Assembly (NCBI GenBank): GCA_016204585.1
Contig: JACQKH010000033.1
Coordinates: 1 to 35,036 of the forward strand
Direction of reading: 5' to 3'
Source: Candidatus Kerfeldbacteria bacterium
Lineage (GTDB): Bacteria; Patescibacteriota; Patescibacteriia; SBBC01
DNA length: 35,036 nucleotides
Shown here piece after piece: positions 1 to 35,036 of this stretch. A program made the position numbers and the translations under genes. Below the pieces are notes generated by a model, which was not told where the DNA came from, made no database searches, and saw only the letters and a program-made list of their open reading frames with translations. Each line of letters opens with the position of its first letter. Position 1 is the stretch's first letter.

Positions 1-300
1 GCATTTGAGATAGAACATTCGACATCAATTTATTCAGGAATTTTGAGGCTCTCGGATCTCCGAGCGCTAGCCCCAAACTCAAACTACCCGCTCTTCATCG
101 TGGCGGATCGCAGCAGGCGCGATAATGTATTTGAACAACTTCGACGACCGACGTTCACCAATGACTATTTACGGCTCAATGAAGTGGTGAAATACCTTTC
201 CTACGATGCTGTACGAAAATTGGATGAGGATCTTAAGAATGGCAATGTTGGGTTCGACACTCACTGGTTAATCGAACAGGCTGAATCCGTACCAGCGTAA
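1..300 (+). CDS. C-terminal part of a nuclease-like protein (5' end outside window)
   Basis: The frame is open from base 1 and continues through the TTG at 43, so this is the 3' end of a longer gene and not a separate 85-codon gene. The visible tail begins AFEIEHSTSIYSGILRLSDL. An acidic-x-acidic pattern followed by a short helix and an Arg/Leu-rich segment resembles the core of PD-(D/E)xK restriction-type nucleases. This is a family impression only, because the upstream catalytic Asp is not in the window. The remainder contains the segments PLFIVADRSRRDNVFEQL and VVKYLSYDAVRKLDEDL, with no membrane segment. Composition is AT-richer than the gene block after 2.8 kb. Function is not certain; the reading frame itself is. 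Confidence 0.6.
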   Translation, partial: AFEIEHSTSIYSGILRLSDLRALAPNSNYPLFIVADRSRRDNVFEQLRRPTFTNDYLRLNEVVKYLSYDAVRKLDEDLKNGNVGFDTHWLIEQAESVPA

Positions 301-319
301 ACCGGGTAACCTCTGCTCC

Positions 320-332
320 CGCCGGCCCAACC
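320..332. repeat. 13-bp direct repeat, left copy
   Basis: CGCCGGCCCAACC occurs here and again, identical, at 2709-2721. The two copies bracket the AT-rich block of small exported proteins, as expected for a target-site duplication or recombination site of an inserted cassette. No integrase lies between them. Confidence 0.45.
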
Positions 333-359
333 AATCGGTTTTGATTTTTCTTCGCTGGA

Positions 360-376
360 GGAGTAGGCTCAAATTA
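360..376 (+). promoter_or_regulatory. Shared leader motif, copy 1
   Basis: GGAGTAGGCTCAAATTA matches 16 of 17 positions at 1600-1616. Both copies follow a TTTTTGATTTT tract and precede a gene for a small exported protein. Here the motif includes a purine-rich GGAGGAG stretch that can act as Shine-Dalgarno for the ATG at 376. Confidence 0.35.
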
Positions 377-1230
377 TGACCTATTTAAAAGCATCGTTTT
401 TACCAAAAGTACCCATTTTTCTGACCCTATTATTTGCCTTTGTGTTTAGTCAGTCAGCGCAAGCCTATGTCTCGGTTGACGGTTATTTTCGTTCTGATGG
501 TACCTGGGTTAATGGCTATGTTCGGTCTGAACCAAATGCGCTAAAGTACGACAACTACAGCTACTCGGGTGGAACCGAGGCAGAAGATTTTTACAATCCG
601 AGCTACTTTTCTTCTTCAAAGAATTATTCCAGTTCTTGGTATACGCCCTCATACATTGCGGACACGGATTACTATGTTGGGAAAAGTATTTATGAAGCAA
701 ATCAAGATAGCTACTCGAGCTATAACTACTCTTATCTAGATTACTCTGATATTTTCGATAGTGATAGCTTCGATTACACCCCCTCATACGATTATTCTTC
801 TAGCTATTCTGACTCCTCATACCTCGATGATTTAAATATTCCGAGTTACATAACGCCATCGTATAGATCTTCGCTTTTTGATAACGATTATAGCTCTCCG
901 AGCTACGATTACTCTAGCTTGTTTGATACCTCCTCCAACTACAATTCGGGGTCGTCTTTGTTTGATAGTGATTACTCACTTCCGAGTTATGATTATTCGT
1001 TACCAAGTTACTCATTACCATCTTACGACTACACGTCAAGCTACTCATACCCATCGTATGACCTCGATTTAGATCTTCCATCATATAACTCATCACTTTT
1101 TGACAACGACTACTCACTTCCAAGTTACGATTACGGATCATCATACGATTATACGCCAAGCTATACACACCCGTCCTATGACTACGGGTCCAGTTACAGT
1201 TCTTCGTATGATTACGACTTTAGTTACTAG
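376..1230 (+). CDS. Secreted Tyr/Ser/Asp-rich repeat protein
   Basis: A 284-residue protein with a clear Sec signal peptide: basic start, hydrophobic core FLTLLFAFVFS, cleavage likely after SQSAQA near residue 30. The mature N-terminus carries a short module, VDGYFRSDGTWVNGYVRSEP followed by a DNYSYSGG-like end. The same module is found in the protein at 2277. From about residue 60 the chain is low-complexity, made of degenerate repeats such as SLFDNDYSLPSYDY, rich in Tyr, Ser and Asp, with no Cys. This composition suggests an extended extracellular surface or adhesive filament. Its precise role is unknown. It is separated by 3 nt from the next gene. Start chosen at ATG with GGAGGAG upstream. 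Confidence 0.8.
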   Translation: MTYLKASFLPKVPIFLTLLFAFVFSQSAQAYVSVDGYFRSDGTWVNGYVRSEPNALKYDNYSYSGGTEAEDFYNPSYFSSSKNYSSSWYTPSYIADTDYYVGKSIYEANQDSYSSYNYSYLDYSDIFDSDSFDYTPSYDYSSSYSDSSYLDDLNIPSYITPSYRSSLFDNDYSSPSYDYSSLFDTSSNYNSGSSLFDSDYSLPSYDYSLPSYSLPSYDYTSSYSYPSYDLDLDLPSYNSSLFDNDYSLPSYDYGSSYDYTPSYTHPSYDYGSSYSSSYDYDFSY

Positions 1231-1233
1231 AAA

Positions 1234-1545
1234 ATGAGCACTCTTCAAAAGACTTTTTATCTCATAGGAATATTAGCATTTATTGCTGGAGGTATTTCGA
1301 TCTCCGTGATAGCCATGGCCTCCTATAACGATGACTATCGTAAAGCAGATTTAGCCGCGATTCAAAAAGAAACCTACATTACGGGTTTGTACGGGCAATA
1401 TACTCGCGATCTTGCCTCATGTCGCGAAGTTGCAAGTCAAAACAAAGTTGAAAATGGTGATACAAAATGTAAGGAAGCAGTAAACAAATCAAGGATTTCC
1501 GCTCTCCTTACAAGCTGGGGTTACGAAAGCCTTCTCGAAAAATAG
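1234..1545 (+). CDS. Small single-pass membrane protein
   Basis: A 103-residue protein starting 3 nt after the stop of the Tyr/Ser-rich protein, so probably co-transcribed with it. Residues 7-30 form one hydrophobic helix (FYLIGILAFIAGGISISVIAMA). The remaining 70 residues are polar and mostly helical in character, with two Cys (ASCREVA and DTKCKEA) that could form one disulfide if the domain is outside. I do not recognise a family. The tight spacing suggests that it helps anchor or present the preceding protein, which is inference only. Confidence 0.65.
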   Translation: MSTLQKTFYLIGILAFIAGGISISVIAMASYNDDYRKADLAAIQKETYITGLYGQYTRDLASCREVASQNKVENGDTKCKEAVNKSRISALLTSWGYESLLEK

Positions 1546-1599
1546 AAAATGCGTGCTATCTAGAACCGCCGAGACGTTTTTTGATTTTCCCCCAAAAGG

Positions 1600-1616
1600 G
1601 GAGTAGGCTCGAATTA
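1600..1616 (+). promoter_or_regulatory. Shared leader motif, copy 2
   Basis: GGAGTAGGCTCGAATTA, 16/17 identical to 360-376, again after a TTTTTTGATTTT tract. Here it lies 20 nt before the ATG at 1636, and is followed by TTTTGGTGGC, a string repeated (TTTGGTGGC) just before the ATG at 2277. Confidence 0.35.
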
Positions 1617-1635
1617 GACACTTTTGGTGGCCTAT

Positions 1636-1890
1636 ATGCTGAAAAAACTTTTGTGGGGAGTGGGGATTGTAGCTGGGCTTGGAATTCTCGGAGCAGGATG
1701 TGCTTTCCAGACCACTGACAGTTCAGACCGGGGCTCCTCGTCCGGAGGGTATTCTTGTGATTGTTCTAAAACCTGTCCTCGTATTTCTTCTTGCGATGAG
1801 GCGTACTTTCAACTGAATGACTGCGGATGCTCCATTCGTGATGGTGATAATGACGGCGTGCCCTGTGAGAATATTTGTCCTGGCGGGTAA
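1636..1890 (+). CDS. Small exported Cys-rich protein with excalibur-like motif
   Basis: An 84-residue protein read from the ATG at 1636 (TTG and GTG further upstream are less likely starts). A basic N-terminus and hydrophobic helix end in LGILGAGCAF. This looks like a lipoprotein signal, although the residue three before Cys is Gly rather than the usual Leu. After a Ser/Gly linker comes a compact domain with many Cys, ending DGDNDGVPCENIC. The acidic DxDxDGxxCE pattern with upstream Cys is the hallmark of excalibur-type calcium-binding domains, often found next to secreted nucleases. No nuclease domain is fused here. Likely a small extracellular domain tethered to the membrane. Confidence 0.65.
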   Translation: MLKKLLWGVGIVAGLGILGAGCAFQTTDSSDRGSSSGGYSCDCSKTCPRISSCDEAYFQLNDCGCSIRDGDNDGVPCENICPGG

Positions 1891-1912
1891 GTTAGCATTA
1901 ACAATCTTTTTT

Positions 1913-2197
1913 ATGGAAGATAGAAAAATATCTTGGGTAGCAGGCGCAATAATTATCGGTCTGGTATGGTGGGCGCTCGGCCTGAATGGACAGTTATCTA
2001 AAGTGAAGGAAGAGAATTTAGCCTTACAACAACGAGTTTCTGATTATTCATCAAGTTTGCAAGAAGCGAACGACAACATCGAACAAGCAAATGGGTATAT
2101 AGAAGACGCTCAAGGCTACGCATGGGCAACGTACCAAGAAATGGGCGACGCTATTGATAGTCTCCAAACGGTTGACACAGTATCAGGGCCTTTTTAA
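1913..2197 (+). CDS. Membrane-anchored coiled-coil protein
   Basis: A 94-residue protein starting at ATG 1913. An earlier in-frame start at 1817 would overlap the preceding gene heavily and gives an implausible N-terminus. Residues 6-22 (ISWVAGAIIIGLVWWAL) form one membrane helix. They are followed by about 60 residues with heptad-like spacing of hydrophobics (LSKVKEENLALQQRVSDYSS and onward), typical of a coiled coil. The tail is acidic. No family is recognised; such a protein could be a membrane scaffold. It follows the Cys-rich protein by 22 nt. Confidence 0.6.
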   Translation: MEDRKISWVAGAIIIGLVWWALGLNGQLSKVKEENLALQQRVSDYSSSLQEANDNIEQANGYIEDAQGYAWATYQEMGDAIDSLQTVDTVSGPF

Positions 2198-2276
2198 TAT
2201 TTTCTATCCCTTTCAGTTGTTTTTCTTGATTTATTGGACTATGGAGAGTAAGATCAAAATAGGCTAATTTGGTGGC

Positions 2277-2582
2277 ATGAAAAGACTTCTTACGCGTCTC
2301 ACGTCCGTATTTCTTCTGGGAGTTGTAGCTTCTTCTCTTGTCGCGTTTACATTCGTTCCAAAACAAGCCGACGCTCGAACATATCGATCAACACGATCAT
2401 ATCGTAGTAGTTATTCTCGACCCGCCTATACCGGAATAACGCATGTGAGAGGATATACGAAAAAGAACGGCACATACGTAAAACCGTATTACCGTACGAA
2501 AGCGAATAAAACCCGTCTCGATAACTGGTCTCACAAAGGGAATATCAATCCTTTGACTGGAAAACGGGGTTACAAGAAGTAA
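2277..2582 (+). CDS. Small secreted basic protein sharing a module with the Tyr/Ser-rich protein
   Basis: A 101-residue protein with a Sec signal peptide (MKRLLTRLTSVFLLGVVASS, likely cleavage after QADA near residue 33). The mature part is strongly basic: a Tyr/Arg/Ser segment, then a module VRGYTKKNGTYVKPYYRTK ending in a DNWSHKGNINP-like stretch. The module matches the N-terminal module of the protein at 376 in order and spacing (V-x-GY-x-R/K-x-x-GT-x-V-x-x-Y-x-R-x-x-x-N then DN-S-GN/GG). It is a short module seen in many exported bacterial proteins, with unknown function. The protein is short, basic and likely to bind an acidic surface or polymer. Confidence 0.75.
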   Translation: MKRLLTRLTSVFLLGVVASSLVAFTFVPKQADARTYRSTRSYRSSYSRPAYTGITHVRGYTKKNGTYVKPYYRTKANKTRLDNWSHKGNINPLTGKRGYKK

Positions 2583-2708
2583 GGCGGTACACAATTGGAA
2601 CTGGCCACTAGCCGGTTTCTAGTATACTGAATAATCATTTTCCACTAATCGAAAGCATACGACCTCTCCCCGAGGGTGTTAAAGCCAACCCCTGGAAACT
2701 CAAAACCA

Positions 2709-2721
2709 CGCCGGCCCAACC
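2709..2721. repeat. 13-bp direct repeat, right copy
   Basis: CGCCGGCCCAACC, identical to 320-332. It marks the right edge of the AT-rich cassette; composition becomes GC-rich after about 2860. Confidence 0.45.
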
Positions 2722-2805
2722 CCCACACCAATTGGAATGCGGTGGAGCGTGAATTTTGGCTGCTTTTTGGGTAAATTCACGCGAAATTGACAGTTATCGC
2801 AAATA

Positions 2806-2838
2806 AACCTATAAATAATAGGTTGACTTTTATAGGTT
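2806..2838 (+). promoter_or_regulatory. Operator-like repeats at the MerR/GHKL promoter
   Basis: AACCTAT (2806-2812) and ATAGGTT (2818-2824) form a perfect 7-bp palindrome with a 5-bp spacer. A third ATAGGTT lies at 2832-2838. The set overlaps the -35 box and spacer, and is a plausible autoregulatory site for the MerR-type HTH protein encoded just downstream. Confidence 0.5.
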
Positions 2839-2851
2839 TTTGGGCTAAACT
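2823..2851 (+). promoter_or_regulatory. Promoter, leaderless type
   Basis: TTGACT (2823-2828), 17-nt spacer, TAAACT (2846-2851), then 7 nt to the ATG at 2859. Transcription would begin at or next to the start codon, so the mRNA has little or no leader and no Shine-Dalgarno. Confidence 0.6.
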
Positions 2852-2858
2852 TATAAAT

Positions 2859-3587
2859 ATGGAAGAAAAGGTGGTCAGAATTGGGAAAGCAGCGGCAATG
2901 CTTGGCGTCACCAGCCAGACGCTGCGGAATTGGGAGAAGTCAGGCCGGCTCCGGCCTGAACGAACGGCCGGCGGCCAGCGGTACTACGCGGCCGCTGATC
3001 TGAAGCGTTTAATGGTTGACCTGCCGGCGCTCGGGTGGGCCTGGGCTGCGAGCGCCCAAGCGCCGGAACTCCCGGAAGAGTATTATTGCGAACGGCAGGA
3101 TCGCTTTACCAGCCGGCTGGAGAAGATGAGCGTGGTGTTCCAGCGCACACTCGGTTTTGATGCGTTGGATTTGGTTTCATTGCTGACGTTGGTGGCCGGA
3201 GAGATCGGCGACAATTCCTTCACCCATAATATCGGCAATTGGCCGGACGTGCCTGGCGTATTTTTTGGATATGACGGCGTGAAACGTATGGTCGTGTTGG
3301 CCGACCGCGGCCGAGGCGTTCGGACAACGCTCCGGAGGGTACGTCCGGAGATCGCCAGCGATGTCGAGGCCTTACGGATCGCTTTTACCGAAGTTATTTC
3401 CGGGCGCGATCCGGAAAAACGCGGTAACGGACTCAAAGTCGTGCGCGCAGTTGCCGAGCAACATGACATCGGCCTCATCTTCCGCTCCGGACTGGCGATG
3501 GTGCGCATTCCGAAAGAGCCAGGCCCGATGCGAATTAACCAAGCGAAAGAAAATGTGCGCGGCGTTTACGCGGTTATCACGTTTTAA
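2859..3587 (+). CDS. MerR-type HTH fused to a GHKL ATPase domain
   Basis: A 242-residue protein from ATG 2859 (7 nt after a -10 box). Residues 5-50 are a MerR-like winged helix (RIGKAAAMLGVTSQTLRNWE, then GGQRYY), used by such proteins to bind DNA. After a linker comes a histidine-kinase-type ATPase fold. It has an N-box GEIGDNSFTHN (Glu115, Asn119), a G1-like DRGRGV and a G2-like GNGLKVV. No phospho-acceptor His domain or sensor domain is seen, so it resembles anti-sigma-type or stand-alone GHKL ATPases rather than a normal kinase. The next gene encodes a STAS-like DUF4325 protein, a known partner type for such ATPases. Likely a DNA-binding regulator switched by nucleotide or partner binding. 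Confidence 0.75.
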   Translation: MEEKVVRIGKAAAMLGVTSQTLRNWEKSGRLRPERTAGGQRYYAAADLKRLMVDLPALGWAWAASAQAPELPEEYYCERQDRFTSRLEKMSVVFQRTLGFDALDLVSLLTLVAGEIGDNSFTHNIGNWPDVPGVFFGYDGVKRMVVLADRGRGVRTTLRRVRPEIASDVEALRIAFTEVISGRDPEKRGNGLKVVRAVAEQHDIGLIFRSGLAMVRIPKEPGPMRINQAKENVRGVYAVITF

Positions 3588-3603
3588 TGTTTACATTCAT
3601 ACT

Positions 3604-3927
3604 ATGCAAACGATTCAATTGAGAAAATTCGGCACGGTGCTGGTCTCTCGTCCGGCCGGACTCGAGGCATTCAATGCGATTCGTTCGTCGCTTGATGTGA
3701 CCAGGCCGGTGCACGTAGATTTTGAGGGCGTCTTGACCGTGACCCCGTCATGGTTTGATGAATTTTTGACGAACCTGGCAGGCTATATGCAGGGAAAGGT
3801 TGAGCTGCTTCCGACCGACAACGCTTCGGTGCTGGCGGCGCTGCCGGTCTTGAGCACTGCCCGAGATGATGCGGCCGGACAGATCATGAAGCGGGCACTT
3901 GAGCGGATGCAAAAAGGCGTTGACTGA
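3604..3927 (+). CDS. STAS-like DUF4325 protein
   Basis: A 107-residue soluble protein beginning MQTIQLRKFGTVLVSRPAG, ATG 16 nt after the ATPase gene. The central part, PVHVDFEGVLTVTPSWFDEF, matches the beta-strand/helix core of STAS-like DUF4325 domains, which usually sit beside or within GHKL ATPase proteins. In the known anti-sigma logic a STAS protein is the partner of a GHKL kinase. Here the conserved Ser in TPSWFDEF is at the place where such domains have a Ser or Thr, so phospho-switching is possible but unproven. It ends in TGA overlapping the next ATG by 1 nt, so translation is probably coupled. Confidence 0.7.
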   Translation: MQTIQLRKFGTVLVSRPAGLEAFNAIRSSLDVTRPVHVDFEGVLTVTPSWFDEFLTNLAGYMQGKVELLPTDNASVLAALPVLSTARDDAAGQIMKRALERMQKGVD

Positions 3928-5054
3928 TGCAGAAGCCAACAAGTATCATTTCCATTGTTATCCTCGTCCTAGCCGGTATCGCAGCATGGTGGCTGTTTGC
4001 CGAACCCGGGGCGAATTCGATTATTCAGCCGTTGTCAGAACGACGCGTGGAGGCGGCCTTCAAAGCGGTTGATTGCGACGTGAAGCCGCGGGTGTTCCCG
4101 GCCGGCGCGTACACCGGCCCGCTCTACGACATGCACGTCCACATCGCTTCGATTCCGGACGGGCCGCCCGGCGACAACGTCGAACCCGGCGAAGGGTTGG
4201 CCTTGGGCGTAAACACCTCAATAGAAGATTACCTGTGTATGCTCAATGTCGAGGGCACGGCCAAGGCCTTGGCATTTTTCCCAGTGTGGGAACCGGTCAA
4301 ACCGATGCTCGAGGTGGTCAAGCGGACAATGGATAAATACGCGGACCGCTTTATTCCGTTTATCATGCCGCCGGCGAATGACGGTTCGCCGACCGGTTTT
4401 CCGACGGTGACCGCGGCAGAATTAACTGAGATGCTGAAAGTGCATCCGGCCTTGTTCCAAGGATATGGCGAAATCGGGCTTTATGCCCGTGATGACGGCG
4501 CACCGGAACTGCCGCCTGATTCAGAGCGACTCATGCAAATCTATCCGGTTGTGCGCGAGTATAATCTGCTGGTGTATTTTCATCTCGGCCAGGGACAGAA
4601 GGAAGCGTACGAACGCGTGCTTGAGCAAAATCCCGATATCGCGTTTATTTTCCATGGCGACCAGCTGGTTGAAGACGCGGGCGGGGGAGACAATTTGCAG
4701 TTGATCGACGAGATTCTGACCAAATATTCGAATGTCTATTACGGGATTGACGAACTCTACGGTGACGTTTTCTTGATGCGCGAGGGCGTTAGCAAAGAGA
4801 CGTTCTTGGCGCATTTCAAAAATCCCGAGCCGCTCTTAGAGAAAGATCTTAAAACCTGGAAGTGGTTCATCGAGAAACACCCTGACCGGGTCCTCTGGGA
4901 CACTGATCGGGGCGGATCGGTGCGCTGGGCGCTTGATCCGGATTTGGCGATTGTGCTGAATGATTACAGCCGGATGTTCATCGGCCGGCTTGATCCGGCG
5001 GTCCAGGAGAAGTTTGTGTACCAGAACGCGGAGCGGTTGGTGGCCGGACGGTAG
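3927..5054 (+). CDS. Membrane-anchored or exported amidohydrolase-superfamily protein
   Basis: A 375-residue protein. Residues 6-25 are a hydrophobic segment (SIISIVILVLAGIAAWWLFA) without a clear cleavage site, so it is an anchor or uncleaved signal and the enzyme probably works outside the membrane. The metal-binding pattern of amidohydrolase TIM barrels is present: DMHVH (His70, His72), then FHLGQG, then FHGDQ, and a late LWDTDRGG Asp. The family hydrolyses or decarboxylates small metabolites, and the substrate cannot be read from the sequence. It forms the third gene of the MerR/GHKL - DUF4325 operon, overlapping the second by 1 nt, so the two regulators may control it. Confidence 0.75.
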   Translation: MQKPTSIISIVILVLAGIAAWWLFAEPGANSIIQPLSERRVEAAFKAVDCDVKPRVFPAGAYTGPLYDMHVHIASIPDGPPGDNVEPGEGLALGVNTSIEDYLCMLNVEGTAKALAFFPVWEPVKPMLEVVKRTMDKYADRFIPFIMPPANDGSPTGFPTVTAAELTEMLKVHPALFQGYGEIGLYARDDGAPELPPDSERLMQIYPVVREYNLLVYFHLGQGQKEAYERVLEQNPDIAFIFHGDQLVEDAGGGDNLQLIDEILTKYSNVYYGIDELYGDVFLMREGVSKETFLAHFKNPEPLLEKDLKTWKWFIEKHPDRVLWDTDRGGSVRWALDPDLAIVLNDYSRMFIGRLDPAVQEKFVYQNAERLVAGR

Positions 5055-5150
5055 AAAGCTTACCATCGTCCAATTCATTTCCATCGCCCCGGTGGAGCGG
5101 CTAATCAGCACATACTTTTGGTAGGTGAATTTTGGCTATTGACGTTCTGA

Positions 5151-5178
5151 TTGTGTTGGTATAGGCGAGTGCTACACT
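5151..5178 (+). promoter_or_regulatory. Probable promoter of the 49-codon gene
   Basis: TTGTGT (5151-5156), 16-nt spacer, TACACT (5173-5178). Transcription would begin near 5185, about 20 nt before the ATG at 5207. A TTGACG at 5139 is an alternative -35. Confidence 0.4.
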
Positions 5179-5206
5179 CTGTTTATCCCTTTCCCGGAGG
5201 TGCCGC

Positions 5207-5356
5207 ATGGAGATCCATGGGGAAAATCCGCCGGACCGTCAGCCGGTCGCGGTGCAACCGCCGAATGCTGACGATTCGCATCAGTCCGACGGCGAGTCGC
5301 TGCGCTCGTTCCTCGACCTGGTCTTGGACCTCGACCTCAATGGTCATGAGTCCTGA
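5207..5356 (+). CDS. Small acidic protein, 49 aa
   Basis: An ATG at 5207 preceded by CCCGGAGG at a normal distance opens a 49-codon frame ending TGA at 5354. The product begins MEIHGENPPDRQPVAVQPP and is acidic, with a C-terminal stretch SFLDLVLDLDLNG that could form an amphipathic helix. No membrane segment or Cys. I do not recognise it. A promoter-like sequence before it and a strong intrinsic terminator directly after it make a real short transcription unit likely, and the Shine-Dalgarno supports translation. Overlapping longer frames in other phases lack these signals. Confidence 0.55.
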   Translation: MEIHGENPPDRQPVAVQPPNADDSHQSDGESLRSFLDLVLDLDLNGHES

Positions 5357-5363
5357 CCAAACG

Positions 5364-5416
5364 CCGGTCGCTCCCTTCATTCTGCACGAAGCAGGGAGTG
5401 ACCGGCTTGTTTTTTC
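5364..5416 (+). terminator. Rho-independent terminator
   Basis: A 13-bp stem (CCGGTCGCTCCCT with AGGGAGTGACCGG, one G-U pair) with a 16-nt loop, followed by CTTGTTTTTT. It ends the 49-codon gene. Confidence 0.85.
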
Positions 5417-5484
5417 AAAAAAATGCAGGCCGAGAGGAGGACCCCGCCCTGCATTCTAAAAGTGGTACGGGTTTGGGGTCTTGG

Positions 5485-5551
5485 TTGTTTCAGAAAAACC
5501 ATAGGGCATAAAGGGCTGGCTGAAACAATGATGGTTATTTTGTCGTATAAT
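5485..5551 (+). promoter_or_regulatory. Sigma-factor promoter with inverted repeat
   Basis: TATAAT at 5546-5551 lies 6 nt before the ATG at 5558, a leaderless arrangement. A perfect 9-bp inverted repeat, TTGTTTCAG (5485-5493) with CTGAAACAA (5520-5528), ends exactly at the -35 position and could be an operator. Confidence 0.55.
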
Positions 5552-5557
5552 TAAGAC

Positions 5558-6154
5558 ATGGACCCCGCCCCAGTCGCTTCGTTTGTCAATGGAACGGACT
5601 CCCGGGCCAAGACCGATGAGCAGCTGGTCGAAGAAGCCCAGACCGGCGATCAATTGTCTTATACTACCCTGGTCAATCGCTATTGGCAGCGGCTGGTCGG
5701 CTACGTCCGTAAGTTGTTGCCGGGGTCAAGTGACGCCGAAGACATCGTCCAAGAGGCGTTTGTGAAAGCCTATGTCAATCTCCGCAGCTTCAATCCTGAC
5801 CGTCGTTTTTCCCCGTGGATCTACCGGATTACACACAACACGTTAGTTGACCATGTGAAAACGCTTAAGCGTCAGCCACTGCCGTTCTTTGATCCGGACG
5901 TGTTGTTTCCCCATCCGGTCGCGCCGGACAACCCACATGAAGAAGTGGAAATCGCCTCGGTTCGAAAAGTCCTAGGCGAACACTTCAATGAGCTTGACCC
6001 ACGTTACCGCGAACCGCTCATTCTCCGCTACTACGAACACTTGAGCTATCGCGACATTGCCGAGGTGTTGCGCATTCCCATCGGCACGGTCAGCATCCGG
6101 ATCAAGCGCGGCTTGGAAAAACTTCGCGAACGACTGCCTAATGATTTGATATGA
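5558..6154 (+). CDS. ECF-type RNA polymerase sigma factor
   Basis: A 198-residue sigma-70 family protein of the extracytoplasmic-function class. Region 2 covers roughly residues 35-100, with DAEDIVQEAFVKAYVNLRSF and RFSPWIYRITHN, the core-binding and -10-recognition part. Region 4 covers roughly residues 140-195 (LDPRYREPLILRYYEHLSY, then IPIGTVSIRIKRGLEKLRE), the -35-binding HTH. No regions 1 or 3. The stop overlaps the next gene by 4 nt. Neighbouring membrane protein suggests a sigma/anti-sigma pair. It probably drives a small regulon responding to envelope signals, inferred from the class. The leaderless start is 6 nt after TATAAT. Confidence 0.9.
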   Translation: MDPAPVASFVNGTDSRAKTDEQLVEEAQTGDQLSYTTLVNRYWQRLVGYVRKLLPGSSDAEDIVQEAFVKAYVNLRSFNPDRRFSPWIYRITHNTLVDHVKTLKRQPLPFFDPDVLFPHPVAPDNPHEEVEIASVRKVLGEHFNELDPRYREPLILRYYEHLSYRDIAEVLRIPIGTVSIRIKRGLEKLRERLPNDLI

Positions 6155-6861
6155 TTGAAGAGCAACCGCCATCGTCGTTACTCGACAAACTGCAGCACGC
6201 CGTGAAGATGCGACCGCGTTGGTACTTTTGGCTGCGGACCGTTGGCATCGCGCTCGGCACCGCGGCACTGGCCGTGGTCATGGTTTTTGCCATCGGCGCG
6301 CTCTTTTTTCTCTGGCGCTCGCGCGAGCTCGGTGTCTTGCCGGGATTTGGTTTCCGCGGCGTGCCATTCTTGCTCGGAAATTTTCCTTGGGATGCGGCCA
6401 TATTATCCTTTCTCGGTTTAGTCGTATTGCTGATGCTGCTGCGGCGGTTCACCCCGAGTTATCGCTGGCCAATGCTGTTCGTGGTGGCGCTGGCGGTAAT
6501 TGGCGCGACCTTCTTCGGTGCCTGGGCCAGCCGCGCGCCGATCCACGGCATTCTGGCCAACCGCGCGCTCCGCGGCGAGCTGCCTCATTTCTTTGGCCGC
6601 GCCTACCGGCCTTTTCTTGAGAATGACCGTGTCGTTGTCGGTGAAATCACCAAGATTAAGGGCGATACCTACACGCTGGAGACGCCGGGAGGCGACGTGA
6701 CGGTGAAAGTCACCGACGACACGCGCCTGCCACCATTCTCATTGACTACTGGCACTGCGGTCGTGGTTATTGGCGAACGGAAGGGAGACCGGATTGAGGC
6801 CGAGGCGATTCGAGCGGCGCACCGCCGCATGATGATGCCCCAGCGGCGGCATGAAGATTGA
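6151..6861 (+). CDS. Membrane protein with C-terminal DUF5666-like domain, possible anti-sigma factor
   Basis: A 236-residue protein overlapping the sigma gene by 4 nt (ATGA), so translationally coupled. The first 25 residues are cytosolic in character (SSLLDKLQHAVKMRPRWYF). Three hydrophobic helices follow at about 28-53, 77-97 and 104-125. The C-terminal 80 residues are a beta-rich domain (VVVGEITKIKGDTYTLETPG, then VKVTDDTR and AVVVIGERKGDRIEAEAIR) like the small OB-type domains called DUF5666. Membrane topology and gene order fit an anti-sigma factor that senses the outside with this domain. However, no recognisable anti-sigma (zinc or ASD) motif is seen at the N-terminus, so the role is inferred from position. 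Confidence 0.65.
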   Translation: MIEEQPPSSLLDKLQHAVKMRPRWYFWLRTVGIALGTAALAVVMVFAIGALFFLWRSRELGVLPGFGFRGVPFLLGNFPWDAAILSFLGLVVLLMLLRRFTPSYRWPMLFVVALAVIGATFFGAWASRAPIHGILANRALRGELPHFFGRAYRPFLENDRVVVGEITKIKGDTYTLETPGGDVTVKVTDDTRLPPFSLTTGTAVVVIGERKGDRIEAEAIRAAHRRMMMPQRRHED

Positions 6862-6926
6862 AACAAGGAGTTGGTCGCAGTCGTATCAGTATTGCGATCG
6901 CGCCTTAGCATTAACTGGAACACTCT

Positions 6927-7406
6927 ATGAAACAATCCCTGCTCATTTTTCTGGTCTCATTGTTGGCGGTGGTAGGCATTACGGCCGGCATTGTCAAAGC
7001 CCAGTCGAGCGGTGACGTCCGCGTTGACACTTCGTCGACCACGGTCTCGACCGCCGAAACAACCACGCCGTCAACCACCACGACCACCACGATGATGGGC
7101 AAGCACCACGGCCGTCACCTTCAAGACATTGCCGACCTCCTGGGCCTGAGTCTAACCGACCTCCAAGCCAAGCTGGACAGCGGCACGCCGCTCTACAAAG
7201 TAATGGTTGAGAAAGGTTGGACCTACACGAAGCTGATGGAGAAGAAGCAGGCCGACTTCGAAGCCCAGCTCAAAGACATGATCTCCGTCGGGTATCTGAC
7301 GCAGGAACAGGCTGACCAGTTCCTGGCCAAGATGAAGGAACGCCTTGCCAGTGGCGAAATGATGCCGATGGGCATGATGAGCGGCCATCACGGGTTCGGG
7401 CACTGA
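6927..7406 (+). CDS. Secreted His/Met-rich protein with DUF2680-like domain
   Basis: A 159-residue protein with a signal peptide (LLIFLVSLLAVVGITAGIVKA, cleavage near residue 25), a Thr/Ser-rich linker, then MMGKHHGRH. The main domain, DIADLLGLSLTDLQAKLDSG with a following YKVMVEKGWTY-like helix and a second helix repeat (GYLTQEQADQFLAKMKERL), resembles DUF2680 or YckD-like small helical domains. The C-terminus is MMPMGMMSGHHGFGH. Clustered Met and His on both sides of the domain suggest a metal-binding periplasmic or surface protein, possibly for copper, by composition only. It lies 65 nt after the possible anti-sigma gene and may belong to the same regulon. Confidence 0.7.
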   Translation: MKQSLLIFLVSLLAVVGITAGIVKAQSSGDVRVDTSSTTVSTAETTTPSTTTTTTMMGKHHGRHLQDIADLLGLSLTDLQAKLDSGTPLYKVMVEKGWTYTKLMEKKQADFEAQLKDMISVGYLTQEQADQFLAKMKERLASGEMMPMGMMSGHHGFGH

Positions 7407-7444
7407 CTCTAAACGCCGCGCCTGACGCCTCTACCGACCACCCC

Positions 7445-7500
7445 GTCCCGTCTCTCGACTGAAGCTCGAGACGGGACACCCCTCCTCAGATGAGGAGGGG
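7445..7500. repeat. Double-hairpin element
   Basis: Two adjacent perfect hairpins: GTCCCGTCTC (7445-7454) with GAGACGGGAC (7468-7477), and CCCCTCCTCA (7479-7488) with TGAGGAGGGG (7491-7500). There is no T-run. A similar GTCCC/GGGAC plus CCCCT/AGGGG pair occurs at 15312-15358. It may be a REP-like element or a barrier between the secreted protein and the permease gene. Confidence 0.6.
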
Positions 7501-7558
7501 AGGGGGTGGGAGGCACGGCGTACCAACCCCAGATTTCATATCATCACGAAGCATTTTC

Positions 7559-8872
7559 ATGAGTGCAATTTCCCGCGGGACGAAGAACGTCATTCGCAAT
7601 CCAATCCGAACCTTTTCCGTCGTCATCATCCTCAGCATCAGCCTGGGGCTGGCCTTGGTCATGTTCGCGGCTCTCAACGCCATCAACGGCCGGATCGAGT
7701 CGGTGAAATCTTCAATCGGCAACATGGTGATGGTGTCGCCGGCCGGGGCACGAGGATTTTTGGGCGGCGGCGAGCCCTTGACCACCGGCCAGGTGGATAG
7801 CCTCAAATCACTCGATCACGTGACCTCGGTTGACGCCACGATTGACGCCCAGCTTCGACCGGACCAGGACACTTCTTTGCAATCAGCCATGGAAGCCGGC
7901 ACGCTCGGCAACCGGCAGTTCCGGGCGTTCGGACGGATGGGGCAGGGGGCGATGACTATGCCGATTTTCGCCATTGGCACGAGCAATAGTTCATCCGCTG
8001 GTCAGTTGATTGGCAGCAGCGTGACCGTGACCGCCGGTCAGACGCTCGACGCTGCGGCAGACAGCGACACTGCCCTGGTCGGCACAGCACTGGCCGAGAA
8101 GAATCAGCTCGCGGCCGGCTCGACGTTTACCGCTTATGGCAAGACCGTGACGGTTACCGGCGTGTTTGACGCGGGCACGCATTTTGCGAACAGCGCCGTG
8201 GTGTTTCCGCTAAAGACCTTGCAGCGTCTTTCCGAGCAAACTGATCAGGTTACATCGGCGGTGGTACATGTTGACTCGGTTGATGACCTGGCGTCAGTCA
8301 CGACCGCGGCCAAGGACAAGCTCGGCGATGCGGCTGACGTCACGTCGTCAGAAGAAACGGTGACACAGGCAGTCCAGCCGCTTGAAAACATCCGCAGCAT
8401 TGCCACCACCAGCTTGGTTGGCGCGCTTATCGCCGCCGCAGTCATCACTCTCCTGACCATGGTCATGGTGGTGCGCGAGCGGCGGAAGGAAATCGCCGTG
8501 TTGAAGGCGCTCGGCGCTGGCGACGCCACAATTATGACGCAATTCACCACCGAGGCCTTGGCGCTGTCACTCCTCGGCAGCATTGTCGGTTCGGCGCTCG
8601 GTTTTGTGTTTAGTAACCCGGTGCTAAATGCCCTGGTGTCCAACAGCCGTGGTGCCGGACCAGGGCCTGGCGAGCCAGGCAGGGGCATGCGCATCGCCTT
8701 CGGTTCGTTCGCGGGATTCAGAACCACTTTGCAAAACCTGGCAGCAGTCATCAACCTCGAGGTCGTCGCCTACGGCCTGCTGGCAGCAGTCATCGTAGCC
8801 GTCATTGGCTCGGCCTTTCCAGCTTGGCTGATCGGCAAAATCAGGCCAGCCGAAGTGTTGCGGAACGAATAG
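7559..8872 (+). CDS. ABC transporter permease, MacB/FtsX type
   Basis: A 437-residue protein from ATG 7559 (an upstream GTG-type extension at 7490 lies in the hairpin region and is unlikely). Topology is that of MacB/FtsX permeases: helix 1 at about 15-40, a long exported domain of about 220 residues, then three C-terminal helices beginning LVGALIAAAVITLLTMVMVV. The conserved cytoplasmic segment RERRKEIAVLKALGAGDATI follows, which couples to the ATPase. The tail is PAWLIGKIRPAEVLRNE, as in the family. The ATPase partner follows. The transporter probably exports a peptide, lipid or drug, or acts as a mechanical (non-transport) device; substrate unknown. Confidence 0.85.
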   Translation: MSAISRGTKNVIRNPIRTFSVVIILSISLGLALVMFAALNAINGRIESVKSSIGNMVMVSPAGARGFLGGGEPLTTGQVDSLKSLDHVTSVDATIDAQLRPDQDTSLQSAMEAGTLGNRQFRAFGRMGQGAMTMPIFAIGTSNSSSAGQLIGSSVTVTAGQTLDAAADSDTALVGTALAEKNQLAAGSTFTAYGKTVTVTGVFDAGTHFANSAVVFPLKTLQRLSEQTDQVTSAVVHVDSVDDLASVTTAAKDKLGDAADVTSSEETVTQAVQPLENIRSIATTSLVGALIAAAVITLLTMVMVVRERRKEIAVLKALGAGDATIMTQFTTEALALSLLGSIVGSALGFVFSNPVLNALVSNSRGAGPGPGEPGRGMRIAFGSFAGFRTTLQNLAAVINLEVVAYGLLAAVIVAVIGSAFPAWLIGKIRPAEVLRNE

Positions 8873-8876
8873 CATG

Positions 8877-8957
8877 ATCCCGTTAGAAAGTTCGCTTTCA
8901 ACGTTGATGGGCATCCGATTCACTTCGATACTTGATATGCTATCTTTCTAACGGGAT
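8877..8957 (+). promoter_or_regulatory. Inverted repeat covering the ATPase start codon
   Basis: ATCCCGTTAGAAAG (8877-8890) and CTTTCTAACGGGAT (8944-8957) are perfect 14-bp complements 53 nt apart. The right arm includes the first two bases of the ATG at 8956. In the mRNA this stem would hide the start region of the ATPase gene, so it may tune the permease to ATPase ratio or act as an operator. Confidence 0.55.
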
Positions 8958-9627
8958 GATCAAGGTCGAGAACCTCAAGAAGGTTTTCAGAAGCGGTAGT
9001 ACGGAAGTCCGTGCGGTTGATGGCGTGAACTTTGAGGTGGCGACCGGACAGCTCGTCGCGATTATTGGCAAGAGCGGCAGTGGCAAGAGCACGCTGTTGG
9101 CCTTGCTTGGTGCGCTCGACATGCCGACTGAAGGAACAATTGAGATTGACGGAAAGAATGTTACTGACTTAAGAGGGAAAAACCTGCTGACGTACCGCCG
9201 GACGAGCGTCGGGTTTGTGTTTCAGAACTATAATCTTGTCCCGAACTTGTCCGCTCTTGATAACGTCATGCTGCCGATGGAGTTTGCCGGTCGGTCAGCC
9301 GCCGAACGGCGATCGCGCGCCGAGCATCTTCTGCAGTCAGTCGGCATCAGCGGCGATATACTTAAGCGTCGGCCGGGCAAACTCTCTGGCGGCGAGCAGC
9401 AACGGGTGGCCATTGCCCGAGCGCTGTCGAACAAGCCGAAGCTGGTGCTGGCTGACGAACCGACCGGCAACCTCGACACGCAGACCGGGCAGAAGATCGT
9501 CGAGCTTCTCCGCTCGCTCTCGCGATCGGAGAAAACCACGATCATCACGGTCACGCACGACCAGGCCATTGCCAGCCTCGCTGATAAAGTCTACCGCCTC
9601 CACGACGGGAAGCTGACCGGTTCGTGA
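8956..9627 (+). CDS. ABC transporter ATP-binding protein, MacB/LolD type
   Basis: A 223-residue ATPase from ATG 8956. It has Walker A (IGKSGSGKSTLL), Q-loop (FVFQNYNLVPNLSA), signature LSGGEQQRVAIARAL, Walker B (LVLADEPTGNLDT) and an H-loop His (VTHDQ), all intact. The short length and these motifs fit the MacB/LolD/FtsE-like class, which works with the permease encoded 84 nt upstream. The start codon lies in the right arm of a 14-bp inverted repeat. The pair lies downstream of the sigma factor unit and could be controlled by it. No third component (MacA-like adaptor) is seen next to it. Confidence 0.9.
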   Translation: MIKVENLKKVFRSGSTEVRAVDGVNFEVATGQLVAIIGKSGSGKSTLLALLGALDMPTEGTIEIDGKNVTDLRGKNLLTYRRTSVGFVFQNYNLVPNLSALDNVMLPMEFAGRSAAERRSRAEHLLQSVGISGDILKRRPGKLSGGEQQRVAIARALSNKPKLVLADEPTGNLDTQTGQKIVELLRSLSRSEKTTIITVTHDQAIASLADKVYRLHDGKLTGS

Positions 9628-9670
9628 GTTCGTCGCTTCGCGGCGTTTCGTCCGCGCCGGGCGATTTTGG

Positions 9671-9676
9671 TATACT
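9671..9676 (+). promoter_or_regulatory. Extended -10, leaderless start
   Basis: TGGTATACT carries an extended -10 (TATACT at 9671-9676) exactly 6 nt before ATG 9683. No convincing -35 and no Shine-Dalgarno. Confidence 0.5.
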
Positions 9677-9682
9677 GGTAGC

Positions 9683-11911
9683 ATGTCCGAAAACATGTCT
9701 CCGTGGTTTGCCAGTGTTGCTGACGTTCGTCGCTTCCCCATGTTCTCCGGCGACGCTCGAGCGGATGTTGTCGTCATCGGCGCGGGCATGGCCGGCGTGA
9801 TGACGGCCTGGCGCCTGGCTCAGGCCGGTACGTCGGTGGTGCTGCTCGAGAAAAACCACCTAGCCACGGGTGACACCGGGTTCACCACCGCCTTCGTCAC
9901 CCGCGTACCGGACGCCATGCTCCACGACATCGTGGCGCGTCACGGCCAGGAGTTTCTGCAGCGGCTCTTTCGGGCCACCCGTGAAGCGCAAGATGAATTG
10001 CGTCGCCTGGTCAAACACGAGTCGATCGCCTGCGACTGGGTTGATTGCGCGTCGTACGACTGCACCTACCAGAAGCACGACCTGGTTCACCGTCAGGAGT
10101 GGGAAGCGGCGAAGAATGCGGAACCCGGAGTTCGCCTGCTTAGCGGAGACGACGCCCGGGCGGTTGGCGAGAGCATCGTTTCCGCCATCAGGTTCGAAGG
10201 CGAAGCGTTTTTTGATGTGCGAAAATTCATTTTTGGTTTGCTCGAGCGGTCAGGTGCAAGGAAAATCAAGATTTTTGAAGAATCTGCCGCACTCGAGGTC
10301 AGCGTGACGCAGGCTGGCGTGACGGTCGTGACCAAGCACGGGAGCGTCGTAGCCCAACGTGCGGTCGTGACCACCGGTTTCCCCAGGCCGTCGTTTCCTG
10401 AATTTCGTACGTTGCTCACACAAAAAACCACCTTTGCGCTGGCGGCTCGCTTCGCCGGCCAGCCGCCGTTTTCGAGCGACTTGTTCTGGGATACGCAGCG
10501 GCCGTACAATTACTACCGACACCGTGATGCAAACTCAATCATCATCGGCGGTGCTGACCATGAACTTGGTGCAGTGAGGGGCGCCAAAGGAAAAGAGCAC
10601 GATGCGCTGCTGGCATTTTTGCAACGGCACTTTCCGCGGCCCTACACGGTCACGAACGCTTGGTCAGGGAGCTTGTTTGAGACCGCTGACGGCTTGCCGT
10701 ACATTGCCGAGCATCCGCGCTATCCACGGAAGCTGTACGTGGCCACCGGCTTCAACGGCAACGGCATGGTCATTGGAGCGCTGGCGGGAATGATCCTGGC
10801 TGACTTGGCCACTGGCCGGACCAATGTGCACGCCAAGCTTTTCGATTTTTCCCGAACTGGTGCTACGATAGGAGCGATGGAGACCGCCACGCCAGTCAAC
10901 GTACCTGTTCAACACGAGCCAGCAGCTCGGAGTGGCTTGTGGCGGTGGATGGCCACCCTCGTCTACGTGTCGGTGCTGGTCCTGCCCGGCTACGTCTTTT
11001 TCAGCCAGCGCGGCGGGCTCTCGTTTCTTCAGGGGCTGGACTTTAAGACCTTTAACCTCGCCATCTTTCCGCTGGTCGGACTGTACGCGTTTACGCTGCT
11101 GTGGTCGCAGTTCGTCATCGGGGCGGCGCGTTCAGTGCTGCGGACCGTCGTGCATCCGAAGATTATCACCTTTCACCGCCGGCAGGGCGTCCTGATTTTT
11201 CTGCTGGCCTGGCTGCATCCGACGCTGCGGTTTTTTGGCATTGGTCTGGACCAGTACTTCAAGAGCTGGAACGTCGCGCCGAGCCTGGTTCCCTATTTGT
11301 GGCTGGGGTACGTCCAACTTTTTTTGCTGATGCTGACGGCCGGCACGGCTTTGTTGCGCAAGCTGCCGTGGCTGAAAACCCGCTGGCATACCATTCATTA
11401 CTTGAATTACGGAGTCTTTGTTCTGGTTTGGATCCACTCGTGGTTTTTAGGATCCGACGTTCGCTCGACCAACCTCCGCTATTTGTGGTGGTTTTTCGCG
11501 GTCACGGCGCTGGCCGCCACGGCCGTCAGGATTCGCCAGGCGATGCTGAAACGGAAAACTCAGAACGGAGAAGCGAGGTCCGAGCGTTCAAGAGCTGAGC
11601 ATGGAGCACAGTTCGTGCCAATCGCAACGATTGATCAATTCAAGGACCGTTCAATGGTTTGCGCGACCGTCAACGGAAAGCCGCTGGCGCTGTTCAAGGT
11701 CGGAGAGCAGTACTTCTGCTTGGACAACACCTGCTCGCACGCCGGCGGTCCGTTGTGCGAAGGCGTGCTCGAGGGCACGGTCGTCGAGTGTCCGCTTCAC
11801 GCCTCACGCTTCGATGTGACGACCGGTGCGGTGGCGGCCGGGCCAGCCCACGAACCGCAGCGGACCTACACGGTTCGGCTGAACGGCTCGCAGATTGAGG
11901 TGGCGGTGTGA
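9683..11911 (+). CDS. FAD oxidoreductase / bis-heme ferric-reductase-like membrane domain / Rieske protein
   Basis: A single 742-residue chain with three redox domains. Residues about 1-390: DAO-type FAD fold with GAGMAG at 33-38 and the late ATGFNGNGMVIGALAGM segment. Residues about 415-620: five to six membrane helices. His498 and His512 (13 apart in between) and His572 and His585 (12 between) match the two heme ligand pairs of ferric-reductase/NOX-type domains. Residues about 640-742: a Rieske [2Fe-2S] domain, CSH (Cys684, His686) and CPLH (Cys703, His706). FAD-plus-Rieske fusions are known; a heme membrane domain between them is unusual. Electrons could run between FAD, heme and the iron-sulfur cluster across the membrane. 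Substrate unknown. The stop overlaps the next gene by 4 nt. Confidence 0.85.
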   Translation: MSENMSPWFASVADVRRFPMFSGDARADVVVIGAGMAGVMTAWRLAQAGTSVVLLEKNHLATGDTGFTTAFVTRVPDAMLHDIVARHGQEFLQRLFRATREAQDELRRLVKHESIACDWVDCASYDCTYQKHDLVHRQEWEAAKNAEPGVRLLSGDDARAVGESIVSAIRFEGEAFFDVRKFIFGLLERSGARKIKIFEESAALEVSVTQAGVTVVTKHGSVVAQRAVVTTGFPRPSFPEFRTLLTQKTTFALAARFAGQPPFSSDLFWDTQRPYNYYRHRDANSIIIGGADHELGAVRGAKGKEHDALLAFLQRHFPRPYTVTNAWSGSLFETADGLPYIAEHPRYPRKLYVATGFNGNGMVIGALAGMILADLATGRTNVHAKLFDFSRTGATIGAMETATPVNVPVQHEPAARSGLWRWMATLVYVSVLVLPGYVFFSQRGGLSFLQGLDFKTFNLAIFPLVGLYAFTLLWSQFVIGAARSVLRTVVHPKIITFHRRQGVLIFLLAWLHPTLRFFGIGLDQYFKSWNVAPSLVPYLWLGYVQLFLLMLTAGTALLRKLPWLKTRWHTIHYLNYGVFVLVWIHSWFLGSDVRSTNLRYLWWFFAVTALAATAVRIRQAMLKRKTQNGEARSERSRAEHGAQFVPIATIDQFKDRSMVCATVNGKPLALFKVGEQYFCLDNTCSHAGGPLCEGVLEGTVVECPLHASRFDVTTGAVAAGPAHEPQRTYTVRLNGSQIEVAV

Positions 11912-12426
11912 CTACCCGACTACGCCTGACCTCTATCGGGGTCTTCGTCCTCGGCGTGGTGGTGGCAGTGCTGTTGGTCCGCTTACCGGTCGGTCATAGT
12001 CTGGTCAATCGGCTGGACAACTGGGGCTACCTGACCGCCCTGGTCGGCGGCTTGCTCTATACGACCAGTTTCACCTCGGCCACCGGCACGGTTGTTTTGG
12101 CTCACGTGGGAGAGGGTCTCAACCCGGTTTTGGCGGCGGTTATTGGCGGGCTGGGTTCGCTGCTCTATGATCTGATCATCTTCACCGTGTTCGCACGTCA
12201 GTTTGAACGCCGGCCAGCGCTGCATCGGCTGGTCGACTTTTTCCATCGTCATCGGAGACTCCGCTGGACTGCGGCGCTCAGTGGAGCACTTATTATAGCT
12301 TCACCGTTACCTGACGAACTCGGTATTGCCCTGCTTGATGGCGTTGGAGCGACCAGACGCGGATTCATCCCGCTTTCCTTCGGCTTGAACACCCTGGGAA
12401 TTCTGGCGATTATCGGACTGTTCTAG
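11908..12426 (+). CDS. Small multi-pass membrane protein
   Basis: A 172-residue protein starting at GTG 11908 that overlaps the FAD/heme/Rieske gene by 4 nt (GTGA), so the two are coupled. About four hydrophobic helices (near 7-25, 40-65, 72-95, 120-170). The segment SPLPDELGIALLDG and the preceding small-residue-rich helix resemble conserved membrane proteins distantly like the DedA/VTT group, but I cannot assign it firmly. Its coupling to the redox protein suggests a subunit or partner in the same membrane complex. The stop TAG shares the palindrome CTAG with the stop of the convergent dehydrogenase gene. Confidence 0.65.
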   Translation: MTTRLRLTSIGVFVLGVVVAVLLVRLPVGHSLVNRLDNWGYLTALVGGLLYTTSFTSATGTVVLAHVGEGLNPVLAAVIGGLGSLLYDLIIFTVFARQFERRPALHRLVDFFHRHRRLRWTAALSGALIIASPLPDELGIALLDGVGATRRGFIPLSFGLNTLGILAIIGLF

Positions 12427-13427
12427 GCGTGAACCAGGTTGATTGGTTTTCCTGCCTGGAACGCTTTGATATTCTCGACCGTAGTTGTCAGAATCCGTTC
12501 CAGCGCCTCTTTAGAGTTGAAGGCATTGTGCGGAGTGATAATAACGTTCGGCTGCTCCAGCAAAATGTGATTGGCCAGCACGGTTTCCAAGTCGCACTTT
12601 TTCTTGAAGGCGTCAGTCAGCAGTTCCCGTTCTTCCGTTATTTCGCACTCTTCTTCCAGTACGTCCAGTCCGGCCGCAGCCACGGTGCCGTTCTTCAACG
12701 CTTTGACCAGGGCTTTGGTGTCAATTAAACCGCCGCGGCTGGTGTTGATGATGACAACACCTTTTTTCATCTGCTTGAACGCGGCGTCGTTCAGCAGGTG
12801 CTTAGTTGATGGTAAGAATGGAACGTGCAAAGAGATAATGTCTGACTGCGGCAAAAGGTCGCTGAACGAGACGTAGCTGAAGCCAATGTTTCTTGCCAGC
12901 TGGTGGTTTGGCTTTGGATCAAAGGCCAGCACGTGCATGCCAAAGGCGACGGCGTATTGCGCGACGTGCGAACCAATATGGCCGCTGCCGATGAGGCCGA
13001 TAGTTTTGCCTTTGAGGTCGAATCCTCGTAAATCATCGAGTCGAAAGTCGCCGCGCCTGGTACGCTCAATTGAGGGGATGAGTTTGCGTGACAGCGCCAG
13101 CAGCAGCGCCATGGTATGTTCGGCCACGGTGTTCTCGCCGTAGGTCGGTATGTTTGATACGAGGACGTCGCGTTTAGCGCAGGCCGCCAGGTCAATGTGA
13201 TCGTAGCCGGTCGAGCGCGTGGTGATGAACTTGAGCTGCGGCAATTTTGCCAGCAACTCAGGCGTTACCGGAGTGTGGATAAACACCGACAGGATGATGA
13301 CGTCGCGGAGTTCGGCGTCGCTGATGGTGGCGATATCACCGGCAAAATGAAGTGAGTCGGCCAGTTTGTTCTTCAGCAGTTGCTCTTCCCACGGTTCACA
13401 ACCGATGACGAGGATGCGGTTGTTCAT
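12423..13427 (-). CDS. D-2-hydroxyacid dehydrogenase (D-lactate dehydrogenase-like)
   Basis: A 334-residue NAD-dependent enzyme reducing 2-keto acids such as pyruvate to D-hydroxyacids. Rossmann motif GLIGSGHIGSH at about 144-154, catalytic Arg231 in NTSRGG, Glu260 after DVLEE, and His300 in TPHNAF, all at family spacing. The insert after Glu260 (roughly residues 260-290) is typical of the D-lactate dehydrogenase branch, so fermentative NADH recycling is the likely role. The start was set at ATG 13427, not the upstream one at 13445, because TACACT lies 6 nt before it. It converges with the membrane-protein gene, overlapping by 3-4 nt. Confidence 0.88.
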   Translation of the reverse strand: MNNRILVIGCEPWEEQLLKNKLADSLHFAGDIATISDAELRDVIILSVFIHTPVTPELLAKLPQLKFITTRSTGYDHIDLAACAKRDVLVSNIPTYGENTVAEHTMALLLALSRKLIPSIERTRRGDFRLDDLRGFDLKGKTIGLIGSGHIGSHVAQYAVAFGMHVLAFDPKPNHQLARNIGFSYVSFSDLLPQSDIISLHVPFLPSTKHLLNDAAFKQMKKGVVIINTSRGGLIDTKALVKALKNGTVAAAGLDVLEEECEITEERELLTDAFKKKCDLETVLANHILLEQPNVIITPHNAFNSKEALERILTTTVENIKAFQAGKPINLVHA

Positions 13428-13433
13428 AGCGTC

Positions 13434-13439
13434 AGTGTA
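13434..13439 (-). promoter_or_regulatory. -10 box, leaderless start of the dehydrogenase
   Basis: On the minus strand TACACT lies 6 nt before the ATG at 13427, the same spacing as for the sigma, FAD/Rieske and obg genes. Confidence 0.5.
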
Positions 13440-13493
13440 GCGCAAAAATAGGCCGGAAGGATAGTCGGCCTGGAAATATTCCGGGCGATGTGC

Positions 13494-13530
13494 TACAATA
13501 ATAGCGCCGTCTCAATAAACAACGACGGCG
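13494..13530 (+). promoter_or_regulatory. -10 box and leader hairpin before the asparaginase-like gene
   Basis: TACAAT at 13494-13499, then a 7-bp hairpin CGCCGTC (13505-13511) with GACGGCG (13524-13530) in the leader, then AAGGGA just before the TTG start at 13546. Unlike its neighbours this gene has a leader. Confidence 0.4.
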
Positions 13531-13545
13531 GTAAAATCAAGGGAT

Positions 13546-14538
13546 TTGGCAAAACTTCCTCGAAAACGCGTGGCCTTGCTGTTTTCCGGCGGGACATTTT
13601 TGACCGAAAAACCGCGGCCCTGGGAAATCGTCAAGAAACCGGAGCACATGCGGCGCTGGCTGGACAACCTGTCAGAGATCAACGTCATTGCCGACGTTGA
13701 GCCGGTGTTCATTACCGGCAAGGGGACGCTGGAGATCGGGCCGGAAGACTGGCTGGCCATGGCCGAGGCGGTGCGTACTCATCACCAGTCGGTTGACGGT
13801 TTTGTCATTCTCCACGGCGTGGAGACTCTCCATTACACGGCCAACGCCTTGTCGCTGATGCTGCGCCGCCTCCCGTTTCCGGTGGTGGTTTCCGGTTCGC
13901 CGCTGCGCATTCCCGGCGTTGGCGTCCGACAGGTTGAGTTCGCGGCCAGGGCCAACATCATCAACGCCATTCAGGTGGCGGCGGCGGACGTGGCCGGCGT
14001 ATCGGTCGTGTTCGGGAACAGAATCATGTCCGCGGCCAAGGTCCAGCCAGCCATGGTCGAGGGCGCCTTTCAGCTGATGACCAATGAAGCGACGCTTCTC
14101 GGCCGGGTGGATTTCGGCACAAAGCTGTTCGAGAATCGGCCGCACCGTTCGCACAAGAAACCGCGCTGGTCAATCCACCTCGACCAGCACGTCTTCGTGA
14201 CCACCATCACCCCGGCAGTTTCCATCACCTCTTTCCGCTTGGCCCTCCGCGGCGATTTTCATGCCATCCTGGCGCGTCTCCATGAGTTGGTCTCACTGCC
14301 GGAGTACGTCGAGCGTGAGTTCCGACGCGCCCAGAAACAGGGGATACCGGTCATTCTCTCTTCGCGTCAGCCCATTCCCGGCACCGAGGAATTCATTTCG
14401 CTCCTCGGCGTCAGTCCGAGCATGGCCGTGGTCAAGACCATGTGGGCGCTCGGCGCCACGGCCGAGGTGGGCAAGCTTCGCAAACTGCTTGAACAAAACA
14501 TTGCCGGCGAGTTTATCCAGCCGAGAGGTGTTTCATGA
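13546..14538 (+). CDS. Asparaginase-like protein with altered catalytic residues
   Basis: A 330-residue protein of the asparaginase/glutaminase type (start TTG 13546 after AAGGGA). The N-terminal SGGTF carries the first catalytic Thr (Thr17). The second motif, usually HGTDTM, reads HGVETL here (Val92, Glu93), so the second catalytic Thr and its Asp are replaced. Lys165 in SAAKVQP is at the place of the usual catalytic Lys. YTANALSLML and the overall length fit the family. It may have a different reaction, weak activity or a binding role, and ordinary asparaginase activity should not be assumed. Its stop overlaps the next gene by 4 nt. Confidence 0.75.
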   Translation: MAKLPRKRVALLFSGGTFLTEKPRPWEIVKKPEHMRRWLDNLSEINVIADVEPVFITGKGTLEIGPEDWLAMAEAVRTHHQSVDGFVILHGVETLHYTANALSLMLRRLPFPVVVSGSPLRIPGVGVRQVEFAARANIINAIQVAAADVAGVSVVFGNRIMSAAKVQPAMVEGAFQLMTNEATLLGRVDFGTKLFENRPHRSHKKPRWSIHLDQHVFVTTITPAVSITSFRLALRGDFHAILARLHELVSLPEYVEREFRRAQKQGIPVILSSRQPIPGTEEFISLLGVSPSMAVVKTMWALGATAEVGKLRKLLEQNIAGEFIQPRGVS

Positions 14539-15143
14539 TTAGAGCGTACTTCTACGGTCCGCCGACGACCAAGCGCGATCTGAATGACGTCTACGAAGTA
14601 ATCAAGGACGTCTGTCAGCGCGCCGACGTCGCCCTCTCGACCAATACCGAAAAGGAAGAGATCAACTTGCCGTCGGAAACGATTGCCGAGCACCGGGCCA
14701 CCGGCGTGCCGCTGCTCGACGCGATGCAGGCCATTCTGGTGGAAGGTACAACACCTGATCCGCAAGCCGGATATTTACTGGCGTATGCCTTGGCTGAGAA
14801 GCGACCGCTGCTGTATCTCTACAGCCGCGGCGAGGTGGCACCGGACGTGCTGCGCTATTTGAATCTCAAAGACATTCCCAAGCACATCGTCATTGCCACC
14901 TATTCCAAAGACCGGGTCGAGAAGCTGGTCGAGGACTTCCTGCGTCAGCTCGGCGACATCAAGATCCGCGAAGTGGCGCGGATCAAATTCACCCTGCGGT
15001 TGACGCGGACGATTGACGACTACCTTGATTTCAAAACGCGGAACACCAAACTGTCGAAAGCCGACTTCCTGCGCGAGGACATGGACAAGCGGATGAAGGC
15101 GGACGAGGAGTTCCAGCAGCATTTGCGGAAGAGGAGGGGATAG
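14535..15143 (+). CDS. Nucleoside 2-deoxyribosyltransferase-like protein with RHH-like tail
   Basis: A 202-residue soluble protein overlapping the asparaginase-like gene by 4 nt. The first 130 residues resemble the NDT fold (start IRAYFYGPPTTKRDLNDVY; later EGTTPDPQAGYLLAYALAEK). In NDTs the latter segment carries a catalytic Glu (..GxELgyA..); here that place reads GYLLAYA, so Leu seems to replace it. The last 55 residues, KFTLRLTRTIDDYLDFKTRN then LSKADFLREDMDKR, resemble a ribbon-helix-helix unit. Together this suggests a nucleotide-binding regulator rather than an enzyme. Both members of the coupled pair having changed catalytic residues is notable. Confidence 0.65.
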   Translation: MIRAYFYGPPTTKRDLNDVYEVIKDVCQRADVALSTNTEKEEINLPSETIAEHRATGVPLLDAMQAILVEGTTPDPQAGYLLAYALAEKRPLLYLYSRGEVAPDVLRYLNLKDIPKHIVIATYSKDRVEKLVEDFLRQLGDIKIREVARIKFTLRLTRTIDDYLDFKTRNTKLSKADFLREDMDKRMKADEEFQQHLRKRRG

Positions 15144-15361
15144 GGGAGGGCAGGTTTTAGGTGTTAGGTTTTAGGGGGTTAGGGGTTAGCTTCGTTAGCT
15201 TTTTATTCTACCCAGCGCGCACTTAAGTGCGCGCGCAGTATAAAATCCAGCACCGGCTTTCTAGTCGGTGCGAGTTTAGAAGTTAGAAGGACGTGGAGGC
15301 CCCTCTCCGTCGTCCCGTCGCGCTTCGCTATTGGGACTTCCCCCTGATTTCAGGGGGAGGG
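15144..15361. repeat. Non-coding region with TTAGG-like repeats, palindrome and hairpins
   Basis: No gene. 15152-15190 consists of degenerate TTAGG/TTAGGGG units with several G-runs. 15215-15234 is a perfect 20-bp palindrome (GCGCGCACTTAAGTGCGCGC). 15250-15271 is a hairpin (GCACCG with CGGTGC). It lies between the 3' end of a plus-strand operon and a minus-strand operon. Confidence 0.6.
15312..15358. repeat. Double-hairpin element, second copy
   Basis: GTCCC (15312-15316) pairs with GGGAC (15333-15337), followed by TCCCCCTGA (15339-15347) with TCAGGGGGA (15350-15358), loop of 2 nt. Same order and architecture as 7445-7500, with diverged sequence. Confidence 0.45.
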
Positions 15362-15400
15362 TATAAAGAAACCCCTCGACTCCGAAGAATCGAGGGGGTT
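15362..15400 (-). terminator. Rho-independent terminator of the secreted-protein operon
   Basis: On the minus strand CCCCTCGATTC pairs with GAGTCGAGGGG (one G-U), followed by TTTCTTTATA. It lies 15 nt after the stop of the M23 peptidase gene. Confidence 0.75.
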
Positions 15401-15414
15401 AAGGTGAAGGTGCG

Positions 15415-17154
15415 TTACTGATAGGCCACGATCCGGACATTCCGGATGTCGAAGCCGTCAGCAGTTGAAGCGCGAACGAACTTGAGGCTGGAGAAGCTTT
15501 CCAGCTGCCCGGCCGTGACCGTGAACGGCGCGCTCCAGAAGGTGCGCCATTCGTTGTCGGTTGAGGCCGGCAGGTTCGAGGCGTTGATGACCAGGCCGAG
15601 GTCGGACGCCGGATTGGTCGTGCCGAAACCGAGTTTCATCTCAGTCGCCGCCGTGGAACGATACTCGAAGCCGATGCTGTACGTCCTGCCTGGCTTGAGC
15701 ATGTCTCGCACTGGCTGACCAACCGATGACCACGGCGCGGACGTTGCATCCGGCAGCGTCTGCAGATTCGACGATGCCGCCGGGTAGCACGTTGTCGACG
15801 GAACGCAGGTGTGAGGAATTTCTCGTCCGGGGCAGGGGCTAGAGGTCAGAGTGAATGTCACCGGTGCGGCACTGGCACTATTCCCGACGTTGTCGACCGC
15901 CCGAACGTTAAACGTGTTCGTGCCCTGTTGGGTCGCCCACGGTCCAGATGGGACAGACGTTGTTGTGGTGAACGTCTCACCGCCACCGTTGACGCTCCAG
16001 TAGTACCTGTAGAACCCGCTATGCTCGTCCGTGGAAGCCGTCCAGCTGAACGAGAAACTGTTGGTGTTGTTCGTGCTGGGGTCCACGGAAGCCACGGGCT
16101 GTGTCGGCGGTGTTGCATCGGTGCGGACGGTGAAGTTGACGCCACCCCATCCGTCCATACAACCGCCGGAGTACCACGGTGCAACCCACTGAACGCACTC
16201 GCCAGTTGTGCTTGTAGCTCGAGCCACAAACTGGAACCGAGCAGTGCTGTTGGTCGGAACCGACGTCTGCTGCGCCGGTCCTATGCGCTGGCGATTGGTC
16301 CAGGTCGACGCGTCATAGGCGCAGAAGCTGGTGACGAGACTGCACGTACCAGACACTGACCGCAGTTCAACGTAGTTGGGATTTGTCACACCCCCGCTGT
16401 TCTCCCATGTCGTGGAACCCACGTTCCGGTAGTCAACCCAGAGCGTGTAGGTTCCGTTCGGTGGCAGCCAGGTGGTGATGGAGACGTTCTGGCCGACGAG
16501 TTGAGCCGCAAACTGAACTGCACCTGGACGATTAGCGTTGATGAATACAGTTGGTTCAATGTATCTGGCGCGAACCCAGTCCTCGTCGTTTCCGCCACCA
16601 CTGTCCGTGGGGAAGAAACAGGCGGCCAGATTGGCGCTTCTGATCTCGAAGTGCAGGTGACAGGGGGCTCCATTCAATCCCTTATCCGAGACTGTTCCAA
16701 TCTGGTCACCTCTTTGAACATTCGAACCAACGACTATGCCTGGCCAAGCGTTATCCATGTGCCCATATACCGAGTACAGGGTGCCGTACCCGGGAACGTT
16801 ATCATGGCGAATGACTAACGTCCCCCAAGAACACGAGGATGGCACGGAAGTCACCTGACCGTCGGCCATAGCACGAACTATTTCGCCACAGTCCGTATTA
16901 CCCCCAGTGTTTTTGTTCCAATCTTCGCCTGGATGCAGTACACACCCTATGCTCCCGCCGTAGTTGTTGGGCTCGAGAAAGCCGAGTCCATCACTACAAC
17001 TGAAGTCGGTACAGCTTGTGCTAAAGCATCCGTGCCCCCTGTTCCAGCCGTTTCCATTGGGATAACCAACTGGATAGTCCGCACCATCGAACGTCCATCC
17101 CATCCCCGGAACCATCAGGATTCCGGCCACGAAAAGCATCATGAGACGCTTCAT
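15415..17154 (-). CDS. Exported M23-family metallopeptidase with C-terminal beta domains
   Basis: A 579-residue protein with signal peptide (LMMLFVAGILMVPGMGW). Residues about 70-175 are an M23 (LytM) peptidase: HPGED (His75, Asp78), YGH (His132) and HLH (His166, His168) give the zinc and catalytic set. It would cut peptide cross-bridges in cell wall peptidoglycan, of itself or of other cells. Residues about 210-450 hold two Ig/FN3-like segments, one with WVDYRNVGSTTWENSGGV and one with WTASTDEHSGFYRYYWSVNG. The last about 110 residues look like a carbohydrate-binding type beta domain ending DGFDIRNVRIVAYQ. AGGAGGAC precedes the ATG. It is the last gene of a three-gene minus-strand unit. Confidence 0.85.
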   Translation of the reverse strand: MKRLMMLFVAGILMVPGMGWTFDGADYPVGYPNGNGWNRGHGCFSTSCTDFSCSDGLGFLEPNNYGGSIGCVLHPGEDWNKNTGGNTDCGEIVRAMADGQVTSVPSSCSWGTLVIRHDNVPGYGTLYSVYGHMDNAWPGIVVGSNVQRGDQIGTVSDKGLNGAPCHLHFEIRSANLAACFFPTDSGGGNDEDWVRARYIEPTVFINANRPGAVQFAAQLVGQNVSITTWLPPNGTYTLWVDYRNVGSTTWENSGGVTNPNYVELRSVSGTCSLVTSFCAYDASTWTNRQRIGPAQQTSVPTNSTARFQFVARATSTTGECVQWVAPWYSGGCMDGWGGVNFTVRTDATPPTQPVASVDPSTNNTNSFSFSWTASTDEHSGFYRYYWSVNGGGETFTTTTSVPSGPWATQQGTNTFNVRAVDNVGNSASAAPVTFTLTSSPCPGREIPHTCVPSTTCYPAASSNLQTLPDATSAPWSSVGQPVRDMLKPGRTYSIGFEYRSTAATEMKLGFGTTNPASDLGLVINASNLPASTDNEWRTFWSAPFTVTAGQLESFSSLKFVRASTADGFDIRNVRIVAYQ

Positions 17155-17165
17155 GGTCGTCCTCC

Positions 17166-18869
17166 TTACCTAGGACCAGTCGCGCTGATGCGCTCCGGTT
17201 CACGGCTGGCCTTAGCCGTGGTCGGTTCGGGCTGGTTGAGGTACACGTCCTCATAGCCCTTCTGCCGCGCATGGACGGTCCAGTAGAACTCGGTGTTCGA
17301 GCCGCTGGGGTCAATGATGATGAACCCGAGTTGACCCGGCACGGCGTACCAGTTCCCGTGTGGGCCATAGAAGACGACCGACGCGACCTCGAGCGGGTAT
17401 TGCTCGTCGATGGTCACGCCAGCCAGCCACTTCCGGTCCAGTTCGACATGGCAGCGGCCTTTGTTCAGCCTGGATCGGCCGCTGGTCGAGAAGATGGCCT
17501 CTCCCGATTCGACCGCGTTGTAGTACAGGTCACCGAACTTGTCGTCGTGAACGAGGCGACACTTGGTGCCGGTGGCGGTGAAGTTGCCGTTGACATAGAG
17601 CTTGTTCGCGCCCGGAAAGAATGAACCAATCCCAACGTTTCCCGTAGTGCGCGATAGGAAGATCCCGCTCCCTCCGTCGTAGTTGATCGAGAACCCAAGA
17701 GAGTTGACCTCCATCGACTGGCTTACGCCCGCATTCGGTTCACGAATCAGGATCTGCGGATTCGGCGCGATTATCTGGAGTTTTGCCGAGGGATCGCCAG
17801 TGGACGTTCCACCAATGAACACGTTTCCCACATTGGTGTTATACGCGTCGTTCCCGTTAGCCGCCCATAGCGATGCGCCTGCTGCCGTAGCTTGTGTGCT
17901 GCCGTCCGGAAAAACGAAGCCACCGGTCGAAGAACGGATACTTCCGGCTACATCGAGCTTATGAGCTGACGTGGGTGCCGTTCCGATCCCGACTTCCCGG
18001 GAGAAATAGCCCTGGCCCTCGTAGCCCAGGAACGCGAGATCTTGTGTACCGTCCGAACTCTTGACTCCGATACCCTTGCCTCGGCTCTGGACTCCGACGG
18101 CTTCTCCCATCCGTACGACGCCATTTGAGGATTGAAACACGTCGTCAGGATCAGTGAGAGAAACGCTCCCCCGTACTTGGAGTCGGTTCGTCGGCATTGT
18201 TGTGCCAATACCGACGTTACCGCCGGTAAAGGTAGCCGCGTTTGCTCCGCCGGAACCGAGGTTCTGGACGTTGACGTGCAGCCCCGTAACGTTGCCGGTA
18301 CTGCCGGTTCCGTAAAGGGCTTGCAAGTAGTTGGCGGTGTAACTGCCGGTCACTCCCGTACCATAGTCGGCCTGGCTGTTGATCGCCCGGTTGTAGGGGT
18401 TCTCTCCATTAGTGAGGACCGATAGAGTGGCTCCGGACGCAGACGTCCCGACGCCAACTTTCCCGCTTGTCCGCCATACATCCGTCCCGTCCGTGGACCA
18501 GAGGTTGTCCGTCCCGGTTACGGTGAGTTGCGGCTGCGGGTAGTAGGCGATGCGTGGCGACAGTGTTGTGCCATCAACTGTGGTTTCGAGCCAGGCCCCC
18601 GAAGAGGTGAAGACCGTGTCGGGAATCGGCGTGTTCTGACCGAGCGTGGCCGAGAACAGGAAGCTCTGGACGTGGATCGTGTCCGTTTCGGTCCAGAGCA
18701 CGTTGCCGCCAGTCGGCGCGTTATAGAAGGTGAACACCGTCGGGTGATCGCCGTCCATCGGCCCACCGCCGTTAGCGAGATGACCCTGAATGCTCAACTT
18801 GCCCGCCGTGGCCGAAGCGACCGAGGCGAGCATGAACATCGCGAACAGCAACAGCATCTGCTTCTTCAT
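17166..18869 (-). CDS. Exported tail-fibre-like repeat protein
   Basis: A 567-residue protein with signal peptide (MLLLFAMFMLASVASATA). The N-terminal 100 residues are a beta domain (KLSIQGHLANGG, later FLFSATLGQNTPIPD). From about 130 on it repeats the pattern VGIGT..(P)..KL.V.G: VGVGTSASGATLSV, VGIGTTMPTNRLQVRG, VGIGTAPTSAHKLDVAG, VGIGSFFPGANKLYVNG. One repeat is followed by FVFPDGSTQATAA. These motifs are typical of trimeric phage tail fibres and of large secreted proteins in candidate-phylum genomes. No S74 peptidase motif is seen. The C-terminus is a distinct 130-residue domain. Probably a surface adhesin or fibre. It lies 11 nt before the M23 gene. Confidence 0.8.
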   Translation of the reverse strand: MKKQMLLLFAMFMLASVASATAGKLSIQGHLANGGGPMDGDHPTVFTFYNAPTGGNVLWTETDTIHVQSFLFSATLGQNTPIPDTVFTSSGAWLETTVDGTTLSPRIAYYPQPQLTVTGTDNLWSTDGTDVWRTSGKVGVGTSASGATLSVLTNGENPYNRAINSQADYGTGVTGSYTANYLQALYGTGSTGNVTGLHVNVQNLGSGGANAATFTGGNVGIGTTMPTNRLQVRGSVSLTDPDDVFQSSNGVVRMGEAVGVQSRGKGIGVKSSDGTQDLAFLGYEGQGYFSREVGIGTAPTSAHKLDVAGSIRSSTGGFVFPDGSTQATAAGASLWAANGNDAYNTNVGNVFIGGTSTGDPSAKLQIIAPNPQILIREPNAGVSQSMEVNSLGFSINYDGGSGIFLSRTTGNVGIGSFFPGANKLYVNGNFTATGTKCRLVHDDKFGDLYYNAVESGEAIFSTSGRSRLNKGRCHVELDRKWLAGVTIDEQYPLEVASVVFYGPHGNWYAVPGQLGFIIIDPSGSNTEFYWTVHARQKGYEDVYLNQPEPTTAKASREPERISATGPR

Positions 18870-18912
18870 GATGTGCTCCTTGATAGTGATCCTTCAGCGT
18901 GCGCTTTAGGAT

Positions 18913-18933
18913 GATTTCGCTTGCAGCGAAATC
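18913..18933 (-). terminator. Hairpin at the 3' end of the first operon gene
   Basis: GATTTCGCT (18913-18921) pairs with AGCGAAATC (18925-18933). It overlaps the stop codon at 18932-18934 and has no T-run, so partial termination or mRNA protection is more likely than full termination. Confidence 0.4.
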
Positions 18934-19465
18934 ACTTGAGCATGACGACTTTGCGGGTCGCCGTGTAGGGTCCGGCCTGGAACTTTGTGAAGTAGACGCC
19001 GGCGCCGGAGGGGGTGCCGTTGTCGCTTCGTCCGTCCCAGACGGCCGTGTACAGTCCGGCTGACTTCGATTCGCTAACCAGCGTCTTGACTAGACGCCCG
19101 TTGATGTCATAGATGCCGATGAAGACCGGCACTGACTGGCCTTGCGGGATGGCATAGGATACCGTCGTCCGGGTGGTGAAGGGATTGGGGCCGGTCTGAC
19201 GCAGCGCATACTGGACCGGCAGCGACCGATCACCGACGCCGACGTTGACCGTCATGATGCTCCACCAGTAGCCGTAGTCGAGCGTGGTCGCGCCGTTGTT
19301 TCCGGTGCCGATGATCGGCTCGCCGATGGTCATGCGCATGACGAGACGCCCGTTGCTCGCCTGTCCTCCGCCCGGGCCGATGACGACCTGGTCGAGGACC
19401 GGCGCGGCGTTGGCCATCGAGACCATGACCAGCATGAACAAACCGAACAACATTGTCCGCTTCAT
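18932..19465 (-). CDS. Exported protein with FlgD/T9SS-type C-terminal Ig domain
   Basis: A 177-residue protein with a signal peptide ending in MANA (residue 20). Residues about 20-85 are a Gly/Ser-rich beta segment. Residues about 90-177 match the C-terminal domain common to FlgD-like and type IX secretion cargo proteins. GPNPF is followed by strand TTVSYAIPQGQSVPVFIGIYD, the motif NGRLVKTL, AVWDGRSDNGTPSGAGVYF, and the terminal KVVMLK. That domain is typical of the Bacteroidota/FCB group, where it sorts or anchors proteins at the outer surface. Its presence here is unusual for a candidate-phylum genome and suggests transfer or convergent use. GGAGA precedes the ATG. First gene of the unit. 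Confidence 0.8.
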   Translation of the reverse strand: MKRTMLFGLFMLVMVSMANAAPVLDQVVIGPGGGQASNGRLVMRMTIGEPIIGTGNNGATTLDYGYWWSIMTVNVGVGDRSLPVQYALRQTGPNPFTTRTTVSYAIPQGQSVPVFIGIYDINGRLVKTLVSESKSAGLYTAVWDGRSDNGTPSGAGVYFTKFQAGPYTATRKVVMLK

Positions 19466-19562
19466 GACTGTTCTCCTTTCAGGAGAGTTGGACTGCTGTT
19501 ATTACCTGCGCACCAGTCCTCATTTCGTCTTTCGACTCAAGGTCGTCCGGTGCGGGGTCTGC

Positions 19563-19586
19563 GTTCCGCATCGTTTGATGCGGAAC
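19563..19586 (-). promoter_or_regulatory. Leader hairpin of the secreted-protein operon
   Basis: A perfect 10-bp stem with a 4-nt loop (GTTCCGCATC at 19563-19572 with GATGCGGAAC at 19577-19586), about 100 nt before the first start codon on the minus strand. Confidence 0.45.
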
Positions 19587-19629
19587 TTGATTCAGTTGTC
19601 AACCAACCTGCCGTAACAACCGCATATGT

Positions 19630-19658
19630 TCTTTACAGGCGAATAGTCAGTATGTCAA
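19630..19658 (-). promoter_or_regulatory. Possible promoter of the secreted-protein operon
   Basis: On the minus strand TTGACA (19658-19653), a 17-nt spacer and TAAAGA (19635-19630). The -35 is consensus, the -10 weak. Leader of about 150 nt to the ATG at 19465. Confidence 0.4.
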
Positions 19659-19702
19659 CTGGTGAAAAGTACCCTGATTTTTTGCTTCAGCAAGGTTTTT
19701 TC

Positions 19703-19731
19703 TTGACAGCTAGTTCAGTGCACGCTAGGAT
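19703..19731 (+). promoter_or_regulatory. Promoter-like sequence facing a non-coding region
   Basis: TTGACA (19703-19708), 17-nt spacer, TAGGAT (19726-19731). Downstream there is no convincing gene for 360 nt, only the repeats at 19746-19861, so any transcript would be non-coding at its start. Confidence 0.4.
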
Positions 19732-19745
19732 GAAGTCAGAAATGA

Positions 19746-19861
19746 GCCGTCGCTAAAAAGCAGCGCCGTCGCAAAATAACATCAACAATCAAAAACCCGA
19801 AAAAACTCGAGGAATACTTCATCAAATTTGAGACGTCGCGAATAAGCGCCGTCGCGAAAAG
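19746..19861 (+). repeat. Two copies of a GCCGTCGC-type repeat
   Basis: GCCGTCGCTAAAAAGCAGCG (then CCGTCGCAAAAT, to 19777) and GACGTCGCGAATAAGCGCCG (then TCGCGAAAAG, to 19861) are diverged direct repeats 86 nt apart. Each contains two copies of CGTCGC separated by an A-rich stretch. Function unknown. Confidence 0.45.
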
Positions 19862-20095
19862 AGTGGATAACGTGCTAACAATTGCCATCATGACCAGATT
19901 CAACATCGCCAAGCGTCATCAAAAGCCCGATCCAGCCGGGCCGGTCAGTCATTTCCAGCGCATCATCGCCACGATTCCGTGGTTGTCAACCTCGCCGCGC
20001 CTTTCCACCGACCCCGCGCCCTTGTCTCGGGGTCGCAGTGTTTTAAAGCCGCGGAAAGCCCGGCAGGGCAAGGCATCCTGGGAGGTGTTAGTTCC

Positions 20096-20188
20096 ATGAT
20101 TCGCACATCGCCGCTTAACCATATAAATTACCTCGCGCTCGCGCTGATTCTTGGACTGATTCTCAGATTTCTGACGATGTCGAGGTAG
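20096..20188 (+). CDS. Possible 30-aa single-pass membrane peptide
   Basis: ATG 20096 preceded by GGGAGG at 9-10 nt opens 30 codons to TAG at 20186. The peptide has one hydrophobic run (YLALALILGLILRFL). The pattern NxxNYLALALILG resembles the signal segment at the start of large exported proteins in candidate-phylum genomes. It may therefore be a broken remnant of one, or a genuine small membrane peptide. Nothing in the flanks continues the frame. The call rests on the Shine-Dalgarno and hydrophobicity only. Confidence 0.35.
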   Translation: MIRTSPLNHINYLALALILGLILRFLTMSR

Positions 20189-20390
20189 CTCCCGCACGTC
20201 CCGCCTTCCCGAGTTGCGGTGGCACCCGGGAGAGCGGAAATGCCGATATCTCCACTTGCACATTACAAACAGCCATGCACCACGCGCTTCGCTTGGATGC
20301 ACGGTGAAAGGGAGGTGACTTAGGCCCGTTAGACTGAGGTTGACGTTTGATGCAGAAGTTGGAATGGCGATGTTGAGAAAGGAGAACACA

Positions 20391-20846
20391 ATGAAGTGCC
20401 TCAGGCCCGTGGCAGCGGGATTGGTCCTGCTCGTCACGGGCGTCATGAACCCGGTCGCAGCGCAGGCGGCAGCGGTGTCGGGAAACGTCATGCTCGGAAC
20501 GAAGTCGGCGCAGGCGGTGGTCGCAGCGGTGCCGTTCGATTCTTCCACCGGCACCATCGACGCCGACCGCGCCGTGACGGTCTTTACCGGACTCAACGGT
20601 CGGTTCACCATCACTCCGCCGAGCGAGCAGTTCATGCTCGTGGCGTGGAATGGCGAGGAAGGAGCAATTATTCTCGATCCGACCGACGGTCAGATCGTTC
20701 ACCTTCAAACATTAGCACTGCCCACCTACGCACCGGCTACTACCTACTGCTCGTGCCGGCGACTGTTCTGGAATCTCTACTGGACCTGCATGTGGACAGA
20801 CGTGCTGAACCTCGGTTGCGGCCCCTCGTGGGGTTGCGGCTGCTAG
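20391..20846 (+). CDS. Secreted protein with Cys/Trp-rich tail
   Basis: A 151-residue protein from ATG 20391, with AAAGGAGAA eight nt upstream. A signal peptide (cleavage likely after VAAQA, residue 26) is followed by an 80-residue beta domain. This starts AVSGNVMLGTKSAQAVVAAV and contains GRFTITPPSEQFMLVAWNG, like small carboxypeptidase-regulatory or Ig-like folds that carry surface cargo. The last 35 residues are packed with Cys and Trp (YCSCRRLFWNLYWTCMW, then LGCGPSWGCGC), six Cys in all. That tail could form disulfides or bind metal. I know no family for it. It resembles a small toxin-like or surface-binding tip only in composition. Confidence 0.7.
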   Translation: MKCLRPVAAGLVLLVTGVMNPVAAQAAAVSGNVMLGTKSAQAVVAAVPFDSSTGTIDADRAVTVFTGLNGRFTITPPSEQFMLVAWNGEEGAIILDPTDGQIVHLQTLALPTYAPATTYCSCRRLFWNLYWTCMWTDVLNLGCGPSWGCGC

Positions 20847-20905
20847 CGGCGGTCGGGGATGATGGAGTAATTCCATGATCCCCGCCGCACTTCTTTTCCC
20901 TCTTA
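20846..20905 (+). terminator. Rho-independent terminator
   Basis: A long stem (GCGGC with GCCGC, then GGGGATGATGGA with TCCATGATCCCC, one mismatch) over 20846-20888, followed by a pyrimidine-rich stretch with TTCTTTT. It ends the Cys-rich protein gene. Confidence 0.75.
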
Positions 20906-20917
20906 TATTCCCAAGTC

Positions 20918-21193
20918 ATGAGAAAGGTAATCCTTATGAATAAACAACAACTTCTTGTTTCCATCCCGCTCTTTCTGGCGCTCTATCTTCTTCCGCCGCT
21001 CATCATGAGTGCGGTCGGAATACGCGGAATCGCGCTCTTGATTGCCAGCTGGGTTTCGTTCGTTGTCCAAATTCTTGTCACCATAGTGTTTTTTCGAGCA
21101 CGTCAAACCACGGCTGGATTCGTCGGAACTGTCACCGTAATGATTCAGGTGGTCTTATATATCGTGAGCAACTTCCTCGTCCTCGGTCGGTAA
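20918..21193 (+). CDS. Small membrane protein, three helices
   Basis: A 91-residue protein if started at ATG 20918, which has TATATT eight nt upstream. It is 85 residues if started at ATG 20936, which has AAGG eight nt upstream. Either is possible. Three hydrophobic helices are seen (QQLLVSIPLFLALYLLPPLI, IALLIASWVSFVVQILVTIV and VGTVTVMIQVVLYIVSNFLV) with almost no soluble part. No family recognised. It lies 70 nt before ssb, but a hairpin at 21205-21229 separates the two. Confidence 0.6.
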   Translation: MRKVILMNKQQLLVSIPLFLALYLLPPLIMSAVGIRGIALLIASWVSFVVQILVTIVFFRARQTTAGFVGTVTVMIQVVLYIVSNFLVLGR

Positions 21194-21204
21194 TTTTTCC
21201 GCCC

Positions 21205-21229
21205 TCACGACTCCCGGTGGCAGTCGTGA
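21205..21229 (+). terminator. Hairpin between membrane protein and ssb
   Basis: TCACGACT (21205-21212) pairs with AGTCGTGA (21222-21229), 8 bp with a 9-nt loop and no T-run after it. Possibly a weak terminator or an ssb leader hairpin. Confidence 0.35.
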
Positions 21230-21265
21230 TGACAGAATCGGTGGTGCGTAAAGAAAGGAAGGCAT

Positions 21266-21634
21266 ATGGATCTTAACCGCGTTACCCTGATCGGGAACCT
21301 GACCCGGGACCCGCTCAAGAAGTCGGCCCCCAGCGGGCAGGCAATCAGCCAGTTCTCGCTGGCCACCAACTACAGCTGGCAGGACGCCGCGACGAAGTCA
21401 CGGAAGGAGAACGTCGAGTTCCACAACATCGTGGCCTGGGGCAAGCTGGCGGACATCATCAACCAGTACGTCAAAAAGGGGAGCAAGGTCTACGTCGAAG
21501 GTCGGCTGCGAAACAGTTCGTGGAAGGCTAAGGACGGCAAGACCCTGCGCAAGACCGAAGTGGTGGCGGACAACCTGATTATGCTCGGTCACCGCGGCCA
21601 GCGCGAAGTCAAGCTCGCCGAGCAAACACAGTAG
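21266..21634 (+). CDS. ssb: Single-stranded DNA-binding protein
   Basis: A 122-residue OB-fold protein that coats single-stranded DNA in replication and repair. It starts MDLNRVTLIGNLTRDPLKK, followed by FSLATNYSW, VEFHNIVAWGKLADIINQYV and KKGSKVYVEGRLRNSSW, all in the family order. AAAGGAAGG precedes the ATG. The C-terminus is LGHRGQREVKLAEQTQ. The usual flexible linker and the acidic DDDIPF-type tip that recruits partner proteins are absent, as in short SSBs of reduced genomes or accessory elements. It could therefore be an accessory SSB rather than the main one. Confidence 0.9.
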   Translation: MDLNRVTLIGNLTRDPLKKSAPSGQAISQFSLATNYSWQDAATKSRKENVEFHNIVAWGKLADIINQYVKKGSKVYVEGRLRNSSWKAKDGKTLRKTEVVADNLIMLGHRGQREVKLAEQTQ

Positions 21635-21646
21635 TTTCGTTCACAA

Positions 21647-21831
21647 CCCAGCACCAGTCGTTCGGCCGTCAAGGTCGATCGCCTGGAAGACCGCCCGGCA
21701 CTAATCGCGCACGACTGGTGCTGGGCTGCCATCCGCACATCGCCGTTCGCGAGTGTCCGTCGTTTAAACAAATTCTCGCGCCACCGAGTTTGTCTCATGA
21801 CGGACGCGACCGGCGGACGGTGTGTGGATGG
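21647..21831 (+). ncRNA. Candidate structured RNA or structured intergenic region
   Basis: A 15-bp perfect inverted repeat (21647-21661 with 21711-21725) is followed by a second structure. Its outer stem is CCATCCGCACA (21729-21739) with TGTGTGGATGG (21821-21831), then GCCG (21742-21745) with CGGC (21811-21814), and an inner stem GTCCGTC (21755-21761) with GACGGAC (21799-21805). CGCGAG (21748-21753) can pair with CTCGCG (21775-21780) across the inner stem, a pseudoknot. No known RNA family is recognised. The structure count is read by eye; no folding was run. Confidence 0.4.
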
Positions 21832-21847
21832 GAGGTAAGGTGGTGAC

Positions 21848-21876
21848 TTGCTGAACCGCCTGTTTTTGCGTACAAT
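21848..21876 (+). promoter_or_regulatory. tRNA-Gln promoter
   Basis: TTGCTG (21848-21853), 17-nt spacer, TACAAT (21871-21876), about 65 nt before the tRNA. Confidence 0.55.
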
Positions 21877-21942
21877 CTCAGAGCTACAAATATTACCAAG
21901 ATATTTTAAAGCAGGGACCTGAGCAGTGCTCAGGCGTTGCGC

Positions 21943-22013
21943 TCGGGGATCGTCTAATGGTAGGACATCACCCTTTGGAGGTGGTTATCCAGGTTCGAAT
22001 CCTGGTCCCCGAG
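21943..22013 (+). tRNA. tRNA-Gln (anticodon UUG)
   Basis: A complete cloverleaf: acceptor TCGGGGA with TCCCCGA, D arm TCGTCTAATGGTAGGAC, anticodon stem TCACC/GGTGG around the loop CTTTGGA (anticodon TTG, glutamine), T arm CAGGTTCGAATCCTG, discriminator G. No CCA is encoded. The 3' 37 bases are repeated downstream. Confidence 0.9.
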
Positions 22014-22065
22014 CGCAGCGCCGGAAGCGGCCTTTTCCGCCGGAGGCGGACTCGCCTTCGGCGAG

Positions 22066-22104
22066 GGAGGTGGTTATCCAGGTTCGAATCCTGGTCCCCG
22101 AGCG
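22066..22104 (+). repeat. Duplicate of tRNA-Gln 3' half (att-like)
   Basis: A 39-base exact repeat of 21977-22015, covering the anticodon 3' stem, T arm and acceptor. It has no 5' half and so cannot fold as a tRNA. It is the inner boundary of the AT-rich glycosyltransferase island. Confidence 0.75.
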
Positions 22105-22343
22105 GTGGGGCTCTTTGCTTGGGAAAACGAATGGTGTTTTGTGAAACGCCAATGTTTTTTGGTTCGAATCTTCCTATGAAAGTCGTAAGTTTTGAAAACT
22201 TTCTTCTTAAGGAGTAAAATAAATCCATTATGAACCGTATTTTCGAGTTACAACTCATACTGAGTACATTTGTTTGAGTCGGTCAATTTCCCTGATCTTA
22301 CTCGATTTGTTGCTGGAGTGAAAGCATCTAATAACCTTGATGT
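22105..22343. other. AT-rich spacer before the glycosyltransferase gene
   Basis: No convincing gene. It contains GGTTCGAATC at 22161-22170, a 10-base match to the T arm of the tRNA, and then sequence without clear promoter boxes. Confidence 0.4.
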
Positions 22344-23819
22344 ATGGAAATGGAACGCGATAGAACGGAATTTTTTTCTAAAATAGCTGAAGAAGCTGAG
22401 CTTAAGGGTTCAGTAAAGAAATACATTGACCTATACTTACCACCTTCTGAAGACAGAATACCAGAAAAAATGAGCGACAGTTGTCAAGTAGCCCTAGTTA
22501 TTCCCGCCTATGGAGAAAGAAAATATATTTTGCGCCCCCTCGGCTCTCTAGCTGAGCAAGTAGGCACATCACCAGATGAGTTTGAAGTTATTATTGTAAT
22601 TAATAATCCACCAAGCGCGCCAATAAAGTTAGAGAATGAACACGACGCAATTTATAAAGCTAGACTACAGCATTATGAAACCGCGTTAGCAGACAACCAA
22701 GAAACTTTGAATTTGTTAAGTGGGATTAAAACATTGTCAGAGGAAGAGATTAGTGCTGGGCTTAGCACGACAGAGATCGAAGAAATTCATCGTATAAAGG
22801 AATCGGGTTTGATTTTTCATGTCATAGATAAAGCTTCTGAAGGCAAAACATTGTCCAGCGAACAAGCTAACGTCGGCGGAGCACGTAATCGAGGCGTAGC
22901 AGAGGCAGTGGCACGCTTTGCGGAGATTGATAGGAATGGAATAATAGCTCAATCAGACGCTGATATTAGATTTGAACCTGATTATGTAGCCAGTTTAATA
23001 AAACAATATCAGAACCATCCCGACATTATTGGGTTCAGAGGGGCCGTAGAATTAGAGTCCGAAGTTGACTCTGGCACAATTTCCGAAAGCACAAAAGAAA
23101 CAACGCGAATGAAGAGGTTGTATAAAAGACTGCTCAATCGCTATAAAGATATTCAGGGTATTGGTTATCAGGGAAAGATTAATCAAGCGCAAGATGATAG
23201 TGGTGAATCTATTCCTGTTTTTTGGGGCTCTAATATGTCGAGCCGAGCGTTTGAAGCCGCTAAAGTTGGCGGGGTGCCAATGATGGGTGCAGGCGAGGAC
23301 CCGGCTTTTGGAAAAAGACTCGCAGCTATAGGTAAGATAGGCTATGCGCCTGATATTAGAGTAGCTCAACTCTCTCGCGTGTCTGCTCGGGCAGAAGGTG
23401 GTCACGGAATAGGTATTCTAAAGGCTAACCGGAGATTAGAAAGAGGTCTAAGTATAGAAGTCGAAAATCCCTTAGTTATTCCTCACATTAATTCACTCAT
23501 TGAAATTATTAAAGAAAGATTATCGTCAACCAAAGATTCTGCCCAAGCTTCAGTTATCGAGGCGGTTCAAGAATTTTTTGGCTCACATAATATTGCTTTC
23601 CGGGAGAAAAGGCTGGCTGAACTTGATGATTATTTGACCTCTGGCAATTTAATAACCGACGAAGGAATACAAGATCTCTTGAGGAAAGCTACTAAAATTA
23701 CTTTGGGGCAAGCAATTAAATATATTTTGGAAATTCCAGAAATACAAGCCAAGTTTCAAGCCGGTATAGAATATAAAGATTTAGTTAAGGCTTTTCAGGA
23801 CATTGAAGGGGATGTTTAA
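22344..23819 (+). CDS. Family-2 glycosyltransferase, AT-rich (island cargo)
   Basis: A 491-residue soluble enzyme (no membrane segment) that transfers a sugar from a nucleotide-sugar. It has the GT-A fold: VALVIPAYGERKYILRPLGS at about 49-68, GGARNRG at 178-184, and the metal/nucleotide motif QSDAD (Asp205, Asp207). A large insert (about 90-170) and a C-terminal helical region (about 400-491) go beyond the catalytic core, so it is longer than usual. Its base composition is clearly more AT-rich than the genes on either side. It is flanked by copies of the tRNA-Gln 3' end, so acquisition by integration is likely. Target sugar acceptor unknown, probably a surface polymer. No other cargo gene is present. 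Confidence 0.8.
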   Translation: MEMERDRTEFFSKIAEEAELKGSVKKYIDLYLPPSEDRIPEKMSDSCQVALVIPAYGERKYILRPLGSLAEQVGTSPDEFEVIIVINNPPSAPIKLENEHDAIYKARLQHYETALADNQETLNLLSGIKTLSEEEISAGLSTTEIEEIHRIKESGLIFHVIDKASEGKTLSSEQANVGGARNRGVAEAVARFAEIDRNGIIAQSDADIRFEPDYVASLIKQYQNHPDIIGFRGAVELESEVDSGTISESTKETTRMKRLYKRLLNRYKDIQGIGYQGKINQAQDDSGESIPVFWGSNMSSRAFEAAKVGGVPMMGAGEDPAFGKRLAAIGKIGYAPDIRVAQLSRVSARAEGGHGIGILKANRRLERGLSIEVENPLVIPHINSLIEIIKERLSSTKDSAQASVIEAVQEFFGSHNIAFREKRLAELDDYLTSGNLITDEGIQDLLRKATKITLGQAIKYILEIPEIQAKFQAGIEYKDLVKAFQDIEGDV

Positions 23820-23968
23820 AAATATTCATCCCAGGTCTGAAGTCCGATCACTAGGGCGGCGGTGGGAGCATCAAAAACTACCTTTTAAGCTGTAATGCAA
23901 ACATCAGCGTGAGGTCCAGACCAGAGTGGCGAGCCGAGGGCGGGATGGTGTGGGGCCGCTCCGCGGGA

Positions 23969-23985
23969 GAATCCTGGTCCCCGAG
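23969..23985 (+). repeat. Third copy of the tRNA-Gln 3' end (att-like)
   Basis: GAATCCTGGTCCCCGAG, identical to 21997-22013 and 22086-22102. It lies 150 nt after the glycosyltransferase stop, and marks the likely right end of the island. Confidence 0.7.
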
Positions 23986-24058
23986 ATTTGTGCTGGAGAC
24001 TTTCCGGTTCACGCATACCTGCCGATCAAAAGGGTTGAAACTGGCACTTGACTTTTTA

Positions 24059-24088
24059 TTGACCTCGGCGTTCCCTGAAACATAAACT
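24059..24088 (+). promoter_or_regulatory. Promoter of the glycine-rich protein gene
   Basis: TTGACC (24059-24064), 18-nt spacer, TAAACT (24083-24088). Leader of about 26 nt without a clear Shine-Dalgarno. Confidence 0.5.
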
Positions 24089-24120
24089 GTTGTTATACGT
24101 ATCATTAACGGTCTACATCC

Positions 24121-26235
24121 ATGAAAACAGTTCATAAAGTGTCTTTAATCGTTGTGGTATTGGCGATTATCGGTGGTGGCCTATGGTGGTGGCTGGGTGG
24201 TAGTGGCGGCGTACCGACCCGTGTTTTTGCTGCTGACCAAACACTGGAAGGGAATTTCGTCGTAACCCAAGGGACAAAAGTGGTCGTCCAGAACGGCGCG
24301 ACCTTGACCGTGAACGGCGACCTCCTGGTGCAGGGTTCACTGGTGTGTGACGGCGGACCGTTGAACCTGAGGGTGAAAGGTGCGGTTACGGTTGAGCGGC
24401 ACGTGCAGTGCGATCGGCCAGCAGCACTCTCCTCCGGCGACGTGGGCAACGGCATCATGGTGGTGGCTAAGACGTTCAACATCACGAAAGATGCGGCGGT
24501 CGTATCGAACGGACACGTGCAGATGGTAACGGACGCAACCAAGCTTGCAACAACGCAAGAAAAAATCGACGCGCTCTACGATGAAGCAGGGAAGTACCGT
24601 GGCGAAAAGTACCACTTTGGTCCGCTTACTCCCCGCGAGGAGATTCCGGAATCGGCAAAGGGTTTACCAACGTCATTCGTTGCTCCAGCCTCATCGACGC
24701 AAGACAATGAGCTTGGATTCCTGGGGAGACTCTTTGTGTCCTCGGCCAACGCGCAGGAACCAGCCGCGGATATCGAAGGCAACCCGGTGGCGAATACAAA
24801 CAAAGTCGGTGGAACTTGGATCGTCGGCGATCCTTCAGCCAAGCCGCCGTTCAACCTGACGATTCCCACGCCGCCGAAGGACATCACCAAGATCATCCTA
24901 AACTTTGACTTTGGCGGTGATGATGTGGAAATCGCTGACTTCGAGCTGACTGGACCTGACGGCCGGCCTGGGAAGGACGATCTCAATCAGAGCTGCGATG
25001 CGAAGGGTGGGAGGGGCGAGAACGCCATGCGTCTCAATGTCAATGCTGCAACGATCACCGTCAACAACTTCGACCTTCATCTCGGCAACGGCGGCCAGGG
25101 CGGGGGCGCCGAAACGACCAAGGACTGTGATCCGGCAACGGCGACCGGCGGCCAGGGCGGTGAAGCCGGGAACTTCAAGATGGTTGCCTCGGAAGGGTTC
25201 AGCATCACCGGGGCCTTCACGATTTTTCCTGGCCAGGGCGGTGAAGGCGGTACCGCCACCGCCCATGGGAAGAAGGGCGATGATGGCTGTGATGGCTTGA
25301 AGGGCGGTGATGCCACCGCCACCGGTGGCAAGGGAGGAGACAACAAAAAGCTTCTGGTTGTTTCTGGAACGGTCGCTGGTACGAGCAACATCGACATCCG
25401 CGAGATGGTCGGCGGCCAGGGCGGCCTCGGGCAGGCGCTCGGCGGGAACGGTGGAGACGGTATCGGCTCTGAGTGCAATGGCGGAGACGGAGGGAAGGCC
25501 ACGGCAACCGGCGGTAAGGGTGGGGACACAAACTGTTCGAAGTTTCCATGCACTGGCGGGAAGGGCGGCGACGCCATTGCTCGTCCAGGAAAGGGTGGAA
25601 ATGGCGGAACGGGAAGTGCTACTGAAGCTGGTGGCAACGGTGGCCAGGGCGGCGATGCGAATTCCACCGCCGGGAAGGGCGGTACGGGCAAGACGGCCAA
25701 TGGAGAAGACGGTACGGTGCAGGATCAGACCGGCGGCGACGGCGGAAATGGTGGTGATGGCTGTGGACCGGGATCGGGTGGCGCTGGCGGTGCCGGTGAC
25801 CCCGAGGGGAAGAAGGGCGAGGACGGAAAGAACCTCTGTCCGAGCCAGCAGAACGTCAATACACAGATACAGCCGACGAACGAGAACACCAACACGCAGA
25901 CTACGCCTGAACCGAAGATTACCGTCCCCGGACCGATGTCCGTCGAGCATCGGATTGGACCAACGCCGTGCCCGACGCCGATCGGAACAATTAAGCTTGA
26001 GGGAGAGAACATCCCTGAGGGAGCGACGCTCGAGGTGGATCCGAACGACAAAGCGCCGGCCTGGTTGAGCTACACCCTGGGGAAGGGGACGGATAGCAAC
26101 GTCAGCTTCACCTGTCAACTCGAGCAGTACGTGACGCAGACGCTCACCCACAACCTCGAGGTTGCAGTTTACGACAAGGACGGAAAGGTCATCAAGACCT
26201 TCACCGTGCCGGTGACCGTCAACGTCAAGAAGTAG
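24121..26235 (+). CDS. Exported glycine-rich (GGxGG-repeat) surface protein
   Basis: A 704-residue protein. Residues 8-30 form a signal or anchor helix (SLIVVVLAIIGGGLWWWLGG). About 35-130 is a beta region with polyhedral-adhesin-like pattern (TLTVNGDLLVQGSLVCDGG). About 321-572 is dominated by Gly repeats such as GGNGGQGGDA, GGKGGD and GGDGGNGGDG, with several Cys (DGCDG, SECNGG, FPCTGG). This composition is known from PE_PGRS-type and polyglycine-II helix proteins, which form stiff rods or ice-like bundles. The C-terminal 100 residues are a beta domain. It is probably a structural surface component; no enzyme motif is seen. The long open frame on the opposite strand is a composition shadow. 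Confidence 0.8.
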   Translation: MKTVHKVSLIVVVLAIIGGGLWWWLGGSGGVPTRVFAADQTLEGNFVVTQGTKVVVQNGATLTVNGDLLVQGSLVCDGGPLNLRVKGAVTVERHVQCDRPAALSSGDVGNGIMVVAKTFNITKDAAVVSNGHVQMVTDATKLATTQEKIDALYDEAGKYRGEKYHFGPLTPREEIPESAKGLPTSFVAPASSTQDNELGFLGRLFVSSANAQEPAADIEGNPVANTNKVGGTWIVGDPSAKPPFNLTIPTPPKDITKIILNFDFGGDDVEIADFELTGPDGRPGKDDLNQSCDAKGGRGENAMRLNVNAATITVNNFDLHLGNGGQGGGAETTKDCDPATATGGQGGEAGNFKMVASEGFSITGAFTIFPGQGGEGGTATAHGKKGDDGCDGLKGGDATATGGKGGDNKKLLVVSGTVAGTSNIDIREMVGGQGGLGQALGGNGGDGIGSECNGGDGGKATATGGKGGDTNCSKFPCTGGKGGDAIARPGKGGNGGTGSATEAGGNGGQGGDANSTAGKGGTGKTANGEDGTVQDQTGGDGGNGGDGCGPGSGGAGGAGDPEGKKGEDGKNLCPSQQNVNTQIQPTNENTNTQTTPEPKITVPGPMSVEHRIGPTPCPTPIGTIKLEGENIPEGATLEVDPNDKAPAWLSYTLGKGTDSNVSFTCQLEQYVTQTLTHNLEVAVYDKDGKVIKTFTVPVTVNVKK

Positions 26236-26291
26236 TTGGCTAATATTGAAATACCAGCTGTCAGGGAATGATTGAGAACCGATTTAATGAT

Positions 26292-26330
26292 AAGAGGCCT
26301 GCCTTCCGGAGAACCACAGGCCTCTTTGAG
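26292..26330 (+). terminator. Rho-independent terminator
   Basis: A perfect 10-bp stem, AAGAGGCCTG (26292-26301) with CAGGCCTCTT (26317-26326), 15-nt loop, followed by a short T-run. It ends the glycine-rich protein gene. Confidence 0.7.
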
Positions 26331-26485
26331 TTGTCGGCGGTCAGCCGTTGAAGCGTTCGCTACCGCCTAGTGGCTCGACGTTGACTGACGGCAAGCCATG
26401 GGGAATGTACTCCTACGTTTTTGGCCTGTGCAGCCATCGGCATGGACTTGTGGTGGCCGTAACTTCGACGTTCCCAAAAGTTTTC

Positions 26486-26515
26486 TTGGCGTAATCATTG
26501 GTTTTCTGGTAAACT
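26486..26515 (+). promoter_or_regulatory. Promoter of the LOG-murD unit
   Basis: TTGGCG (26486-26491), 18-nt spacer ending TGG, TAAACT (26510-26515). Leader of about 25 nt to ATG 26547, with GGAG before the start. The stretch from the terminator at 26330 to here shows nothing else. Confidence 0.5.
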
Positions 26516-26546
26516 GGGATGACGAAATTCATCACCATTGGAGCAT

Positions 26547-27251
26547 ATGAAGCGAAACAACAAGGGCAGTTACTCGGTTGAACCGGAAATGCACCACGAA
26601 CCATTCGACTTCACCCACGATATCACCTGGCGCATTTTTCGGATCATGTCCGAGTTCACTGAGGGAATTGAACTCGTTTCCGGACTGAAGCGGCCGGTCA
26701 CCTTTTTCGGTTCGGCCCGTTTCGGTCCGAAGAGCCGCTACTACCAGGAGGCGTACAAACTAGCCAAGATCCTTGGCCGGGCCGGGTTCAGCATCGTTAC
26801 CGGCGGCGGTCCGGGCATCATGGAAGCGGCCAATCGGGGGGCGGTTGATACCAAGGCGCCTTCGGTTGGTCTGAACATTCAGCTGCCGGCCGAACAGCGA
26901 ACGAACAAGTTCGTGAAAAAAAGCAGCGGGTTCTATTATTTCTTCTCGCGCAAGGCCATGCTGTCAACCTCGGCCCAGGCCTACGTGTTCTTTCCCGGTG
27001 GATTCGGAACACTCGACGAGCTGTTCTCGATCTTGACGCTCATCCAAACAAAGAAGATCGAGCCCCGGCCGGTGGTGCTGTACGGCAAGGATTTCTGGCG
27101 GAAGCTCAATTTTTTCATTAAGGAAAACATGGTCCGTCGGCACCGCATGATCGAGCCGCGCGATTTGCGGCTCTACACCATTGTTGACAGCGTAAACTTG
27201 GCGGCTCGGATCATTAAGCGTTCAAAGCGTCGCGTCTACACGTTCATGTGA
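26547..27251 (+). CDS. LOG-family (lysine decarboxylase-like) protein
   Basis: A 234-residue Rossmann-fold protein of the LOG/TIGR00730 family. Signature motifs GGGPGIMEAANRGA (about 91-104) and PGGFGTLDEL are intact. Members hydrolyse nucleoside 5'-monophosphates to base and ribose phosphate; the 'lysine decarboxylase' name is historical. Start at ATG 26547 with GGAG close by, not the TTG 9 nt upstream. It ends 2 nt before murD, so the two are probably co-transcribed. Nothing in the sequence tells the base specificity. Confidence 0.85.
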   Translation: MKRNNKGSYSVEPEMHHEPFDFTHDITWRIFRIMSEFTEGIELVSGLKRPVTFFGSARFGPKSRYYQEAYKLAKILGRAGFSIVTGGGPGIMEAANRGAVDTKAPSVGLNIQLPAEQRTNKFVKKSSGFYYFFSRKAMLSTSAQAYVFFPGGFGTLDELFSILTLIQTKKIEPRPVVLYGKDFWRKLNFFIKENMVRRHRMIEPRDLRLYTIVDSVNLAARIIKRSKRRVYTFM

Positions 27252-27253
27252 AC

Positions 27254-28642
27254 ATGGGCAGAAACGTAATCGAGCTGAAAGGCAAGAACGTCGGCGTTCT
27301 GGGTTTTGGCGTTGAAGGATTGAGCGTTGTCGAGTGGCTGCTAAACCAGGATTGCCGAGTGAGCGTCTTTGACGAACAACCAGGGCAAAAATTCGACGCT
27401 GGACTGGTTTCGTTGCTGCGAGCCAGAGAGGTGCAATTTTTCTTTGGGCCGTTCCCTGATCTGGCGGTTTTTGAAGTGTTGGTGCGTTCGCCCGGAGTGC
27501 CTCTGAGTCATCGGCGATTGAAGCAAGCGCAACAACGTCAAGTGCGCGTGACCACTTTATCCAACCTGTTTTTCGAGCGCTGCCCCTGCCCAATCATCGG
27601 CATTACCGGCACAAAAGGGAAGGGGACCACCGCCACGTTGATCTTTGAGATTTTGAAAGCGGCCGGCCGCGACGCCTACTTGGGCGGAAACATCGGCACG
27701 CCAGGATTGGATTTTTTGGATGAACTTGATGCCGATTCACTGGTGGTGCTTGAATTGTCAAGTTTCCAGCTGATGGATATTGAATCCAGCCCGCAAATCG
27801 CGGTGGTGCTGATGGTCACGTCTGAACATCTTGATTACCATGAATCACATAATGAATACGTTACCAGTAAAGCCGGAATTGTTAAATTTCAGCCACCGAG
27901 CGATGCGGTTGTGGTGAACGTCGACTACGAAAATTCTCTGAAGATTGTGCGATCGGCAATGTCGAGAAGGCTAGAAGTCAGCACGAAAAAAAATCTTAGG
28001 GCCGGATGTTTTCTGGACGGGGATGCGGTGGTGACAGTGTTCAACGGCCAGCGTCAGGAGGTTGTGGCCATCAATCAGGTTAAACTGCTGGGAAGGCACA
28101 ATCTGGAGAACGTCTGCGCGGCCGTGGGCGTGGCCAAGCTGCTGAACGTTGCCAACAATGAAATTGCCCAGACCATCCGAACGTTCCGCGGACTGCCGCA
28201 CCGTTTGCAGCTGGTAGCTGAAATTAGCGGGGTGAAATACGTCAACGATTCATACTCAACAACTCCGGAAACCGCGATGGCCGCAATCCAGGCCTTTCCC
28301 AACACGCCAAAAATCTTGATTCTCGGCGGTTCGAGCAAGCGCAGCGATTTTGCAGAACTTGGAAAGATTTTGGCGAGTGATGAATTCGTGAAAGCCATTA
28401 TCGGCATTGGCCAAGAATGGCCGAGAATCAAGGCCGCCGTCGGGAAGCTGCCGGCGGCAGTGGAAATGGTGGAGGACTGTCGCACCATGCAAGAGATTGT
28501 CCAGCAAGCGCGAAAGCGGGCGAAGCGAGGGGACGTGGTGCTATTCTCACCAGCTTGTGCGAGTTTTGACATGTTTAAAAGTTACAAGGACCGGGGGGAG
28601 CAGTTCATGACCGAAGTTCTTCGCCGTTCTAAAAAAGCTTGA
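27254..28642 (+). CDS. murD: UDP-N-acetylmuramoyl-L-alanine:D-glutamate ligase
   Basis: A 462-residue Mur ligase that adds D-Glu to UDP-MurNAc-L-Ala in cytoplasmic peptidoglycan synthesis. The N-terminal Rossmann fold (KNVGVLGFGVEGLSVVEWLL) binds the UDP substrate. The ATP site is GITGTKGKGTTAT (about 115-127; GTNGK in many species). The central domain carries VLELSSFQL and the SEHLDYH motif, and the C-terminal domain VNDSYSTTPETAMAA and FSPACASFDMF. All parts of MurD are present. GTG at 27248 is an alternative start that would overlap the LOG stop. Cell-wall synthesis is therefore expected in this organism. Confidence 0.9.
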   Translation: MGRNVIELKGKNVGVLGFGVEGLSVVEWLLNQDCRVSVFDEQPGQKFDAGLVSLLRAREVQFFFGPFPDLAVFEVLVRSPGVPLSHRRLKQAQQRQVRVTTLSNLFFERCPCPIIGITGTKGKGTTATLIFEILKAAGRDAYLGGNIGTPGLDFLDELDADSLVVLELSSFQLMDIESSPQIAVVLMVTSEHLDYHESHNEYVTSKAGIVKFQPPSDAVVVNVDYENSLKIVRSAMSRRLEVSTKKNLRAGCFLDGDAVVTVFNGQRQEVVAINQVKLLGRHNLENVCAAVGVAKLLNVANNEIAQTIRTFRGLPHRLQLVAEISGVKYVNDSYSTTPETAMAAIQAFPNTPKILILGGSSKRSDFAELGKILASDEFVKAIIGIGQEWPRIKAAVGKLPAAVEMVEDCRTMQEIVQQARKRAKRGDVVLFSPACASFDMFKSYKDRGEQFMTEVLRRSKKA

Positions 28643-28677
28643 CGAAGTGCGCGGATTTTGCAAGAATGAAGTTAGGC

Positions 28678-28980
28678 ATGGCAAACGAACCGAAAAAACT
28701 GCAACGATCTCGGACTAATCGCGTTATTGCCGGAGTGTGCGGCGGCCTTGCCAGATATTTTAACCTGGATCCAACGCTGGTCCGCGTCGGTTTCGCAATT
28801 CTGACGATTTTTTGGGGAAGCGGCATCGTCCTCTACATACTCTTGTGGGTCATCATCCCGCTCGAAGGCAAGGATGAACATCAGCCATCTCTTGGGAATC
28901 GCGTGAGAGGCACGGCTGAAGAGATGAGATCCGCGGCACAGAAATTTGCGCGCGATCTCAAGAAGTCAAACAAACAATAA
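28678..28980 (+). CDS. PspC-domain membrane protein
   Basis: A 100-residue protein starting at ATG 28678 (28666 is an alternative). The PspC pattern is clear: LQRSRTNRVIAGVCGGLARY, then FNLDPTLVRVGFAILTIFWG, then LYILLWVIIPLE. One helix pair lies in the membrane. PspC proteins sense or respond to membrane stress. The C-terminal third is charged and cytosolic. It follows murD by 35 nt and may share its transcript. A TTGACG with an AAGAAT 17 nt on overlaps the end of murD and could be a second promoter. Confidence 0.85.
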   Translation: MANEPKKLQRSRTNRVIAGVCGGLARYFNLDPTLVRVGFAILTIFWGSGIVLYILLWVIIPLEGKDEHQPSLGNRVRGTAEEMRSAAQKFARDLKKSNKQ

Positions 28981-29023
28981 TGATTATCGTTTACGGTCTC
29001 AGCGAAGGCGCGCAGAGCGGGCC

Positions 29024-29197
29024 ATGCCTTTTGTTGATGAAATCACACTCGAACTTGCAGCTGGCAATGGCGGTAGCGGCGTGGTGCGCTGGCGCCGGGA
29101 AAAATTCGTGTCTCGGCGCAGACCGGGCGTGATGGAGGCCGCCAACCTCGGGGAGGTTGAGGCTAAACCATCGTCGGTATACGTCGGTGTAATTTGA
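29024..29197 (+). pseudogene. Truncated obg copy (5' end only)
   Basis: The ATG at 29024 opens MPFVDEITLELAAGNGGSGV and VVRWRREKFV, the first 30 residues of Obg. It then leaves the Obg sequence (a frame change is likely after KFV) and stops at 29195. A second frame in the same stretch still spells GRDGGRQPRGG, an echo of the Gly-rich Obg fold. Bases 29066-29109 are identical to 30812-30855 in full obg, while the first 42 bases differ at many positions. It is therefore a broken, partly homogenised copy, not a functional gene. Confidence 0.75.
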
Positions 29198-29222
29198 CCG
29201 CTGGATAGGCATGGGCTATAGT
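29194..29222 (+). promoter_or_regulatory. Promoter of purB
   Basis: TTGACC (29194-29199), 17-nt spacer, TATAGT (29217-29222). It overlaps the end of the broken obg copy and gives an 80-nt leader ending in a GGGAGG Shine-Dalgarno before ATG 29311. Confidence 0.65.
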
Positions 29223-29310
29223 CGGTGCGCAGTCACCGGCTTTTGGCGTCCACCCGGGCGATCGGTCGACCTGCGGCTGATCGTTCCACAACCAAACCAG
29301 GGAGGTTTCT

Positions 29311-30675
29311 ATGTTGCCGCGGTATACGTTGTCACCGATGCCCGTGCTGTGGTCGGATCAGGCTGCCAAGCAGGGTTGGCTCGAAGTCGAGCTGGCGGTC
29401 CTTCGGGCTCGGGCCGAGCTCGGGCAGCTCCCGGATGGGGCGTTGCCAACCATCGTCGGAGCGCTCGACGGCTACACGGTCGATCTTCAGCGCCTGGCCG
29501 AGTTCGAAGCCGAGTTTGACCACGACATGATCGCGTTCATCGTTACCGTTCAGGAACGACTGCGGGCGGCTGGCGCTGGTCGGTACGCCGAGGAGTTTCA
29601 CCGTGGATTGACGTCGTACGACGTCGAGGATCCGGCCTCGATGCGGCAGCTGCGTCAGGCCGTGGTCATGGACCGCGATGCACTGATCGTGCTGCAGCTG
29701 TCACTCAAGGACATGGCTCGCAAGCACCGGACGACCTTCATGATCGGTCGGACGCACGGCCAGTACGCCGAGCCCATCAGCTTCGGACACCTGCTGCTGG
29801 TTTTCGCCGAGGAGATCGGACGCAGCGTTCGTCGGCTCGAGTACTGCCTGGCGCACGAGCTGAACGAGGGCAAGATTTCGGGTGCGGTCGGCAGCTACGG
29901 CGGCATGGACCCGCGCGTCGAGGCGCTGGCGCTGGGGTTTCTCAATCTGGTTCCGGCGCGGGCCGAGACGCAGATCCTTCAACGTGATCGGCACGCGGCA
30001 GTGCTGTCCGCGCTGGCGACGGCGGCCGCTTCCATCGAGCAGATCTGTCGGACCTTCTGGGAGATGATGTGCAGTGACGTCGGCGAGCTGCAAGAACCGC
30101 GCCGGCCGAAGCAACGCGGGTCGAGCGCCATGGCCCACAAGCGCAATCCGATCCTGACCGAACGGCTGCAAGGAATGGCCAGGCTGGTGCGGGCGGATGC
30201 GCTCTGTGGCTTCGAGAACGTGGCTACGCCCGAGTGCCGGGACATCTCGGAGTCGAGTGTCGGCCGGCACGTCTACCCGCGGGCCACGACCTACGTCCAC
30301 TACATGGCCATCACACTGGCCGTCATGGTGCAGAAGCTGGACGTCTTCCCGTACCGCATGCGGCAGCGACTAGAGGAGGGGACCCGGAGCGTCTGGGCTT
30401 CCCAGGCGATCCGCAACGCCCTGATGGAGAAGGGCGTGTCGTACGATCGGGCCTACGAAGTGCTGCAGGGACTGTGCCAGACGGCGGTCGAAACAGGCAC
30501 AGATCTGCGGCGCCTATGTCGTGGCGCTCAGCTGGAGCCCGATGGTCCGACGATCGAGCGATTGATCGGTCCGGGGCGGTTGGCCAATTGCTTCGACATC
30601 GAGGCCTACCTCGGTCCGGGCCTGGAACGGATGTTCGGTCCAATGCGAGAACCGGCTGCCAGTGCGGCCGGTTAA
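29311..30675 (+). CDS. purB: Adenylosuccinate lyase
   Basis: A 454-residue enzyme of the fumarase/aspartase superfamily. It splits adenylosuccinate to AMP and fumarate (and SAICAR to AICAR) in purine synthesis. It starts MLPRYTLSPMPVLWSDQAAK, has RTHGQYAEPISFGH with the catalytic His, and the family signature at 270-280. That signature reads GSSAMAHKRNP, with Ala where most have Pro. The C-terminal domain is complete. It is more GC-rich than its neighbours, has its own promoter and a terminator-like hairpin after it, and lies between a broken and an intact obg. It was probably inserted here. No purA or other purine gene is near. Confidence 0.88.
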   Translation: MLPRYTLSPMPVLWSDQAAKQGWLEVELAVLRARAELGQLPDGALPTIVGALDGYTVDLQRLAEFEAEFDHDMIAFIVTVQERLRAAGAGRYAEEFHRGLTSYDVEDPASMRQLRQAVVMDRDALIVLQLSLKDMARKHRTTFMIGRTHGQYAEPISFGHLLLVFAEEIGRSVRRLEYCLAHELNEGKISGAVGSYGGMDPRVEALALGFLNLVPARAETQILQRDRHAAVLSALATAAASIEQICRTFWEMMCSDVGELQEPRRPKQRGSSAMAHKRNPILTERLQGMARLVRADALCGFENVATPECRDISESSVGRHVYPRATTYVHYMAITLAVMVQKLDVFPYRMRQRLEEGTRSVWASQAIRNALMEKGVSYDRAYEVLQGLCQTAVETGTDLRRLCRGAQLEPDGPTIERLIGPGRLANCFDIEAYLGPGLERMFGPMREPAASAAG

Positions 30676-30700
30676 GAAGGACTAGTTCGATAGTTGGAGG

Positions 30701-30731
30701 GAGGGCGGAGCGATGACTTCAACCCGCCCTC
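30701..30731 (+). terminator. Hairpin between purB and obg
   Basis: GAGGGCGG (30701-30708) pairs with CCGCCCTC (30724-30731), 15-nt loop, then TTCGATTT. Probable terminator of purB. Confidence 0.5.
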
Positions 30732-30757
30732 TTCGATTTACCCGAATGAAAATATGG

Positions 30758-30763
30758 TACGAT
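30758..30763 (+). promoter_or_regulatory. Extended -10, leaderless start of obg
   Basis: TGGTACGAT holds TACGAT (30758-30763) 6 nt before ATG 30770. No Shine-Dalgarno precedes the start. Confidence 0.5.
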
Positions 30764-30769
30764 AGGTGT

Positions 30770-31741
30770 ATGGCATTTGTTGATGAGTTGACGATTCAAC
30801 TGACGGCTGGTAATGGCGGTAGCGGCGTGGTGCGCTGGCGCCGGGAAAAATTCGTAGCCAAAGGCGGGCCGGCTGGCGGCAACGGCGGCCAGGGCGGAGA
30901 CGTGTATCTCGAGTCAGTATCTGACCTGACTATTCTGGCCCGATATCGCGGACAGAAAGAGTTTCGGGCCGCGGACGGCAACGATGGAGGCAGCGCCTTG
31001 AAACACGGACGGGATGGAGAAGACCTGGTCTTGAAGGTTCCGTCGGGTTCATTCGTCACCAACAGCCAGACCGGAGAGACTTACGACCTGACGGCATCCG
31101 GTCAGCGGGTGCGCCTGCTCCGGGGCGGCGGCGGGGGCAGGGGAAACTTCGCTTTTCGTTCGGCGAGCAACGTGGCGCCGCAAGCCGCCACCCAGGGCGG
31201 TCAGGGAGAACAAGGCACGTTCAGAATAGAACTTCGCCTGGTGGTTGACGTGGGATTGATTGGACTGCCGAATGCCGGGAAGTCTAGTTTGCTTAATGAA
31301 TTGACCAAGGCGCGGGCTAGGGTTGGCGAATATCCTTTCACCACGCTCGAACCGAACCTCGGGATGCTCGACGGCTTGGTGGTGGCGGATATTCCCGGTT
31401 TGATCGCCGGCGCGTCTAAAGGAAAAGGACTAGGCATAAAGTTTCTCCGGCACATTGAGCGGACTAAGCTAATTGCCCATTGCCTTTCCTTGGAACACCT
31501 CAATCTCATGAAAGCGTATAAGGTAGTGCGAAAAGAATTGGAAGACTACGGTCGGAACCTCTCGATAAAACCGGAGATAATAATTTTAACGAAAACCGAT
31601 ATAGTAACCGCTGCGGTTCTGCAAGAGGCGCAACAGGCCTTCAAGAACTCTGGATACGATGTTTTCAGCTGCTCGATTTTTGACCTTGCCAGCATTGAAG
31701 AACTTTCACAAAAGCTACAAACGTCAGCGCCTCAAACATGA
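30770..31741 (+). CDS. obg: GTPase Obg (ribosome assembly)
   Basis: A 323-residue GTPase with the Gly-rich Obg fold (residues 1-155, MAFVDELTIQLTAGNGGSGV then GGPAGGNGGQGGDVYL) and a G domain. G1 is GLPNAGKSS (165-173), switch region PFTTLEPNLG, G3 DIPGLI, G4 LTKTD. Obg binds the large ribosomal subunit during late assembly. The product ends soon after the G domain, so the C-terminal OCT domain found in many Obg proteins is absent, as in other small-genome bacteria. An earlier in-frame start at 30713 is unlikely. An intact gene, in contrast to the broken copy at 29024. Confidence 0.92.
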   Translation: MAFVDELTIQLTAGNGGSGVVRWRREKFVAKGGPAGGNGGQGGDVYLESVSDLTILARYRGQKEFRAADGNDGGSALKHGRDGEDLVLKVPSGSFVTNSQTGETYDLTASGQRVRLLRGGGGGRGNFAFRSASNVAPQAATQGGQGEQGTFRIELRLVVDVGLIGLPNAGKSSLLNELTKARARVGEYPFTTLEPNLGMLDGLVVADIPGLIAGASKGKGLGIKFLRHIERTKLIAHCLSLEHLNLMKAYKVVRKELEDYGRNLSIKPEIIILTKTDIVTAAVLQEAQQAFKNSGYDVFSCSIFDLASIEELSQKLQTSAPQT

Positions 31742-31766
31742 CAGCGGTGGGAAAGTGTGCTACGGT
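31738..31766 (+). promoter_or_regulatory. Promoter after obg
   Basis: ATGACA (31738-31743), 17-nt spacer, TACGGT (31761-31766), about 70 nt before the Shine-Dalgarno of the next gene. Confidence 0.45.
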
Positions 31767-31844
31767 GTGATTTCAAAAACATAACCGATTGGTCGTTCTT
31801 TTCGGCATCATTCGTTGCGGGCACACACTTCAGGAGGGTCGATC

Positions 31845-32150
31845 ATGGATGAAAAGATGGATGCCGGCGTCGTTCGTGTCACCGAGCTGGCGTTTCACGA
31901 GCTCCCCCCTGGTCTGAGGCAAGACGGGTACGGTTGTTTCGACAATGATAGCGGTGGGGCAAACGCCTACCACATCTGGATTGTGCCAACCCGGGCCGGC
32001 GGGCGACGCTTCTTCCGGGCCGTCACCGGCAACTCGATCATGGACGAAGTTCCGCACCGCGGGACGATCGACGATCTGAAGGCCGTAAAGCTCGTTGATT
32101 ACAGGACGGAAAGGGTGATTTTCCGGCCCGGCGATCTGGCTCGAGTCTGA
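31845..32150 (+). CDS. Small protein of unknown function, 101 aa
   Basis: ATG 31845 has AGGAGG at a good distance, and an upstream in-frame TTG-type start at 31815 is less likely. The product is soluble with no signal peptide or Cys cluster. It begins MDEKMDAGVVRVTELAFHEL and contains AYHIWIVPTRAGGRRFFRAV and RTERVIFRPGDLARV. I do not recognise a family. It has its own promoter and terminator, so it forms a single-gene unit between obg and ispH. Confidence 0.65.
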   Translation: MDEKMDAGVVRVTELAFHELPPGLRQDGYGCFDNDSGGANAYHIWIVPTRAGGRRFFRAVTGNSIMDEVPHRGTIDDLKAVKLVDYRTERVIFRPGDLARV

Positions 32151-32161
32151 TGGTTCAATCC

Positions 32162-32200
32162 GGTGGGCGGCGCTAGAGCGTGCCGCCCGCCTTGTTTTTT
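32162..32200 (+). terminator. Rho-independent terminator
   Basis: GGTGGGCGGC (32162-32171) pairs with GCCGCCCGCC (32182-32191), one G-U, followed by TTGTTTTTT. Confidence 0.85.
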
Positions 32201-32209
32201 CAGAAATCG

Positions 32210-32238
32210 TTGCGATCAATTCGATAACTTGCTAACAT
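32210..32238 (+). promoter_or_regulatory. Promoter of ispH
   Basis: TTGCGA (32210-32215), 17-nt spacer, TAACAT (32233-32238), then 8 nt to ATG 32247: an almost leaderless transcript. Confidence 0.55.
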
Positions 32239-32246
32239 ACTAGTCC

Positions 32247-33245
32247 ATGCGGGTGCTGCTTGCTACACCACGGGGGTTCTGCGCTGGCGTTGATCGGGCG
32301 ATTGACGTGGTTGAACTGTGTCTCGACCTGTTCGGTTCGCCGGTCTACGTCCGTCACGCCATCGTCCACAACGAGCATGTCATCCGCGACTTGCAGGCTA
32401 AGGGGGCAATTTTCGTCGAGGAAATCTCGGATATTCCGGCCGGATCGCTGACCGTGTTCAGCGCGCACGGCATTCCGCCGAGCGTGCGGCAGGAAGCGAA
32501 AAATAAAAAACTCCGAGTGATTGATGCCACCTGTCCGCTGGTGACGAGGGTGCACCTGGAAGTCGTCCGATATACCCGGGAGGGGTACCGAATAATTCTC
32601 GTCGGCCACCGCGGTCACGTCGAGGTTGTCGGGACGATGGGCGAAGCGCCGGATAACGTCACGTTGGTTACATCCGTCAAAGACGCGGAAAAGTTACCAG
32701 CCATGTACGGAAAACTCATCTATCTTACGCAAACCACTCTCTCCATGGATGACACCGCCGAAATCATCGCCGCCCTGAAAGCCAGATTTCCACAGATTGA
32801 AGCTCCGCCTAAAGCCGACATCTGCTATGCTACTACTAACCGTCAGGCCGCGGTTAAAGACTTAGCCAAGCGCGCTGACGTCATTTTCGTGCTCGGATCG
32901 AAAACCAGCTCGAATTCGAACCGCCTGGTGGAAACCGGGCTGGCCGCTGGTGTTCGGAGCTACCTGGTTGATGATCCGAAGAAGTTTGATGTGGGGCTGG
33001 TTGGCACCGCCGCCACGGTTGGAGTGACGGCCGGCGCCTCCACCCCGGATTCGGTGGTCAACGAATTTGTTCAAATCTTAAGACAGCACGGCGCCACCTC
33101 GGTTGAACAACACGTTACCCTTGACGAAAAAGTGTGGTTTACGCTGCCGCCTGACCTGGTCAGCCTGACAAAGGAACGGCAGCCGGACCATCAACTTTTA
33201 CATAAACATACAGTCGGCGCATCGGCGGTGATGCGTTCAAAGTGA
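32247..33245 (+). CDS. ispH: 4-hydroxy-3-methylbut-2-enyl diphosphate reductase
   Basis: A 332-residue iron-sulfur enzyme, the last step of the MEP isoprenoid pathway (HMBPP to IPP/DMAPP). The three cluster Cys are present: Cys12 (RGFCAGVDRAI), Cys96 (DATCPLV) and Cys193 (DICYATTNRQ). VGHRGHVEVVGTMGEAP and SSNSNRLVE are further LytB motifs. No other MEP gene is in the window, so the enzyme may depend on the rest of the pathway elsewhere or on HMBPP from another organism. It lies 13 nt before trxB, so they probably share a transcript. Confidence 0.92.
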   Translation: MRVLLATPRGFCAGVDRAIDVVELCLDLFGSPVYVRHAIVHNEHVIRDLQAKGAIFVEEISDIPAGSLTVFSAHGIPPSVRQEAKNKKLRVIDATCPLVTRVHLEVVRYTREGYRIILVGHRGHVEVVGTMGEAPDNVTLVTSVKDAEKLPAMYGKLIYLTQTTLSMDDTAEIIAALKARFPQIEAPPKADICYATTNRQAAVKDLAKRADVIFVLGSKTSSNSNRLVETGLAAGVRSYLVDDPKKFDVGLVGTAATVGVTAGASTPDSVVNEFVQILRQHGATSVEQHVTLDEKVWFTLPPDLVSLTKERQPDHQLLHKHTVGASAVMRSK

Positions 33246-33258
33246 GCCGTCGGTTGAC

Positions 33259-34188
33259 ATGAAACATTACCAACTTATAATCCTTGGTTCCGGCCCGGCC
33301 GGGTTGACCGCGGCCATCTACGCGGCCCGTGCCCAGCTTAAACCGCTGGTCATCGCTGGTCTAGAATCAGGCGGTCAACTCATGCTGACCACCGACGTTG
33401 GCAATTATCCGGGATTCGAACACGACATTCTCGGCCCAGATCTCATGACCAACATGCGGAAGCAGGCGCTGCGCTTTGGCACGGAAATCATTGACAAAGA
33501 CGCGACTAGCGTGGATTTCTCGAAGCGACCTCTGGCCATCACTGCCAACGGCGGAGAGCGATTCAGCAGCGACGCGGTCATCATCGCCACCGGCGCTTCG
33601 GCCAGATGGCTGGAATTGCCGAGCGAACAGCGACTACGCGGCAAAGGAGTCTCCTCTTGCGCGACCTGCGATGGGTTTTTCTTTAAAGGTCAAGATGTGG
33701 CGGTCGCCGGCGGCGGCGATACGGCCATGGAGGACGCGACCTTTCTCACGAAATTTGCCAAGTCCGTGACCATTCTTGTTCGTAAACCCGAAGTGCGCGC
33801 CAGTAAAATCATGTTTGAACGAGCCCGGAAAAACCCCAAGATTGCCTGGCGGTACAATACGATTGTCACCGAAGTCCTTGGGGAAAACCGCGTCAGTGGC
33901 GTACGCTTAAAGGGCGCCGACACCGGCCGCGATGAAGTCTTGAACGTCCAGGGGTTGTTCGTGGCTATCGGGCACAAGCCAAATACCGAGATATTTCGAG
34001 GACACCTCGATCTTGATAAGAAGGGATACGTCGTAGTAAGTGACACCACGCGGACGAGCGTGGCCGGCGTGTTTGTGGCTGGCGACGTGCAAGATTTTCG
34101 GTATCGTCAAGCGGTTACGGCTGCCGGGTCGGGATGCATGGCTGCGCTTGATGCGGAAAAGTACCTTCACACCATTCATCAGACTTAA
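33259..34188 (+). CDS. trxB: Thioredoxin-disulfide reductase
   Basis: A 309-residue flavoprotein that moves electrons from NADPH through FAD to thioredoxin. FAD motif GSGPAGLTAAIYAARA (10-25), redox pair CATC (Cys134, Cys137) in SSCATCDGFFFKG, NADP-binding AGGGDTAMEDA, and FVAGDVQDFRYRQAVTAAGSG at the C-terminus. Complete and of normal length. It is the second gene after ispH and may supply reducing power for such iron-sulfur enzymes, which is inference. Confidence 0.92.
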   Translation: MKHYQLIILGSGPAGLTAAIYAARAQLKPLVIAGLESGGQLMLTTDVGNYPGFEHDILGPDLMTNMRKQALRFGTEIIDKDATSVDFSKRPLAITANGGERFSSDAVIIATGASARWLELPSEQRLRGKGVSSCATCDGFFFKGQDVAVAGGGDTAMEDATFLTKFAKSVTILVRKPEVRASKIMFERARKNPKIAWRYNTIVTEVLGENRVSGVRLKGADTGRDEVLNVQGLFVAIGHKPNTEIFRGHLDLDKKGYVVVSDTTRTSVAGVFVAGDVQDFRYRQAVTAAGSGCMAALDAEKYLHTIHQT

Positions 34189-34514
34189 GTTCGACCTGTT
34201 TAGCATCATCACAACAGCTTTTCTTGACGGAATAATCATTTTCTTGCGAACTGATTGCTGTCTTTGGCCAAGTCCAAGATCGACTGATTGATTTTTTTCA
34301 TTCTCGTCCACACCTCAACCCTTGACACGGCGGGTAGGAGTGCGACAGTGAAATAGGTGGATCAACAGGCGAATGTCGCTGGCGTGAAACCATTTGGCAT
34401 CTGACCTCGACCGCCAAAGGCATCAATTTGCCGGGATTCGAGGGTCAGACACTTCGGTCCAGAACGACTCCGCCGTAAATCCACAGCTCGTCCTGATCAC
34501 GGAAAGGAGGCCGT
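34189..34514. other. Intergenic region without recognisable gene
   Basis: 325 bases without a convincing frame. A GATTTTTTTC run at about 34286 has no clear stem before it. TTGACA at about 34322 has no good -10. Nothing else is seen. Confidence 0.4.
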
Positions 34515-34700
34515 ATGAAAACTAAGGACGACCTCCTCCGCGAACTCGACCTAGAGGAGATGCAGCAGTTTCTCCTCGTGGCGACACCGCAAAAACGCCA
34601 TTGCGCGATATGCGGTCGAGAAACCTGGCGGCCGCGCTTCTGCAGTCGCCATGAAGGTCGTCAATGGTTTCGAGCACGGAGCGAGCAGCAGCTGTCGTAG
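34515..34700 (+). CDS. Small zinc-finger-like protein, 61 aa
   Basis: ATG 34515 preceded by AAAGGAGG at 5 nt. The product starts MKTKDDLLRELDLEEMQQFL, then CAICGRETWRPRFCSRHEG. The Cys-x2-Cys plus later Cys-x2-His pattern can bind one zinc ion. The N-terminal helix is acidic and the C-terminus basic. I do not recognise a family. It may bind RNA or a protein partner. Its stop TAG lies inside the first hairpin of the array that follows. Confidence 0.65.
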   Translation: MKTKDDLLRELDLEEMQQFLLVATPQKRHCAICGRETWRPRFCSRHEGRQWFRARSEQQLS

Positions 34701-35030
34701 CGGAAACGCTACGCAACGAAGGGCCCATCTCGGTTGTGAGTGGGCTCTTGTTGCGTTTTGCGCCTCTCGGCGCAAAACGCAACCTCGACCCGGACTCGAT
34801 CCGGGGAGAGGTCCGGTGGAATTCCAAGGGGGCCTCAATAAGAAAGGGATGGTGCAAAATTCCACGGGACCCTTCGTTACGTTTAGGGTAAAGCAAAACC
34901 GCCCCTCCGCTTCGCGGTTTTCCCTCCTCACCCCCGACTAGATCGGGGGTGAGGAGGGAATGTCCGACGTGAAGCTCCACGGCCTCACGGCCGTGGTTTC
35001 TCTAGATACGTGGTTCCGTGGAGCGGAACC
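34697..35030. repeat. Array of nine hairpins (34697 to window end)
   Basis: Stems in order: GTAGCG-GAAA-CGCTAC (34697-34712); AAGGGCCCA with TGGGCTCTT (34719-34749); 15 bp around a 4-nt loop (34750-34783); CCCGGA with TCCGGG (34789-34805); 13 of 14 bp (34810-34823 with 34858-34871); AAAACCGC with GCGGTTTT (34895-34921); 16 bp perfect (34922-34937 with 34943-34958); CCACGGCC with GGCCGTGG (34977-34996); GGTTCC with GGAACC (35012-35030). No gene is seen. The second can be the terminator of the small gene. The array continues beyond the window. Confidence 0.65.
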
Positions 35031-35036
35031 CCGCAC

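What the first reader, a model, noticed from the sequence alone, without database searches (positions are those of the whole stretch)
21943..23985. tRNA-Gln integration site with an AT-rich glycosyltransferase island
Seen: an intact tRNA-Gln, then a 39-base exact copy of its 3' half (22066-22104), then an AT-rich GT2 gene, then a 17-base exact copy (23969-23985). Known: integrating elements use tRNA 3' ends as att sites. Inference: two successive insertions at the same tRNA, the second bringing a surface-sugar enzyme. No integrase is present, so it is a decayed or mobilised-in-trans element.
Basis: partly seen in the sequence, partly recalled or inferred. Interest (0 to 1): 0.75.

Follow-up and report, generated by a model that had tools for sequence, protein, structure and literature searches.

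The report
Scarred tRNA gene beside inserted sugar-transferase gene
A glutamine tRNA gene in a tiny uncultured bacterium sits beside two broken copies of itself and a foreign sugar-transferase gene; broken copies like these surround about half of the tRNA genes checked in its relatives and often come with a small DNA-cutting enzyme, which points to mobile elements that cut tRNA genes while an intact copy always remains.

Summary
The 17-mer occurs three times in the 1.04-Mb assembly, all here. Relatives with tRNA-Gln next to the same downstream gene lack the GT gene, so 22105-23985 is an insertion.

The two copies probably have different origins. The 39-nt copy is split inside the anticodon by a double hairpin. 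I found that hairpin at only one other locus, a tRNA-Gln whose insertion also carries a GIY-YIG endonuclease gene. Split self-copies flank 12 of 22 testable tRNAs in this genome but 0 of 16 in E. coli. In relatives, and in Bacteroidota and Chloroflexota, small GIY-YIG genes repeatedly lie between a broken and an intact copy of the same tRNA. The GT segment begins with a 64-nt arm that I found at one other tRNA, beside a phage-type serine recombinase; it looks like an integrated-element remnant without its recombinase.

The widespread tRNA-regenerating GIY-YIG insertions are the interesting part. Mobility and cutting are inferred, not shown.

The parts
21943..22013 (+). intact tRNA-Gln(TTG), the working copy
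22027..22035 (+). GCGGCCTTT: remnant of the 5' side of an anticodon arm, ending at anticodon position 35
   Evidence: similar context (aaaGCCTTT) in L013
22036..22065 (+). double hairpin TCCGCCggaGGCGGA + CTCGCCttcGGCGAG inserted between anticodon positions 35 and 36
   Evidence: among the fetched loci the same motif is found only here and twice in L013 (tRNA-Gln with GIY-YIG insertion, G015); 0 in reversed-sequence control; fold z = -3.2 to -3.7
22066..22104 (+). 39-nt exact copy of the tRNA-Gln 3' half (from anticodon position 36 through the 3' end and into the following bases)
22104..22171 (+). arm GGTGGGGCT...AATGTTTTTTGGTTCGAATCT with a terminator-like hairpin; candidate left (attL) arm of a serine-recombinase element
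   Evidence: matches only G009:C44:12989 among 381 class genomes; alignment score 62 vs shuffle maximum 25
22344..23819 (+). AT-rich family-2 glycosyltransferase gene, 491 aa (cargo)
23956..23968 (+). small hairpin CCGCtccGCGGga abutting the 3'-end copy; same junction type as other T-loop splits
   Evidence: L067, L068, L132, L189, L222, L228, L244, L072 and the window
23969..23985 (+). 17-nt exact copy of the tRNA-Gln 3' end starting in the T loop (GAATCC...); candidate attR or T-loop scar
26538..27251 (+). LOG/lysine-decarboxylase-like gene, conserved neighbour of tRNA-Gln in relatives; marks the arrangement without the island

Best explanation
Two insertion events have left the intact tRNA-Gln next to two broken copies. 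(1) 22015-22104 is the scar of an insertion into the anticodon of a tRNA-Gln copy: a double hairpin splits the copy between positions 35 and 36 and only its 3' half remains. This is the right-hand half of the structure seen whole in a relative (G015, L013), where the same hairpin flanks a GIY-YIG endonuclease gene plus an intact tRNA-Gln. (2) 22105-23985 is the remnant of a foreign element inserted at the tRNA 3' end. Its left end is an arm shared with a serine-recombinase (phage-type) element at another tRNA, its right end is the 17-nt tRNA 3' end, and the surviving cargo is the GT2 gene; the recombinase has been lost. In both cases an essential tRNA stays intact because the insertion brings in or duplicates the missing part. 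Shown: sequences, splits, shared hairpin and arm, relatives without the GT gene, genome-wide recurrence. Inferred: that GIY-YIG cutting made event 1 and a serine recombinase made event 2, and that the GT gene came with event 2.
For: Event 1: 12 of 22 testable tRNAs in this genome (local score >= 24) and 50 of 112 in the class sample (score >= 28) have a same-strand broken copy of themselves within 600 nt, against 1 on the opposite strand and 0 with the reversed tRNA; 87 of 171 vs 0 in the enlarged sample; 0 of 16 E. coli tRNAs. Splits cluster at the anticodon, D loop and T loop. The double hairpin is shared only with L013. Solo GIY-YIG ORFs have a tRNA within 350 nt on the same strand in 22 of 48 (12 class genomes) and 35 of 48 (named genomes) cases, never only on the opposite strand, with broken tRNA pieces in 17 and 28. 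In this genome an insertion on contig C18 splits a tRNA-Ala at 34|35 around a GIY-YIG ORF and a different intact tRNA-Ala; joined, the outer halves fold as a complete tRNA-Ala(TGC). Event 2: arm shared only with G009, whose neighbour is a serine recombinase fused to a terminase fragment; 5 of 8 serine recombinases in these 10 genomes lie convergent, just 3' of a tRNA, as do 4 close relatives in viral contigs. GT gene absent from all family and order relatives; tRNA-Gln-LOG adjacency without it.
Against: No GIY-YIG gene and no 5' half of the outer tRNA remain at this locus, so event 1 rests on the shared hairpin and split point. The arm is shared with a single other site. The right end carries a hairpin typical of T-loop scars that lack any recombinase, so the 17-nt copy need not be attR. 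GT homologues elsewhere are not beside tRNAs and the GT was not found in viral contigs. No same-genus genome was available to show the exact unoccupied site.
Confidence: 0.6

Rival explanations
1. Both copies are att sites of two conventional integrase-type elements that used the same tRNA-Gln 3' end one after the other; both integrases have been lost.
For: 17-nt and 39-nt exact 3'-end repeats, AT-rich DNA, relatives without the GT gene.
Against: The 39-nt copy starts inside the anticodon behind a double hairpin, only 52 nt from the tRNA and with no element body; the same hairpin and split occur with GIY-YIG, not integrase, in L013; broken copies are genome-wide and not limited to tRNA 3' ends.
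Confidence: 0.15
2. The 17-nt copy is a T-loop hairpin scar of the same GIY-YIG/hairpin kind as event 1, and the GT gene arrived between the scars by an unrelated route.
For: The right junction (hairpin directly before GAATCC) matches several T-loop splits without a recombinase; GT homologues are not tRNA-linked; T-loop copies about 85-170 nt away without cargo are common.
Against: The arm shared with a serine-recombinase site abuts the 39-nt copy, and AT-rich DNA fills the space between the arm and the end of the GT gene.
Confidence: 0.22
3. Plain tandem duplication and decay of tRNA genes, with no mobile element.
For: Copies are adjacent and on the same strand; some insertions duplicate tRNA plus trailer exactly (L185, L204).
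Against: Pieces are split at loops, not at random; 5' pieces lie upstream and 3' pieces downstream of an intact copy, often with a GIY-YIG ORF between; the two Ala copies in this genome differ at 16 of 73 positions.
Confidence: 0.08
4. The split pieces are working disrupted tRNAs (introns or trans-splicing) rather than scars.
For: Some outer halves, as in L094, still fold as a perfect tRNA when joined.
Against: No intron family found; most outer pieces are further interrupted or incomplete; an intact same-isotype copy stands beside them.
Confidence: 0.03

Closest known systems
SegB of phages T4/T6: free-standing GIY-YIG homing endonuclease that cuts in tRNA genes (PMC13096335)
   Same: Solo GIY-YIG nuclease located among tRNA genes and cutting inside them; reported motif RAWTSGAAC is the complement of the T-loop sequence GTTCSAWTY, where T-loop splits occur here; reported to drive tandem amplification of tRNA segments.
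   Different: Phage genomes; not reported there as inserted inside a split bacterial tRNA with an intact copy beside it. The window itself has no GIY-YIG gene.
Mobile endonuclease ORFs with duplicated gene ends in fungal mitochondria (Allomyces atp6; Glomus atp6, atp9, cox2, nad3; PMC3630166)
   Same: Endonuclease ORF inserted in an essential gene together with a replacement for the disrupted 3' part, leaving the native part stranded downstream.
   Different: Protein genes in mitochondria; here bacterial tRNA genes, splits at tRNA loops, hairpins at the junctions.
Caldiarchaeum tRNA-Thr disruption by a recombinase element (PMC3293823)
   Same: tRNA fragment and intact tRNA flank an inserted recombinase-bearing segment.
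   Different: Archaeal, with introns, one locus; explained there by a pNOB8-type integrase.
Serine-recombinase phages and integrative elements at tRNA 3' ends
   Same: Arm next to the tRNA, short 3'-end repeat at the far end, foreign composition.
   Different: Serine recombinase missing in the window and in the whole assembly.

Membership tests
Serine-recombinase integrative element at a tRNA | recombinase gene within the element | tested here: not met
   No PF00239 match in G000, window included
Serine-recombinase integrative element at a tRNA | tRNA 3'-end direct repeat at the far end | tested here: met
   17-nt copy 23969-23985; G005 element of 9.3 kb has a 20-nt copy also starting in the T loop
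Serine-recombinase integrative element at a tRNA | attachment arm homologous to a recombinase-linked arm | tested here: met
   64-nt arm shared with G009 tRNA-Asn site next to a serine recombinase; a single partner only
Serine-recombinase integrative element at a tRNA | unoccupied site in relatives | tested here: met
   tRNA-Gln next to LOG gene without GT in G004 and G008; no same-genus genome available
Free-standing GIY-YIG insertion in a tRNA gene | GIY-YIG ORF at the locus | tested here: not met
   PF01541 hits in G000 lie on C18, C14, C23 and C31, not C3
Free-standing GIY-YIG insertion in a tRNA gene | tRNA copy split at a loop with a hairpin at the split | tested here: met
   Split 35|36 with double hairpin of the same design as in L013, which has the GIY-YIG ORF
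Free-standing GIY-YIG insertion in a tRNA gene | nuclease cuts the uninterrupted tRNA gene | not testable with these tools
   Needs biochemistry; conserved GIY-YIG residues (Y, YxG, R, H, E) are present in relatives
Group I intron in a tRNA | intron RNA family match | tested here: not met
   Rfam finds only tRNA in the window and in 12 related loci
Tyrosine-integrase genomic island | tyrosine integrase in or near the island | not tested
   PF00589 was not searched in G000; no integrase among the ten window ORFs scanned around the island

The most novel reading that the evidence does not exclude
The broken tRNA copies are scars of a widespread, so far undescribed class of bacterial mobile elements in which a small GIY-YIG endonuclease gene inserts into the anticodon, D or T loop of an essential tRNA gene while duplicating or supplying the lost part, so that host and element become tied together: a natural counterpart of 'home-and-rescue' designs. 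The window holds a hairpin-only relic of one, followed by cargo from another element.
Probability: 0.45. Interest if true: 0.85.

Novelty: new variant of a known kind. Interest (0 to 1): 0.66.

Why it matters
If right, many tRNA genes in these very small genomes have been replaced one or more times by mobile elements. That would explain puzzling solo GIY-YIG genes and tRNA fragments, warn annotators about pseudo-tRNAs, and offer natural, testable examples of an endonuclease element that breaks an essential gene while an intact copy remains. Isolates carrying candidate cassettes exist (Leeuwenhoekiella polynyae LMG 29608, Neolewinella aquimaris DSM 105137). It also shows how short repeats at a tRNA can be mistaken for, or mixed with, ordinary att sites.

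Tried and rejected
Alignment A1 was too diverse for a genome scan; a closer four-sequence alignment, A2, worked, so the named set is biased towards relatives of tRNA-linked nucleases. GT homologues were checked for tRNA linkage: none. Three viral-collection scans: recombinase relatives found, but no GT and no arm. ORF 24121 was considered as part of the island and dropped: it has a 71% homologue in a family relative. GT had no PDB, NCBIfam or PHROG match. Group I introns rejected. Literature searches for tRNA-inserted GIY-YIG elements in bacteria found none, but only open-access papers are held. The regex for T-loop hairpin junctions is permissive, so one search is descriptive, not statistical.

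Full report
Observation. The sequence is as described. The 17-mer occurs three times in the assembly, all here. The GT2 ORF is 40.8% GC in a 55.3% GC window. The genome is about 1.04 Mb.

Unoccupied arrangement. The GT gene is absent from every family and order relative searched and found in 18 of 381 class genomes, mostly at low identity. In G004 (same family) tRNA-Gln(TTG) is followed after about 150 nt by the LOG gene, and in G008 after about 0.9 kb, both without the GT gene. In the window the same pair is 4.5 kb apart. ORF 24121 has a 71% homologue in G002 and is not counted as island.

The 39-nt copy. It begins inside the anticodon. Immediately before it stand two perfect hairpins and, before them, GCGGCCTTT, the other side of an anticodon arm. 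A search of all fetched loci for this double hairpin found it here and twice in L013, none in the reversed control. L013 (G015, same class) is a tRNA-Gln in which the 5' half, the double hairpin, a GIY-YIG ORF, an intact tRNA-Gln, the double hairpin again and the 3' half follow each other. The window looks like the right half of that structure. Wolfebacteria CP011209 shows a similar double hairpin in the anticodon of a tRNA-Glu copy, followed by GIY-YIG and an intact tRNA-Glu.

General pattern. Across 112 distinct tRNAs from these genomes, 50 have a same-strand partial self-copy within 600 nt (score >= 28), with 1 on the opposite strand and 0 for the reversed tRNA. In an enlarged sample that includes loci fetched for GIY-YIG, the count is 87 of 171 vs 0. 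In this genome, whose tRNAs were sought without selection, 12 of 22 testable tRNAs have one (score >= 24; 11 of the 21 listed, plus the window tRNA). E. coli has 0 of 16. Upstream pieces start at base 1 and end in the D loop or anticodon; downstream pieces start in the anticodon or T loop and mostly run to the 3' end. A fully preserved case lies in this genome on contig C18: tRNA-Ala split at 34|35 around a GIY-YIG ORF framed by a 15-nt inverted repeat and a different intact tRNA-Ala framed by a second inverted repeat. The two tRNAs differ at 16 of 73 positions, and the outer one folds perfectly when its halves are joined in silico.

GIY-YIG linkage. Of 48 solo GIY-YIG genes in 12 class genomes, 22 have a tRNA within 350 nt, always on the same strand. 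Of 48 loci from a genome-wide scan, 35 do, including Bacteroidota, Chlorobiota, Chloroflexota and Omnitrophota. The scan was seeded from tRNA-linked nucleases, so 35 of 48 is not an unbiased rate. When the nuclease precedes the tRNA, a broken 5' piece typically lies upstream; when it follows, a broken 3' piece typically lies downstream. Some cases duplicate the tRNA 3' part plus trailer almost exactly (L185, L204), so the replacement can be a duplication of host sequence rather than a foreign tRNA. The published SegB work (PMC13096335) gives experimental precedent for a GIY-YIG enzyme cutting in tRNA genes at a T-loop-like motif and causing tandem amplification.

The GT segment. Right after the 39-nt copy lies a 64-nt arm found in only one other of 381 class genomes, directly after tRNA-Asn of G009, where a convergent serine recombinase fused to a terminase fragment follows. 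Five of eight serine recombinases in ten genomes of this order sit just 3' of a tRNA, convergent; four viral contigs with close recombinase relatives show the same geometry. A 9.3-kb element in G005 has a recombinase at tRNA-Lys and a 20-nt 3'-end copy at its far end, although that copy also sits beside a T-loop hairpin, so it is not a clean control. The window's right junction is of the same hairpin type. I therefore favour a decayed recombinase element for 22105-23985 but keep the T-loop-scar rival at 0.22.

What is inferred. No mobility, cutting or transfer was measured. Event 1 in the window lacks the nuclease gene and the 5' half. That the GT gene came with event 2 is an inference from position and composition. 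The statement that this class is undescribed rests on an open-access library only.

Noticed in passing
L094 571-1039 (G000:C18): Best-preserved case in this genome: tRNA-Ala(TGC) split at 34|35 around a GIY-YIG ORF and a different intact tRNA-Ala(TGC), each framed by its own inverted repeat.
   Followed up: yes
L168 2410-2805 and L204 2334-2850: Cultured Bacteroidota (Leeuwenhoekiella polynyae, Neolewinella aquimaris) carry GIY-YIG genes between a broken and an intact tRNA (Ala, Asp); usable for bench tests.
   Followed up: partly
L228 1597-2511 (G009:C44): Serine recombinase N-terminal domain fused in frame to a terminase large-subunit fragment next to tRNA-Asn: relic of a deleted prophage.
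   Followed up: partly
L124 in tRNA orientation, about 665-720 (G004:C40): tRNA-Gln-like piece whose anticodon reads TTA (would pair with the UAA stop codon) and which lacks a matching 5' acceptor side; probably a pseudogene.
   Followed up: no
window 21644-21728: Imperfect palindrome AACCCAGCACCAGTCG...CGACTGGTGCTGGGCT after ssb, resembling the CCCAGCACC/GGTGCTGGG hairpins that interrupt tRNA copies in relatives.
   Followed up: no
window 1-3000: Another AT-rich stretch (39-48% GC against 55% overall) at the start of the contig.
   Followed up: no
L010, L033, L055, L081, L261: About 100-nt hairpin units with shared motifs (such as GACGAGAAGGGCCGAG and AAGGAGYGAGGGC) between tRNA 3' ends and exact 3'-end copies that start in the T loop; a second recurrent T-loop element.
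   Followed up: partly
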